Assembly: GCF_001894885.1 (NCBI RefSeq)
Contig: NZ_BCXB01000011.1
Coordinates: 1-64,000, forward strand
Direction of reading: 5' to 3'
DNA: 64,000 bases
Origin: Rhodococcus marinonascens NBRC 14363
GTDB lineage: Bacteria > Actinomycetota > Actinomycetes > Mycobacteriales > Mycobacteriaceae
The notes under the pieces were generated by a model. The model worked only from the letters and a program-made list of their open reading frames with translations, did not search any database and had not been told where the DNA came from. Below, one piece after another: positions 1-64,000 of this stretch; the stretch's first letter is position 1; each line of letters begins with the position of its first letter. The translations under genes were made by a program, and so were the position numbers.

Positions 1-264
1 CATTTCGGATTTTCACGGGACTCCGGCAACTGGGAATTTCAATCTGACCCTGGAACCGGCCGCAAGCTCAACATTAGAATCGGACATGGATTTGATTCTG
101 GCAGAGGAGTGGGATTCGGCACCTGAGGGATAGTGACGCGAAAAGTAGCGCTAAGGATTTGCCGCAGATTGCAGCGCACTATGTGTGGCAGAGTCGATGT
201 CGGACTGGCGCGACGGACGGTTCCAGGCGGTCGACTCGGGAAACTAAGCGCGGGAGGAAGCTGG

Positions 265-435
265 GTGAGCGCGGTGCGGTTGGCCGATGCGGTGGCGGTG
301 TTTCTGGGCACCGTCTCGGTGGCGAACGCCCGCGCCACCTACGCAGCCGCCCTCGACCGGTTGGTGACCGACTTCGGGGCCGACACGAACGTGGCACTGT
401 TGGACACGGGTCGGGTCATCCGCCGGTCGGTGTAG
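265..435 (+). pseudogene. Tyrosine recombinase/integrase N-terminal fragment
   Basis: A GTG at 265 is preceded by a good ribosome site (GGAGGAAG, 252-259). The first 50 or so residues resemble the N-terminal SAM-like core-binding domain of phage-type integrases, with ADAVAVFLGTVSVANAR followed by TYAAALDRLVTDFGAD. The reading frame stops at 435 after only 56 codons, far short of the 250-400 residues of an integrase and before any catalytic Arg-His-Arg-Tyr residue. Recognisable homology ends near 417, exactly where the opposing transposase fragment begins. It is a non-functional remnant inside the miniature Tn3-type element. Confidence 0.6.
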
Positions 436-683
436 CGCTTCACACAGGACGGATCTTCGATATTCAACTGCTCGGCGAGGTAGTCCACCAGCTCCGATGG
501 TACGTCAAGCGGGTGAAGCAGGGACATGCCCCGGAGATGGGCCGTGACAACCTGCACGGCGAAACCCAAACGGCTGTAGCCCGGCGCCGCGACAAGGCGA
601 CGGCCCTCACCGTCCAGATGGAAGAACCGTCCCAACTCGACCCGAGAGAACGCATCGAACCTGCCGTAGCCGCCCTCATCCAT
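339..683 (-). pseudogene. tnpA: Tn3-family transposase N-terminal fragment (DUF4158)
   Basis: Residues from the ATG at 683 match the N-terminal domain of Tn3 transposases (DUF4158): YGRFDAFSRVELGRFFHLD, then RLGFAVQVVTAHLRG and PLDVPSELVDYLAEQL. Homology ends near 423, and the remainder of the open frame is antisense to the integrase fragment. A full Tn3 transposase is near 950-1000 residues with a C-terminal DDE domain; all of that is missing. The start lies about 50 bp inside the right terminal repeat, so the gene read inward from that end in the parent element. Confidence 0.7.
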
Positions 684-860
684 CACACAGACAAAAAATC
701 ACCGGCGGCAAAACGCCGTTCGGCGTCACCTATTATGGCTACTTTTCGCGCGACTGGCCCACAGGTGCCTTACAGACCCTGATGACACTGACCCCGCCCC
801 CGGTAGCCTCGCCGGACGTCCGTTTGGGTAGTAGTCGCAAAGCCTGGGTTCGGGAGCGAG

Positions 861-2057
861 TCAGGTGTTGGCCGGTGGTGGTAGCTGTCCCGGCGACCCG
901 CCACCTTCGAGTGGAGCCTGCTCGCCAGAGCCAGCCTTTGTGCCCAGCGATCCGGGGCTCGCGACCGGCTTGCGTGCCTCCATCTCGGCCGCACGCACAG
1001 CCTGCGCGATCGCGGGGTCGGACTTCGTCTCGAACCATTCGGCAACCTCTGCCGAATCGTCCTCGGGCTTCGGCAGATCCTCCTCCATCTTGGACGGCTC
1101 GTAGCGGAACACACCGTCCGTGCCCTGTGCGCCGAGGTTCTTCGCGAACCCCTTGAGTGCGTCGCCGAAGTCGCTCGGCACCATCCACACCTTGTTCGCA
1201 TCACCCTGCGCCATCTGCGGCAGGGTCTGCATGTACTGGTAGGCGAGGAGTTCGGGGGTGGGCTTGCCGGATTTGATTGCGGCGAAGACCTTTTCGATTG
1301 CCTTTGCCTGGCCCTGCGCCTCCAGGTACTTGGCGGCCCGGTCACCCTGCGCCCGCAGGATGCGGGACTGCCGCTCACCTTCAGCGGTGAGGATCGACGC
1401 CTGCTTGCCGCCCTCCGCGGCGAGGATGCGGCTCTGCTTGTCGCCCTCCGCCGTCTTGATCGCCGACTCACGGTGTCCCTCGGCGGTGAGGATGGTGGCC
1501 CGCTTCTCACGGTCCGCTTTCATCTGCTTCTCCATCGACTCCTGGATCGACGGCGGCGGGTCGATGCTCTTGAGTTCCACGCGGGCGACGCGCAGGCCCC
1601 ATCGCCCGGTGGCCTCGTCCAGAACGCCGCGCAACTGGCCGTTGATCGAGTCACGGGAGGTCAGGGTTTCCTCGAGCGTCATGCCACCGACGACGTTGCG
1701 CAGAGTGGTGGTGGTCAGCTGCTCCACACCGACGATGTAATTGCTGATCTCGTACACCGCGGACTGCGGGTTGGTCACCTGGAAGTACACGACGGTATCG
1801 ATGTTGAGCGTCAGGTTGTCCTTGGTGATCACCGGCTGGGGCGGGAAAGACACCACCCGTTCGCGCAGATCCACCCTGGCGCGAATGCGGTCCGCGAACG
1901 GGACGAGGAACGACAACTGCCCCGATATCGTCCGCGAGTACCGGCCGAGGCGCTCGACCACCGCAGCCTCGGCCTGCGGCACCAGGGCCACCGACTTGGA
2001 CACCACCAAGGCAATGAACAACACGAGCACGATCAGCACGATGAGCGCTGGATTCAT
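861..2057 (-). CDS. SPFH/band-7 membrane protein (QmcA/Rv1488-like)
   Basis: A 398-residue protein with one N-terminal membrane anchor (about residues 3-25), an SPFH/prohibitin domain (about 27-200), and a long helical region with repeated AEG motifs (TAEGHRES, TAEGDKQS, AAEGGKQA, TAEGERQS). A variable Pro/Gly-rich tail follows. SPFH proteins form oligomeric membrane scaffolds; the bacterial QmcA/stomatin type is regularly paired with NfeD, as here. It starts directly after the stop of the nfeD-like gene (TAG at 2058-2060), so the two are surely co-translated. It corresponds to M. tuberculosis Rv1488. Exact cellular role is not established. Confidence 0.92.
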   Translation of the reverse strand: MNPALIVLIVLVLFIALVVSKSVALVPQAEAAVVERLGRYSRTISGQLSFLVPFADRIRARVDLRERVVSFPPQPVITKDNLTLNIDTVVYFQVTNPQSAVYEISNYIVGVEQLTTTTLRNVVGGMTLEETLTSRDSINGQLRGVLDEATGRWGLRVARVELKSIDPPPSIQESMEKQMKADREKRATILTAEGHRESAIKTAEGDKQSRILAAEGGKQASILTAEGERQSRILRAQGDRAAKYLEAQGQAKAIEKVFAAIKSGKPTPELLAYQYMQTLPQMAQGDANKVWMVPSDFGDALKGFAKNLGAQGTDGVFRYEPSKMEEDLPKPEDDSAEVAEWFETKSDPAIAQAVRAAEMEARKPVASPGSLGTKAGSGEQAPLEGGGSPGQLPPPANT

Positions 2058-2492
2058 CTAAGGTCCTCTCCATACGACGGCAGTTGCGCCGTCAATTTGC
2101 ATTACCGTCACGGTCGTTCCCGGTGGGTACACCTCGGTGGTGTCCAGCGGGCGGGCCGTCCACACGTCTCCGTCATCCAACTTGATCTGCCCGCCGTGCT
2201 CCGCGACCTCCTCGAGGACCAATGCTTGCTTCCCCGAGAGCGCCTCCATCCCGATCTGAATGGCCGGCGGTTTTGCGAACCTGCGCAACAAAACCGGCCG
2301 CACTCCGAGGATCAGTGAGATTGAGAGCACCCCGAAGATCACCGCGTCGATCCAGACCGGAAAGTCCACAATCGCCGTCACGCCGGCGGTGGCCAAGGCG
2401 CCGCCCGCAAGCATGAGAAGGAAGAAATCCCCGGTCAAGGCCTCCGCGGCAGCGAGCAGGACACCCGCTATTAGCCAAATCAATGCAGCCAC
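2058..2492 (-). CDS. NfeD-like membrane protein (Rv1487-like)
   Basis: The GTG at 2492 gives 144 residues, the length I recall for Rv1487; longer readings run into the upstream gene. The protein has two to three N-terminal hydrophobic segments (ALIWLIAGVLLAAAEAL, then FFLLMLAGGALATAG and AVIFGVLSISLIL). A C-terminal soluble OB-fold-type domain contains EALSGKQALVLEEV and the glycine-rich turn GGQIKLDDGDVWTARPL. NfeD proteins partner SPFH scaffolds, which fits the abutting downstream gene. The start is 8 bp from the end of the DUF3097 gene, so the three form one operon. Confidence 0.88.
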   Translation of the reverse strand: MAALIWLIAGVLLAAAEALTGDFFLLMLAGGALATAGVTAIVDFPVWIDAVIFGVLSISLILGVRPVLLRRFAKPPAIQIGMEALSGKQALVLEEVAEHGGQIKLDDGDVWTARPLDTTEVYPPGTTVTVMQIDGATAVVWRGP

Positions 2493-2500
2493 AACACCAT

Positions 2501-3340
2501 CTAACCAGACTCTCCGGAACCGACGGTGACGAAGTCGACCAGTTGTTCGACCGCTCCGATCAGCGGCGCTTCCAGATCGCGGAAATTGTTGACGGCAGAA
2601 TAGATTCGCCGCCAACCGTCCCGCGGAGTCCCCCAGCCCAACTGCCTACACACACCCGTCTTCCAATCCTCACCACGCGGGATCTTCGGCCACGCGTCGA
2701 TGCCCACCGTCGAAGGTCGGACGGCTTCCCAGACATCGATGAACGGATGCCCTGTCACCAGCACGTGGGGCCCGAGCCCCTCGGTCAGGTGGGTCTCCTT
2801 CGAGCCGGTCACCAAGTGATCGACGAGCACTCCGACGCGCCGACCTGGGCCGGGACGGAATTCTCCCAGCCGATCCGCGAGATTGTCGAGTCCCTCGAGA
2901 TGTTCAACGACGACACCCTCGACGCGGAGGTCGTGACCCCACACGCGTTCCACGAGGGCGGCGTCGTGGACGCCCTCCACCCAGATGCGGCTCTCCAGAG
3001 CCGTCCGCGCACGCAGCCCCTCCACCTTGGTGGAGCCCGACGCAGATTTCGTCCGTGCCGGACCGGGCGACTTCGGTGTCGGCCGCGCCAGAGTCACCGG
3101 CGTGCCGTCGATCAGGAACGCCGCCTCACGCATCGCGAACAACCGGGTCCGGCTGGCACCGTCCTCCAACCGGACGAAGTCGCCGTCGTACGTCCTCTCG
3201 AACCCCACCACTGCACCACAGAAACCGGTGCCCGCATCCTCGACTACCAGGTCGCGGTCCGCGGCCACCGTGGGAACCACCTGCTTCCTCTTCCGGAGAT
3301 GTCCGGAAAAGATGTCGCCGTATCTGTCGCCTCCGCTCAC
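2501..3340 (-). CDS. DUF3097 family protein (Rv1486c-like)
   Basis: A conserved actinobacterial protein of unknown function; with the GTG at 3340 it has 279 residues. The N-terminus begins SGGDRYGDIFSGHLRKRKQV, and conserved blocks include WVEGVHDAALVERVWGHDLR, VGVLVDHLVTGSKET and HVLVTGHPFIDVWEAV. The WVEG, HDA and DHL blocks recall Toprim-like nuclease or primase folds, but that is only an impression. An upstream in-frame start at 3385 would leave only about 20 bp to the divergent gene, so I prefer 3340. It is first in the operon with the NfeD-like and SPFH genes. Confidence 0.85.
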   Translation of the reverse strand: MSGGDRYGDIFSGHLRKRKQVVPTVAADRDLVVEDAGTGFCGAVVGFERTYDGDFVRLEDGASRTRLFAMREAAFLIDGTPVTLARPTPKSPGPARTKSASGSTKVEGLRARTALESRIWVEGVHDAALVERVWGHDLRVEGVVVEHLEGLDNLADRLGEFRPGPGRRVGVLVDHLVTGSKETHLTEGLGPHVLVTGHPFIDVWEAVRPSTVGIDAWPKIPRGEDWKTGVCRQLGWGTPRDGWRRIYSAVNNFRDLEAPLIGAVEQLVDFVTVGSGESG

Positions 3341-3406
3341 CGCGGTGACGTTATGCCAGCGGCGCGGTGACGCGCACGGCGCCACGCCGACCTATGCTCG
3401 TTTATC

Positions 3407-4210
3407 GTGACTTCACCCAGCGCGACTCTCACCATGTGGGCCAGTTCTTGGCTCGCCGGGAACAGTGCCCCCGACGACGTCATCGACGCCCTGCACGCGT
3501 GGGCGCCGATGCATCTGGTGTGGGCGGAGAACCAGGCGACGGCGGAGCGCACCGGGTTGCCGTGGCCCGATCCTCGCGACGACGGGGTCGCCGCCCTGCT
3601 GCCGTCCATTCGACGGGCTGCGGCGGACCCGGGATCACAGTTGCGCCTGGTACTTCCCGGCCCCGGCGATGTGCGCGGGCTCCCGGCGGGAACGGAATTC
3701 GCGACCGCGGCTGTCGACGCCTGTGAGGGGATTCTGATCGGCACGCCAGGGCGACCCGGTGTGGGACTGGTCCCGCACGTGGAAGGACCGGACGTGCTCC
3801 GGTGGACTGCGTACACCATCGACCGTATCCCTGTCGGCCTTCATCACCCCGGCCTCGGCGAGGCCGAATACAGCATGCGGGAGGCGGTGCGGGACGCCGC
3901 AACGGCGCTCGAAACCCTCAACCTGCTCGAGACCGGTTCCGACGCCGACCCGCGGGTGCTCATCGCGGGCGCAATGGCCCGCACCGCCGGCCACCGATAC
4001 CCCACCGAGATGCCGGCACGCGCGGTCCGGATCCTGGATTCCGCCGATCAGGTGGCCGCCATCCTCGTGGTCGCCGAGAAATCGGCACCCGGCCGCACTG
4101 TGAGCGCAACCGGTGCCGTCGCCATCGAAGACCTCCTGCGCCCACTCTGGTCGGCGGTCCGCTCGGCGCGCGCCGCCGCGATCAACGGGGCCGCGACCAC
4201 CGAAGTCTGA
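3407..4210 (+). CDS. Conserved actinobacterial hypothetical protein
   Basis: The protein has 267 residues from a GTG at 3407 and is soluble, with no signal peptide or membrane segment. Visible blocks are MWASSWLAGNSAPDDVIDAL near the start, LVLPGPGDVRGLPAGTEFA (about 80-100), DVLRWTAYTI, and GEAEYSMREAVRDAATALE, which looks like a long helix. I do not recognise an enzymatic motif. It is divergent from the DUF3097 operon (66 bp between starts) and convergent with hemH. Codon use and G+C look native. Confidence 0.75.
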   Translation: MTSPSATLTMWASSWLAGNSAPDDVIDALHAWAPMHLVWAENQATAERTGLPWPDPRDDGVAALLPSIRRAAADPGSQLRLVLPGPGDVRGLPAGTEFATAAVDACEGILIGTPGRPGVGLVPHVEGPDVLRWTAYTIDRIPVGLHHPGLGEAEYSMREAVRDAATALETLNLLETGSDADPRVLIAGAMARTAGHRYPTEMPARAVRILDSADQVAAILVVAEKSAPGRTVSATGAVAIEDLLRPLWSAVRSARAAAINGAATTEV

Positions 4211-4275
4211 GACCGCCGTCCGAGCAAACCCGCGGAAACCGGGAAACGGATGTTGGACGTCGCGGGGCTCGGTGA

Positions 4276-5364
4276 TCAGTTCACTGGACGTCGACGCTCC
4301 GGCAGCGCACAGCATCCAGGCACACACAACTGCCCGTTGCATCCCGCGCCGAGCAGCGGCTCGATGCCGGTGCGGCGTGGAGTCTCGCCCGAGAACCGTT
4401 CCCTCACCAAGTCGACCACGAGTTGCGCGAAGCGGGGATCGGTGCCGGCGGTCGCAGCGCGGGCAAAGGCCATGCCGTGTTCGGCGGCGCGACCCCTGGC
4501 CTCGGTGTCCAGGTCCCACACCACCTCGAGATGATCGGACACGAACCCCACGGGTACGACGATCACGCCGCCCGCCCCCCGGACGTGGAGTTCGTCGAGG
4601 TGGTCCACGATGTCGGGTTCGAGCCACGGCACCTGCGGCGGCCCGGAACGGGACTGCCACACCAGGTCGTAGTCGTCCAAGCCCAGGATCTGCGCCACCA
4701 GCCGCGCAGCCTCGGCGACCTGCCTGCTGTATAGGTGACCGCCTGCCTCGGGCGGGCCTCCGGTCGCGTCGGCCGAGGTGGGAATCGAGTGGGCGGTGAA
4801 CACCACCCGAGCAATGTCACGGTTCGCGGCGGGCAACTCCTCACGGGCGGCACGTACCGCGTCGGCCATTGCGTCGAGAAGCAGCGGATGGTCGTAGTAG
4901 TGCCGCAATTTCACGAGTGCCGGCGCTCCATCGCCGGCCGCGGCGCGCGCCCGCGAAATGTCCTCGTGGTACTGGCGGCAACCCGAGTACCCGCCCCATG
5001 CGGAGGTGGGGAACACGAGAGCCGAAGTCACGCCGTCGCCAGCCATCCGCGAGACGGTGTCCTCGGCTGTCGGATGCCAGTTTCGGTTTCCGAAGTAAAC
5101 CGGGACATCGATTCCGGCACTTGCCATTTCGATCTCGACGCGGGCAATGATGTCTCGGTTGAGAGCGTTGATCGGCGACACACCCCCGAAGTGCATGTAG
5201 TGCTCGGCGACGGCGTCCAGGCGTTCGGGCGGCACCCCCCTGCCTCGGGTGACGTTCTCGAGAAAGGGGCGCACGTCGTCGGGCTTCTCCGGGCCCCCGA
5301 AGGACAACACGAGCAGGGCGTCGAACTGCGTCTCGAATCCGTCCGTCGAATTCACAGCGCTCAT
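4276..5364 (-). CDS. hemH: Ferrochelatase (coproporphyrin III type)
   Basis: It inserts ferrous iron into the porphyrin macrocycle in the cytosol. In Actinobacteria the substrate is coproporphyrin III, so cpfC is the mechanistic name. The 362-residue product shows [46 protein letters not shown] and [11 protein letters not shown] (catalytic His). Near the end come [20 protein letters not shown] with the conserved Glu, then Cys-rich [13 protein letters not shown]. The inner Cys (YSGC) and C-terminal cysteines fit the [2Fe-2S] cluster of actinobacterial ferrochelatases. The ATG at 5364 has AAGGA about 8 bp upstream. It lies downstream of inhA, as in M. tuberculosis Rv1485. Confidence 0.95.
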
Positions 5365-5414
5365 GATGCCCATCCTTCGTGGTGTCGATCGGGGCGCACT
5401 CTTCGAGTGGGGTC

Positions 5415-6212
5415 CTAGCCGGCCATCGCGTGGGCGCCGCCGTCGACGTAGATGATCGAGGCTGTGGTGCCGGGCAGCCAGTCGGAAAGCACGGTGCAGA
5501 CGGTCTTGGCGACCGGTTCCGGGTCGTCGACGTTCCAGCCGATGGGCGCGCGCTCGTCCCATGCCGTGTTGAGTTCGTCCAGTTGCTTGGCGTCATCGGT
5601 GGCGGTACCGGCGATGGCCTTGGCTGCGAGGGTCTTGATCGGGCCTGCCGCGACAAGGTTCGAGCGGATACCGCGTTCGCCCACCTCCTTGGCGACGTAG
5701 CGGTTCACCGACTCGAGTGTTGCCTTCGCGACGCCCATCCAGTTGTAGAACGGGACCGCGCGGGCCGGATCGAAGTCCATACCGACGATCGACGCGTTGT
5801 CGTTCAGCACGGGCAGTAGAGCCTTCGACAACGACGCGTACGAGTAGGCCGACACCTCGAACGCCACCCCGACATCGGACCACGGCGCGTCGAAGAACGG
5901 GCTGCCCAGGCAGGACCGCGGAGCGAAGGCGATCGAGTGTACGACACCATCAACCCCTTCCGGGGCGATCTCACGGATCCGATCAGCGAGGCTCGCGAGG
6001 TGCTCGGGGTTCTGTACGTCGAGTTCGAGGGCCGGCGGCACCGGTTGCGGCAGGCGCTGCGCGATGCGGTCAATCAACCGGAGCCGGTCGAATCCGGTGA
6101 TGATCACCTTGGCGCCCTGCTCCTGGGCGACTTTGGCCACGTGAAACGCGATCGACGCGTCCGTGATGATGCCGGTGACGAGAATGGTCTTACCTTCGAG
6201 CAATCCGCCCAT
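5415..6212 (-). CDS. inhA: Enoyl-ACP reductase, NADH-dependent (InhA)
   Basis: InhA carries out the last reduction of the FAS-II cycle that extends meromycolate chains. The 265-residue reading from the ATG at 6212 begins [18 protein letters not shown], as InhA does. The NADH site is present, with a Ser at residue 93 (VVHSIAF) equivalent to Ser94. Catalytic Tyr156 and Lys163 lie in [18 protein letters not shown], and [14 protein letters not shown] follows. The C-terminal [18 protein letters not shown] and YVDGGAHAM blocks are diagnostic. An upstream start at 6248 would add 12 unrelated residues. It is 48 bp downstream of fabG1, a two-gene unit as in mycobacteria. Confidence 0.97.
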
Positions 6213-6260
6213 TGGGGTCCTCCTGTGATGAATGAGTCCGGGTAGCAAACAGTGTGCGGT

Positions 6261-7028
<768 letters not shown>

Positions 7029-7072
7029 TCAGAAATGTCGGAATTGAATGCACCCGCGGGGTGGAGCAGTGG

Positions 7073-8053
7073 TCACGGCAGCCGTTGACGCAGGACCAGC
7101 GCAAGTATCAGCCCGGCGGTCGCGGACAGGACCCCCAGCACGAGCCAGGGTCGGCTGGCGTCGCCGCGCGTGGTCTCGAATCCGATCTGTTCCTCGAGCG
7201 TGTCGTAGACATCCCGCAACTCCTCGAGACTCGAGGCGGTAAAGAAACTGCCACCGGAGAGATCTGCGATCTCCCGCAGCGAGGGGTCGTCGACAGGCAC
7301 CGGGATGCGCTGCTGCTCGATCTCAACCGTGCCGTAACTCGTCCCGAATGAGATGGTCGAAATGGGAACGTTCTCATCCCTCGCCTGCCGTGCGGCCGTG
7401 AATCCGCCACGCGGGTCGTCCTCATTCTCGGGCACCGTCTGCTTGCCGTCCGACAGCAACACGATACGGGCAGGTGGAGCCTGATCGCCGCCGCCGAGCA
7501 CCGCGGCCAGCGTGTCGATCGACTGCAGCGACGTGAAGATGGCCTCCCCGGTGGCCGTGCGTTCGCTCAATTGGAGATGGTCGATCGCGACCTTCGTAGC
7601 ATCCCTGTTCGTCGTCGGCGAAACCAGCACCGACGCCGTACCCGCGAAGGAAACGAGACCGAGGTTGATTCCCGGTGTGAGACCGTCGGCGAACGACTTC
7701 GCAGCCTCTTGCGCCGCGGCGAGCCTGGTCGGCTCCACATCGGTCGCCTTCATCGACAGCGACACGTCGATGACGAGGATTACCGTGGCCCGGTTCCGCG
7801 GAACCCGCTTGTCCGCGGTGGGACCTGCCAGCGCGACGCTGAAGAACACCAACGCCAGCACCATGAGAAGAGCCGGGATGTGTCGGGTCCGTCCCGGCCT
7901 CGACGGCGCAACCCGTTCGAGAAGATCGAAGTTCGTGAAACGGAGTGTGTGCTTGTGCCGCTGACGTTGCACCCACACGTACCCCACGACCAGCGCGATG
8001 ACGATCAGGAGGAACAGCAACCACCACGGTGTCGTGAACTGGGACAGGCTCAC
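7073..8053 (-). CDS. VWA-domain membrane protein (BatA/Rv1481-like)
   Basis: The 326-residue product has two N-terminal membrane helices ([19 protein letters not shown] and [17 protein letters not shown]), a von Willebrand A domain with MIDAS motif [14 protein letters not shown], and a C-terminal helix ([19 protein letters not shown]). BatA-type proteins act with MoxR AAA ATPases and DUF58 proteins, presumably on envelope substrates. The GTG at 8053 shares a 4-bp GTGA overlap with the DUF58 stop, which settles the start against a longer open frame to 8185. Ortholog of Rv1481 by content and order. Confidence 0.92.
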
Positions 8054-9039
8054 CGGCGCGACCCCTGATTCCGCGAACCCTGATTCATCGTGGTCCCGAA
8101 ACTGTGCTTGCGGGCGGCCACGAAGCGTACGACATCCGAGATCCAGTCCCGGTCCGTCCGCAGACTCAGCATCGGAGCGCTGCACCGGCGCAGCGCCTGC
8201 GACACCTGCAATCGGTGCTCGTCTGCCGCCCGCGCAAAATCGGCACGCAGTTGAGGTGTGGTCGTGAACTCTCGAGTACGTCCGGACTCCGGATCGTGCA
8301 GCACTACATCCCCCAGGTCGGGTAGTTCAAGATCTCTCGGGTCGAGAACCTCGACACCCAGCAGATCGTGGCGTCCCGAGATCGCCCGCAGGGATCGCTC
8401 CCAGTCGATCGGTCCCAGAAAGTCACTGATGACGACGGCCAGACCGCGCCGACGCTGCGGTCGCCGCAGAGACTCCACCGCACCCTGCAGGTCCCCTCGA
8501 ACCCCGTCCGGGGCGTGTGGGGTCGTCGCGATCTTCCGCAACATCGCCTGTACATGGGTCCGACCGCCGCGCGCCGGGATGCGGGTGGTCTGATGGCCGG
8601 TCGAGACGATCGCCCCGATCCGGTTGCCACCACCACTGGTCAGATGCGTCACGGCAGCCGCTGCCGCCACCACCAGATCGCGCTTCTCACAGCCTGCGGT
8701 ACCGAAATCGAGGCTGGACGACAGGTCGACGACGAGCCAAGTCTCGAGTTCCCTGTCCGCCACCGATTGACGGACGTGCGGGTGCGTCGTCCGAGCAGTC
8801 ACTGACCAGTCCATCTGACGCACGTCGTCGCCGGGCTGATACTCGCGCGCATCTCCCGGCTCCGAGCCGGGACCCGGGATCAGGCCGAAATGATCACCGT
8901 GAAGCACGCCGTCGAGACGACGGCGCACGGTCAGTTCCAGCGTCCGCAGCGCGGCGGAGAGCTCGGGGTCACGAAGATTTCCGGAGCGAAACGACGGTGG
9001 CGGGCCTGCGTTCGGAACACCGGCAGTGCGCGCACTCAC
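8050..9039 (-). CDS. DUF58 protein (Rv1480-like)
   Basis: A 329-residue soluble protein with the DUF58 hallmark block [16 protein letters not shown] (about residues 68-83). A VWA-like region follows, with [14 protein letters not shown] in which the D-S-S-S part of the MIDAS is kept, and [12 protein letters not shown]58 proteins are the adaptor partners of MoxR ATPases and VWA membrane proteins. GTG start at 9039 overlaps the moxR stop by 4 bp and the gene overlaps the VWA gene by 4 bp, so moxR-DUF58-VWA is tightly coupled. The C-terminus ends in a short duplicated [11 protein letters not shown]. Confidence 0.92.
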
Positions 9040-10283
9040 CGTGACTGGCTCATCGCCGTCGGTCCGGCTACCGATGCGGGCTGACCGGAAGATCCGTCAT
9101 GACCGGCGACCGTGGGAAGCGTCGTCGGCTGGGCAGAGATCTGCGGGAGACCCACAGTCTGTAGAACACGCGAGATGACGACGTCGGGGGTCACCTCGTC
9201 GGCCAGCGCGTCGTACGACAGCACAAGACGGTGACGCAGCACGTCGGGGATGACGTCGAGCACATCCTGGGGCACGACATAGTCGCGGCCGCGCAACAAC
9301 GCGAGAGCACGCGCCGAGGAAATGATGCCCAACGTGGCGCGGGGAGACGCACCGTACGCAATCCAGCCGTCGACATCCGGTAGACCGAACTCGATCGGTG
9401 TACGCGTGGCGGCGATCACCCGAACCACGTAATCGACAAGCGCATGATGGACGAAAACGCCGCTCGCGACCTTCTGGAGGCGGACAAGTTCCTGGGGATC
9501 GAGTACCTGGTGGGGCACCGGTGCGGCGACACCCATCCGATAGACGATCTCGCGCTCCTCCTCGACCGTGGGGTAGTCGACGAGGATCTTGAACAGGAAG
9601 CGGTCGCGCTGCGCCTCGGGCAATGGGTAGACGCCCTCGTTCTCGATCGGGTTCTGCGTCGCCATGACCAGGAACGGGTCGGGCATGTGGTACCGCTTGC
9701 CGCCGATCGACAGGTGCCGCTCGGCCATGACCTCGAGCAGAGCCGACTGCACTTTCGCAGGCGCGCGGTTGATCTCGTCGGCGAGAACGAAGTTCGCGAC
9801 GACAGGTCCGAGTTCGGTGTCGAACTCTTCGCGGCCCTGCCGGTAGATTCGCGTACCGATGAGGTCGGTGGGCACCAGGTCGGGTGTGAACTGGACACGC
9901 GAGAAGGAGCCGCCAACCACCTGCGCGAACGTCTCGACGGCCAGGGTCTTCGCGACACCGGGCACACCCTCGAGTAGCACGTGGCCCTTCGCCAGCAGAC
10001 CCACCAGGATCCGCTCCACGAGCCGATCCTGCCCGACGATCACGCGCTTGACCTCATAGATCGCCCGTTCCAATATCTGGACGTCGGTCGCGAGACTGGG
10101 TGTGGCGGATACCGTCGGAGCGGCAGGTGGGCCGGACTTCTGTGAGGGTGCATTCGACTCAGTGGCGCTCTGGGGACCCGATCCGTTTCCCGTATCGCCG
10201 TTCTTCACACTTTCGGGAGCGGCCTGTGCGGGTGACTCCCCGCCCACACCCTCCGACACCGCATCATCACGTGAGGTCACCAA
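9036..10283 (-). CDS. moxR1: MoxR-family AAA+ ATPase
   Basis: Chaperone-like ATPase of the MoxR/RavA group (Rv1479-like). After a low-complexity N-terminal extension of about 75 residues rich in Ser, Pro, Ala and Gly, the AAA domain shows Walker A LEGVPGVAKTLAVETFAQ, Walker B FVLADEINRAPAKVQSALLE, sensor 1 VMATQNPIENEGVYPLPEAQ and the arginine-finger region DRFLFKILVDYP. The 415-residue length exceeds Rv1479 (about 377) because of the N-terminal extension. First gene of the MoxR-DUF58-VWA unit, downstream of ripA. Confidence 0.93.
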   Translation of the reverse strand: MVTSRDDAVSEGVGGESPAQAAPESVKNGDTGNGSGPQSATESNAPSQKSGPPAAPTVSATPSLATDVQILERAIYEVKRVIVGQDRLVERILVGLLAKGHVLLEGVPGVAKTLAVETFAQVVGGSFSRVQFTPDLVPTDLIGTRIYRQGREEFDTELGPVVANFVLADEINRAPAKVQSALLEVMAERHLSIGGKRYHMPDPFLVMATQNPIENEGVYPLPEAQRDRFLFKILVDYPTVEEEREIVYRMGVAAPVPHQVLDPQELVRLQKVASGVFVHHALVDYVVRVIAATRTPIEFGLPDVDGWIAYGASPRATLGIISSARALALLRGRDYVVPQDVLDVIPDVLRHRLVLSYDALADEVTPDVVISRVLQTVGLPQISAQPTTLPTVAGHDGSSGQPASVAGPTAMSQSR

Positions 10284-10410
10284 GAATCCACCGCTTCCAC
10301 CTATTTTGTTCCGCCACTACACGTACTTGCTCAACTATTCCAGGTGCAAGCAACCCCCGCCGCCAACCACGCGCGATCCTCACCGCAGACTACGACATCG
10401 ACATCATGGA

Positions 10411-11931
10411 TCAAGACACCATACGGACAGCGTAGGGGGTCATGCCATCCCACCGCACCGGCGAAATTTTGACGCGCGATCCGGATTGCGGAGCTTCGAG
10501 CATCTCACCGCCACCGAGGTACAGGGCAACGTGCCGACTGGCGTTCGGTCCGTAGAAGATCATGTCACCGCGCCTCATCTCCTTCGAGGGCACCTGTTTG
10601 CCTGCCGTGTACTGATAGCCCGAGTAGTGCGGAAGGGAGATGCCGATTCCGGCGAAGGCATAGATCATCAGGCCTGAACAGTCGAAGCCGACCTTGTTGA
10701 AGTCGCCGTAACTGTCGGCGACGCCACCGTCCCTGATCCCCTTGGTAGGCCCGTTCGCGTCGCCACCTCCCCAGGCGTACTGGACACCCAACTGGGACAG
10801 GCCGCGATCGATCGCGGTTTCGATGGCCGCACTTCCGGTCGGTCGGGCGCCTCCCGAAGGCTTTGATTTCGGGGGTGATTTCGGGGGTGTCGCCACCTTG
10901 TCGGTCGAGTCGTCCCCCGTGTACTTCCCCGCATCCTCGTCGATCGTCGTGTGCGAACGCTGTCCCTCGGCGAGTACCGCGGCGCGCTGCTGCGCCGCCT
11001 CGTTGGCTGCGGCCCGTGCCGCAGCCTGCTCAGCAGCCTCCTGTGCTGCCGCGGCGAGCGCGGCCCGCTGCGCCTCCTCGGCGCGGCGCTGCTCGTCCCA
11101 AGTCGCATACGCTTCACGCTGGCCCTGCAGACCTGCGACGTTGCCTCGGGCGGCGTCGAGTTGGGCCTGCACGGCCGCGCGGTTGTTCTCGATCTGCGCC
11201 TTCACGACTTCCTGATCCTGCAGTGCGGACCGCGCCACCTCGATCGCCTGCTCGGCAACCGACTTCATCACCACTGCTCGATCGGCGGCCGCGTCCGCCT
11301 GCTGTTTGGCTTCTCGGGCCGCGGAATCCCGGTTGGCTTGCTCGGTACGTGCCCGTTGCAGGCCGTCGAGCACCGACTTCTGGCTCGTGGCCAGGAGTTT
11401 CAGAACCAGCGCGCGATCTAAGACGTCGCCAGGCCCCTGCGCACCGAGATACGTTGAGATCGCCGAAACATTGGTGCCCCGAATGTAACTCGACCGGGCG
11501 TACTGGTCGAAGTCCTTCTGCACGAGTTCGATCTGCGTGCCGGCGTCACGCAACGCCTGCTGTGATACCGCAACGGCGCCCGCCGCGACGTCGGCGGCGC
11601 TCCGCGCGTTCTGCAGATCGACCAGAGCCTTGTTGACGTCCTCACGCTTGATCGCGACCTTGTTGTCGAGTTGCGCAAGTTGCTGGTCCGCCGATGCCAC
11701 CTGCTCTATTAGATCGCTGACCTGACCCACACCCGCGATCACCCGACCCTGGGCCTGGGCGATCGCGGAATCCGACGGATTCGGGGGCGGAGGCGGCAGT
11801 GCGGTGGCTAGACCGGGTGTCCCCCCGACCAGGGCGCCGACGATGCCCAATCCGATCAGAAGACGCACACCGCGACGACGTCCACCTGAAATCTTACGGT
11901 GCCTCACTCCACATCGTGCTTGTCGCTTCAC
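10411..11931 (-). CDS. ripA: Secreted NlpC/P60 peptidoglycan endopeptidase (RipA-like)
   Basis: The 506-residue exported protein has a signal sequence (basic start, then LLIGLGIVGALVGGTPGLATA) and a long coiled-coil (about 60-330, Ala/Gln/Glu-rich). A Pro/Ser linker (KSPPKSKPSGG) joins it to a C-terminal NlpC/P60 domain. Catalytic residues are Cys418 (GFDCSGLMIYAF), His467 (RHVALYLGG) and Glu479 (EMLEAPQ). RipA cleaves D-Glu-meso-DAP bonds at division. GTG at 11931 has GAGGGAGAA upstream. In M. tuberculosis ripA and ripB lie side by side between Rv1476 and moxR1; here only one such gene exists. Confidence 0.93.
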   Translation of the reverse strand: MKRQARCGVRHRKISGGRRRGVRLLIGLGIVGALVGGTPGLATALPPPPPNPSDSAIAQAQGRVIAGVGQVSDLIEQVASADQQLAQLDNKVAIKREDVNKALVDLQNARSAADVAAGAVAVSQQALRDAGTQIELVQKDFDQYARSSYIRGTNVSAISTYLGAQGPGDVLDRALVLKLLATSQKSVLDGLQRARTEQANRDSAAREAKQQADAAADRAVVMKSVAEQAIEVARSALQDQEVVKAQIENNRAAVQAQLDAARGNVAGLQGQREAYATWDEQRRAEEAQRAALAAAAQEAAEQAAARAAANEAAQQRAAVLAEGQRSHTTIDEDAGKYTGDDSTDKVATPPKSPPKSKPSGGARPTGSAAIETAIDRGLSQLGVQYAWGGGDANGPTKGIRDGGVADSYGDFNKVGFDCSGLMIYAFAGIGISLPHYSGYQYTAGKQVPSKEMRRGDMIFYGPNASRHVALYLGGGEMLEAPQSGSRVKISPVRWDGMTPYAVRMVS

Positions 11932-12328
11932 AACTTTCTCCCTCGGTTCTGCACCGACCACGCAGTTGCGTCGCGCGAAACCTCTCGCACATCGCTGTGC
12001 TCGCTGTGGGGAGAAATCCAGCAGACACCCCTTGGGCGAGTTCGGACGACCCCGATCAATGCGGAGTCATCGTCACTCTGGATATCAATCACCAGTCTGT
12101 GACACTTCTTCCCCAAGAGCGCCAATTGCACCGTACGACACATCTGACTCTTTTGGAACTATTAGTCACAAATCACACATGGGTAATTCGACCAGCGGGA
12201 ATGTCTGCAGCGGCGGCGTTTGAGGACGGCTATGGCGTGGTGGTCCTTCTTCGAGAGGGCCGCCTGGATGCATGAAATGGGACGGATACGGCGCCTTCGG
12301 TTTTGAGCACGCACGGCAGGATCACAAC
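11932..12328. other. ripA upstream region, no gene
   Basis: No coding region is supported in these 397 bp. On the minus strand it should carry the ripA promoter. It contains TGTCACAGACTGGTGAT (minus strand, near 12097-12113) and TCACAAATCACA (plus strand, near 12166), which resemble the GTCACA repeats of MtrA boxes, a known ripA regulator in mycobacteria. The left edge of the conjugative-element remnant must fall between here and 12329; no direct repeat marking it was found. Confidence 0.4.
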
Positions 12329-12960
12329 ATGAGCCAGAACGCCATGGGCAAGATCGTGAATGTCTCCACCCTGGTCGGCACCGCGCCGGCTGCCCTCGCT
12401 TAGGAAGACGCCGGTCTCACGGCGGGCGACACCCTCGGTGATCTCGCGATGTGTTCCGCAGTTGCGGTGCTCGGCGACGGCATACAGACCGGGGTCGAGC
12501 TCATCGGAGGTGCCACCGGAACTGAGCTTCCCAGCTGCACAGAAGGCGTTCAGACCGTTGTCGATGCGGCGGGTGAGTTTATCAAGAATGCGGCGTCGGG
12601 GGCATTCGAGACTGTCGGGTTGAGCTTCGGTGACGCCGGTGTGTCAGTGCTCAAGTTCGCTCTTGGCTGGTGGATCACCATTCCCGGCCAGGACGAAACC
12701 GCGTTCATGGCCACGCTCGGGGAAATCACGCAGTACACCTACTGGCTTCAGGTCGCGTTCTTGACCGTGTCGTTGATGTTCCTCGGCATCCGGTTGATGA
12801 TGGCCCGGTCGGGCACCATTCGTGACGTTTCCACCGAAGGCTTTCAGCAACTCGCCGGGGCGACGGTGCTGTCCGGGTTGATCGGGCTCATCGTCGTTTT
12901 GGGCACCCGGCTCTCGGACAACGTTTCCCGCTGGCCATCGCGGGGTCGAGGACGGGATAG
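12329..12960 (+). pseudogene. Conjugation-type integral membrane protein, nonsense-interrupted and truncated
   Basis: The ATG at 12329 opens MSQNAMGKIVNVSTLVGTAP and hits an in-frame TAG at 12401-12403. The same frame then continues without a stop through EDAGLTAGDTLGDLAMCSAV to about 12927. It shows membrane segments (WLQVAFLTVSLMFLGIRLMM and AGATVLSGLIGLIVVLG) typical of VirB6/TrbL-like channel proteins of actinobacterial elements. The TAG is best read as a point mutation. After about 12927 the protein-like signal passes to another frame, the coupling-protein fragment, so a deletion removed its C-terminal part. A truncated product could start at an internal codon near 12449. Confidence 0.65.
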
Positions 12961-14157
12961 TTGGCGACACTGGCGATTCCGGCGATGTGCTATGCCCCCG
13001 GCTTCCTCCTGGGCACCTCCAACAAACCCCGCGAAACACAGTCCCAGATTCCCGTGCAGGTGCTGGCCCAGAACGGGTATCCCGATCTGGCGAACACGAT
13101 GCAGGGAAAGCAGAACGTCAACGCCAAACAGCGAGACGGCTTCTACGACATGGCCCGCCGGTTCCTCTCAACGTTGGACGAGCCCCGCTACGAGGAAACG
13201 ATCCTGCCTAACACTCGGATCACGATCGGGACCGGCAGCAACGGCAGAATCACCATCAACCCGGGACGTGAGGTCCACGACCTGCCCGAACTCGATATCG
13301 AGCACGTCGTGCGCAGCACCGACACCGTCTACGCGATGAGCAAGAACGGTCCCGGGTCCGCGTCCGCGCTCACCACGGCCCTGGTCGGGGCAATCGGGGA
13401 CGCCGCCCTCGAATACGGTGCCCAGCACACCAGCGGGCGTCTGCCGATCCCGGCGGTGATGGTCCTCGACGAGGCCGCGAACATCTGCAAATTGCAGCAA
13501 CTCCCCGACTGGTACTCCCACTTCGGTAGCCGCGGCATCGTCCTGATCACCATCTTGCAGTCGCCCTCGCAAGCGAAGAAGGTGTGGGGGGAAACGAACT
13601 TCGCGGGCATGCTCGATGCCTGCAACATGCTCTGGTACGGCGGCAACGTCCAAGACCGCGAATTTTTGGCCGCCCTGTCCGACGAGATCGGTGACCACCA
13701 CGTGCAGACCGAATCCCGCAGCCGGGACGCCGGCATTCTGGGCAATGGTCAATCCACGGTCAGCACGTCCTGGCAGAAGGAGAAGATCCTCACCGTCGAC
13801 GAACTCAAGGCACTCCCACAGCGGAGGACGATCGTCACGATGGGCGGATCCAAACCGTTGCTGGTCAGGAAGAACTTTTGGGGCGATACCCGCTTCGCCG
13901 ACGACATCACACGGTCACTCGCCGAATGCGCCGCCGACGTCGACCGGGCCGAGCAGAAAGCACTCCCGCCCGGGATCTCCGACCGGGCTGCGGCGACGGA
14001 GGTCACCGGCCCGATACCACGTATCGACACCCTTACCGAAAAGGATCTGGGCGCACTCCCCGCCGATCAGGTCGACGGGCAGACCGGCCCGCCGGCTCCC
14101 GCCCACACCCTCGACGACATCTTCGACTCCGAATTCTTCGCGGAAGGAACACCCTGA
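12961..14157 (+). pseudogene. Type IV coupling protein (TraG/VirD4-like), C-terminal fragment
   Basis: This 398-codon frame encodes the second half of an actinobacterial coupling protein that feeds DNA to the conjugation channel. Seen are IEHVVRSTDTVYAMSKNGPG, Walker B AVMVLDEAANICKLQQLPDW, SHFGSRGIVLITILQSPSQA and GMLDACNMLWYGGNVQDREF. No Walker A (GxxGxGKS/T) precedes them. A stop (12958-12960) lies directly upstream, and a short CYAPGFLLGTSNKPR block is joined to QVLAQNGYPDL in a way that suggests a second internal deletion. Full-length relatives are about 500-650 residues. It overlaps the next gene by one base. Confidence 0.75.
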
Positions 14158-14735
14158 TGAAACTCGACACCGCCGAAGCAGGCTGGGACACCGCCGACGA
14201 AACCGGGTATCAGAACCCGGACGACTACGACCCCACCGACCCCGGCGAGGACGAGAACAACGAAAACGCGGTAGCCGACACCGCCGACGGCGACGGCGAC
14301 GGCGGCGACGGCAAGGGCGACGGCGGCGACGGCAAGGGCGACGGCGGCGACGGCAAGGGCGGCAAGACCCAACCGATGTACGGCAGCGTCGTCGAGTGGG
14401 CCGAAGACTTCTTCACCCAGGTCATCCGCCGCCGCCTCGGTGCCGGAGGCGGCGAAGGCGGATTGGCCTGGGACGAACGCTGGTGGCTCTACCCCGAGGT
14501 CGCCGGCCGACTCAAAATCCTCTGGTACGCGTGGGAGGAAGCCCGCGTCTCCTACAAGGCATCCGCAATGTCCTCCTGGTGGATCCACCACCTCGAACCA
14601 CACCTGCGGGTGATCCTCGACGGCGAAACCGGTCCGATGGCCCACGCCAAACCCGACGGCTCGTTCTCCGGCTGGCCCGCCCTCCCACACCAACCCGTAC
14701 CGGAAGAGCTGCTTCCCGACCTGCTCGCCGACTGA
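14157..14735 (+). CDS. DUF4913 family protein of conjugative elements
   Basis: The 192-residue protein has a C-terminal DUF4913 domain with MYGSVVEWAEDFFTQVIRRR, ERWWLYPEVAGRLKILWYAW and WWIHHLEPHLRVILDGETGP. An acidic Asp/Gly-rich N-terminal half contains tandem GGDGKGD units. DUF4913 genes usually follow the coupling-protein gene in actinobacterial conjugative elements, and here the ATG overlaps the TGA of that fragment (TGATG). Function unknown. The frame is intact despite decay of its neighbours. Confidence 0.8.
   Translation: MKLDTAEAGWDTADETGYQNPDDYDPTDPGEDENNENAVADTADGDGDGGDGKGDGGDGKGDGGDGKGGKTQPMYGSVVEWAEDFFTQVIRRRLGAGGGEGGLAWDERWWLYPEVAGRLKILWYAWEEARVSYKASAMSSWWIHHLEPHLRVILDGETGPMAHAKPDGSFSGWPALPHQPVPEELLPDLLAD
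14304..14366 (+). repeat. Three 21-bp tandem repeats inside the DUF4913 gene
   Basis: The unit GGCGACGGCAAGGGCGACGG plus one C is repeated at 14304 and 14325, then partly at 14346, encoding Gly-Asp-Gly-Lys-Gly-Asp-Gly. All units are in frame and likely to vary in copy number by slippage. Confidence 0.85.
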
Positions 14736-14766
14736 GAACGCCAGCCATCTGCCTCTCGGATGGCCT

Positions 14767-14911
14767 TGTGTCCGTGAGTGCTTCGGCGAGTCCTGGGCCG
14801 ACATCTGGATTTCGGTTGTTAGCCTCCGATGGGCTGGTGTGCAGGCTTCGGAGGTCGGCCATCGTCACTGCACGGTTGATCCGTTTTGTTCCTCTCAGGT
14901 TGGAGAAAAAT
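14767..14911 (+). repeat. Conserved leader upstream of YVTN gene 1
   Basis: This stretch is repeated, with changes, before all three propeller genes. Shared blocks are GTGAGTGCTTCGGCGAGTCC (copies 1 and 2), TTTCGGTTGTTAGCCTC with GGGCTG, and a start-proximal block CACTGCACGGTTGATCCG - TTTTGTTCCTCT - GGAGAAAAAT ending at the GTG. Likely promoter plus 5' untranslated region; the regulator is unknown. Confidence 0.7.
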
Positions 14912-16000
14912 GTGAATCACCACAGGAGTTTCCGCGTGTATCCCACGGTCAGCGGCCGCGCCCGACGTCTGATGCTCGGGGTGACAACTATTTTCGCGAT
15001 GGCGCTCGGTATGGGCGGGGTGGGGGCGGCGACCGCCGCCGCCGATACCGTCATCGATACCATCCCCGTCGGGAACGCCCCGCAAGGGGTGGCGATCACC
15101 TCGGACGGGTCCCACGCCTACGTCACCAACATTGATGACGGCACGGTGTCGGTGATCGAGACCGCCGGCAACACCGTGGCCGCGACCGTCCCCGTCGGGG
15201 TTTCCCCCCTCGGGGTGGCGGTCACCCCGGACGGGTCCCACGCTTACGTCACCAACAGTGGTGACGGTTCGGTGTCGGTGATCGAAACCGCCGGGAACAC
15301 CGTGGCCACGACTGTGGCGGTCGGAAACAGCCCGGTCGGGGTGGCGGTCACTCCGGACGGGTCCCACGCTTACGTCACCAACCTTTTTGACGGTTCGGTG
15401 TCGGTGATCGAGACCGCCGGCAACACCGTGGCCACGACCGTCCCCGTCGGGGTTTTCCCGTTCGGAGTGGGGGTCACCCCGGACGGGTCCCACGCCTACG
15501 TCGTCAACAGTGGTGACGGTTCGGTGTCGGTGATCGAGACCGCCGGGAACACCGTCATCGACACCGTGACGGTCGGAGACAACCCCCGAAGGGTGGCGAT
15601 CACCCCGGACGGGTCCCACGCCTACGTCACCAACCGTGTCGGCAATTCGGTGTCGGTGATCGAGACCGCCGGGAACACCGTCGTCGACACCGTCCCGGTC
15701 GGGAACGACCCGGACGGAGTGGCGATCACCCCGGACGGGTCCCGCGTCTACGTCGCCAACGGTTCCGACGGTTCGGTGTCGGTGATCGAAACGGCCGGGA
15801 ACACCGTCATCGAGACCGTCCCCGTCGGGGTTTTCCCGCTCGGTGTGGCGATCACCCCGGACGGGTCCCACGCCTACGTCGCCAACCGTGACGACGGCAC
15901 GGTGTCGGTGATCGCCATCGAGACGTGCCTCGGATCGCTGTGCCTCGACTTCGGCTCGTTGACGGGCAGCGGCTCGGGCGCGGGCAGCGTCTTCAGCTGA
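14912..16000 (+). CDS. Secreted YVTN-family beta-propeller protein 1
   Basis: The 362-residue exported protein has a signal peptide (basic start, then MLGVTTIFAMALGMGGVGAA, cleavage near ATAAAD). Seven repeats of about 42 residues follow, each with pattern GVAVTPDGSHAYVTN...VSVIETAGN, giving a seven-bladed YVTN/NHL-type propeller. A tail with two Cys (CLGSLCLDFGSL) and GSGSGAGSVFS ends it. The start is GTG at 14912, preceded by GGAG. The blades are nearly identical at DNA level. No catalytic motif is seen; surface binding or wall association is a guess. Two paralogs lie at 16241 and 59494. Confidence 0.88.
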   Translation: MNHHRSFRVYPTVSGRARRLMLGVTTIFAMALGMGGVGAATAAADTVIDTIPVGNAPQGVAITSDGSHAYVTNIDDGTVSVIETAGNTVAATVPVGVSPLGVAVTPDGSHAYVTNSGDGSVSVIETAGNTVATTVAVGNSPVGVAVTPDGSHAYVTNLFDGSVSVIETAGNTVATTVPVGVFPFGVGVTPDGSHAYVVNSGDGSVSVIETAGNTVIDTVTVGDNPRRVAITPDGSHAYVTNRVGNSVSVIETAGNTVVDTVPVGNDPDGVAITPDGSRVYVANGSDGSVSVIETAGNTVIETVPVGVFPLGVAITPDGSHAYVANRDDGTVSVIAIETCLGSLCLDFGSLTGSGSGAGSVFS

Positions 16001-16028
16001 CACCCACACGGGAGAGGCGGCAGACCAC

Positions 16029-16064
16029 CCCAGCACATGTGCGGGGCACCGCACGGGTGCTGGG
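16029..16064 (+). terminator. Hairpin downstream of YVTN gene 1
   Basis: CCCAGCAC pairs with GTGCTGGG, and inside it GTGCGG pairs with CCGCAC. It lies 29 bp after the stop codon, with no clear T-run. Probable terminator. Confidence 0.5.
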
Positions 16065-16103
16065 TGCTGGGTGCTCGATCAGGCCTCGTAATGGTCTAGT
16101 GGC

Positions 16104-16240
16104 CGTGAGTGCTTCGGCGAGTCCTGAGACGACATCGGGATTTCGGTTGTTAGCCTCTCCTGGGCTGGTAGTCGGATCCGATCACCAGTTGTGCCACTGC
16201 ACGGTTGATCCGTTTTGTTCCTCTGAGGCAGGAGAAAAAT
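16104..16240 (+). repeat. Conserved leader upstream of YVTN gene 2
   Basis: Second copy of the leader seen at 14767-14911. It is near-identical over GTGAGTGCTTCGGCGAGTCC, GGATTTCGGTTGTTAGCCTC and the final 50 bp through CACTGCACGGTTGATCCG to the GTG start. The middle section (16171-16195) differs. Confidence 0.7.
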
Positions 16241-17206
16241 GTGAATCGCCACACTGGTTTTCGCGGGTATCCCACGGTCAGGGGACGCACCCGACGTGTA
16301 ATGCTCGGGGTGACCGCCACGGTCGCAATGGTGCTCGGTATGGCCGGAATGGGGGCGGCGACCGCGGCAGCGGACACCGTCATCGCCACCATCCCGGTCG
16401 GGGTCAACCCGGTCGGGGTGGCGATCACCCCGGACGGGTCCCGCGCCTACGTCACCAACCTTAATGGCGCCACGGTGTCGGTGATCGACACCGGCACCAA
16501 CACCGTGGCCGCGACCGTCCCGGTCGGAAGCCCGTTCGGGGTGGCGATCACCCCGAACGGGGCCTTCGCCTACGTCACCAACATCGGTGCCAACACGGTG
16601 TCGGTGATCGACACCGGCACCAACCTGGTGGTCGGCCCGCCCATCCCGGTCGGGAACGCCCCGCAGGGGGTGGCGATCACCCCGGACGGGGCCTTCGCCT
16701 ACGTCACCAACCAGTCGGACGGCACGGTGTCGGTGATCGACACCGGCACCAACCTGGTGGTCGGCCCGCCCATCCCGGTCGGGGCCAACCCGATCGAGGT
16801 GGCGATCACCCCGGACGGGGCCTTCGCCTACGTCACCAACATCAATGACAACACGGTGTCGGTGATCGACACCAACACCAACACCGTGGCCGCGACCGTC
16901 CCGGTCGGAATCGGCCCGATCTGGGTGGCGGTCACCCCCGACGGGTCCCGCGCCTACGTCACCAACCAGTCGGACGGCACGGTGTCGGTAATCGACACCG
17001 GCACCAACACCGTGGTCGAGACCGTCCTGGTCGGGAGCAACCCGCAGGGGGTGGCGATCACCCCGGACGGGGCCCGCGCCTACGTCACCAACTTCGATGA
17101 CGGCACGGTGTCGGTGATCGCGATCGAGAAGTGTCTCGGGTCGCTGTGCTTGGACTTCGGTTCGTTGACCGGCAGCGGCTCGGGTGCGGGCAGCGTCTTC
17201 AGCTGA
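16241..17206 (+). CDS. Secreted YVTN-family beta-propeller protein 2
   Basis: The 321-residue paralog has a signal peptide (VMLGVTATVAMVLGMAGMGA), six YVTN repeats of about 42 residues (pattern GVAITPDG.xAYVTN...VSVIDTGTN), and the same C-terminal tail (CLGSLCLDFGSL, GSGSGAGSVFS). One blade fewer than its paralogs suggests loss of a unit by repeat recombination. Two blades carry LVVGPPIPVG instead of TVAATVPVG. The GTG at 16241 has GGAGAAAAAT directly upstream. It is a tandem duplicate of gene 1, 240 bp downstream, with its own leader and terminator. Confidence 0.88.
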   Translation: MNRHTGFRGYPTVRGRTRRVMLGVTATVAMVLGMAGMGAATAAADTVIATIPVGVNPVGVAITPDGSRAYVTNLNGATVSVIDTGTNTVAATVPVGSPFGVAITPNGAFAYVTNIGANTVSVIDTGTNLVVGPPIPVGNAPQGVAITPDGAFAYVTNQSDGTVSVIDTGTNLVVGPPIPVGANPIEVAITPDGAFAYVTNINDNTVSVIDTNTNTVAATVPVGIGPIWVAVTPDGSRAYVTNQSDGTVSVIDTGTNTVVETVLVGSNPQGVAITPDGARAYVTNFDDGTVSVIAIEKCLGSLCLDFGSLTGSGSGAGSVFS

Positions 17207-17243
17207 CACCCGCACCGTAGAGACGAATGATGCTGTAGCCGAA

Positions 17244-17280
17244 TGACGCCGCCACCCCGGCCGTGAGGGTGGCGGCGTCA
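17244..17280 (+). terminator. Terminator hairpin of YVTN gene 2
   Basis: TGACGCCGCCACC (17244-17256) pairs perfectly with GGTGGCGGCGTCA (17268-17280). The same sequence in the same orientation follows the third YVTN gene at 59431-59475. Confidence 0.8.
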
Positions 17281-17497
17281 TCCGGTGTGTCGACGGGACC
17301 GGGCGGTGGTCGGGTGAACTGGCGGCCGACCGTGTCGTGGGCCCGGTTTACACTGCTGATGCGACGAGTAAGAGGTCGCCGCACACTGCCTCGGTCGACA
17401 GGGAACATTCCCTGTCGGCCCTGATCCGGGAAGGTTTCTCGGATCGGCGGGGTGCGGCGACCTCTTTTGCGGTTTCGGCCGGCATCGGGGTGGGGGT

Positions 17498-18589
17498 TTA
17501 GAGTGCGCGGGCGGTGTCGCGTTCGGCCTGTCGGTGCAGTTCGGTGTCCTGCTCGAACGCGATGGTGCTCTCTTCGTCGGGGCGTTGTTCGACGTTGAGG
17601 AGTTCTGTGATGGTGCGGGGGTGGCTGGACATGGCTGCGTTCATCGCGGGGGCGATGCTGGCGGCCAGGTTGGTGATTTCCTCGCCCAGTTGGGTGAGGT
17701 TGACCGGTGCGAGATTGGCGGCGATGTCGTCGTCGCCGGCTACCGGTCCGGCCGCCTGGGCGAGGCCGCGGCCGATCGAGTCGAGTGTGCTCTTGGCCTG
17801 GTCGACGGTCGATGGCCCACCTGGTGCGGGCGCCGCGGCGAGTTCCGCCGGTGTCTCGGGGAGGGGTCCGAGCTGTTCGTCGGAAAGTTGGGCGAGCCGG
17901 TCGTAGGCGGGTAGTCCTCTCGCTGCGACATATCCCATTGCGACAGCGGCGGCGGCGTCGAAGACTCGGCGATCGTTCGCGGATTCTCGTGCGATCCGTT
18001 CCTCGGCGGAGGCGGCGATGTCGTCCTTCGGCGTTTGTGCGGCCGCGTGGGTGGCGGCGGCGGTGCGGCGTTCGTGCTCGCGGAGGGCTCGGAGGCGGGC
18101 GTCGTTGTCGCTGGCGATCTGGTTCAGCCGTTGCGCGCTGGCGGAGTGTTCGCCTTCGAGGTGCCGGGCTGCTGCGGCGTCGGCGAGGACCTTGATTCGG
18201 GTCTGCTCGATCGGTGCCCCCGCTAACGCGCCGAGCACCTCTCGGATCGGTTTCGGGGTGCGTATGTCCTCGCCGGCGCTGCGGCGTCGGTCGGCGTCGG
18301 TGAGCCATGCCGCGATGTCGTGCACTTGCTGATTTGGCGGCGGGGCGGTCCGGCGCGGGGTTCGCTGCGGTGGTGTCCCGGCGGCCGGTGCGGTGAGCGG
18401 GTCGATCCGAACTCCGTCGTCCACGGCGGCTTCCCGGCCTGCGGCCGGTGCGGATTCTTTGACGAGTTTCGTCCAGGATGCGTCCTCGTCGACCTGCATG
18501 GGCCGCAAGGAGGGTTCCTCGGACCGGACGAAGATGTAGGGCTGGTCAGCTTCGGTCGTGGGGACCGGGCTGTCTGCGTCGTCGACCAT
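17498..18589 (-). CDS. Hypothetical protein of the conjugative-element remnant
   Basis: An intact 363-residue frame (ATG at 18589, with AGGAGAAGG upstream) encodes a soluble, Ala-rich, largely helical protein. Visible blocks are TADQPY-type acidic start, WTKLVKESAP, HDIAAWLTDADRRR, EHERRTAAATHAAAQ and AYDRLAQLSDEQLGPLPETP. I do not recognise a family. It lies just downstream of, and on the same strand as, the relaxase-like tail pseudogene, so it was probably an accessory conjugation gene. Intactness amid decayed neighbours may mean recent decay or independent selection. Confidence 0.6.
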   Translation of the reverse strand: MVDDADSPVPTTEADQPYIFVRSEEPSLRPMQVDEDASWTKLVKESAPAAGREAAVDDGVRIDPLTAPAAGTPPQRTPRRTAPPPNQQVHDIAAWLTDADRRRSAGEDIRTPKPIREVLGALAGAPIEQTRIKVLADAAAARHLEGEHSASAQRLNQIASDNDARLRALREHERRTAAATHAAAQTPKDDIAASAEERIARESANDRRVFDAAAAVAMGYVAARGLPAYDRLAQLSDEQLGPLPETPAELAAAPAPGGPSTVDQAKSTLDSIGRGLAQAAGPVAGDDDIAANLAPVNLTQLGEEITNLAASIAPAMNAAMSSHPRTITELLNVEQRPDEESTIAFEQDTELHRQAERDTARAL

Positions 18590-18647
18590 GCCTTCTCCTT
18601 GATTCCTCCTCGCTGGCGTGGGCGAGGAGGGTTGGTGTGGTGGTGTT

Positions 18648-19617
18648 TTACAGTTCCGGTCCCCGGTCGTGTTCTGGGCCGTGGACGGGTGGTTCGGGTG
18701 CGGGCTGGTGGTCGGTGTCGGGTGCGGTCGGGCGCCGCCTGGTGGGGGTGCCGGTGCCGGGGCGGCCGCGTTGTTCGGCCTCGATGAGGGTGAGCCGTTT
18801 CCGGTCGGAGGCGATGGTTTTCTCGATGCGGGTGTTCAACTGCCCGATCACTCGTTCGTCGGTGTGGTGGGCGCGGTCGCGGCGGCTCTGGTGGGCACGG
18901 TTGTAGGTGGCGGCGGTCTCGATCGCACCCCAGGTTCGTTCTCCGGGGCGTCGGTCTCGGCGGCCACCCGCGCCCGGTACGCCTGCTGGATCTGGTCGTC
19001 GGTGGCGTTCGGATCATGCCGGATCCGCTCATGTTCGGCCCGTGCCTGGCGGGCGGCGGCGATCTTGTGGGCGTCGGCTTCGGCGGCGGCCACACCGGCG
19101 TCGACGACCCTGACTGTGGTGTCGCCGGTAGCGGAGGCGAGTTCAGCGGTGGCCAACCCGAGCATTTGCCGGGCATCGGAGATCGGCGGCGCGCCGACGC
19201 GGCCGCGGTCCGTAGTTCCTCGGCCGTGTACGCCGAGTACACGGATGCGGCGGGGCGGCGGTGGTGGATCTGTTCGATCTTCTTTCCGACCGCGTCGGCG
19301 CGGACCTCGCTCAACTGTGCGCACGGGTCGGTCACCTCGTCGGTGACGTCGGCGAGGATTCGGGAGACCGCGATCTCGGTGGCCACCGACTCGAACAGGG
19401 CCTGTTTGCGGGGGTCGGTGCCCGGGCCACCGAGCGCCACCATCCACGGTGCCCGGTTTTCGGTCGCCCGGGTGATGTAGGTGTCGACGTGGGCGTGCAT
19501 CTGCTCGGCGTGCCGGTGGGCGTACGCGGCCAGGATCGGGTCTTGTCCGGCGGCGGCGTCGGAGGGGGCGGGCACCCGGTACCCGGCGAGGGTGTCGGTG
19601 CGACGGCGCGGCAACAC
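18648..19617 (-). pseudogene. Relaxase-like (MobF/TraA) C-terminal tail, two frameshifts
   Basis: Reading from 19617, LAGYRVPAPSDAAAGQDPIL and YAHRHAEQMHAHVDTYITRA, then APWMVALGGPGTDP, resemble the conserved tail of actinobacterial TraA/TrwC-type relaxases. Near 19185 the frame shifts, and the sense continues as PPISDARQMLGLATAELASA and DDQIQQAYRARVAAETDAPE. Near 18935 it shifts again to WGAIETAATYNRAHQSRRDR and IGQLNTRIEKTIASDRKRLT. No upstream relaxase or helicase domain remains. The family assignment is an inference from the tail alone. Confidence 0.5.
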
Positions 19618-19658
19618 ACCGCGTGCTGCTGCCCGTAAGCTGATCCCGCCCTATCGCG

Positions 19659-20264
19659 TCAGGGCTTCGGTTCCTCGGGCGGGGCGGGAGGTGCGGTGGC
19701 GCCACTCCCCTCCCCCGGTGTCTCGCCGCGGCGAGTGGTCGTCCGACGCGACTTCGCGAAGAAAGTGGCAGCCGAGGCTATGACAACAATGGCAATGAGG
19801 ATCGCCGTGAACAGAGTCCATGGGAGGCCGGGTTCCACGACATCGTCGACGAAGTTGTTGGCGGCGACCACAGCGTTGCCGGTGTAGGTGTGATCCTGAC
19901 CCGATTCGAGCAGAACTCGACTGATCGAGTCGCTGTAGGTTCCGACCCAACTAGGGCTCAGCACCAAGACCGTGCCACCTTCTTCCGCCCCCACCTCGGT
20001 GGCAAGGTCGCGTAGTTGCGAATCTCGGCCGGGATCCCTGTCCAGCACGACGATGCTCAACTTGATGCTGTGCTCGGACGCCCGGTCCACCACGGCAGTG
20101 AGATCGCCAACCTCGCCCGCCGGCGCCGATACGCCGTCGTGGGACACGTCCGTAATCACGTCCGAGAGATCGACGCCCTCCGGAAGATCTGTTGCCAGGG
20201 GTAGAGCCGAGTGGGCGGAAAGCGTGGCACTGACGGGGAGCACTGTGGCGATCAGGGTAGTCAT
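19659..20264 (-). CDS. Conserved membrane protein (Rv1476-like, DUF6676)
   Basis: The 201-residue protein has an extracytoplasmic TPM-like N-terminal region, including a block like VVDRASEHSIKLSIVVLD. One membrane helix lies near the C-terminus (WTLFTAILIAIVVIASAATF), followed by a basic and Pro-rich tail. By position (divergent from acn) and layout it is the Rv1476 ortholog, a conserved mycolata protein of unknown function normally next to ripA. ATG at 20264. Its usual neighbour ripA is now about 7.7 kb away because of the inserted element. Confidence 0.82.
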   Translation of the reverse strand: MTTLIATVLPVSATLSAHSALPLATDLPEGVDLSDVITDVSHDGVSAPAGEVGDLTAVVDRASEHSIKLSIVVLDRDPGRDSQLRDLATEVGAEEGGTVLVLSPSWVGTYSDSISRVLLESGQDHTYTGNAVVAANNFVDDVVEPGLPWTLFTAILIAIVVIASAATFFAKSRRTTTRRGETPGEGSGATAPPAPPEEPKP

Positions 20265-20337
20265 CTCTCATCCGGGTTTGCGCTAAGGAACATCGGCCTC
20301 GCGTGAACCCTACGTGAGGCGTCGCCGAAGTCTCATC

Positions 20338-20364
20338 CCCTCCACGTGCGCCGCACGTGGAGGG
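20338..20364. other. Perfect 12-bp palindrome upstream of acn
   Basis: CCCTCCACGTGC and GCACGTGGAGGG flank a 3-base loop GCC. It is too symmetrical to be chance in this context. It could be a terminator for transcripts entering the region or a second regulator site. Confidence 0.65.
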
Positions 20365-20428
20365 TTCGCCGATAATTGGCGAGGGCTCGCAATCGACATC
20401 GCCCCAACGACATCGCCCCGAATTTTCA

Positions 20429-20444
20429 CAGGACAAGCGTACTG
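20429..20444 (+). promoter_or_regulatory. AcnR operator
   Basis: CAGGACAAGCGTACTG fits the imperfect inverted repeat CAGNACnnncGTACTG reported for AcnR upstream of acn in corynebacteria and relatives, at every defined position. It lies about 140 bp before the acn start, and acnR is the next gene after acn. Confidence 0.8.
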
Positions 20445-20568
20445 TTAGACTGTCGGCGGTATCGCGGTACGCGCCGATTCCGGAATCGTCAGCATCACAG
20501 ACACGGATCAGCCGCGCCCGCAGTACCTCCAGCCGCCGACACAGCCCCGTCGGCGGCGACCCTCATAG

Positions 20569-23388
<2,820 letters not shown>

Positions 23389-23404
23389 TCCGCTAGCGAC
23401 CGAC

Positions 23405-23445
23405 GCGCACGGCGGGTTCAGCTACAGGCTGGGTCCGCCGTGCGC
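23405..23445 (+). terminator. Hairpin between acn and acnR
   Basis: GCGCACGGCGG pairs with CCGCCGTGCGC across a 19-base loop. It probably reduces read-through from acn into acnR. Confidence 0.65.
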
Positions 23446-23482
23446 GCTGTCGGCATATGCAGTGTGAGACGAGGACGGGAAA

Positions 23483-24049
23483 GTGCCCAAGGTCAGTGAA
23501 GACCATCTCGCGGCCCGGCGCAGTCAGATCCTGGACGGCGCCCGTCGATGCTTTGCCGAATACGGATACGACGGCGCAACCGTTCGCCGCCTCGAAGAGG
23601 TCACCGGCCTTTCGCGCGGGGCGATCTTCCACCACTTCAAGGACAAGGACGGACTTTTCCTGGCACTCGCCCACGAGGACGCAACCAGGATGGCCGACGT
23701 AGTTGCCCAGGAGGGCCTCGTCCAGGTCATGCGGGACATGTTGGCCCAGCCCGAGCAGTTCGACTGGCTGGGAACCCGGCTCGAAATCGCCCGCAGGCTG
23801 CGCACCGACCCAGAGTTCCGAAGAAGCTGGTCGCAGCGATCGGCCGAACTTACCGATGCGACCATCGCCCGTCTCGCGCGGCAGAAGTCCGCAGGCCGCC
23901 TCCGCGACGATGTGCCTACCGACGTTCTGATCGGGTACCTGGACCTTGTGCTCGACGGACTGGTCGCACGCATCGCGTCAGGGCACGCGGGTCACAATCT
24001 CTCGGCCGTACTCGACCTCGTCGAGGAATCCGTCCGGCGGCGAGACTGA
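23483..24049 (+). CDS. acnR: TetR-family aconitase repressor AcnR
   Basis: The 188-residue TetR regulator has an N-terminal helix-turn-helix (TVRRLEEVTGLSRGAIFHHF, residues about 32-51) followed by KDKDGLFLALAHED, and a helical ligand domain. Immediate placement after acn on the same strand is the conserved acn-acnR arrangement in which AcnR represses acn. The matching operator upstream of acn supports the assignment. The GTG at 23483 has GGACGGGAAA upstream. Corresponds to Rv1474c. Confidence 0.9.
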   Translation: MPKVSEDHLAARRSQILDGARRCFAEYGYDGATVRRLEEVTGLSRGAIFHHFKDKDGLFLALAHEDATRMADVVAQEGLVQVMRDMLAQPEQFDWLGTRLEIARRLRTDPEFRRSWSQRSAELTDATIARLARQKSAGRLRDDVPTDVLIGYLDLVLDGLVARIASGHAGHNLSAVLDLVEESVRRRD

Positions 24050-24082
24050 CCTCACACTCCCCTTACCAGGACACTTCCCTTA

Positions 24083-25714
24083 TCAGGCGAGTTGGATGAG
24101 CTCCAGGTAGTCCTGAGACCAGTGGTCCTCGGTGCCGTCTGGAAGGAGGATGACTCGCTCCGGATCGAGCGCCTCAGCGGCTCCGGGATCGTGGGTCACG
24201 AGCACCACGGCGCCGGTGTAACTGCGGAGCGCATCCAGTACTTGTTCGCGTGAGACGGGGTCGAGGTTGTTCGTCGGCTCGTCGAGCAGTAGGACGTTGG
24301 CTGCGGACGACACCAGACCGGCCAGCGCGAGACGGGTCTTCTCTCCACCGGACAGTGTCCCTGCAGGCTGTTCGAGTTGTGGTCCGGTGAACATGAAGGC
24401 ACCGAGCAGCGAACGTAGCTCCTGCTCCCCCGTGTCCGGCGCGGCGTGGCGGATGTTCTCCCAGACAGACGCGGCGTCGTCGAGGGTGTCGTGCTCCTGC
24501 GCGAAGTATCCGATCTTCAGGCCGTGTCCGGGGACCAGCCCCCCGGCGTCCGGCGTTTCGACGCCTCCGAGGACGCGAAGCAGCGTCGTCTTGCCTGCGC
24601 CGTTGAGTCCGAGGACAACGACCCGCGAACCACGGTCGATCGCGAGGTCGACGCCGGTGAAGATCTCGAGCGAACCGTAGACCTTGGTCAGATTCTCCGC
24701 CATCAGCGGGGTCTTGCCGCACGCGGCCGGTTCGGGGAAGCGGATCCGCGCCACCTTGTCCGACACCCGTTCGGCGTCGAGGTCCGACATCAGTTTGTCG
24801 GCGCGCTTTGCCATGTTCTGCGCTGCCACGGCCTTGGTCGCCTTGGCGCCAAGTTTCGCGGCCTGGACGCGCAGTGCACCGGCCTTTTTCTCCGCGTTGG
24901 CGCGCTCACGGCGTCGGCGCTGCTCGTCAGTGGCACGAGCATCCAGATACTTCTTCCAGGTCATGTTGTAGACATCAGCCTCACTGCGCACCGCGTCGAG
25001 GAACCACACCCGGTTCACGACGTCGCTGAGCAGGTCGACATCGTGGCTGATGACGATCAGTCCGCCCTCGTGGTTCTGCAGAAAACTGCGCAGCCACGTG
25101 ATCGAGTCGGCGTCGAGGTGGTTCGTCGGTTCGTCGAGCAGGAGCGTCGTGTCGGACCGTCCGCCGCTACCATCCGAGGCTGCGAACAGGATCCTCGCCA
25201 ACTCGACGCGGCGCCGCTGACCACCCGAGAGGGTGCGCAATTGCTGTCCGAGGATACGGTCTGCCAGACCCAAGCTGCTGCAAATTCGCGCCGCCTCGCT
25301 CTCGGCCTCGTATCCACCGAGGGCCGAGAAACGGTCCTCCAGGTTGCCGTACTTGCGCACCGCTTTGTCACGCTCGGCGTCGTCGACGACCTCGGACATC
25401 AGGATCTGCTGCTTCTCCATGTCCCGAAGCAGCGAATCGAGGCCCCGCGCGGAGAGCACCCGGTCCTTCGCAAGGATGTCGAGGTCGCCTTCCTTGGGGT
25501 CCTGCGGGAGGTAACCGAGATCGCCGGTGCGCATGACCGACCCGGCGTACGCCTCACCCGCGCCGGCCAGGATGCGGAGTGTCGTCGTCTTGCCGGCACC
25601 GTTGCGGCCGACAAGACCGATCCGGTCGCCGGGCTGCACCCGCAAGGCCGGCCCGGGAGCAGACAGCAACGTCCGCACTCCCGCTCGAACTTCCAGGTCG
25701 GTGGCGGTGATCAA
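24083..25714 (-). CDS. ABC-F family ATPase (Rv1473-like)
   Basis: This is a soluble protein of 543 residues with two ABC domains and no membrane segments, hence ABC-F. Domain 1 has Walker A VGRNGAGKTTTLRIL, signature LSGGQRRRVEL and Walker B LLLDEPTNHLD. The interdomain linker (about 245-320) is Lys/Arg/Ala-rich. Domain 2 has LGLNGAGKTTLLRVLGG, LSGGEKTRLALAG and LLLDEPTNNLD. ABC-F proteins act on the ribosome, in translation quality control or antibiotic protection; which applies here cannot be told. Convergent with acnR. Confidence 0.93.
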   Translation of the reverse strand: MITATDLEVRAGVRTLLSAPGPALRVQPGDRIGLVGRNGAGKTTTLRILAGAGEAYAGSVMRTGDLGYLPQDPKEGDLDILAKDRVLSARGLDSLLRDMEKQQILMSEVVDDAERDKAVRKYGNLEDRFSALGGYEAESEAARICSSLGLADRILGQQLRTLSGGQRRRVELARILFAASDGSGGRSDTTLLLDEPTNHLDADSITWLRSFLQNHEGGLIVISHDVDLLSDVVNRVWFLDAVRSEADVYNMTWKKYLDARATDEQRRRRERANAEKKAGALRVQAAKLGAKATKAVAAQNMAKRADKLMSDLDAERVSDKVARIRFPEPAACGKTPLMAENLTKVYGSLEIFTGVDLAIDRGSRVVVLGLNGAGKTTLLRVLGGVETPDAGGLVPGHGLKIGYFAQEHDTLDDAASVWENIRHAAPDTGEQELRSLLGAFMFTGPQLEQPAGTLSGGEKTRLALAGLVSSAANVLLLDEPTNNLDPVSREQVLDALRSYTGAVVLVTHDPGAAEALDPERVILLPDGTEDHWSQDYLELIQLA

Positions 25715-25863
25715 ACAAGACTCCTAGGAATATGACGCTCGCGCTGAAGAAAGCCCGCGCACAGAACACACGAACCAGCGATTTTACCCTGAACTTCGGC
25801 GAGTGGATAACCTGCCGGCCAGTGATTCCCCTAACGTTCGATCCTCTGGTCGGCGAATCGCAG

Positions 25864-27285
25864 TCACCCCATTTCCTCGAGTGTCCTTCCCTTCGTCTCA
25901 CGCACGCACCAGATGACGAACGGAGCAGAGAACGCGGCGAATGCGGCGAAGATGAAGTACGAACCGGACAGACTCCACTCGGCCATGCTGGGGAAGGACA
26001 CGGTGATCAGCCAATTGGTGATCCATATAACCGAACAGGCGACACTGAGCGCGGCGACACGGATTCGGTTGGGGAACATCTCGCTGAGGAGGACCCACAG
26101 TACGACACCCCAAGTCATCGCGAAGAACAGCACGAATGCATGCACCGCAAAAAGCGCGATGGTGCCTTGCGGGTTGGGTAGGGCGGCGTCGTCACCCTGC
26201 CCAACGAGGAAGGAGAAGGCCCATGCGGCCACGCCGAGCGAGATGGCCATACCGACCGAGCCGATTACACAGAGCGTCTTGCGCCCGATCCGGTCGATCA
26301 GAACAATCGCCAAGCCGGTGCCGATGATGTTGATGATCGACGTGGTGAACGAGTAAAAGAAGGAGTCGGATGGGTCGATGCCGACTGACTGCCACAATGT
26401 GGCGCTGTAGTAGAAGATGACGTTGATTCCGGACATCTGCTGGAAGATGGCCAAGGCAATGCCGATCCAGACGATGGGCAGCAGGACTGCGCGTCCGCCG
26501 AGCAGGTCTCGCAGTGACGATTTGTGTTCGGACCGCATCAGGGCGTCGATCCGGGCGACCTCGGCATCGAGATCGGTGCCCGCAGGTTCGATACCGGCGA
26601 GCACGAGTTTCGCCTCGACGATGCGGCCTCGTGCGACGAGATAGCGGGGTGATTCGGGGATGCGCATTACCACCAACCCGTAGACGAGTGCGGGCAGCAC
26701 TTCGATGCCGAGCATGATCTGCCATGCCTCGAGGCCGAGGAGTGCGCCGCGCTGGTCGCCGCCGGCTAGGCCGAGTATCGCGAAGTTGACCAGCTGGGAT
26801 ATGGCGATGCCCAGCACGATCGCGGCTTGTTGGAGGGAGCCGAGCCTGCCTCGGTACTCGGCGGGTGCGATCTCGGAGATGTAGGCAGGTCCGATCACGG
26901 ATGCCATCCCGATCGCGATTCCGCCCAAGACGCGCCACACACCGAGGTCCCACACGGTGAATGGGAGCATCGAGCCGATACCGCTGATCGCGAAGAGGAC
27001 GGCGGCGATCTGCATGACGCGGGGCCTGCCGATGCGGTCGGCGAGTCGTCCAGCTGTCATTGCACCGGCAGCCGCACCGAGGAGGGCGATCCCGATCACG
27101 GTCCCGAGGCTTGCGGACCCGATATCGAACTTCCCGCGGATGCCTTCGACGGCTCCGTTGATGACGGCGCTGTCATAGCCGAACAGGAACCCCCCCATGG
27201 CAGCGGCGGCGGAAATGAACAGGACGTGGCGCAGGCGGTGTGCACTATGAGCGGTGGGCGGGACGGCGCTAATGATGTTGGGCAT
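25864..27285 (-). CDS. Sugar porter, major facilitator superfamily
   Basis: This is a 473-residue, 12-helix transporter of the sugar-porter branch. Signatures are GGFLFGYDSAVINGAVEGIR, GRLADRIGRPRVM, PAYISEIAPAEYRGRLGSLQ, IPESPRYLVARGR, FQQMSGINVIFYYSATLW and the C-terminal ETKGRTLEEMG. Such porters bring in monosaccharides, polyols or related compounds by proton symport. It is last in the minus-strand cluster with the zinc dehydrogenase and ManD-type dehydratase, so its substrate is likely the sugar or sugar acid they degrade. Confidence 0.92.
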   Translation of the reverse strand: MPNIISAVPPTAHSAHRLRHVLFISAAAAMGGFLFGYDSAVINGAVEGIRGKFDIGSASLGTVIGIALLGAAAGAMTAGRLADRIGRPRVMQIAAVLFAISGIGSMLPFTVWDLGVWRVLGGIAIGMASVIGPAYISEIAPAEYRGRLGSLQQAAIVLGIAISQLVNFAILGLAGGDQRGALLGLEAWQIMLGIEVLPALVYGLVVMRIPESPRYLVARGRIVEAKLVLAGIEPAGTDLDAEVARIDALMRSEHKSSLRDLLGGRAVLLPIVWIGIALAIFQQMSGINVIFYYSATLWQSVGIDPSDSFFYSFTTSIINIIGTGLAIVLIDRIGRKTLCVIGSVGMAISLGVAAWAFSFLVGQGDDAALPNPQGTIALFAVHAFVLFFAMTWGVVLWVLLSEMFPNRIRVAALSVACSVIWITNWLITVSFPSMAEWSLSGSYFIFAAFAAFSAPFVIWCVRETKGRTLEEMG

Positions 27286-27397
27286 GTTTAGGTTTCCTGG
27301 GGAGCGGCGCAGCTACAGGGGGACGTAAGGGGGGTCGGGGTGGACGATGGTTCAGGGGGATGGACGCGGCGGTCGAATCGGGTTGGCGCGGAGGCGG

Positions 27398-28480
27398 TCA
27401 TGGATGTTCTCCGGTTTCCGGTCCGGTTGTGTCGGAACAGCGGACGAGAACCTTCACCGCGCCGGCTGTGGGGTCGGCGAGCAGCGGCAGGCCGACGGTG
27501 GCGACGTCGCCGAGTGGGATCCGGTGTGTAATGAGCGGTTCCGGGTCGACGGTTCTCGTTGCCAGCAATTGGACCGCCGTGTGGACGTCGTCGTCGTACA
27601 TGTGTGCGGCGGTGCCGAGTATGCGTCGTTCACCGATGACGAGTGCCGGGATGTCGACCGGTCCGTCACCGCCGTGCAGTCCCACCACGATGACAGTGCC
27701 GCCGGGTCGAACGGCTCGAAGGGCCTGATTGAGCAGACCGGGGCTGCCTGTACATTCCAGTACCGTGTCAATTCCCGGTTCGGGTAGGGCTGCCAGCAGC
27801 GCCGGTAACTCGTCGGCGTGGACGGGGCTGACCCCGAAGTGCTCGGCGATGGCGAGGCGGTCGGCGCGGACGTCGACAACGAACACTGCGTGGGCGCCGT
27901 GGCTACGGACGATCTGGGCGATGATCAGTCCGGTCGTACCGCCGCCGAGGATCAGGACGGTGGAACCGACGACGCGCGGCGCTTTGCGGAGGGCACGCAC
28001 GGCCACTGCCGTAGGTTCGGCCAGCGCGGCGTGGGCGGGTTCGAGCGAGGGCGGTACCGGTATGCAGCGGTCGGCGCGGGCCACCATGTACTCGGATAGG
28101 CCGCCGTCGTCGTGCTGGCCCAGCACCGTGAGTCGCGGGCACAATCCCTCGTCGTGGCGATTGCACCACCAGCAGGCGCCGCAGCCGATGACGACGTCGG
28201 GGATGACGACGGTGCCGGCGGGGAATCCGCTGCCACCGGCGGCGGCCTGTTCCACGACGGCGACGATCTCGTGTCCGAGAGTGATCGGTGCGACACGTCC
28301 GCTGCCTGGGTGGGGTTGGGTGACCGGGATGGTCAGTGGTCCGTTGCGGTATTCCTCGAGGTCGGAGCCACAGACCCCACACCACAGGACACGCAGCAGC
28401 GCCTGCTCCGGGGTCGGTATTGGCGGTGCGATGTCGACGACGGCGATATCGTCACGGCCGAACCAACGTGCAGCCTTCAT
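27398..28480 (-). CDS. Zinc-dependent medium-chain dehydrogenase
   Basis: The 360-residue MDR-family enzyme has catalytic-zinc residues in WCGVCGSDLEEY (Cys) and LGHEIVAVV (His-Glu), a four-Cys structural zinc lobe (GCGACWWCNRHDEGLC), and a Rossmann site TVLILGGGTTGLIIAQ. The sequence is closest in feel to 2,3-butanediol, sorbitol and threonine dehydrogenases. In this cluster it probably oxidises a polyol or sugar-acid hydroxyl using NAD. It lies 33 bp after manD on the same strand. Substrate unknown. Confidence 0.88.
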   Translation of the reverse strand: MKAARWFGRDDIAVVDIAPPIPTPEQALLRVLWCGVCGSDLEEYRNGPLTIPVTQPHPGSGRVAPITLGHEIVAVVEQAAAGGSGFPAGTVVIPDVVIGCGACWWCNRHDEGLCPRLTVLGQHDDGGLSEYMVARADRCIPVPPSLEPAHAALAEPTAVAVRALRKAPRVVGSTVLILGGGTTGLIIAQIVRSHGAHAVFVVDVRADRLAIAEHFGVSPVHADELPALLAALPEPGIDTVLECTGSPGLLNQALRAVRPGGTVIVVGLHGGDGPVDIPALVIGERRILGTAAHMYDDDVHTAVQLLATRTVDPEPLITHRIPLGDVATVGLPLLADPTAGAVKVLVRCSDTTGPETGEHP

Positions 28481-28513
28481 AGTGCGTTCCTTCTGAGGCG
28501 GGGTGCCGGGTAG

Positions 28514-29728
28514 CTACCAGTCGTGGACGGTTCCGTCGGGTAGGTGGGCGACCGGGAGATAGGCGCACTCGTAGGGGTAGCGGGTCGCGAGTTCCTCGTC
28601 GAGGCTGATTCCGAGCCCCGGCTCGTCACCGGGGTGCAGGTAACCGTCATCGAATCGGTAGGCGTGGCGAAACACTTCGTCAACGAGCGGTTGGTGGCGC
28701 ATATGTTCTTGGATGCCGAAGTTCGGGGCCGAGAGGCCCATGTGGAGGGCGGCGGCGAGGCCGATCGGAGAGACGTCGCTGGGTCCGTGGGAACCGGTGC
28801 GCACCTGGTACAGCTCGGCCATCGACCAAATCTTGCGGACGTGTGTGATGCCTCCGGCGTGCACGATCGCACAGCGAATGAAGTCGATCAGCTGTTCACG
28901 CAGCAACAGTTCGGCGTCCCAGATGCTGTTGAACACTTCACCAATAGCGAGGGGAATCGTGGTGTGCTGGCGCACCAATCGCAGGGCGGAGGGGTTTTCG
29001 GCCGGGGTGACGTCCTCTAGCCAGAACAGGTCGTAGGGTTCGAGGTCCTTGCCCAGTCGTGCCGCCTGCTGGGGTGTGAGCCGATGGTGTGCGTCGTGCA
29101 GCAGCGGCAGCTCATGGCCGAACTGATTGCGCAGTTGCTCGAAGACCGACGGGATATGGCGTAGATACGCCGAGGTGTCCCAGGTTTCCTCGGAGGGCCG
29201 GGCGCCCCGGCCGGCGGGTTCGTAATCGACATCGTCCGAGCGCCCGATCCCGTAGACGCCGTCGAGGCCGGGCACCCCGGACTGCGCGCGGATGGCGCGG
29301 TAGCCGAGTTCGAGTTGCCGGTGCACCGAATCGATCAACTCGGGCATATCTGCTCCGGTGGCGTGGGTGTAGGCGAGGCAGCCCTCGCGGGAAGCGCCAC
29401 CGAGTAGCTGATATACGGGAAGCCCTGCGACTTTGCCCTTGATGTCCCACAGCGCCATGTCCACCGCGGCGATCGCGGCCATGGTGACCGGGCCACGCCG
29501 CCAGTATGCGCCTTTGTACAGATAGTTCCAGGTGTCCTCGATCTGGCTCGGGTCACGGGCTATGAGCAGCGGACCGATATGGTCGCGCAGGTATGACGCC
29601 ACGGCCAGTTCGCGGCCGTTGAGAGTGGCGTCTCCGAGTCCGATGACACCGTCGGAGGTCCTGATTTTCAGGGTCACGAAGTTGCGGGTCGGGCTGCTGA
29701 CGATGACCTGGACGTCCTCGATCTTCAC
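28514..29728 (-). CDS. manD: D-mannonate dehydratase family protein (ManD/RspA type)
   Basis: Enolase-superfamily enzyme of 404 residues. Metal ligands Asp212 ([11 protein letters not shown]), Glu238 ([11 protein letters not shown]) and Glu264 ([11 protein letters not shown]), with His214, Arg147, Tyr159 and His314 ([12 protein letters not shown]), line up with those known in ManD. The C-terminal [20 protein letters not shown] block is also typical. High-activity ManD converts D-mannonate to 2-keto-3-deoxygluconate, but some members have low activity or act on D-gluconate, so substrate is open. GTG at 29728 with AAGGAA upstream; palindromic operator 187 bp before it. Confidence 0.88.
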
Positions 29729-30123
29729 TGCAGTCAGTTCCTTTCGGTACGCGAGAGTCGCTGTGTGTTGATGCCGCAGTCCTCGCTGCTACCTGGATCT
29801 TCGAGGCGCAGCACGGCCAGGGGCTCACAGAGGAAGACGGTGGATGCCTGCGCTGGGTGGGAGTCGAGGTCGGCCACGTTAATCCATTCTGTGGACTGAC
29901 TAACAAGGTGCGTGTGGTATTACCGGTCTGACCAATATTGTGTGGCCCCCGCCCTCCACTGTCAATACGTCGAGGCGAAAATCCTGAGCATCCAGCACTT
30001 GACTAGGGCATCCGGCCGGTGCCGCGTTCGGCCATACGACGTCGATCCACCTGCCGGAAATGCTGGTGTGACGCCGATACTCGCTCGATGCAGTAAACGG
30101 GACGACTAACGGGTTCGAGCCGT
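29729..30123. promoter_or_regulatory. manD promoter region
   Basis: 395 bp between the GntR gene and manD contain no supported gene. The palindromic operator at 29915-29934 lies here, in an AT-richer patch (29900-29950), which is the likely promoter of manD, the dehydrogenase and the transporter. Confidence 0.55.
29915..29934. promoter_or_regulatory. GntR-type operator upstream of manD
   Basis: TGGTATTACCGGTCTGACCA is a palindrome of form TGGT-n3-ACCGGT-n3-ACCA. It matches the site at 31972-31990 at 17 of 19 positions when that site is inverted. FadR-type GntR proteins often bind TGGT...ACCA sites. Confidence 0.65.
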
Positions 30124-30900
30124 CTAGGCGAGTTCGTGATCGATCCGAGCGGCGTCGATGCCCCGAGCGGCCAGCACGTCGTCGAGCGGGACGTCCAGGT
30201 CGTCGCCGTAGAAATCCAGTGCGAGCCGTAGGTGCTCGGCCATCGCCGCACGTGCTTTGTCTGCGTCTCGCCGTGCGATCGCGTCGTGTATGGCAGCATG
30301 CCAGGGATCGCCGGCCTGCATCACTTTCCGATCGCTGAGGCTGCGCAGCATCAGCCCGTAGACCAGGGGCCGGATGGCCCCGAACATCACTGCGATCACC
30401 GGGTTTCTACTGGCCTGAGCCACCGCTTCGTGGAATTCCAGATCAGTGCGCGCCAGCTCGGACAGGATCCGTGTGGCTTGATGGCGGCGCAGGGCGTCCC
30501 CAATTACTGCGATCTGTTCGTCACTGCCGTATGTAGCGGCCATCGCGGCCGCCTCACATTCGAGCATCGTGCGCGAGGAGACCAGGTGGCGGGCCGTGAC
30601 GTTGCTGCGTTGCGCCATCCTCGCCAGCGGCCGCGCCAGATCACTGGCCGCTACCTCGCGCACAAACGACCCGCGGCCCGCGAATACATCGATGTAGCCG
30701 CGCTCCTGCAATCCGCGCAGCACCTCCCGGATTACCGGGCGACTCACTCTGTACTCGGCGCACAGAGCACGCTCCGACGGTAATCGGTCGCCCACTGCGA
30801 GAGCGCCGCTGAGGACCCGCTGCTCGAGCTGACGAAGCACCTGCTCCTGGGTGAAGTACGGCATCCGTGCGTGGCCATGTGGCGCGGACGGTAATTCCAT
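30124..30900 (-). CDS. GntR-family regulator (FadR/FCD type)
   Basis: The regulator has an N-terminal winged helix (LPSERALCAEYRVSRPVIRE, then VLRGLQERGYIDVFAGRGSF) and a C-terminal FCD ligand domain with Asp/His residues (LARTDLEFHEAVAQASRNPV, then HAAIHDAIARRD). It lies between manD and the SDR, so it probably controls both flanking promoters, which share a palindromic site. The start is uncertain: ATGs at 30969, 30900 and 30864 are in frame. I chose 30900 for its upstream GAGGAAGG, giving 258 residues. The longest frame (31176) overlaps the SDR gene and is unlikely. Confidence 0.85.
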   Translation of the reverse strand: MELPSAPHGHARMPYFTQEQVLRQLEQRVLSGALAVGDRLPSERALCAEYRVSRPVIREVLRGLQERGYIDVFAGRGSFVREVAASDLARPLARMAQRSNVTARHLVSSRTMLECEAAAMAATYGSDEQIAVIGDALRRHQATRILSELARTDLEFHEAVAQASRNPVIAVMFGAIRPLVYGLMLRSLSDRKVMQAGDPWHAAIHDAIARRDADKARAAMAEHLRLALDFYGDDLDVPLDDVLAARGIDAARIDHELA

Positions 30901-31102
30901 GGCAGCGAAGCCTTCCTCGGGGAACCCATCAGAATGGACCGGTATGACCGCAGGGGCAGCCGACGACATGCAGTAATAGCTGCCCGCGGACGCCGGGGGC
31001 GGCACCTGAACAGTACGCCCGCCCGACCTCTTGCGCGAGGTCGTGATCAGCTGACGATCGAGTTCCTCAACACCGAAGGCGCATGTCGACCCCGGCATGC
31101 CG

Positions 31103-31885
31103 TCACAAATCCTCACCGGTCGCGGCAGCGGCCTGCGGGATGCGCAGTGATGCGCCGCCGTCGGCGAGTAGCACACTGCCGGTCATGTAGTCGCCGGCGT
31201 CGGAGCACAGCACCCCGACGGAACGGGCGACCTGTTCGGCGGTCTGCAGACGGCCCAGTGGAACGGCGGTGGCCACCCGTGCAGCATATTGTGGTTCGGT
31301 CTCCAGTTGGTGCTTGGCCATTCCGGCGTAGACGATCCCCGGGGCCACAGCGTTGACAAGAATTCCGTACTCGGCCAGTTCCGCTGCCATGCAACGGGTG
31401 AGCATTCGAACACCGGCCTTGGTGACCGAGTATGCGGCCACCTCCGGCCATGGCATTTCCTGAATAAAGGACGATGTCAACACGATTCGGCCCGGCCTGC
31501 GGCGAGCGACCATGATGCGTGCCGCGGACTGCCCCACATGGAAACAGCCAGTCAGGTTCGCCTGCAAATGGTTTTCCCACTGTTGCGGGGTGATCTCGAG
31601 GAAAGGAGCGGATTCGACGATCGCGGCGTTGCTGACCACCACGTCGAGCGGATCGATGGCCGCCAGCGTCTTGGCAACGGCGTCGGGGTCGCGTACGTCC
31701 ATCTTCCGGTAGCAGACCGTCCCACGCGCGACAAGACTGTCGACCACCGGCGCGGCCTGATCGTCTTCCACGATGTCCAGCAGCGTAACCTGCGCCCCGC
31801 AGTCGAGTAGGAGAGATGCGATCGCACGTCCGATGTCACCGACTCCTCCGGTGACGACGACTCCGAGTCCAGCAGGGATATTCAT
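31103..31885 (-). CDS. SDR-family oxidoreductase
   Basis: This 260-residue short-chain dehydrogenase has cofactor motif VVVTGGVGDIGRAIAS, an Asp after beta-2 (TLLDIVEDD) suggesting NAD preference, SNAAIVES, catalytic Ser (VLTSSFIQEMPW), the YxxxK pair (AYSVTKAGVRM) and NAVAPGIVYAGMA. In the sugar-acid cluster it could be a D-mannonate or gluconate-type oxidoreductase. The ATG at 31885 has GAGG 7 bp upstream; an ORF extension to 31957 lacks that. A palindromic operator lies about 90 bp upstream. Confidence 0.86.
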   Translation of the reverse strand: MNIPAGLGVVVTGGVGDIGRAIASLLLDCGAQVTLLDIVEDDQAAPVVDSLVARGTVCYRKMDVRDPDAVAKTLAAIDPLDVVVSNAAIVESAPFLEITPQQWENHLQANLTGCFHVGQSAARIMVARRRPGRIVLTSSFIQEMPWPEVAAYSVTKAGVRMLTRCMAAELAEYGILVNAVAPGIVYAGMAKHQLETEPQYAARVATAVPLGRLQTAEQVARSVGVLCSDAGDYMTGSVLLADGGASLRIPQAAAATGEDL

Positions 31886-33110
31886 GCGCGCACCTCGGTT
31901 TGTAGACGGCCCGCTCAACGGGCGATGGATTGGGCGACACACCCAAGGTATTGTCACTGCATTGCAACTTCGGTCTTACCGGTAATACCACAGTACGGCA
32001 ACCAGTACCCCCCCCAAGGGGCCCGCGCACGACGCACGTGTCGAACAGAGACCAAACTCACGGAACGCCTGATCGCATCGCTCCTCGGAATTACTCATCT
32101 CGCCCGCAACAGACTGCATCCGCGGCCCGCTTCGGCCTGTTCACTCTTGGCGTGGCACTTTGGGTTGCGTCGGTTGGTGAGGTGCGAGAGATGGGTGATG
32201 AGTGTTGTTCGAAGGCTGGTCGGAATGGCCTAATTCTGCATTTCACAGGGTTCCGTCGCGGGCCGAGTAAGGCGGTGCGTGCAGATTCGCATCTTTCCGC
32301 CGCCGACCGCGCGACCGCGTGTGCCGGAACCAGCATCACCCCTCCCCCCGCAGTGCAACGTGGACAGCGGGGAGCCTCCTGTCATCCGAGAAGTTGTCCA
32401 CGCAGGCTGGTGCGGGACCCCGCGCGCCAGGCCCACTCCCCCACTCCCCCACTCTCCGTCCGTCGACGGACCACCGCGTCGGGGATCCGGGTGTGGTGAG
32501 TGGTCTGGAAGAGGATATTGAATGGATGGTGATGCTGATGGTTGGTCGGTTGTCGCCACCGATGGTTCTGTAATACCCGCAGTTCCGTCCGGGGCGGACC
32601 TATATCCATCCCGGATTTTCACCTGCAACTGGGAGACAGTGAACTGACGATTCATGGGAGCGGCCTCCACGGCAAGCTCCCGCCGTCACTGGTGGGCTTT
32701 TCCCTTCCCCGTCGCCGATCGGTGTGTGCGTCGCCGGCCCCACTCCCCTTGCCGGTGGTCGGCTGGAGCACATCGGAAACTGGGCCACGGGTGCGATTGC
32801 AGACACTGACAGAGGGGTCGGGGGCTCGCATAGAGCGTGGTGGTTGGCCCCACACTCGGCGGACGGTATGCACTGAGCGAATCGCCGCGGTATCCGCCGA
32901 CGTGGTCGAGCATCAAACGGCCCGCCCGCCGACGAAACTCGAGAGGGAGCCGTGTAGGCACGGACGGACTGTTCGCTTCATTCTGACCCGGGTATGAAAC
33001 GAATTCAACGAAACTCGCTCCACGCCAGCGCATTCGTTGTAATACTGGGCCCTTCGCAGCCCGGCGGCGCGCAGATAGTAGGCGGGCACGCCCCTCAGAA
33101 GGAGACCGAG
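31886..33110. other. 1.2-kb stretch without a supported gene
   Basis: No reading frame here shows a recognisable family or convincing codon pattern. The left end holds the SDR promoter and operator, and the right end holds the PI-PLC gene's promoter and ribosome site. Between, I see only low-complexity patches, for example CCCACTCCCCCACTCCCCCA near 32440 and GGATGGTGATGCTGATGGTT near 32523. It may contain decayed genes or an unrecognised RNA. Confidence 0.5.
31972..31990. promoter_or_regulatory. GntR-type operator upstream of the SDR gene
   Basis: GGTCTTACCGGTAATACCA, inverted, is TGGTATTACCGGTAAGACC. It shares 17 of 19 bases with the manD site, including the whole TGGTATTACCGGT half. Confidence 0.65.
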
Positions 33111-34133
33111 ATGACAGCCCGCCCCAGACGCCACACCGTGCTGCGGGCACTCGCCGCGACCCTGCTGCTGGTGCTGACTCCGATGTTTCCCGCCGCAGCA
33201 GCAGCGAACTCGAGCGTAAGCAGTAGCGAACTCGCTGCAGGCAGCTTCGGCGGCGGCGACCTCCACACCACGTCCGCGCCCGACTGGATGGGGGATCTTC
33301 CCGACACGTCGAACCCCACGACACTGTCCCTGCCGGGCACCCACGACACCATGGCACACAGCGCGTCGATCGTGGGCGCCACCCAAGATTTCGATCTGAC
33401 TACCCAGCTGCGTGCCGGCGTACGGGTGCTCGACATCCGCACCCGCCACTTCCAGGACGCGTTCCCGATCCACCACGGGCTCGAATACCTGCACGCCAAC
33501 TTCACGGACGTCGTGCGAATGGTCACCGATTTCCTGGGCGAAAATCCGAGCGAAACGGTGCTCATGCGGATGCAAAAGGAGCACACGGCAGCCGAGAACA
33601 CCCGTTCGTACGAGGACACGCTGAACTGGTACATCCACGAGAACCCCGACACTCGCAACCTACTGGCTGAACGCCTGTGGACGCCGCCCGCCGGCTACGA
33701 CGGTCGGATCCCGGACCTCGGCGAAACCCACGGCAAGGTCGTCATTTTGCAGAACTTCGACGCCACCGGCGTTTACGGGCCACGCTGGGGCCGCACGCTG
33801 GTGGATATACAGGACGACTACCTTCTCCAGAGCCTCGCCGCAATCGAGACGAAGTGGTCGAAGGTCCGCACCCAGTTCGAGCGCTCTGCGCAGGGGTCGA
33901 CGCAGACCCTGTTTGTCAACGGTCTGAACGCGACCAGCGGGGAAAACCTTAGGGCGATAGCCGGTGGCGTGCTGCCGATCACAATCGCCAAGGGCTTCCC
34001 TAGCACTATCGGAATGCTCGAGCGGACGGAGAAATACCTGCGCGACAACGGCACTGGCCGCACCGGTGTCGTGATGGCGGACTTCCCGACCGCCGGTCTA
34101 GTCGAGGCGGTCATCGCCCGTAACTTCAGCTGA
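33111..34133 (+). CDS. Secreted PI-PLC X-domain protein
   Basis: A 340-residue exported protein with a signal peptide (TVLRALAATLLLVLTPMFPA, Ala-rich cleavage region). Its phosphatidylinositol-specific phospholipase C X domain shows the first catalytic His in LSLPGTHDTMAHSAS, RVLDIRTRHF, the second His in IHHGLEYLHANF, and VLMRMQKEH. Such enzymes cleave phosphatidylinositol or GPI-like lipids without calcium, yielding cyclic inositol phosphate; the exact substrate is unknown. The ATG at 33111 has a strong GAAGGAGA site; an upstream frame from 32994 is an unlikely extension. It stands alone. Confidence 0.85.
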   Translation: MTARPRRHTVLRALAATLLLVLTPMFPAAAAANSSVSSSELAAGSFGGGDLHTTSAPDWMGDLPDTSNPTTLSLPGTHDTMAHSASIVGATQDFDLTTQLRAGVRVLDIRTRHFQDAFPIHHGLEYLHANFTDVVRMVTDFLGENPSETVLMRMQKEHTAAENTRSYEDTLNWYIHENPDTRNLLAERLWTPPAGYDGRIPDLGETHGKVVILQNFDATGVYGPRWGRTLVDIQDDYLLQSLAAIETKWSKVRTQFERSAQGSTQTLFVNGLNATSGENLRAIAGGVLPITIAKGFPSTIGMLERTEKYLRDNGTGRTGVVMADFPTAGLVEAVIARNFS

Positions 34134-34410
34134 CCGCCGACACCGGCGCCTCGCGGAGCGAGCGGTGCAAACGATCGTCGCGATCTTTCGGCGACTGTTT
34201 GGTTCCCTTGTCGGGCCGACTCCGCCAAACAGTGATCGCATTCGTTGCCCCGTGGGCCAGCTCCGAAGCGATAAGGCGATCGAACAGTGAGGGGGCCCGG
34301 GTAGATAGTCCTTCCTTACGCGAGCCGGCCGTGGGTTCGTAATTCGGTAATTATGGTCATTCCGTTTGTCACCGACTCAAATCGATTTGCTCACATGGCA
34401 TGCTGACGGC

Positions 34411-35559
34411 GTGACAAGTGCCGTGCCATCGCAGACCTGGGACGTTGCAATCGTCGGCCTCGGGCCGGCGGGTCGGGCGCTCGCCCACCGCAGCACCGCT
34501 CTCGGATTGTCGGTGGCGTCGGTCGATCCGCTCCCCCGACGGTCCTGGACCGCAACGTATGCGGCCTGGGAAGACGAACTCCCGGCTTGGCTGCCCAGCC
34601 ACGCTGTCGCCTCGAGAATTGCGCGGCCGACGGCCTGGACCACGCGGCGGCACACTATCGATCGCACCTACTGTGTTTTGAACACACCTGTACTGCAATC
34701 AATACTTGCGGAGAAATCCGGCAGTGTTTTCGCAGGTAGAGCAATCAACCTCTCCCCCACTGCCGTCCGCCTCGCGGGCGGCTCCACCCTGAACGCTCGT
34801 GTGGTGGTCGATGCTCGCGGAACCGGGGACAGCCCCGACCTCGCGCAGCAGACAGCGTTCGGAGTCGTCGTCGAGCCTGACACCGCTGCACAAGCACTGG
34901 CCGGTGAGGACGCAGTGTTCATGGACTGGCGCCGCGACAACGGCACGTCGCCTTCTGCCGCACCGTCGTTTCTCTACGGAGTTCCGCTCGCACCGGACGC
35001 GTACCTGCTGGAGGAGACATGCCTGGTCGGTCGGCCGCCAGTTCCGATGTCGGAACTGGCCTCTCGCCTCTACCACCGACTTCATGCCAGAGGCGTGCTC
35101 ATTCCGTCTCACTCGAACGTCGAGCGGGTCCGATTCGCGGTCGAACCACCGCATGAGGCCGGACGTTCCCGTACATCGGACCCGGTACGGTTCGGTGCCC
35201 GAGCAGGGTTGATGCATCCCGGAACCGGCTTCAGCGTCGCAGCGTCACTGCGGTGTGCGGATGCTCTTGCCCACCAACTGCGTGACGGATCGTCCGAAGG
35301 TCTGTGGCCGTGGCGGGCTCGCACTGTTGCCCCTCTCCGATCGCTCGGTCTCCGCGTCCTCCTGAATCTGAACGCGGAACAGGCCCCCGAATTTTTCGAG
35401 CATTTCTTCGACCTGCCGCCACGGCTACAGGCGGCGTACCTGTCCGACCGGTCGAATCCGGTTGGAATGCTGTCTGCAATGCGCCGAATGTTTCTGGCTT
35501 CTTCCGGCGATATCCGCGGGGTAATTCTGCGTTTGGCGCTTCGCCGGGAAATTCGGTGA
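34411..35559 (+). CDS. crtL: Lycopene beta-cyclase
   Basis: A FAD/NAD(P)-binding cyclase of 382 residues that closes ionone rings on lycopene-type carotenoids. The dinucleotide fold is at the N-terminus (WDVAIVGLGPAGRALAHR), the cyclase motif FLYGVPLAPDAYLLEETCLV in the middle, and GLMHPGTGFSVAAS toward the C-terminal third, as in plant-type CrtL. Rhodococcus CrtLb enzymes of similar size act as monocyclases. No other carotenoid gene is in the window. The GTG at 34411 gives the expected start just before the Rossmann strand; an ORF start at 34366 is also open. Confidence 0.85.
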   Translation: MTSAVPSQTWDVAIVGLGPAGRALAHRSTALGLSVASVDPLPRRSWTATYAAWEDELPAWLPSHAVASRIARPTAWTTRRHTIDRTYCVLNTPVLQSILAEKSGSVFAGRAINLSPTAVRLAGGSTLNARVVVDARGTGDSPDLAQQTAFGVVVEPDTAAQALAGEDAVFMDWRRDNGTSPSAAPSFLYGVPLAPDAYLLEETCLVGRPPVPMSELASRLYHRLHARGVLIPSHSNVERVRFAVEPPHEAGRSRTSDPVRFGARAGLMHPGTGFSVAASLRCADALAHQLRDGSSEGLWPWRARTVAPLRSLGLRVLLNLNAEQAPEFFEHFFDLPPRLQAAYLSDRSNPVGMLSAMRRMFLASSGDIRGVILRLALRREIR

Positions 35560-35590
35560 ACTGTCGCGAGAATACAAGAAGCAGACCATC

Positions 35591-36490
35591 ATGGAATACA
35601 TGCGGTCGATATGGAAGGGCTCGATAGCATTCGGTCTCGTGAACGTGCCGGTCAAAGTCTGCTCGGCAACGGAGGATCACGATATCAAGTTTCACCAGGT
35701 CCACGGGAAGGATGGCGGCCGGATCAGATACAACCGCGTCTGCACGGAATGCGGCAACGTCGTGCAATACGCTGATATCGACAAGGCCTACGATTCCGAC
35801 GACGGCGTCCGCGTGGTGTTGACCGACGACGATTTCGGGAAATTGCCTGCAGCCGAGAAACACGAAATTCCAGTTCTGCAATTCGTTCCGACGGAACAGA
35901 TCGATCCCATTCTGTTCGAGAAAAGTTACTTTCTGGAGCCGGACTCCACTTCACCTCGGGCGTATGTCTTGCTCGCGACAGCGCTCGCGGTAAGTGATCG
36001 CACAGCCCTCGTCCACTTCACGCTGCGTCAGCGCACACGACTGGCAGCGATGCGTTCCCGCGACGGTGTGCTGGTGATTCAGACGCTGTTGTGGCCGGAC
36101 GAAGTACGCGCGGCCACATTTCCTTCACTCGAGGACGTCGAGAAACCGAAGGCGAAGGAACTGGCGATGGCCGAGACTCTCGTCGACAGCATGGCCGAGG
36201 ATTTCGACCCCACCGAGTTCACCGACGATTACCAGACGCAGTTGCGTGCCCTGCTCGACGAGATGATCAGTTCGGGTGGCAAGAAGGTCATCCCCGTGGC
36301 CCAAGCGGACAAGGGCGGCGAGGACGCCGAGGTAGTCGATCTGGTGGCAGCACTTCAGCGCAGTGTGGATGCGGCCGGGAAGAAAGCTGCGCCCGCGAAG
36401 AAGAAGTCAGCCGGCACTGCTGCAATCAAGGGCACTGCGGAAGAAAAGAACTCATCCAAGTCGACCACTTCTGAGCGCAAGCGCGCCTGA
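35591..36490 (+). CDS. ku: Non-homologous end-joining protein Ku
   Basis: A homodimeric ring protein of 299 residues that binds DNA double-strand ends and recruits LigD. The core starts RSIWKGSIAFGLVNVPVKVC, then KFHQVHGKDGGRIRYNRVC, FEKSYFLEPDSTSPRAYVLL and RTALVHFTLRQRTRLAAMRS. The C-terminus is a Lys/Ala/Ser-rich DNA-binding tail, as in other actinobacterial Ku proteins. ATGs at 35591 and 35600 are both possible; the second matches the usual family start. It is 31 bp after crtL. No ligD is in the window. Confidence 0.94.
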   Translation: MEYMRSIWKGSIAFGLVNVPVKVCSATEDHDIKFHQVHGKDGGRIRYNRVCTECGNVVQYADIDKAYDSDDGVRVVLTDDDFGKLPAAEKHEIPVLQFVPTEQIDPILFEKSYFLEPDSTSPRAYVLLATALAVSDRTALVHFTLRQRTRLAAMRSRDGVLVIQTLLWPDEVRAATFPSLEDVEKPKAKELAMAETLVDSMAEDFDPTEFTDDYQTQLRALLDEMISSGGKKVIPVAQADKGGEDAEVVDLVAALQRSVDAAGKKAAPAKKKSAGTAAIKGTAEEKNSSKSTTSERKRA

Positions 36491-36510
36491 CCCCACCTGG
36501 CAACCCACGA

Positions 36511-36543
36511 CGGACTCGGCGAGAGAGAATCTCGCCGAGTCCG
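36511..36543. terminator. Bidirectional terminator between ku and sufT
   Basis: A perfect 14-bp stem, CGGACTCGGCGAGA with TCTCGCCGAGTCCG, has a GAGAA loop. It lies between the convergent ends of ku and the SUF operon. Confidence 0.85.
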
Positions 36544-36560
36544 CGTAGGTGCAGGTCTGA

Positions 36561-36973
36561 TCAGACAGTGAAGCCGAGCGCGCGCAGCTGCTCGCGGCCG
36601 TCCTCGGTGATCTTGTCCGGGCCCCACGGCGGAAGCCACACCCAGTTGATCTTCATCTCGTCGCAGAGGCCACTACGCACCAGTGCGCCGCGGGCCTGGT
36701 CCTCGATGACATCCGTCAACGGGCAAGCCGCCGACGTGAGGGTCATATCGATTGTGACGACGTCCTCGTGCTCGGTAATTCCGTACACCAGACCGAGGTC
36801 GACAACGTTGATGCCGAGTTCCGGATCGACGACGTCGCGCATCGCCTCTTCGAGTTCTTCGAGGCGGTCCTGGTCGAGAATCGCACCCGCCGCCTCTGCG
36901 GCCTCGGGCTGATCGGTCGACATCTGTTCCGGTGCAGCAGTGGCATCCGCCCCTGGCGTCTGCGTCTCGCTCA

Positions 36974-36977
<4 letters not shown>
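36561..36977 (-). CDS. sufT: SufT / MIP18-family Fe-S maturation factor
   Basis: The 138-residue protein has a DUF59 domain: LEEAMRDVVDPELGINVVDL, LVYGITEHEDVVTIDMTLTS, the conserved AACPLTDVIEDQ with Cys, and WVWLPPWGPDKITEDGREQL. It helps deliver Fe-S clusters to client proteins. Its acidic N-terminal 40 residues are variable. The ATG at 36977 overlaps the sufU stop (ATGA) and has GGAGG upstream; an ATG 3 bp later is equivalent. Last gene of the SUF operon; Rv1466-like. Confidence 0.9.
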
Positions 36978-38754
<1,777 letters not shown>

Positions 38755-39579
38755 CTATGCCCCTTGCGTTGCTGCAGCCTGGGTGAAGCGCTCGTAGCCG
38801 TTCGCTTCGAGTTCATCGGCCAGTTCCGGGCCACCCGATTCGATGATGCGACCGTCGACGAACACGTGGACGTGGTCCGGGGTGATGTACCGCAGGATGC
38901 GGGTGTAGTGCGTGATCAGCAGGACTCCGCCGTGCTGACGCTCCTTGTACCGGTTGACGCCCTCGGAGACGACGCGAAGGGCGTCGACGTCGAGACCCGA
39001 ATCGGTCTCGTCGAGGATCGCGATCTTCGGCTTGAGTAGGCCCAGTTGCAGGATTTCGTGGCGCTTCTTCTCACCGCCGGAGAATCCCTCGTTCACGCTG
39101 CGCTCACCGAACGACGGGTCGATGTCCAGTTCGGTCAGCGCCTCCTTGACTTCCTTCACCCAATGACGGAGCTTCGGGGCCTCGCCACGGACTGCGGTGG
39201 CGGCGGTGCGCAGGAAGTTGGACATGGAGACACCGGGAACCTCGACGGGGTACTGCATCGCGAGGAAGAGACCCGCGCGGGCGCGCTCGTCGACGCTCAT
39301 CGCGAGGACGTTCTCGCCGTTGAGGGTGATGGAACCGGATGTGATCCGGTATTTCGGGTGGCCCGCAATGGCGTAGGACAACGTCGACTTGCCGGACCCG
39401 TTGGGGCCCATGATCGCATGCGTCTCGCCGGAGCGAACTGTCAAGTTCACGCCCTTGAGGATGTTGATCGCGTCGGCGTTCTCGTCGGTGTTCGCGACGT
39501 CGACGTGCAGGTCCTTTATTTCCAGGACAGAGGATTCCGGGACCGAAGTGTCGGGAGTGGAGGCATCAGGGGTAGGCAT
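38755..39579 (-). CDS. sufC: SufC ATPase of the SufBCD complex
   Basis: ABC-type ATPase of 274 residues with Walker A MGPNGSGKSTLSYAIAG, Q-loop FLAMQYPVEVPGV, signature FSGGEKKRHEIL and Walker B IAILDETDSGLDVDALRVV. It powers the SufBCD scaffold, not membrane transport. An N-terminal Ser/Thr/Pro-rich extension of about 18 residues precedes the ABC domain. 45 bp after sufD. Confidence 0.96.
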   Translation of the reverse strand: MPTPDASTPDTSVPESSVLEIKDLHVDVANTDENADAINILKGVNLTVRSGETHAIMGPNGSGKSTLSYAIAGHPKYRITSGSITLNGENVLAMSVDERARAGLFLAMQYPVEVPGVSMSNFLRTAATAVRGEAPKLRHWVKEVKEALTELDIDPSFGERSVNEGFSGGEKKRHEILQLGLLKPKIAILDETDSGLDVDALRVVSEGVNRYKERQHGGVLLITHYTRILRYITPDHVHVFVDGRIIESGGPELADELEANGYERFTQAAATQGA

Positions 39580-39624
39580 TGTGATCCTTAGAAGAAATAG
39601 GGAGGTAGTGGTTCGCGGCGCGGC

Positions 39625-40854
39625 TCAGACGCCGACCGCGGCGAGTTCGGCCTCGACAGCGGCTTCGAGGCGTTCGCGAATCTCGGCGACGGCGATCTTG
39701 TTGATGATCTCGTGGAAGAAGCCGCGCACGACGAGTCGCCTCGCCGCATCCTCGGGAATTCCTCGGGCGCGCAGGTAGAACAGCTGTTCGTCGTCGAATC
39801 GGCCTGTGGCACTGGCGTGGCCGGCACCGACGATCTCACCGGTCTCGATCTCGAGGTTCGGAACCGAGTCTGCGCGCGCTCCGTCGGTGAGGACGAGGTT
39901 GCGGTTCAGTTCGAAAGTGTCGGTGCCCTCTGCCTCGGCCCGGATCAGTACGTCGCCGATCCACACGGTATGGGCGTCGGGCTTCCCGGAATGCGGATCG
40001 CCCTGCAGTGCGCCCTTGTAGACCACATTGGATTTGCAGTGCGGCTGTGAGTGATCCACCAGCAGTCGTTGCTCGAAGTGCTGTCCTGCATCAGCGAAGT
40101 AGAGACCCAGAAGTTCGGCATCGCCTCCGGGACCGTCGTACTTGACGGTCGCGGACAGTCGGACGAGATCGCCGCCGAGACTGATCGCGTTGTGCCGCAG
40201 AACCGCGTCACGGCCCAGTCGCGCATGATGCGCCGCGACATGCACTGCGTCGTCGGCCCAGTCCTGCACGGCAACCACGGTGAGGTGGGCGCTGTCGCCG
40301 AGCACGAATTCGACGTTCTCCGCGAACGTGCCACTGCCGCGCTGGTCGATGACTACGGTCGCCTTCGCAAAGGCGTCGAGCCGAATCTGCAGGTGCCCGT
40401 AGGCCACCTTGCCCTCGCCGGGGCCCGTGACGGTGATGTTGACGGTGTCGGCGACCTCGACCTCGCGGCCGAAGGTCACGACGGTGGCCGCCTCGAACCC
40501 GGAGTATGCGGCGGCAGCCACCCGGTCGGCGGGAACACCTGCCTTGCCGAGGCGATCGTCCCCGCGTCCGACGGTCTCCACCTTCACGGAGTCCGGGGCC
40601 ACCACGTCGACGGTGACAGCTCCGTTTGCGACGGCTGTACCGTCGTGCAGTCCACGGAGGCGGCGCAGCGGAGTGAACCGCCACACCTCGTCACGACCAC
40701 CCGGAACCTCGAACGCATTGACATCGAACGAAGTGAAGACCTCGCCCTTGTTGACGATCGGCGAACCGGTGGCTGTGCGCGCTACCCGTGGATTCTCACC
40801 CACGACTGCTCCGGCGACTCCGAGATTCTGGACACCAGCTTCTGGCGTGGTCAC
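39625..40854 (-). CDS. sufD: SufD, scaffold subunit of SufBCD
   Basis: SufD pairs with SufB and SufC in building Fe-S clusters. The 409-residue beta-helix protein has EVWRFTPLRRLRGLHDG near the start, RLLVDHSQPHCKSNVVYKGA (conserved His and Cys) and GHASATGRFDDEQLFYLRAR, followed by ARRLVVRGFFHEIINKI. GTG start at 40854 overlaps the sufB stop by one base (TAGTG). Confidence 0.95.
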   Translation of the reverse strand: MTTPEAGVQNLGVAGAVVGENPRVARTATGSPIVNKGEVFTSFDVNAFEVPGGRDEVWRFTPLRRLRGLHDGTAVANGAVTVDVVAPDSVKVETVGRGDDRLGKAGVPADRVAAAAYSGFEAATVVTFGREVEVADTVNITVTGPGEGKVAYGHLQIRLDAFAKATVVIDQRGSGTFAENVEFVLGDSAHLTVVAVQDWADDAVHVAAHHARLGRDAVLRHNAISLGGDLVRLSATVKYDGPGGDAELLGLYFADAGQHFEQRLLVDHSQPHCKSNVVYKGALQGDPHSGKPDAHTVWIGDVLIRAEAEGTDTFELNRNLVLTDGARADSVPNLEIETGEIVGAGHASATGRFDDEQLFYLRARGIPEDAARRLVVRGFFHEIINKIAVAEIRERLEAAVEAELAAVGV

Positions 40855-42314
40855 TAACCCACCGCCCCTTCCATCTGCAGTTCGATCAGGCGGTTCAGTT
40901 CCAGGGCATACTCCATCGGGAGTTCCTTGGCGATCGGCTCGACGAATCCGCGCACGACCGTGGCCATGGCTTCGTCTTCGGTGAGACCACGGCTCATCAG
41001 GTAGAACAACTGATCGTCGCTCACCTTCGAGACGGTGGCCTCATGGCCCATGGTCACGTCGTCTTCGCGGATGTCGACGTAGGGGTAGGTGTCCGAGCGG
41101 CTGATCTGATCGACCAGCAGGGCATCACACTTGACCGTCGACTTGGAGCCGTGGGCACCCTTGTTGACCTGGACGAGTCCGCGATAGGACGCCCGCCCAC
41201 CGCCACGCGCCACCGACTTGCTGATGATGGTGGACGACGTGTGGGGCGCGAGGTGCAGCATCTTGGCACCGGTGTCCTGGTGCTGACCCTCACCGGCGAA
41301 TGCCACGGAGAGGACCTCGCCACGGGCGTGTTCACCCATCATCCAGACTGCCGGATACTTCATGGTGACCTTGGACCCGATGTTGCCGTCGATCCACTCC
41401 ATGGATCCACCGGCCTCCACCTTGGTGCGCTTGGTCACCAGGTTGTACACGTTGTTCGACCAGTTCTGGATGGTCGTGTAGCGGCAGTGGCCGCCCTTCT
41501 TCACAATGATCTCGACGACCGCGGAGTGCAGGGAGTCCGACTTGTAGATCGGTGCCGTGCAGCCCTCGACGTAATGCACCGAGGCGCCTTCGTCGACGAT
41601 GATCAGCGTGCGCTCGAACTGGCCCATGTTCTCCGTGTTGATACGGAAGTACGCCTGCAGCGGGATGTCGACGTGCACGCCCGGCGGAACGTAGATGAAG
41701 GAGCCACCCGACCACACAGCGGTATTCAGCGCCGAGAACTTGTTGTCGCCGGCCGGGATGACCGAGCCGAAATACTCCTGGAACAGTTCGGGATGCTTCT
41801 TCAGGCCGGTGTCGGTGTCCAGGAAGATGACGCCCTGCAACTCGAGGTCCTCACGGATCGAGTGGTAGACCACCTCCGACTCGTACTGAGCCGCGACACC
41901 GGAGACGAGGCGCTGCTTCTCTGCTTCCGGGATGCCCAGCCTGTCGTACGTGTTCTTGATGTCCTCGGGCAGGTCTTCCCAGCTCTCGGCCTGCTTCTCG
42001 CTCGAGCGCACGAAATACTTGATGTTGTCGAAGTGGATGCCCTCGAGGTTCGAGCCCCAGTTGGGCATCGGCTTCTTGTCGAACGTCTTCAGCGCGCGCA
42101 GCCGAATGTCGAGCATCCAGTCCGGTTCGCTCTTCTTCGCCGAGATGTCGCGTACGACGTCTTCGGACAGACCTCGCTGGGCACTGGCCCCGGCCACGTC
42201 GGAATCGGACCAGCCGTACCCGTAATGCCCGAGCGACGCGATGGTCTCTTCCTGCGTGAGCGGTTCGGCGGTGGCCGACGCAGTGGATGTCACCTGGTCT
42301 GATGTGACTGTCAT
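40854..42314 (-). CDS. sufB: SufB, scaffold subunit of SufBCD
   Basis: Main cluster scaffold, 486 residues from the ATG at 42314 (AAGGAG 6 bp upstream). Conserved blocks are [60 protein letters not shown] with a conserved Cys, [20 protein letters not shown] and [20 protein letters not shown]. The coding frame is continuous, so unlike M. tuberculosis SufB (Rv1461) there is no intein. An open frame to 42449 is an artefactual extension. Second gene of the operon after sufR. Confidence 0.96.
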
Positions 42315-42403
42315 GCGAACTCCTTCCGGAGTCTTGTTTACGAGACCGGCGAGGGCTGGTCGCCGGTAGTTTCTGTCGGAAAAGCGGGCTGTCGAGTGCG
42401 GTG

Positions 42404-43153
42404 CTACTTCGGGCTGGCGGGCGGGACGAGTGGAACGTGGGTGGTGCATGCGCAGTCACCATTTGCGATGGTCGCGAGCCTCTGGACGTGGGTACCGAGC
42501 AACTGGGCAAATGCTTCCTGCTCGGCATCACACAGTTCTGGGAATTCCTCGGCCACGTGCGAGACCGGGCAGTGGTGCTGGCAGATCTGCACACCGTTAC
42601 CGACCCGGCGAGTCGACGCCGCGAATCCGGCGGTAGAGAATGCCCCGGCGATGGCATCGGCGGTGGCTTCGAGACCTTCTGCACCCTGGTCAGCTGCCGG
42701 GGTCACGTCTCCGATGATGGCCTGGACACGGCGCCTGGCGAAGTCGGTGATCGCAGCGTCTCCCCCAACCTCCCGAAGTTGGCGCATGGCGGCACCAGCG
42801 AGGTCGTCATAGGCGTGACCGAGCCTGCCGCGACCCTTCGCCGTGATCTGGAAGTACTTGGCGGGTCGTCCGCGTCCGCGATGGCGCGTACCGGATGCGG
42901 AAACCTCGCGCGCTTCGCCCGATTCGAGCAGTGCGTCGAGATGGCGTCGCACACCCGCGGCGCTCAGGCCCAGCCTCGTTCCGATCTCCGATGCGGTGAT
43001 GGGGCCCTCCTCGAGGAGGAGTTTCACCACAGCCGCACGCGTGCGGCCTTCATGGCCGCCCGCAACGGCTGACGCAACTCCGACAGTGCCAGTAGAAGAA
43101 GGCGCGTGAACTGCGCTTTCTTTCCCTGTACGTCGTGTCGCTTCCGTTTTCAC
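42404..43153 (-). CDS. sufR: SufR, Fe-S cluster-binding repressor of the SUF operon
   Basis: The 249-residue regulator has a winged helix ([20 protein letters not shown] then [28 protein letters not shown]) and C-terminal cysteines that would hold a [4Fe-4S] cluster ([32 protein letters not shown]). SufR represses the operon when clusters are abundant. It is the first gene of sufR-B-D-C-S-U-T and divergent from mptB. GTG start at 43153. Rv1460-like. Confidence 0.93.
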
Positions 43154-43161
43154 AACACCAG

Positions 43162-43182
43162 TGTGACGGAATTCCGATCACA
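43162..43182. promoter_or_regulatory. Palindrome before sufR, candidate SufR operator
   Basis: TGTGACGGAATTCCGATCACA has arms TGTGA/TCACA around GGAATTCC, 9 bp before the sufR start. A second, overlapping short repeat ACACCAGTGT lies at 43156-43165. Autoregulation by SufR is the simplest reading; a CRP-type site is the alternative. Confidence 0.5.
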
Positions 43183-43292
43183 GGTCCACTAAGGCTGCCC
43201 TGCCTTGAATCTGTGACCGCGCACCGGGAGAGCGAGACGAGTCGGAATACTGGCCGAACCGGGAGTGTTCGCTGCACCGCTACGCTGCCTGT

Positions 43293-45077
43293 GTGCCGCA
43301 GACCCCCGAGAATACGGAGCCGACCCGCGCGGAGCCGACCCTGACGGCTCGCGCTTCCCTTCGGCATCCGGCCGAGTTGGTCCGGAGGATCCTGGGCATC
43401 CACGGTCGGTCTCCGCGCCCTTCGGTGGCAGCGGCGTTGCACGGCGACGAGGCGGAAACCGCAGGTCTCGACACTCAGGAAACCGCGCAACTACGTGGCA
43501 TCCGACGATTCGGTGCCACCGGCGCGATCCTGATGGCGGTGGGTGCCCTGGGAGCAGGCGCCCAACCCGTGTTACAGAACCCCGTCCAAGGGCTGCGCGT
43601 CCTCGGCCTGCTCTCCCGGATCCCCAGCTCCGCCTTGACGCTCACCATGACTGGCACCGTGATGATCGTGCTCGCGTGGTTGTTGCTCGGACGGTTCGCC
43701 ATCGGCAGCCTCCGGGCCGGGGCCGTGCGTCGCCTCAACCGTTCCCAACTCGACCGCACTTTGCTTCTGTGGATCATCCCGCTGTCGGTCGCGCCGCCGA
43801 TGTTCAGCAAGGACGTGTACTCGTATCTCGCCCAGAGCGAGATCGCGGCCCGCGGATTGGACCCCTACCAGATCGGCCCGGCGGGGGCCCTCGGCCTCGA
43901 CCATGTCCTGACTCGCACCGTGCCCACGATCTGGCACGACACTCCCGCGCCGTATGGTCCGCTGTTCCTGTGGATGGGGCAAGGAATCAGCTCCCTGACC
44001 GGCAACAATATCGTCGCGGGTATCTTCTTGCACCGGCTTCTCGCCCTCGCCGGTGTGGCCCTGATCGTCTGGGCGCTGCCGCGACTGGCCAAGCGCTGCG
44101 GGGTTGCGGAGGTCAGTGCCCTCTGGCTCGGAGCTGCCAATCCGCTACTCCTGTTCCACCTCGTCGCCGGAATTCACAACGAGGCGCTGATGCTCGGCCT
44201 GATGCTGGCCGGCATCGAACTGGCGCTGCGGTCCATCGAGCGGTCCGATCCCATCCGCGGACAGTCGCTGCTTCTACTACTGTCCGGCGCGGCGCTCGTC
44301 GCGCTGTCATCGACGATCAAGATTCCCTCACTGCTGGCATTGGGCTTCGTCGGAATGGCGCTGGCCAGAAGGTGGGGTGGTACACCGAAATCGGTGCTCA
44401 CGGCTGCTGCCCTGCTCGGCGGGGTGGCGCTGGTAGTCACGATTTTCATCAGTACGGCCAGCGGCCTCGGCATGGGGTGGGTACACACGCTCGGCACGGC
44501 GAACGCGGTTCGCAGTTGGATGTCCATTCCCACACTCCTCGGGCTGGGCACCGGACTGGCCGGCGTCCTTCTGGGCCTCGGCGACCACACGACCGCGGTG
44601 CTGAGCCTGACGCGACCGATCGCGGCGGTCGCTGCGGCATTCATCACAATGCGCATGCTCGTTGCCGTGCTGGTCGGCCGCATTCACGCGGTCGGGGCAC
44701 TCGGGCTGTCCCTCGGGGCCGTCGTTCTACTCTTCCCCGTGGTGCAACCCTGGTATCTGCTGTGGGCCGTTCTCCCGCTCGCCGCCTGGGCGACAGCGCC
44801 CGCTTTTCGTATCCCCGCCATCGTCTTCTCGTCGATCGTCAGCGTGATCCTCATGCCGAACGGAAGCGAGTACCAGCCCTTCGTCATCGTGCAGGCCGCC
44901 ATCGCCACCATCTTCACGGCGGGGACCTTGATCGTGATCACCCGTAACAACCTCCCGTGGCGAGTCGGTTCGATACACCCGACACACCCGACGATCGGCT
45001 CGGATCGAACCCCGATCGACCTCGAAACGGAAAGCCAGGGCAGCGGTCAGGTCACACCAGGCCAAGGCATACGCTGA
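43293..45077 (+). CDS. mptB: Alpha-(1->6)-mannopyranosyltransferase MptB
   Basis: A polyprenyl-phosphomannose-dependent GT-C transferase of 594 residues that builds the alpha-1,6 mannan core of lipomannan-type glycolipids. A cytosolic start of about 75 residues precedes many membrane helices. The acidic motif after the first extracellular segment is PPMFSKDVYSYLAQSEIAAR, followed by GLDPYQIGPAGALG and HDTPAPYGPLFLWMG. Location next to sufR, divergent, matches Rv1459c. GTG start at 43293. It is followed in 6 bp by an ABC exporter ATPase gene. Confidence 0.9.
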   Translation: MPQTPENTEPTRAEPTLTARASLRHPAELVRRILGIHGRSPRPSVAAALHGDEAETAGLDTQETAQLRGIRRFGATGAILMAVGALGAGAQPVLQNPVQGLRVLGLLSRIPSSALTLTMTGTVMIVLAWLLLGRFAIGSLRAGAVRRLNRSQLDRTLLLWIIPLSVAPPMFSKDVYSYLAQSEIAARGLDPYQIGPAGALGLDHVLTRTVPTIWHDTPAPYGPLFLWMGQGISSLTGNNIVAGIFLHRLLALAGVALIVWALPRLAKRCGVAEVSALWLGAANPLLLFHLVAGIHNEALMLGLMLAGIELALRSIERSDPIRGQSLLLLLSGAALVALSSTIKIPSLLALGFVGMALARRWGGTPKSVLTAAALLGGVALVVTIFISTASGLGMGWVHTLGTANAVRSWMSIPTLLGLGTGLAGVLLGLGDHTTAVLSLTRPIAAVAAAFITMRMLVAVLVGRIHAVGALGLSLGAVVLLFPVVQPWYLLWAVLPLAAWATAPAFRIPAIVFSSIVSVILMPNGSEYQPFVIVQAAIATIFTAGTLIVITRNNLPWRVGSIHPTHPTIGSDRTPIDLETESQGSGQVTPGQGIR

Positions 45078-45083
45078 TTCCTC

Positions 45084-46028
45084 GTGACCTCGCGAATGCC
45101 CCGATCGGCGCAACCTGCTGTTCGCCTGGAAAGTGTGGTGAAGACCTTCGACGGTGTGAGGGCGGTCGATGGACTCGATCTCAACGTCGAGCAGGCACAG
45201 GTCGTGGCATTGCTGGGACCGAACGGCGCAGGTAAGACCACCACCGTCGAAATGTGTGAGGGTTTCGTCCGCCCGGACAGCGGCAGCGTACGTGTCCTCG
45301 GACTCGATCCCGTGGCGGAGGCGGACGCGGTGCGCGCCCGCATCGGCGTGATGCTCCAAGGTGGTGGCGCCTACCCGGGTTCACGGGCCGGCGAGATGCT
45401 CGACCTCGTCGCCGCCTACTCGGCAGACCCACTCGACCCGAACTGGCTGTTGCGAAGTCTCGGACTCGAGGACGCACGTCGCACCCCCTACCGGCGACTG
45501 TCCGGCGGTCAGCAGCAACGCTTGTCGCTGGCGTGCGCTCTGGTCGGCCGACCAGAGTTGGTATTCCTCGACGAACCCACCGCAGGTCTCGATGCCCAGG
45601 CCCGACTGCTGGTGTGGGAACTGATCGACGCGCTGCGCCGGGACGGCGTCAGTGTGCTGCTCACGACACATCTGATGGACGAGGCCGAGGAACTCGCCGA
45701 CCAACTGGTCATCATCGACCACGGGTCGATCGTCGCGTCCGGTACACCCGCCGAGGTCACCAGGAGAGGGGCTGAAGGTCAACTACGACTCGTCGCGCCC
45801 GCTGACCTGGACATCGAACCTCTCGAGAGAATGCTGCCCGACCGTTTCCGGGTGAGAGTACCCACACCCGGCACCTACCTCGTCGAAGGCCCGATCGATC
45901 CAAAAGTTGTGGCGGCAGTCGCGGCGTGGTGCGCCGACCTGGACGCCTTGATCTGCGATATTCGTGTGGACCAGCGCAGCCTCGAGGATGTCTTCCTCGA
46001 ACTCACCGGCCGAGAACTCAGAGGATGA
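45084..46028 (+). CDS. ABC exporter ATP-binding protein (Rv1458c-like)
   Basis: The 314-residue ATPase of the drug/lipid exporter (DrrA-like) group has Walker A LLGPNGAGKTTTVEMCEGFV, signature RLSGGQQQRLSLACAL, Walker B LVFLDEPTAGLDAQARLL and the H-loop VLLTTHLMDEAEELADQ. A C-terminal DUF4162-type extension follows. GTG start at 45084, 6 bp after mptB; permease gene 7 bp downstream. Co-transcription suggests an envelope-related substrate, which is not known. Confidence 0.93.
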   Translation: MTSRMPRSAQPAVRLESVVKTFDGVRAVDGLDLNVEQAQVVALLGPNGAGKTTTVEMCEGFVRPDSGSVRVLGLDPVAEADAVRARIGVMLQGGGAYPGSRAGEMLDLVAAYSADPLDPNWLLRSLGLEDARRTPYRRLSGGQQQRLSLACALVGRPELVFLDEPTAGLDAQARLLVWELIDALRRDGVSVLLTTHLMDEAEELADQLVIIDHGSIVASGTPAEVTRRGAEGQLRLVAPADLDIEPLERMLPDRFRVRVPTPGTYLVEGPIDPKVVAAVAAWCADLDALICDIRVDQRSLEDVFLELTGRELRG

Positions 46029-46035
46029 CAACGAA

Positions 46036-46830
46036 ATGAGCACCAGCGGCCGTCTGGCGACGAATCGTTTCGCTCCAGGCACGTTCACACCCGACCCGCG
46101 CCCGAGCGGAGCCGCCGCAATGTTGCAGGCGCAAACCGGGCTTGAACTGAAACTGCTACTGCGCAACGGCGAACAGCTGTTGCTGACCATGTTCATACCG
46201 ATCACGCTGCTGATCGGACTGTGCCTGCTCCCCATCGGCGACCTCGGAACATCGCGGGTCGACACGGTCGTTCCGGCGGTGATGATGGTGGCCGTCATGT
46301 CGACGGCCTTCACCGGTCAGGCCATCGCAGTCGGCTTCGACCGTAGGTACGGCGCCCTCAAACGACTCGGTGCCACTCCCCTGCCGACGTGGGGCATCAT
46401 CGCTGGAAAGAGTGCCGCCGTCGTCATCGTCGTCGCATTTCAATCGGTGCTTCTGGGATCGATAGGGCTGGCACTCGGATGGCGGCCGAGCCTGTTCGGG
46501 CTGGCTCTGGGTGCCATGATGATCGCGCTGGGTACCGTGGCGTTCGCGGCGATGGGGTTGCTACTCGGTGGAACATTGCGGGCGGAAATCGTTCTCGCCC
46601 TGGCAAATATCTTGTGGTTCGTGATGGTGGGTGTCGGCAGTGTGGTGTTCGTCACCGGCGACATCCCCTGGCTTCTCCACACCGGCGCCCGGTTGATTCC
46701 GTCAGGCGCTTTGGCTCACGCACTCGACGCCGCGCTCCTTGGGTCGGTCGACGTGCTCAGTGTCGTGGTTCTGGTGGTCTGGGGCTCCGTCACAGGAGTC
46801 TTGGCCTCGAAGATGTTCCGATTCACTTAA
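46036..46830 (+). CDS. ABC-2 type exporter permease (Rv1457c-like)
   Basis: This 264-residue permease has six predicted membrane segments, including LLLTMFIPITLLIGLCLLPI, VVPAVMMVAVMSTAFTGQAI, GLALGAMMIALGTVAFAAMG and DVLSVVVLVVWGSVTGVLAS. The amphipathic VGFDRRYGALKRLGATPLPT after helix 2 is typical of ABC-2 proteins. It partners the preceding ATPase. The ATG at 46036 is chosen over 45964, which would overlap the ATPase gene. A TnpB remnant begins right after its stop. Confidence 0.92.
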   Translation: MSTSGRLATNRFAPGTFTPDPRPSGAAAMLQAQTGLELKLLLRNGEQLLLTMFIPITLLIGLCLLPIGDLGTSRVDTVVPAVMMVAVMSTAFTGQAIAVGFDRRYGALKRLGATPLPTWGIIAGKSAAVVIVVAFQSVLLGSIGLALGWRPSLFGLALGAMMIALGTVAFAAMGLLLGGTLRAEIVLALANILWFVMVGVGSVVFVTGDIPWLLHTGARLIPSGALAHALDAALLGSVDVLSVVVLVVWGSVTGVLASKMFRFT

Positions 46831-46835
46831 CGGTT

Positions 46836-46856
46836 CCCCACGGCTGAAGCCGGGGG
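46836..46856. repeat. IS200/IS605-type end sequence, copy 1
   Basis: CCCCACGGCTGAAGCCGGGG is a hairpin-forming palindrome at the distal (3') end of the TnpB remnant. A second copy with one changed position lies at 47403-47423. In intact elements this region is the right end and the guide-RNA scaffold. Confidence 0.75.
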
Positions 46857-46865
46857 ATTTCAAGC

Positions 46866-47372
46866 TCAGACCGCACACACAATCAACCCGGGGGAAGGCC
46901 GCACATGTCTGACGTCGTCAACACAAGTGTGGCCCCGTTCTGCCACAGCCAGGATCACCCTGTACTCGAGGGACGGCAAAGCCTTCTTCCGAGCTTTGAA
47001 CGCAGGACGCCTGCGGCCTTTCACAGTGAAGGAGTGGCCGAGGGCCTGCCCGTAAGTACGCAACACCTGTTGTTGGGCGACCGGGGAACCATCGCGGCGC
47101 CATGTGTTCCTGCCGCGGGCGGCGGTGAGCAGTTTGCACAGCTTCGCGAACGTCGGCTTCCGGCCGGACTTGTGTTGGTGGACCGCTTCGTTCCACAGAA
47201 ACCTGCAACGATGCCCTTCAACCTGCAGTGCGCTCTCGGCTCGCGCACCAGGGCGCAACCGGCAGGTTTAGCGCACCCCCTCGGTCACAGTGCGGAACTC
47301 TACCGCACCGCGCTCACCATTATCATCAACTCCCACAAAAGATTTCACCACAAATGGAGGTTCCGAAAACAT
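46866..47372 (-). pseudogene. tnpB: TnpB (IS605 OrfB) remnant lacking its RuvC core
   Basis: From the ATG at 47372 the frame reads MFSEPPFVVKSFVGVDDNGE, hits an in-frame TAA (47268-47270), and continues in the same frame as TCRLRPGARAESALQVEGHR, CRFLWNEAVHQHKSGRKPTF and FKARKKALPSLEYR, typical of the TnpB N-terminus. It then passes directly to a tail resembling the last residues of TnpB (ILAVAERGHTCVDDVRHVRP). All catalytic RuvC residues and the zinc finger are missing. Full TnpB is about 370-450 residues; about 168 codons remain. Non-functional as a nuclease. Confidence 0.75.
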
Positions 47373-47402
47373 GCCCCGAGAAACGTGTAGCCGCCCTTGC
47401 CT

Positions 47403-47423
47403 CCCCACGGCTGAAGCCCGGGG
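47403..47423. repeat. IS200/IS605-type end sequence, copy 2
   Basis: CCCCACGGCTGAAGCCCGGGG repeats the 46836-46856 sequence in the same orientation, upstream of the tnpB remnant, and ends 18 bp before the start of the next gene. Confidence 0.75.
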
Positions 47424-47441
47424 CTTCACGGGCGGCATTCG

Positions 47442-48986
47442 GTGAAGGCGGCCATCGCAGGCGGACGCGCACGGTCCGTCACAGGCGTCCTCGGAATACT
47501 CCTGGCGTTGCTCGTGTACAGCGCCCTCCCAGCTGGTGCGGCACCACACTGGGGCCCGTCCGCATCACCGAACCCGCATCTCGGGCCCGTCGGAACATCC
47601 ACGATGCACGGCGACGCGGGATCGTCCGACACGACGCCGCTTCCCGGCCCCGGTACCGGGCCGCTCGAACTGTCCGCATATCCGTTGGTATCGGCATGCC
47701 CCACGATCCTGCAGGGTTCCGACTTACTCATCGTCGCGTTGTGCACCTCCGTGGTGGGCAGGGTTCCCACCGTCCATCTGATCGATCCTGCGGCGCCCGC
47801 CGTCCCCTTCGGCGGCTCCCTCGCCCAGTTGAAGCTCGCGAAAGGCAGTTTGCTGGGTGGGGTATATGCGTACCTCGACAACGAGAACCGTCTGGTCGTG
47901 GTGGACGGAAACCAGCAGTTGCTGCGTGTAGGACACAAACAGGATCGTCCTGAAGACCCCTGGCAGCTGGTCGTCGAGTCGTCAATTGATCTCTCGGGCA
48001 TCATTCCTGCAGGTGACAACGTCACCGGACTGACACCGGACTGGGAGGGCAACGTCTGGTTCGCCACCGGCGGCGGTGTCGTCGGGGCAGTGGACACCGC
48101 GGGCGTCCCCCACACCTTTGCGCTTCCGGCGGGCGAGCAGGTCCAGAACAGCATCTCCACATCCCCCGCGGGTATGTCGGTCGCATCGACACACGCCCTG
48201 TACCAATTCTCGTTCGATGACGGCAACGTCGACCAGGATTGGCGACAGGAGTACGACCGCGGCACAGCTAGGAAGCCTGGGCAACTCAGCTGGGGAACCG
48301 GTTCCACGCCGACGTACTTCGGCCCGTCGACGGGCAGCGACTTCGTCGCGATCGTCGACAACGCCGACCCGCAGGTCAATCTCCAGGTGTTCCGCGCCGA
48401 TACCGGCGCCGAGATCTGCAAGATCCCCGTGCTCGACAGCCCCGGTGGCAGCGAGAACTCACCCATCGGCATCGGCAACTCGGTGTTCGTCGCCGGAACC
48501 TACGGATACCCATACCCCGCCGTCCCGGGCGGAGCGGGACCGGCCGTGCCGACGAACGCCCCTTTCACTGGCGGCCTGACCCGCGTCGACATCGACCCGG
48601 TCGGCTGCCATCAAGTGTGGGGCAACAACATCCGCAGCGCCGCGGTGCCCCATCTGTCGACGGGTGACGGTTTGCTGTACACCGTGATCCGCGAGGGCTT
48701 CGACGTCACGACACCGCTGGACGGCTTCGCGTTCGCGGCAATCGATCCTGTCGACGGATCGGTGAAGCACACCAAAGCACTCCCCGGCACCATCGTCAAC
48801 GACACCTTGCAGATGTCCGGCCTCGTCACCGAGGCCGGCGACTTCTGGCAGGGGACCGTAACCGGTATTCTGCGCCTTCGCGCTGACGATCACCCCGGCC
48901 AGGGGAGTTCGGGTAGCGGGAGTTCGGGTAGCGGGAGTTCGGGTAGCGGAGGTTCGGGTAGCGGAGGTTCAGGTAGCGGAGGGTGA
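47442..48986 (+). CDS. Secreted beta-propeller-like protein with Gly-Ser tail
   Basis: The 514-residue exported protein has a signal peptide (TGVLGILLALLVYSALPAGA). Its body contains strand-rich repeats such as LTPDWEGNVWFATGGGVVGA, SWGTGSTPTYFGPSTGSDFV and FAFAAIDPVDGSVKHTKALP, suggesting a propeller of the PQQ/SMP-30 kind. The last 28 residues are Gly/Ser repeats. No catalytic motif is recognised. The GTG at 47442 lies 18 bp beyond an IS605-type end, so its promoter region may have been replaced by that element. Function unknown. Confidence 0.8.
   Translation: MKAAIAGGRARSVTGVLGILLALLVYSALPAGAAPHWGPSASPNPHLGPVGTSTMHGDAGSSDTTPLPGPGTGPLELSAYPLVSACPTILQGSDLLIVALCTSVVGRVPTVHLIDPAAPAVPFGGSLAQLKLAKGSLLGGVYAYLDNENRLVVVDGNQQLLRVGHKQDRPEDPWQLVVESSIDLSGIIPAGDNVTGLTPDWEGNVWFATGGGVVGAVDTAGVPHTFALPAGEQVQNSISTSPAGMSVASTHALYQFSFDDGNVDQDWRQEYDRGTARKPGQLSWGTGSTPTYFGPSTGSDFVAIVDNADPQVNLQVFRADTGAEICKIPVLDSPGGSENSPIGIGNSVFVAGTYGYPYPAVPGGAGPAVPTNAPFTGGLTRVDIDPVGCHQVWGNNIRSAAVPHLSTGDGLLYTVIREGFDVTTPLDGFAFAAIDPVDGSVKHTKALPGTIVNDTLQMSGLVTEAGDFWQGTVTGILRLRADDHPGQGSSGSGSSGSGSSGSGGSGSGGSGSGG
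48903..48977 (+). repeat. Five in-frame 15-bp tandem repeats at the 3' end of a secreted-protein gene
   Basis: Units of GGGAGTTCGGGTAGC (three copies) and GGAGGTTCGGGTAGC variants (two) encode Gly-Ser-Ser-Gly-Ser or Gly-Gly-Ser-Gly-Ser just before the stop. Length polymorphism is likely. Confidence 0.9.
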
Positions 48987-49044
48987 CATTGTCGCCACCG
49001 GCCCAACGACGCACTGTAGTTGACGGCCCTCTAACATCTACGTC

Positions 49045-50007
49045 GTGCTGTATCGAGGGTTCCTGAGCGTGGTAGACCGTCTGCCCCTTCCATCGCTGAC
49101 CACGCAGCGTGTCATCGCGTTCGCGGTAATACTCACGCAAGGTGGGATCGCCGTCACCGGAGCCGTCGTGAGGGTGACGGCGTCCGGTCTCGGCTGTCCC
49201 ACCTGGCCGCAGTGCTTCCCCGGAAGCTTCGTACCGGTCGGGCACGGCGAGGTCGCGGTGATTCATCAGGCGGTCGAGTTCGGGAACCGCTTGCTGACGT
49301 TCGTCGTCGTCGCGGCCGCCGCCCTGATCGTTCTGGCGGTCACCCGCGCGCGCCGCAGGAATGAAGTCCTCGTCTACGCGTGGATGATGCCCCTCGGCAC
49401 CGTCATGCAGGCCGTCATCGGCGGAATCACGGTCCTGACCGGCCTGCTCTGGTGGACGGTCGCGGTGCATCTACTCGCCTCGATGGCGATGGTGTGGCTG
49501 GCGACAGTGATGTACGCGAAGATCTGCGAACCGGACGACGCGCAAGCGGTCGACGTGATCCGAGGTCCACTGAGGTGGCTTACTGCCCTGTCCGGCGTCG
49601 CACTGGCCGGCGTGCTTGTGGCCGGGACGCTCGTGACGGGTGCTGGACCACACGCGGGGGACAAGAGCGTCGACCGAGTCGTTCCCCGTCTCCAAATCGA
49701 GGTCGTCACGCTCGTCCACCTTCACGCACAGCTACTGGTGGGCTACCTGGCACTACTGATCGGCCTGTGCTTCGGCTTGTACGCCGTCGGGACCACTCGC
49801 GCGGTGAAGATACGTGTGCAGGTCCTTATCGGACTGGTGGTGGCGCAGGCACTGATCGGAATCGTCCAGTTCTTCACGGGCGTTCCCTCGGTTCTCGTGG
49901 CCTTCCACGTGGCGGGGGCCGGGTTGTGCACAGCGGCAACCGCCGCGGTATGGGCTGCGGGACGCACTCGGAAGCACGTCACGCAACCCGACACCGCGAG
50001 GGTCTAG
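49045..50007 (+). CDS. ctaA: Heme A synthase (CtaA/COX15)
   Basis: Membrane enzyme oxidising heme O to heme A for cytochrome aa3. The 320-residue product has eight predicted helices and the conserved segments GGIAVTGAVVRVTASGLGCP with TWPQCFPGSF, HQAVEFGNRLLTFVVV (heme His), HLLASMAMVWLATV, and VTLVHLHAQLLVGYLALLIG. A Cys pair lies on the first extracytoplasmic loop (GLGCPTWPQC). GTG at 49045. The stop overlaps the end of the convergent small gene. Confidence 0.92.
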   Translation: MLYRGFLSVVDRLPLPSLTTQRVIAFAVILTQGGIAVTGAVVRVTASGLGCPTWPQCFPGSFVPVGHGEVAVIHQAVEFGNRLLTFVVVAAAALIVLAVTRARRRNEVLVYAWMMPLGTVMQAVIGGITVLTGLLWWTVAVHLLASMAMVWLATVMYAKICEPDDAQAVDVIRGPLRWLTALSGVALAGVLVAGTLVTGAGPHAGDKSVDRVVPRLQIEVVTLVHLHAQLLVGYLALLIGLCFGLYAVGTTRAVKIRVQVLIGLVVAQALIGIVQFFTGVPSVLVAFHVAGAGLCTAATAAVWAAGRTRKHVTQPDTARV

Positions 50008-50354
50008 CGCTCGTTGCGCGCTTTCGGGAATCGTGTCTGCCGCGCCACCCAGCCCGCCATTTGCTGAAAGTGGCCCTTGCGGGGCGTCACGATGCTGGTG
50101 ATGGTGCGATCCCACTCCGAGACCGTGACGGTGTCGAAGGACGCGACGACGGCGTTCGCTGTGGCCAGATCCTCTACCACCTGATCGCCGAGGACACCGT
50201 CGGCCCCGACGAGTGTGATGCGGACGCCGCCGAGACCGACCGGCTGAATCACGGCACTCGCCGAACCGCCGTGCTCGGCCACGAACTTCTTGATCGCGCC
50301 CACCGTGTGAGACGGCAGCGAGGGCGCATGTTCCGCGTGGGTATCGGTACTCAT
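50004..50354 (-). CDS. Small conserved hypothetical protein
   Basis: This 116-residue soluble protein has blocks HTVGAIKKFVAEHGGSASAV, GGVRITLVGADGVLGDQVV and TVTVSEWDRTITSIVTPRKG. I do not recognise a characterised family. Alternating short strands suggest a compact alpha-beta fold. ATG at 50354. Its end overlaps the ctaA stop by 4 bp (convergent), and its start is 75 bp from the divergent qor start. Confidence 0.7.
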   Translation of the reverse strand: MSTDTHAEHAPSLPSHTVGAIKKFVAEHGGSASAVIQPVGLGGVRITLVGADGVLGDQVVEDLATANAVVASFDTVTVSEWDRTITSIVTPRKGHFQQMAGWVARQTRFPKARNER

Positions 50355-50429
50355 GATCTCGAGAATACTGGGCGGTAGCGGCGAACTGTCCTTCAGGCTC
50401 CGGACGACGCACGGTGTAGAACGGAATCC

Positions 50430-51392
50430 ATGCGAGCGATACAGGTTTCCCGTACCGGTGGTCCCGACGTCCTCGAACCCGCACAGGTCCCCGAACCGGA
50501 GACCGCGGCATCGGATCTTCTGGTTCGCTCCGATGCGATCGGCATCAACTACATCGATACGTACTTCCGGAGCGGACTGTACCCGCGGACACTGCCCTAT
50601 GTTCCGGGCGAAGAGGGTTCCGGGGTGGTGGAGGCCGTCGGCAGCGAGGTCACGGACTTCGCGCCCGGAGACCGAGTGGCGTGGTGCTTTGCTCCCGGCA
50701 GCTATGCCGAGAAGGTCTCCGTGCCGACGGCCGCGGCGATCGCTATTCCCGACTCGGTGCCGGCATCTGTGGCCGCGTCAGTCTTGCTGCAAGGTATGAC
50801 CGCGCATTTCCTGGTGCATTCGACATATCCGATCCGCTCCGGGGACACCGTCCTGGTTCACGCCGGCGCCGGCGGCGTCGGACTCATACTCACGCAACTG
50901 GCCACCCAACTGGGCGCCCGCGTGATCACCACCGTGTCTTCCGATGCCAAGGAGAAACTCTCCCGCGATGCGGGAGCCTTCGAGGTGCTGTGCTACGACG
51001 ACTTCGCGGCCCGAGTGCGCGAGCTGACCGACGGCGAGGGAGTGGCGGCCGTCTACGACGGGGTCGGCGCGACCACATTCGAGCACAGTCTCGCATCGGT
51101 GCGCATCCGCGGCACCCTGGCCCTGTTCGGCGCGGCGAGCGGTCCAGTTCCCCCCTTCGATCCACAGCGACTCAATGCGGCGGGTTCGGTGTTGCTCACC
51201 AGGCCGACGCTCCGCCATTTCATCAGGGACCGCGAGGAGTTCAACTGGCGGGCGGGGGATGTTCTCTCCGCGTTGGCCAACGGAACGTTGACGGTACGAA
51301 TTGGTGGCGAGTACCCGCTCGAGCGGGCATCAGAAGCGCACCGTGACCTGGAAGGGCGTGCGACGACCGGATCGATCGTTCTGGTGCCGTGA
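50430..51392 (+). CDS. qor: NADPH:quinone oxidoreductase, zinc-free MDR
   Basis: A quinone reductase (zeta-crystallin-like) of 320 residues. It has the N-terminal MRAIQVSRTGGPDVLEPAQV, GINYIDTYFRSGLYP, the cofactor motif VLVHAGAGGVGLILTQLATQ and AVYDGVGATTFEHSLASVRI. No catalytic or structural zinc cysteines are present. NADPH-linked one-electron reduction of quinones is the family activity. Orthologous position to Rv1454c, convergent with ctaB. Confidence 0.93.
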   Translation: MRAIQVSRTGGPDVLEPAQVPEPETAASDLLVRSDAIGINYIDTYFRSGLYPRTLPYVPGEEGSGVVEAVGSEVTDFAPGDRVAWCFAPGSYAEKVSVPTAAAIAIPDSVPASVAASVLLQGMTAHFLVHSTYPIRSGDTVLVHAGAGGVGLILTQLATQLGARVITTVSSDAKEKLSRDAGAFEVLCYDDFAARVRELTDGEGVAAVYDGVGATTFEHSLASVRIRGTLALFGAASGPVPPFDPQRLNAAGSVLLTRPTLRHFIRDREEFNWRAGDVLSALANGTLTVRIGGEYPLERASEAHRDLEGRATTGSIVLVP

Positions 51393-51416
51393 GTCGAGAT
51401 CGGTTCAGCGGCGAGA

Positions 51417-52400
51417 TCAGCTCAGCAGGTTGCCGACGGTCTGAAGGCCCAATACGGAGTCGACCGCGAGACCCACGAAGATGATGGACAGGTAGTTGTT
51501 GGACTGCAGGAACAGCCGGAGCGGCTTCACCGCCGCTCCTCCGCGGACGCTGCGGTACAACTGATGAGCCATCAGCAGGAACCACACGCCGGCGGCGAGC
51601 GTCACCGCAGCGTAGACGACACCCGCCGCGGGAACGAGCGCCAGGGACGTGATCACCATCGCCCAGCTGTACAGCAGAATCTGCTTGGTCACATGCTCCT
51701 CGGTGGCTATCACCGGCAACATCGGGACCCCCGCTGCCTTGTAATCCTCCTTGTAGCGCATGGCCAGGGCCCACGTGTGCGGCGGCGTCCAGAAGAAGAT
51801 GACAAGGAACAGCACGATCGGCTGCCAACTCAGCGAGCCGGTGACCGCTGCCCATCCGACCATCACCGGCATACAGCCTGCAGCCCCGCCCCAGACCACG
51901 TTCTGCCAGGTCCGGCGCTTGAGCACCATCGTGTAGACGAGCACATAGAACGCAATAGTCAGAACGACCAGGCATCCGGCGAGCAGATTGGCACGCCACC
52001 ACAACCACACGAATGACGCGATTCCGAGTGTTATACCGAACACGAACGCATGGGACGTGGGTACCGCGTTGCGGGCCAGTGGGCGGCGCGCGGTGCGCTT
52101 CATCACCTTGTCGATGTCGGCGTCGACGACGCAATTGAGGGAGTTCGCGCTCGCCGCACCCATCCATCCGCCGAACAGCGTGCTGAGGATCAGCGCGATG
52201 TCGACGTTGCCGCGATCAGCCAGCAGCATCGCTGGGATAGTTGCCACCAGGAGCAACTCGATCACCCGCGGCTTGGTCAACGCAATGTAGGCCAGGACCT
52301 TGCCCGCGACGCGGCCCAGCACCGTGTCGGTGTCGGTCTCGCGGGGGGCGGGGCTGGGGCTGCCGAAGCCGTGTCCACTCGGCTGATGCCCTGTCCGCAC
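51417..52400 (-). CDS. ctaB: Protoheme IX farnesyltransferase (CtaB/COX10)
   Basis: UbiA-family membrane enzyme making heme O from protoheme and farnesyl diphosphate; its product feeds CtaA. The 327-residue form from GTG 52400 (GAGGAGAAAAC just upstream) has the first Asp-rich motif [19 protein letters not shown], the second [20 protein letters not shown], and eight to nine helices. The longer frame to 52571 adds Arg-rich residues without helices and overlaps likely promoter DNA. It is divergent from tkt. Confidence 0.93.
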
Positions 52401-52616
52401 GTTTTCTCCTCGCAGCACGCGTAATTCCACATCCGAATGCCGTCGGCTGCTCGCGAAGTCCGGCATGACGGCCGACGGTCTACTACACAAGATGGTAGAC
52501 CGCCGTATTGAGCGAACCGAATCGACCCGGATCGGACCGCACACTAGGCTGGAGTTGCACAAGAGGCCCATGCATCCTCAGGCTCCACGTTCACCCATGT
52601 CAGGAGACTTCCGCCC

Positions 52617-54725
52617 GTGTCGATCACAGACGACATCCATGTCCTCACGAACCCGATTCTCCCAGCAGACTGGACCGCACTGGACACCAAGGCCGTCGAC
52701 ACCATTCGTGTGCTCGCCGCAGACGCGGTGCAGAAGGTGGGGAATGGCCACCCCGGTACGGCGATGAGCCTTGCCCCCCTTGCCTATACGCTCTTTCAGC
52801 GCGTGATGCGCCACGACCCCACCGATGCCGACTGGATTGGCCGGGACCGCTTCGTCCTCTCCTGTGGGCACTCGAGCCTGACGCTGTACATCCAGCTCTA
52901 CCTCTCCGGCTACGGCCTCGAACTAACCGACCTGGAGTCGCTGCGGACGTGGGGTTCGAAGACCCCGGGACACCCGGAGTACGGTCACACGCGCGGCGTC
53001 GAGATCACCACCGGGCCGCTGGGTCAAGGTGTGGCCTCAGCTGTGGGTATGGCGATGGCAGCCCGTCGTGAACGCGGTCTGTTCGATCCCGAGCCCGAGC
53101 AGGGCGAGAGCCCGTTCGATCACCACATCTACGTGATCGCCTCGGATGGTGACATCGAGGAGGGCGTCACATCGGAGGCGTCGTCCATCGCCGGTGTCCA
53201 GCAACTCGGCAACCTCACCCTGATCTATGACGACAACAAGATCTCCATCGAGGACGACACCGCGATCGCGCTGTCCGAGGACACCGCCGCCCGCTACGAG
53301 GCGTACGGGTGGCATGTCCAGGTCGTCGAGGGCGGCGAGAACGTCGTCGCGATCGAGGGAGCGCTGCTGAAGGCGCGGGAAGAGACCTCGCGTCCGTCGC
53401 TGATTCTGCTGCGCACGATCATCGGATTCCCGGCCCCGAACAAGATGAACACCGGCGCGGCGCATGGCGCGGCCCTGGGCGCCGACGAGGTCGCAGCGGT
53501 GAAGAAAGCGCTCGGCTTCGATCCCGACAAGACGTTCGAGGTGGCCGACGAGGTCATCGCGCACACCCGGAAGGTCGTCGAACGGGGCGCGCAGGCGCAC
53601 AAGCAATGGCAGAAGAGCTTCGACGACTGGGCCGTCCGCGCCCCGGAGAACAAGAAACTTCTCGACCGGCTCCTCGGCCACGATCTGCCCGCAGGCTGGT
53701 CCGACGTGCTTCCGACGTGGCAGCCGGACCCGAAGGGTATCGCCACCCGTAAGGCCTCCGCCGCTGTACTCAACGCTATCGGGCCGGTACTACCCGAACT
53801 GTGGGGCGGGTCCGCGGACCTCGCCGAGAGCAACAACACCACCATCAAGGGCTCCGAGTCATTCGGCCCGGAGTCGATCTCCACCGACATGTGGACCGCC
53901 ACCCCGTACGGCCGCACCCTGCACTTCGGTGTCCGTGAGCACGCCATGGGGTCGATCCTCAACGGCATCGCGCTGCACGGTCCGACCCGCCCGTACGGCG
54001 GCACGTTCCTCGTGTTCAGCGACTACATGCGCCCCGCGGTGCGCCTCGCGGCAATCATGAAGACGGCGGTCACCTACGTGTGGACGCACGACTCGATCGG
54101 CCTCGGCGAGGACGGCCCCACGCATCAGCCGATCGAGCACCTCGCCGCACTGCGGGCCATCCCGGGTCTCGACGTCGTCCGTCCCGGTGACGCCAACGAG
54201 ACCGCTCACGCCTGGCGTACGGTCCTCGAGAAGGGCGCCGACGAGGCCACCCGCGCACCCGCCGGCCTGGCATTGACCCGCCAGGACCTCCCGGTCCTCG
54301 AGGGAACGAACTACGACGGTGTCTCGCGCGGCGGTTACATCCTCGCGGAGGCGTCATCCGGCACTCCCGAGGTCGTCATTATCGGGACCGGTTCCGAGCT
54401 GCAGCTCGCCGTCGCGGCCCGCGAAACACTCGAAGCTGGGGGTATTCCGACGCGCGTGGTGTCCATGCCGTGCGTCGAGTGGTTCGACTCCCAGGACCAG
54501 GCCTACCGCGACGATGTCATTCCCCCGACGGTGCGGGCCCGCGTCGCCGTCGAGGCCGGCATCTCCATGCCGTGGTATCGGTTCGTCGGCTCCGACGGCG
54601 AGATCGTCTCGATCGAACACTTCGGCGCGTCAGCCGACTACAAGACCCTGTTCCGGGAGTTCGGCTTCACCTCCGAGGCCGTCACAGCAGCCGCGCAGCG
54701 CTCACTCGCACGTGTGAAGGGATAG
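52617..54725 (+). CDS. tkt: Transketolase
   Basis: Thiamine-diphosphate enzyme of the non-oxidative pentose phosphate pathway; 702 residues. Motifs: VGNGHPGTAMSLAPLAYTLF, the TPP site VIASDGDIEEGVTSEASSIA and YDDNKISIEDD, HFGVREHAMGSILNGIALHG (catalytic Glu) and THDSIGLGEDGPTHQPIEHL. GTG at 52617 preceded by AGGAGACTTCC. First gene of tkt-tal-zwf-opcA-pgl; matches Rv1449c. Confidence 0.96.
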   Translation: MSITDDIHVLTNPILPADWTALDTKAVDTIRVLAADAVQKVGNGHPGTAMSLAPLAYTLFQRVMRHDPTDADWIGRDRFVLSCGHSSLTLYIQLYLSGYGLELTDLESLRTWGSKTPGHPEYGHTRGVEITTGPLGQGVASAVGMAMAARRERGLFDPEPEQGESPFDHHIYVIASDGDIEEGVTSEASSIAGVQQLGNLTLIYDDNKISIEDDTAIALSEDTAARYEAYGWHVQVVEGGENVVAIEGALLKAREETSRPSLILLRTIIGFPAPNKMNTGAAHGAALGADEVAAVKKALGFDPDKTFEVADEVIAHTRKVVERGAQAHKQWQKSFDDWAVRAPENKKLLDRLLGHDLPAGWSDVLPTWQPDPKGIATRKASAAVLNAIGPVLPELWGGSADLAESNNTTIKGSESFGPESISTDMWTATPYGRTLHFGVREHAMGSILNGIALHGPTRPYGGTFLVFSDYMRPAVRLAAIMKTAVTYVWTHDSIGLGEDGPTHQPIEHLAALRAIPGLDVVRPGDANETAHAWRTVLEKGADEATRAPAGLALTRQDLPVLEGTNYDGVSRGGYILAEASSGTPEVVIIGTGSELQLAVAARETLEAGGIPTRVVSMPCVEWFDSQDQAYRDDVIPPTVRARVAVEAGISMPWYRFVGSDGEIVSIEHFGASADYKTLFREFGFTSEAVTAAAQRSLARVKG

Positions 54726-54731
54726 ACCGTC

Positions 54732-55856
54732 ATGACGCAGAACCCCAATCTCCAAAAGCTGTCCGAAGCCGGTGTCTCGGTGTGGCTGGACGACCTCTCC
54801 CGTGACCGCATCGAGTCTGGCAACCTCGCCGAACTCGTCGCCACCAGGAGCGTCGTCGGTGTCACCACCAACCCGTCGATCTTTCAGTCCGCGCTGAGCA
54901 AGGGCCACGTCTACGACGCGCAGGTCAACGAACTCGCCGAGCGCGGTGCGGATGCTTCTGCCACCGTCCGCACGGTGACCACCGACGACGTCCGGGCCGC
55001 CTGCGATGTACTCGCACCCCAGCACGAGTCCAGCCACGGCGTCGATGGCCGGGTGTCGATCGAGGTCGACCCACGCCTGGCCCACGACACGGACAAGACC
55101 GTCGCGCAGGCCATCGAGCTGTGGAAGATCGTCGACCGCCCGAACCTGTTCATCAAGATCCCGGCCACCGAGGCCGGTATCCCGGCCATCGCCAAGGTCA
55201 TCGGCGAGGGCATCAGCGTCAACGTGACCCTGATCTTCTCCGTCGAGCGGTACGAACTGGTCATGGGCGCCTACCTCGACGGCCTCGAAGCCGCCCGGTC
55301 CGCAGGTCACGACCTCTCCCACATCCACTCAGTGGCATCGTTCTTCGTCTCCCGGGTGGACACCGAGATCGACAACAGGCTCACCGCGATCGGCACCCCT
55401 GCGGCTCTCGGCTTGCGCGGCAAGGCCGGACTGGCGAACGCCCGCCTGGCGTACGCCGCGTACCAGCGCGTGTTCGAGGTGCAGCCACGTTTCCAAGGGC
55501 TCCGCGACAACGGTGCCCGCCCGCAGCGTCCGCTCTGGGCCTCGACCGGCGTCAAGAACCCTGATTACCCCGATACGATGTACGTCACCGAACTCGTTGC
55601 ACCGAACACGGTCAACACGATGCCGGAGAAGACGATGGACGCCGTCGCCGACCACGGAGAGGTCCACGGCGACACCATTTCCGGCGCCGCCGTCGCCTCC
55701 CAGAAGGTCTTCGATGAACTCACCGCCACTGGCATCGACCTCACCGACGTGTTCCGAGTCCTCGAGGACGAGGGCGTAGAGAAGTTCGAGACGTCATGGA
55801 ACGAACTGCTGGACGCCACCGCAGAGCAACTGCGCGTGGCGGGGCAGAAGAGCTGA
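54732..55856 (+). CDS. tal: Transaldolase
   Basis: A 374-residue TalB-like protein of the long actinobacterial type (subfamily 2). Schiff-base lysine is in [19 protein letters not shown]; other blocks are [34 protein letters not shown] and [20 protein letters not shown]. It transfers dihydroxyacetone units between sugar phosphates. Six bp after tkt, 3 bp before zwf. Confidence 0.95.
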
Positions 55857-55859
55857 CAC

Positions 55860-57404
55860 GTGAGCGAACCCGTGGCGTCGGACGAATGGGTCAATCCACT
55901 CCGTGACGGTAGGGACAAGCGTGTGCCGCGCATCGCGGGACCGTGTGCCCTGGTGATCTTCGGGGTCACCGGGGACCTCGCCCGGAAGAAGTTGATGCCC
56001 GCGATCTACGACCTGGCCAATCGCGGACTGCTGCCGCCGGGGTTCGCTCTTGTCGGGTTTGCCCGCAGGGACTGGGCCGCCGAGGACTTCGGCCAGGTGG
56101 TTCACGACGCCGTTCGCCAGCACTCCCGTACCCCGTTCCGGGAGGAGGTGTGGGCCCACCTCTCGAAGGGCCTGCGGTTCGTCCAGGGCACCTTCGACGA
56201 TCCCGATGCCTTCGACAAGCTTTCATCCACACTGGCAGAGCTCGACCGCGAGCGCGGCACCGGCGGAAATCACGGATTCTATCTGGCGATTCCGCCGGCC
56301 GCGTTCCCCGTGGTCCTCAAGCAGCTGTCGGAGGCGGGCCTCGCGCAGGCGCCGGACGGTCAGTGGCGGCGCGTCGTCATCGAGAAGCCGTTCGGGCATG
56401 ACCTCGACAGCGCACGGCAGCTCAACACGGTCGTGAACGAGGTGTTCCCCGAGGACACGGTATTCCGGATCGACCACTATCTCGGCAAGGAGACGGTCCA
56501 GAACATCCTGGCGTTACGGTTCGCGAACCAGTTGTTCGACCCCATATGGAACGCGCACTACGTCGACCACATCCAGATCACCATGGCGGAAGACATCGGC
56601 CTCGGTGGTCGAGCCGGGTACTACGACGGCATCGGTGCTGCCCGCGACGTCATCCAGAACCACCTTCTGCAGCTACTCGCCTTCACCGCAATGGAGGAGC
56701 CGATCTCGTTCGAACCGTCCGAGCTTCAGGCTGAGAAGATAAAGGTCCTTTCGGCGACGCGACTTGCGGAACCCCTCGACGAAACCACCGCCCGCGGCCA
56801 GTACGCGGGCGGCTGGCAGGGTGCACAACACGTCGTGGGCCTGTTGGAGGAGGACGGCTTCGCGGCCGACTCGACCACCGAAACATTCGCCGCGATCACC
56901 CTCGAGGTGGACACGCGTCGTTGGGCAGGCGTGCCGTTCTACTTGCGCACCGGAAAGCGCCTGGGACGCCGAGTCACCGAGATCGCGGTGGTCTTCAAGC
57001 GCGCACCGCACCTTCCGTTCGACCAGACGATGACGGATGAGTTGGGGCAGAACGCGCTGGTGATTCGGGTGCAGCCGGACGAGGGCGTAACCATGCGCTT
57101 CGGCTCCAAGGTGCCCGGGTCGAGCATGGAAGTACGCGACGTCAACATGGACTTCAGTTACGGGCAGGCGTTCACCGAGTCCTCACCCGAGGCGTACGAA
57201 CGGCTGATCCTCGACATGCTGCTCGGGGAGCCCTCGCTGTTCCCCGTCAACGCCGAGGTGGAGCTGTCGTGGGAGATTCTCGACCCGGTGCTCGACTTCT
57301 GGGCCGCGGGCAGCGCGCCCGAACCGTACGAGGCGGGAACCTGGGGTCCGCCTTCTGCAGACGAAATGATGCGCCGCACCGGTCGCGAATGGAGAAGGCC
57401 GTAG
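55860..57404 (+). CDS. zwf: Glucose-6-phosphate 1-dehydrogenase
   Basis: First enzyme of the oxidative pentose phosphate pathway; 514 residues. NADP site IFGVTGDLARKKLMPAIYDL, catalytic block FRIDHYLGKETVQNILALRF (His active site in RIDHY), and FYLRTGKRLGRRVTEIAVVF. It works with OpcA, encoded directly downstream (stop at 57404, opcA ATG at 57405). GTG start at 55860. Corresponds to zwf2 (Rv1447c). Confidence 0.96.
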   Translation: MSEPVASDEWVNPLRDGRDKRVPRIAGPCALVIFGVTGDLARKKLMPAIYDLANRGLLPPGFALVGFARRDWAAEDFGQVVHDAVRQHSRTPFREEVWAHLSKGLRFVQGTFDDPDAFDKLSSTLAELDRERGTGGNHGFYLAIPPAAFPVVLKQLSEAGLAQAPDGQWRRVVIEKPFGHDLDSARQLNTVVNEVFPEDTVFRIDHYLGKETVQNILALRFANQLFDPIWNAHYVDHIQITMAEDIGLGGRAGYYDGIGAARDVIQNHLLQLLAFTAMEEPISFEPSELQAEKIKVLSATRLAEPLDETTARGQYAGGWQGAQHVVGLLEEDGFAADSTTETFAAITLEVDTRRWAGVPFYLRTGKRLGRRVTEIAVVFKRAPHLPFDQTMTDELGQNALVIRVQPDEGVTMRFGSKVPGSSMEVRDVNMDFSYGQAFTESSPEAYERLILDMLLGEPSLFPVNAEVELSWEILDPVLDFWAAGSAPEPYEAGTWGPPSADEMMRRTGREWRRP

Positions 57405-58316
57405 ATGATCATCGACATTCCTTCGACGACTACCGGAGCGGTCAACAAGAAGTTGATCGATGTCCGTAAGACCGGCGGTGTAGTAACGCTGGGACGCGTT
57501 CTCACCCTGGTCGTGTGCACCCGCGACGGTGAGAACACAGAACACGTCATCGACGCCGCCAACGAGGCGAGCCGTGAGCATCCGTGTCGCGTAATAGTGA
57601 TCGCGCGGGGTCCGCGGGAGGCCTCGGCGCGCCTGGACGCCCAGATACGGGTGGGCGGCGACGCAGGGGCCTCCGAAGTCGTAGTCCTGCGCCTCTACGG
57701 CGAGCTCGCCGAGCACGAGAGCAGCGTGGTGATACCGTTCCTGCTCCCGGATACGCCGGTGGTCGCGTGGTGGCCGGAGGACGCGCCTCCGATCCCCGCG
57801 CAGCACCCGGTCGGCAAACTGGCCATCCGCCGTATCACCGATGCCACCGATCGCGAGAACCCTACGGCCGAGATCAAGGGCAGGCTGGCGACATACACCG
57901 CCGGCGACACCGATTTGGCGTGGAGCCGCGTCACCTACTGGCGAGCGCTTCTCACATCGGCGCTCGAACAGCCGCCCCATCTACCTATCGAGTCGGCCGT
58001 CGTGTCCGGACTCGCCGAGGAACCGGCGGTCGATATGATCGCCGGCTGGTTGGCGAGTCGTCTCGACGTCCCCGTCGTCCGCCACGCCGGGTTGCTGTAC
58101 GTGCAGTTGAACTTCACCGGCGGGGAGACGTTGACCATCAGTCGACCCCAAACCGAGACCACGGGCACGTTGCGTCGCACGGGACACCCGGACGCGCTCG
58201 TCGCGCTCGGCCGCAGGGAGACGCGCGATTGCCTGGCCGAGGAGCTGCGACGACTGGATCCGGACGAAATCTACGAGGCGGCGCTGGCCGGCCTGACGAA
58301 GGTGACTTATGAGTGA
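57405..58316 (+). CDS. opcA: Glucose-6-phosphate dehydrogenase assembly protein OpcA
   Basis: A 303-residue protein needed for full G6PDH activity in Actinobacteria and cyanobacteria. It starts MIIDIPSTTTGAVNKKLIDV and has RVLTLVVCTRDGENTEHVI, LRLYGELAEHESSVVIPFLL, then PDTPVVAWWPEDAPP, all typical of OpcA. No enzyme motif is expected. It abuts zwf and overlaps pgl by 8 bp. Confidence 0.95.
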   Translation: MIIDIPSTTTGAVNKKLIDVRKTGGVVTLGRVLTLVVCTRDGENTEHVIDAANEASREHPCRVIVIARGPREASARLDAQIRVGGDAGASEVVVLRLYGELAEHESSVVIPFLLPDTPVVAWWPEDAPPIPAQHPVGKLAIRRITDATDRENPTAEIKGRLATYTAGDTDLAWSRVTYWRALLTSALEQPPHLPIESAVVSGLAEEPAVDMIAGWLASRLDVPVVRHAGLLYVQLNFTGGETLTISRPQTETTGTLRRTGHPDALVALGRRETRDCLAEELRRLDPDEIYEAALAGLTKVTYE

Positions 58317-59049
58317 CATCGACCTCGAGGTACATCCCGACACCGGTGCACTGGTCGACGCGGCTGCGAAACGGTTCGTCGAGACCGTCGTCGCGGCACA
58401 GAAGAAGCGCGGCTCGGCGTCCGTCGTCCTCACGGGCGGCGGCACCGGCATTGGTCTTCTCAAGAAGGTCCGCGAGAACCCCGGGGCGATCCACTGGCGT
58501 GCGCTCGACATCTGGTGGGGTGACGAGCGGTACCTGCCGGCCGGCGATCCGGAACGCAACGAGGTACAGGCCCGCGCGGCCCTGCTCGATCACGTCGACG
58601 TCGACCCGGCACGGGTGCATCCGATGGCGGCCTCCGACGGCGAGTTTGCCGACGCCGCGGCGGCGGCGGACGGGTACGCCCAGGAGTTGAGGGCCCATGC
58701 AGACGACAAGCAGGCTCCGGTCTTCGATATTCATCTGCTCGGCATGGGTGGTGAGGGACATGTCAACTCGCTGTTCCCCGACACCGAAGCCGTCCGCGAG
58801 GAGCACCGGTTCGTTGTCGCCGTGACCGACTCCCCCAAACCACCGCCGGTGCGGGTCACCCTGACCCTGCCCGCCATCCGGCACGCCGATGAAGTGTGGC
58901 TCGTCGTCTCCGGGGAGGCCAAGGCGGAGGCAGTGGCCGCCGCGATCGCAGGCGCCTCCCCGGTCGATATCCCGGCCTCCGGCGCACGAGGCCGCACGGT
59001 CACCCGGTGGCTACTCGACCCGGCGGCCGCGTCGCAACTGCCGAACTGA
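58309..59049 (+). CDS. pgl: 6-Phosphogluconolactonase
   Basis: Hydrolyses 6-phosphogluconolactone, completing the oxidative branch begun by Zwf. The 246-residue DevB-type protein has VVLTGGGTGIGLLKKV, WRALDIWWGDERYLPAGDPE, HLLGMGGEGHVNSLFPDTEA (catalytic His) and SPKPPPVRVTLTLPAIRHA. The ATG at 58309 overlaps opcA. Last gene of the operon. Confidence 0.95.
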   Translation: MSDIDLEVHPDTGALVDAAAKRFVETVVAAQKKRGSASVVLTGGGTGIGLLKKVRENPGAIHWRALDIWWGDERYLPAGDPERNEVQARAALLDHVDVDPARVHPMAASDGEFADAAAAADGYAQELRAHADDKQAPVFDIHLLGMGGEGHVNSLFPDTEAVREEHRFVVAVTDSPKPPPVRVTLTLPAIRHADEVWLVVSGEAKAEAVAAAIAGASPVDIPASGARGRTVTRWLLDPAAASQLPN

Positions 59050-59493
59050 CGCCCTCATCGGCGGGGATCCTCATCCTCCTCCGTGGGTGGCACAGCGGAG
59101 ATATGCGAGTCCCGTTCCCGCGGGGATCGCGTCACATGGCAACTGGTGGTGACCCGACCGGCACGCCGTACGCTGACGCCAGCCCTCCCCCTTGCCCCGA
59201 TGCCCTCTCGCCAGTAACCCGGACTGCCCGCGCAATGACTCATTTCGCCCCTCCCTCAAAGTTCGCCGGAAACGCTGTGGCTCTCTACCGGTGTGACCCA
59301 GTACTTGTTTTGACCCCGTAGTTGGTATGACGCGGGGGCGAAGGGTTCGGTTCCCATCGCTTGCAAGAAAGTTCGCGCTTTTTGGGGGATCGACACGTTC
59401 GTTCCCGGCATCGAGAATGAGCCGTCGGAACGAGTGACGCCGCCACCCCACGGTCGGGGGTGACGGCGTCACTCGAGCACTGCGGTGCGAGCG
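59050..59493. other. Intergenic region between pgl and YVTN gene 3
   Basis: 444 bp between convergent genes, no CDS supported. The right part holds the terminator of YVTN gene 3; nothing recognisable is seen in 59060-59430. Confidence 0.6.
59431..59475 (-). terminator. Terminator hairpin of YVTN gene 3
   Basis: An approximately 19-bp stem with one mismatch joins CGAGTGACGCCGCCACCCC to GGGGTGACGGCGTCACTCG. Read on the minus strand, its TGACGCCG...GGTGGCGGCGTCA matches the terminator after YVTN gene 2. Confidence 0.85.
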
Positions 59494-60588
59494 TCAGCTG
59501 AACGTGCTACCCGCCCCCGAACCGCTGCCGGTCAACGAGCCGAAGTCGATACAGAACGATCCGAGGCACCTCTCGACCGCGATCACCGACACCGTGTCGT
59601 CCAAACGGTTGGTGACGTAGACACGGGCCCCGTCCGGGGTCACCGCGACGCCGGACGGTCCGCCCCCCACTGCGACAGTATCGATGACGGCGTTGTCGGC
59701 TGTGTCGATCACCGACACCGTGTTGTCAACACCGTTGCTGACATAGACGCGGGAGCCATCCGGGGTCACCGCCACCCCGGACGGGCTGTCCCCGACCGTG
59801 ATGGTGTCGATGACGGTGTTGCCGGCGGTCTCGATCACATCCACCGTGCCATCACTAAGGTTGGCGACGTAGACACGGCCGCCGTCCGGGGTGACAACCA
59901 CACCCCGGGGGAGGTTCCCGACCGTGACGGTGTCGTCGACGGTGTTCGTACCGGTGTCGATCACCGACACCGTGCCGACACTATTGTTGGCGACGTAGAC
60001 GCGGGACCCGTCCGGGGTGACCGCCAGTTCGTTCGGGGCATCTCCGACCGTGACGGTAGCGTCCACCATGTTCGTACCGGTGTCGATCACCGACACCGAG
60101 TCGTGACCACTGTTGGCGACGTAGATGTAGGACCCGTCCGGGCTCGCCGCCACACCGGACGGGCCGTTCTCCACCGTGACGGTGGCGTCAACCACGTTCG
60201 TACCGGTGTCGATCACATCCACCTCGGCGTCACCAGCCTTCGCAACGTAGACGTGGGAGCCGTCCGGGGTGACCGCCACCCCGACCGGCAAGGCCCCGAC
60301 CCCGAGCGGAATGGCGGTAAGCTCCGTGTTTGTGGAGGTATCGATCACCGACGCCGAATTTCCCGAGAAGTTGCTGACGTAGGCGCGGGACCCGTCCGGG
60401 GTGACTGCCACCCCGAGCGGCCGGATCCCGACATCGATGGTGTCGATGACGGTGTCCGCTGCTGCGGCCCCCGCCCCCAAGCCGGCCATACCCAGCACCA
60501 TCGCCGAAACAGCTGCCAACCCGAACATCAGACGCCGGGCGCGTCCCCGAATCGTAGGGAAGCCGCGGAAACTCCTGTGGTGATTCAC
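59494..60588 (-). CDS. Secreted YVTN-family beta-propeller protein 3
   Basis: The 364-residue third paralog lies 42 kb from the tandem pair. It has a signal peptide (LMFGLAAVSAMVLGMAGLGA), seven repeats of about 42 residues (VAVTPDGSRVYVSN...VSVIDT), and the same tail (CLGSFCIDFGSL, GSGSGAGSTFS). Repeats are more diverged than in gene 1, suggesting an older copy. GTG at 60588 with CAGGAGAG upstream; the leader and terminator are homologous to those of its paralogs. It stands alone between pgl and an orphan gene. Confidence 0.88.
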   Translation of the reverse strand: MNHHRSFRGFPTIRGRARRLMFGLAAVSAMVLGMAGLGAGAAAADTVIDTIDVGIRPLGVAVTPDGSRAYVSNFSGNSASVIDTSTNTELTAIPLGVGALPVGVAVTPDGSHVYVAKAGDAEVDVIDTGTNVVDATVTVENGPSGVAASPDGSYIYVANSGHDSVSVIDTGTNMVDATVTVGDAPNELAVTPDGSRVYVANNSVGTVSVIDTGTNTVDDTVTVGNLPRGVVVTPDGGRVYVANLSDGTVDVIETAGNTVIDTITVGDSPSGVAVTPDGSRVYVSNGVDNTVSVIDTADNAVIDTVAVGGGPSGVAVTPDGARVYVTNRLDDTVSVIAVERCLGSFCIDFGSLTGSGSGAGSTFS

Positions 60589-60700
60589 ATTTCTCTCCTG
60601 ACTCAGAAGAACGAAGCGGATCAACCTGGCAGTGGGCCAACCGACTATCGGATCAACACAGCAGCCCAGGGGAGATTAACAACCGAATCGAGGTTCCAAC
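60589..60700 (-). repeat. Conserved leader upstream of YVTN gene 3
   Basis: On the minus strand it reads TTCGGTTGTTAATCTC, CCTGGGCTG, then CACTGCCAGGTTGATCCG, CTTCGTTCTTCTGAG and CAGGAGAGAAAT before the GTG, aligning with the leaders at 14767 and 16104. Confidence 0.7.
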
Positions 60701-60803
60701 CCCAAAACCACCAAATTGTCACACCAGCACCAGACACCACAACTGTCCCACACTTGGAGGAAACCGTCTGCCGTCGCGGGTGACGCACTGGTGACGTGGA
60801 CGG

Positions 60804-61811
60804 TTACTCCTGCGGCAACAGTCTCGAGCCGTCGAACCACGCCGAGCGCGGGGCTTTGGACGCCAGGACATAGCCTGCGCTGAAGAGGGAGCCGTCAACC
60901 TCGGTGACCGTGCCCTGGCGGTGATGTCTGCCCCAATCCTGGAACCGCACCTGCTCGCCCACCTCTGGTGTGCGGACCTCCGGCACGGCCCGGACCCACT
61001 GGGGATACATCGACTTCTCGATCACCTCATAGCTGTCCTGTTTGAAGCCGACAATCCGCACCTTCACCCGCGACCGGGTGGTCGAGACGATCGTGCCGAC
61101 CCGATATGCGGGACTGCCGAGCTGCACGATGTCGCCGACCCTCACCGTGCCGTCGGCAATCATCGCCTCGGACACGGCAACGAACTCCCGTCGCGCCTGG
61201 CGGAGCGCATCCTGCTGCTCGAAGATCTCGGCGGCGTGTAGGGCCGCACCCTCGATACAGGAGTCGCCGCGACCCTCGCACTTACCCGCGTGCATCTGCC
61301 AGGTCGAATGCTTGCGCGGATTCACGCCGACAGCCCGCAGCGCGGTAGTTTCCTCGATGGATAGATCGTCCGCGGTGGCGCCGCGGGCCAGATCCTTCGC
61401 GGCTTCGAAAGCGATGTCCGCGACGAGGTCCGGGTCGGCACCCCGGAAGTGCGTCTTGCCGGACTCGAGGTTGCGCTGGACTCTTTCGGTCTGCAGCAGT
61501 TCCCGGTGCTCCTCCTCGACGCGGCGGGTCTCGTTCCTGGATTGGTTTTCGGCGCTCCGCACCGCCTTGCCTGAGAGCAGTCCAGATGACCACTGCGGCA
61601 TCGGCTCGGTACCGTCGAGCCAGCGCTTGGCGCGATTGTCGACCAAAGGTTCTGCGAAACCGTTCGCTGACTTGGCCGCGGCCAAGTCAGCGACCCGCAG
61701 CCCCAACTTATTCGCCACTGCAGGCGGGCAGAGCGCGCGGTCGGCGCGCCGCTTCCGCCGGCGTGCTTTGTTGCCTGCCTTCCTGCTGCCTGCGGTGGCG
61801 TTGTCGTCCAT
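60804..61811 (-). CDS. Orphan hypothetical protein
   Basis: The 335-residue soluble protein has a basic start (GNKARRRKRRADRA), a charged helical region (NETRRVEEEHRELLQTERVQ), a short Cys-containing block HAGKCEGRGDSCIEGAALH, and a C-terminal half of short SH3/KOW-like strands (GDIVQLGSPAYRVGTIVSTT, GEQVRFQDWGRHHRQGTVTE). I do not recognise it. The beta-rich segments suggest a nucleic-acid or chromatin-type binding module, but that is a guess. It lies between YVTN gene 3 and ppc on the same strand. Confidence 0.65.
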   Translation of the reverse strand: MDDNATAGSRKAGNKARRRKRRADRALCPPAVANKLGLRVADLAAAKSANGFAEPLVDNRAKRWLDGTEPMPQWSSGLLSGKAVRSAENQSRNETRRVEEEHRELLQTERVQRNLESGKTHFRGADPDLVADIAFEAAKDLARGATADDLSIEETTALRAVGVNPRKHSTWQMHAGKCEGRGDSCIEGAALHAAEIFEQQDALRQARREFVAVSEAMIADGTVRVGDIVQLGSPAYRVGTIVSTTRSRVKVRIVGFKQDSYEVIEKSMYPQWVRAVPEVRTPEVGEQVRFQDWGRHHRQGTVTEVDGSLFSAGYVLASKAPRSAWFDGSRLLPQE

Positions 61812-61919
61812 AGAGACACTCTCCCAGAACGAGGTTGACTCCTTCGGCCGATTCAGCCTTGATGACCAGACGCCCGGGAAACGGAGTGCGACCGCTGTAC
61901 AGGGAACTCCACAGGGCCG

Positions 61920-64000
61920 CTACCCACTGTTGCGCAGCGCGGTGGCGAGTCCGTTCATCGTCAACTGGATGCCGCGGCGGGTCTGATCGCTGTCGTCCCC
62001 ACCCCTGTACCGGCGCAACAGTTCCACCTGCAGGTGATTGAGGGGCTCGAGGTACGGGAACCGGTTGTGGAGGGACCTTTCGAGACCCGGATTGTCGGCG
62101 AACAGTGTGTCGTTTCCAGTGACGGCCTTGTACATCCGGACCGTGCGCTCATGCTCTTCGCTGATCTTGCCGAACACCCGCTGTCGCAGTTCTTCGTCCG
62201 GCACCAACTCCGCGTACCGGGCGGCGAGACCCATGTCGGATTTGGACATCACCATCGCCAGGTTGGACAGCACTGTCCTGAAGAACGGCCACGTCTCATA
62301 CAGCCGTGACAGGGAGGCCATCCTGGCGGGGTCGCCGGCGGCCCATTCCTCGAACGCCGCACCGGTGCCGTACCAGCCGGGCAACATCACACGGGACTGA
62401 CTCCAGGAGAGCACCCACGGAATCGCCCGCAGATCCGAGATCGATGTCGTCTGCTTGCGGGACGCCGGCCTGCTGCCGATGTTCAATGATCCGATCTCGG
62501 CGACCGGCGTCGACATCTCGAAATACTGCACGAATCCCGTTGTGTCGTGTACCAATTCGCTGTAGGCGCGGCGGGCCAGCGCGGCTAGTTCGTCGAGGAT
62601 CTGGTAAGCCGGTTCGGCATCGTCACCGAGACCCTCGACGTCGAGCAGTGTTGCCTCGAGGGTCGCCGCCAGCAACGTCTCCAAGTTACGTTGCGCGAGA
62701 CGGGGTTCCGCGTACTTGGCGGCGATCACCTCGCCCTGTTCGGTGATTCGCAGCGAGCCCGCCACCGCGCCGGGCGGTTGCGCCAGAATCGCCTCGTAGC
62801 TGGGGCCACCACCTCGGCCGACGGTTCCTCCGCGACCGTGAAACAGTCGCAGCCGAATTCCCGTCTTCCGGGCCGCTTCCACCAGGTCTAGCTCAGCCCG
62901 GTACAACGCCCAGTTGGCGGCGAGGTATCCCCCGTCCTTGTTGGAATCGGAATATCCGAGCATCACTTCCTGGGAGTCGCCGCGCGACGCCACGAGTGCC
63001 CGGTAGAACGGCACCGCGAGGGTCGCTTCGAGAGTGGCCGCCCCCTGCTGAAGGTCCTCGATCGTCTCGAACAGCGGCACGATCCCCACCGGGCAGATCG
63101 GCGCCGCGTCCGATCCGATTTCGAGCAGACCCGCCTCCTTCAGCAAGACGGCAGCCTCGAGCATGTCACTGACGGACGTGCACATGCTGATGATGTAGTT
63201 CGGCACCGCCCCGTCGCCCAGTGTCCGAACCGCTGTCGCTCCGGCCGCGAGGATTGCCAACTCCTTCGTCGTCAACTCGCTGAATCGAGCTTTCGCACTG
63301 GTCAAGGGGCGACGTGTGGACAACTGCGCCGACAACAGTTCGACCCTCTCGTCTTCGGACAGCGACAGGTAGTCGGCGTGCACCCCTGCCCATGCCAGTA
63401 GCTCCGAGACCACCGCCTCGTGCACTTCCGAGTTCTGCCGCATGTCGAGGCCGGAAAGATGAAACCCGAACACCTCCACCGAGTCACGCAGCCGGGTCAG
63501 CCCGTCATCGGCGATCGTGCCGTCACCGCTGCGCCGCAGGGAATCGTCCACGACGTCGAGTTCGTCGAGCATCTCGCGCGGGGTGCGGTAGGGGGCGAGA
63601 CCGATGGCAAGTCCGTTTTCCGGTATGACACCAAGAATGTGCTGCGCAGTCGCCGTAAGACGACCCCTGATCCCCCGCACGGCCCGGCGGTACGGCTCAT
63701 CGATCCGGAACGGTGAATCATCAAGGGAGGCTGCGGCCAAGAGGTCCAGTCCGGGGGTGATAGTGACGAGTCTGGCCGACATCGACAGTTCACGTTCGAG
63801 GCCCTCGAGTTCCCCGAGATGATGCTCGACGGCCGTGGCAGCGGCGCGAGTGGTGGCCTGACGCACGACCTCGTTGGTGACATAGGGATTGCCGTCCCGG
63901 TCCCCGCCGATCCAGGACCCGGGACGCAGGATCGGCTCGCGGCAGAGGTCCGCATCCGGCCACCGCGCACGCAAGGCACGGCGGAGTTCGGCGTTGATCT
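61920..64000 (-). CDS. ppc: Phosphoenolpyruvate carboxylase, 3' part (5' end beyond window)
   Basis: Anaplerotic enzyme forming oxaloacetate from PEP and bicarbonate. The visible 690 or so residues contain [40 protein letters not shown] (catalytic), the glycine loop [40 protein letters not shown] and the C-terminal [13 protein letters not shown]. The C-terminus ends NSG where many PEPCs have NTG. The frame remains open through base 64000 ([15 protein letters not shown]), so about 200-250 N-terminal residues lie outside. No stop or frameshift inside. Confidence 0.96.

Follow-up and report, generated by a model that had tools for sequence, protein, structure and literature searches.

The window, a 64,000-nucleotide stretch of the Rhodococcus marinonascens NBRC 14363 genome, contains three genes for secreted YVTN propellers. 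Gene 1 (14912..16000, plus strand; 362 amino acids, seven repeats) is followed by gene 2 (16241..17206, plus strand; 321 amino acids, six repeats), which is one blade short in the alignment, and gene 3 (59494..60588, minus strand; 364 amino acids, seven blades) lies between orf335/ppc and pgl. All three start with GTG about ten bases 3' of a GGAG. Their products scored 286, 223, and 278 bits against TIGR02276 (cut-off 27.85), with 7, 6, and 7 matching stretches, respectively, and those of genes 1 and 2 are 62–63% identical to that of gene 3. The signal peptide, YVTN blades, and C-terminal tail common to the three, proposed in a sequence-only reading of this DNA, were recovered in the reading frames, the TIGR02276 matches, and the tail letters. 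The tail follows the pattern C-L-G-S-[LF]-C-[LI]-D-F-GSLTGSGSGAGS-[VT]-FS and is encoded at 15926..15997 in gene 1 (plus strand; CLGSLCLDFGSLTGSGSGAGSVFS), at 17132..17203 in gene 2 (plus strand; letters identical to the gene 1 tail), and at 59497..59568 in gene 3 (minus strand; CLGSFCIDFGSLTGSGSGAGSTFS, predicted to be disordered). A structure model, calculated for the gene 3 product only, placed 28 strands between residues 46 and 337 with high confidence, forming a closed propeller of four-stranded blades. The terminator that the same reading had ascribed to genes 2 and 3 was found as terminator-like hairpins 3' of gene 2 (17245..17279, plus strand) and gene 3 (59436..59470, minus strand), and hairpins of this type occur downstream of 38 of 86 family genes vs. 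3 of 518 control windows. A similar hairpin is located at approximately 49147–49184, distant from any propeller. The window contained no Rfam match at the gathering score.

Genes 1 and 2 adjoin a frame for a TraG/VirD4-type coupling protein (12961..14157, plus strand), consistent with their earlier placement in a decayed conjugative element; the frame is partial compared to the Pfam family T4SS-DNA_transf, of which it covers positions 299–448 of 468. A DUF4913 domain match (14379..14699, plus strand) lies between this frame and the two propeller genes. In the window's genome (G000), all four DUF4913 matches above the cut-off have a propeller match within approximately 220 bp, and a fifth, below the cut-off, has one within approximately 620 bp. 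No propeller was found within 180 kb of the DUF4913 matches in G007, a complete 4.4 Mb genome of the same genus, Rhodococcus spongiicola and R. xishaensis gave no match to the coupling-protein or the DUF4913 gene, and most family copies were not found beside conjugative-type genes. Some propellers of G000 may lie on, and possibly have spread with, a conjugative-type element. Gene 3 has a different setting, as pgl is also the neighbor of two copies in G007 and of arrays in R. spongiicola (eight frames) and R. xishaensis (ten frames). Since propellers stand beside pgl in all these genomes, the gene 3 locus is old. Beside the arrays of R. spongiicola and R. xishaensis opcA was found as well, and ppc was not found in the stretches examined there.

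The sequence-only reading had counted three genes, a number that proved far too low: the search for further copies that it suggested returned 97 stretches matching gene 2 in G000 (4.92 Mb in 156 contigs searched), 31 leaders, and 32 tail matches (E ≤ 1), and each of four genomes contains 22–31 leader-bearing copies. Because 19 contig ends of G000 fall within, or no more than 10 bases from, a propeller match, the family count for this genome is a lower bound, and its true copy number is probably higher. Among 61 genomes (G000 and 60 relatives) only G007 was comparable to G000, with 64 and 72 among the matches listed and 23 in the next genome; searched alone, G007 yielded 87 matches. R. spongiicola and R. 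xishaensis, which were described from marine sponges according to a reference title in PMC11893733, contain 84 and 48 propeller matches, respectively. In G000, G007, and the genomes of these two species (G061 and G062), 131 frames with YVTN motifs, counting fragments, were collected (43, 34, 30, and 24 in the individual genomes). Judged by length, seven blades are encoded by 63 of the 74 complete genes, and a typical member consists of a signal peptide, seven YVTN blades devoid of other cysteines, and a CxGSLC motif with a disordered Gly/Ser tail.

The leaders of the three window genes extend over 14803..14911 (plus strand; match to model R1 at 14803–14919), 16134..16240 (plus strand; 16134–16248), and 60589..60695 (minus strand; 60581–60695). 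That they are shared, as had been claimed, is evident from the 82% identity of leaders 1 and 2 across 198 bases and from the matches of all three to one model, with E values of 5e-26, 2e-29, and 3e-22 for genes 1, 2, and 3, all of which are among the 80 training leaders. Sequence and alignment A1 place an extended -10-like element at 14817..14825 in gene 1 and 16148..16156 in gene 2 (both plus strand, TGTTAGCCT) and at 60673..60681 in gene 3 (minus strand, TGTTAATCT). Family counts and spacing further delimited an upstream element, TTCGGCGAGTC, at 14782..14792 and 16113..16123 (plus strand) in genes 1 and 2. Features common to the leaders are TGnTA[GA]CCT about 95 bases 5' of the start, a box near ACTGCAnGGTTGATCCGTTTTGTTCCTC, the ribosome site GTAGGAGA, and AATGTGAATC. 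For the alignment, 93 of the 131 frames qualified by the position of their start and by sufficient upstream DNA. Twelve of these were dropped by eye, namely eight whose start region was of a different type and four apparent family genes with upstream DNA unlike the leader (L137_13196, L139_4818, L151_7470, and L153_12837), and an identical array pair was represented by only one of its two leaders, leaving 80; copies L157 and L160–L163 stand outside the frame and leader counts. As the leaders were picked by eye, the conservation figures apply to recognizable leaders.

A leader model built on sequence only retrieved 100 leaders in the four genomes (31, 23, 24, and 22), and it found none in Lolliginicoccus lacisalsi or Prescottella agglutinans and, under stricter filters, none in 59 other relatives. 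A wider leader regulon was not found either: on comparison by eye, every leader match in G000 and G007 lay at a propeller. Propeller leaders had served as the training set of the model, and in the 61-genome search with its stricter filters at most 59 candidates were scored per genome, so that weaker relatives could escape. The upstream pattern TCGGYGnnT, which was written after inspection of these same leaders, occurs in 49 of 81 leaders (10/21 in G000, 6/18 in G007, and 17/21 and 16/21 in the other two) vs. 9 of 1,198 control windows, and in 41 of the 49 it is situated 32 or 33 bp 5' of the -10 element. A reading of the leader as coding sequence was rejected, because the upstream frame, although open in all three window genes, is broken by a one-base change in spacing in relatives (for example, G061_L137_5331).

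Conservation was assessed for 74 complete genes, seven of the 81 having been dropped as open or short. Between lineages, leader similarity was 0.38–0.43 after correction for alignment bias, vs. 0.01–0.15 at the silent sites of opcA and pgl (eight comparisons of the same lineages), 0.05–0.15 in the downstream DNA, and 0.01–0.04 at -260 to -170, where the DNA is near random (0.01–0.11 over all comparisons); for G000 vs. G007, the silent sites of opcA, pgl, and ppc reached 0.27–0.43. In the neighboring signal peptide, silent-site similarity between lineages was 0.28 vs. 0.57 for the leader, here without correction for alignment bias. Within the leader, islands of approximately 90% conservation (the -10-like element and the ribosome site) stand beside stretches of 58%. 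Since core silent sites are nearly saturated between lineages while the leaders stay similar, the leader looks constrained. This argument is weakened by the whole-gene silent sites (mostly blades), which at 0.33–0.44 match the leader in similarity. Among reciprocal best pairs, leader similarity was the higher of the two in 10 of 12 cases for R. spongiicola and R. xishaensis and 4 of 6 for G000 and G007, and in 0/5, 0/2, and 4/8 cases in the remaining comparisons. Whole-gene silent sites were set aside as a neutral yardstick because their similarity between lineages is far above that of core silent sites. This decision favors the reading of a constrained leader, as does its premise that the blades would have been homogenized by recombination or exchange. 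The suggestion that the leader is kept beyond neutral divergence thus stands in comparison to opcA, pgl, and the signal peptide, but not to whole-gene silent sites, and homogenization or exchange of DNA between species could be the source of both similarities. The latter possibility leads to the most serious alternative, a passive repeat family in which leader, gene, and terminator were copied as a unit and owe their similarity to duplication, recombination, and interspecies exchange, without any dedicated regulation or sorting. The equality of leader and whole-gene silent sites and the near-random DNA farther upstream agree with such a history, as do an identical paralogue pair found within one array and the copies adjoining conjugative-type element genes, whereas the patchiness of leader conservation and its excess over signal-peptide and core silent sites do not.

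A possible hairpin in which the leader box pairs with the ribosome site and start codon was located at 14877..14919 in gene 1 (plus strand), at 16206..16248 in gene 2 (plus strand), where it is absent from the best single-sequence fold of the leader, and at 60581..60623 in gene 3 (minus strand), where the best single-sequence fold differs in part. The 16 pairs, drawn from one of the tested sequences, formed in 91.5% of cells vs. 49–64% when the two sides were slid, and vs. 90.4% in the shuffle control. Cells changed on both sides numbered 36 vs. 15.5 in shuffles (0/500 shuffles), and the covariation score was 0.190 vs. 0.173 (2/500). One pair was changed on both sides in 31 leaders, possibly by a single event; 4 pairs had changes on both sides vs. 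4.0 in shuffles, and further pair types were likewise no higher than chance. Folding energies were ordinary compared to shuffles (mean z -0.4 and -0.6 for 80 leaders, z -0.2 to -1.2 for five leaders). RNA thermometers expose the ribosome site on warming; in the folding prediction for 20 of the 80 leaders, its unpaired probability was 0.10 to 0.12 and flat over 10 to 42°C. A start-site hairpin in the family leaders is therefore rated as possible.

At the C-terminus, the CxGSxC motif was found in 68 of the 74 proteins. Beyond residue 46, 70 of the 74 are otherwise free of cysteine, so that the two motif cysteines may close a small disulfide loop. In G000 and G007 together, 26 tails are 24 residues long; these have an amino acid identity of 85–86% vs. 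61–67% for the whole protein, and their silent sites are only slightly above chance (0.55–0.70 observed vs. 0.48–0.57 expected). As the amino acids are kept while the silent sites diverge, the tail sequence is under selection at the protein level, and recent gene conversion alone is not favored as the source of tail homogeneity; an early concerted change of the tails may have taken place. Where at least 22 residues follow CxGSxC, the tail ends in FS in all 27 cases in G000 and G007 and lacks this end in all 35 cases in R. spongiicola and R. xishaensis. On a rough tree of the propeller bodies, with 28 of its 70 inner branches open and an unsettled bootstrap, the tail label changes 9 times vs. 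20.3 times with shuffled labels, the label being missing for 12 of 74 proteins. The tails thus sort by lineage although the bodies interleave: G061, G062, and G007 rows are mixed as in shuffled labels, and G000 rows cluster somewhat (9 changes vs. 12.9). Lineage-sorted tails on interleaving bodies would also fit passive copying. However, the bodies are old (a median of 0.46 changes per column on end branches, with well-supported pairs crossing species), and passive copying does not readily explain tails conserved in amino acids and diverged at silent sites. Taken together with the leader data, the passive repeat family is rated as rather unlikely.

The sequence-only reading had also seen the tail as a specific sorting or anchoring device. 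A DNA pattern for CxGS[LF]C, which requires a TCN serine codon and so misses variants, gave 32, 28, and 4 matches in G000, G007, and Lolliginicoccus, the three genomes covered, of which 30, 25, and 2 were at propellers when inspected by eye. Six of the seven non-propeller matches were retrieved and none had the motif at the end of an exported protein; in the seventh (G000 C26:10341) a stop codon lies within the motif. A loose GSLGSLGS pattern was uninformative (7 matches vs. 4 in the reversed control). The protein-level selection and the lack of an unrelated exported carrier in the three genomes speak for a specific tail, but its confinement to a single family weighs against a sorting signal of general use, a reading that was therefore rejected. 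Propellers of Lolliginicoccus have a related CTGS[LI]C...GS end and no leader match, and hence the tail possibly predates the leader. Neither a partner of the tail nor a regulator was found.

Variation among the copies is concentrated in two blade loops, which presumably lie on one face of the propeller. The variable loop sites, at which no single residue is fixed, are nearly as varied as in 48 blades of other organisms (loci L042–L075, one from Prescottella); at most of the remaining positions the family is the more conserved. The loops are not claimed to be under diversifying selection, as blades of unrelated YVTN proteins vary at these positions too. These loops also bear on the idea that the copies are redundant building blocks of a single surface layer or envelope coat. 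An archaeal surface-layer YVTN protein (PDB 1l0q), which we take to be from Methanosarcina, is the best PDB sequence match and the top structural match among high-ranking Foldseek chains, and a common leader and tail would fit one assembly. Loop sites nearly as diverse as those of blades from many phyla would be odd for one lattice, though, short-tail copies differ by 33–39% in protein sequence, and 1l0q carries a PKD domain according to its entry title, for which the three window proteins gave no match at E ≤ 0.001; one common coat is thus quite improbable. A family of secreted lactonases or YncE-like enzymes with varied substrates is very improbable. The above-cut-off Pfam Lactonase (E 3e-15 to 2e-25) and YNCE matches speak for it, but Lactonase matches are expected for YVTN propellers in general, the scores for 7_blade_YncE (90, 85, and 94 bits vs. 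a cut-off of 400) and PRK11028 (33–37 vs. 370) are low, and the loop sites lack a fixed residue.

The reading that we favor, with moderate confidence and with the role inferred from sequence features, is that of a co-regulated and diversified set of exported propellers serving as a repertoire of surface or extracellular binding proteins. The exported seven-bladed YVTN family would have grown in the four related genomes through tandem duplications at long-established loci, for example the one beside pgl, and in G000 partly beside conjugative-type genes. Most copies would be controlled by a common region with an extended -10-type promoter and often an activator-like element approximately 33 bp upstream, and since they carry the same control region they would switch together. 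The 5' untranslated region could fold so as to cover the ribosome site together with the start codon. After export via the signal peptide, the propeller would present copy-specific blade loops on one face and could bind ligands with them, and the Gly/Ser tail, presumably closed by a disulfide, would hang off the closed propeller and probably fix it in or on the mycolate envelope. Under co-regulation, many copies would be expected to have a transcript start within a few bases downstream of TGNTAGCCT and to change their levels in concert. A more specific version, in which approximately 25–30 surface propellers per genome in a Rhodococcus group that includes sponge isolates answer to one dedicated transcription factor and one start-site hairpin, the need of the attaching Cys-loop Gly/Ser tail to fit a lineage-specific envelope partner explains the change of the tail set, and conjugation contributes to the spread, is speculative and on balance doubtful.

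The fold and kind of these propellers are already known, and judged by titles no published account was found of a propeller expansion with a uniform leader and tail. The archaeal 1l0q protein is a close YVTN relative of the window proteins, but the Rhodococcus genes differ from it by the CxGSLC Gly/Ser tail, the common leader, and dozens of bacterial copies. E. coli YncE, a single-copy periplasmic protein, is a seven-bladed propeller, too (PDB sequence match to 3vgz, E 6e-22), but the window proteins remain below the cut-off of the 7_blade_YncE equivalog. LPXTG and PEP-CTERM tails consist of a motif followed by a hydrophobic helix and basic residues; like them, the propeller tail is a short C-terminal module kept across exported paralogues, but it has no long hydrophobic stretch, basic end, or predicted helix, and by the DNA pattern in three genomes CxGSLC tails are confined to propellers. 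The PE_PGRS and PPE proteins of mycobacteria are large, dispersed, and partly repeat-built exported families in the Mycobacteriales. The propeller family resembles them in all these respects and is distinguished by its propeller fold, signal peptide, and common leader, and neither a PE nor a PPE domain turned up in Pfam for the three window proteins.

Large exported repeat families of the Mycobacteriales are hard to interpret. Here, the simple fold and the uniform control region and tail make co-regulation and anchoring testable with one promoter and one tail, and dozens of related propellers with differing loops form a natural set. The family furthermore provides a case of a protein tail that differs as a set between two lineages while the proteins carrying it interleave on the tree.

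Genes of the TraG-DUF4913 element adjoin propellers repeatedly on several contigs of the R. marinonascens genome, both in the window (12961-14735) and at the loci L104, L110, L077, and L160. The coupling-protein frame of the window copy comprises 398 aa, fewer than the open frame of 825 residues present on contig C50. Elsewhere in the window, a gene of 335 aa (60804-61811) is located between ppc and propeller gene 3. This gene had no match in Pfam, and its counterpart in the complete 4.4 Mb Rhodococcus genome (G007) was recovered by tblastn as several pieces only (locus L156, 8349-9116, versus window 60804-61811). A hairpin resembling the propeller terminators was also observed at about 49147-49184 of the window, with no propeller nearby.

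G007 additionally carries a short, degenerate propeller copy (locus L121, about 2600-3250, minus strand), which has retained the leader and the tail and whose start frame is interrupted by stops.

A second propeller subfamily, whose start region differs from that of the main type, occurs as an array at locus L103, one end of which is a contig end; its members carry a PGG(E) linker ahead of CTGSACFGFGS. Longer propeller proteins with an additional C-terminal region (L089, 1331-2683 and 3682-5058; L092; L140) have Gly/Ser tails of a different sequence at their ends, for example GSAGGVFGS and PWGSFAGS, and in Prescottella agglutinans (L044) one propeller ends in a long GSLGSS repeat tail.
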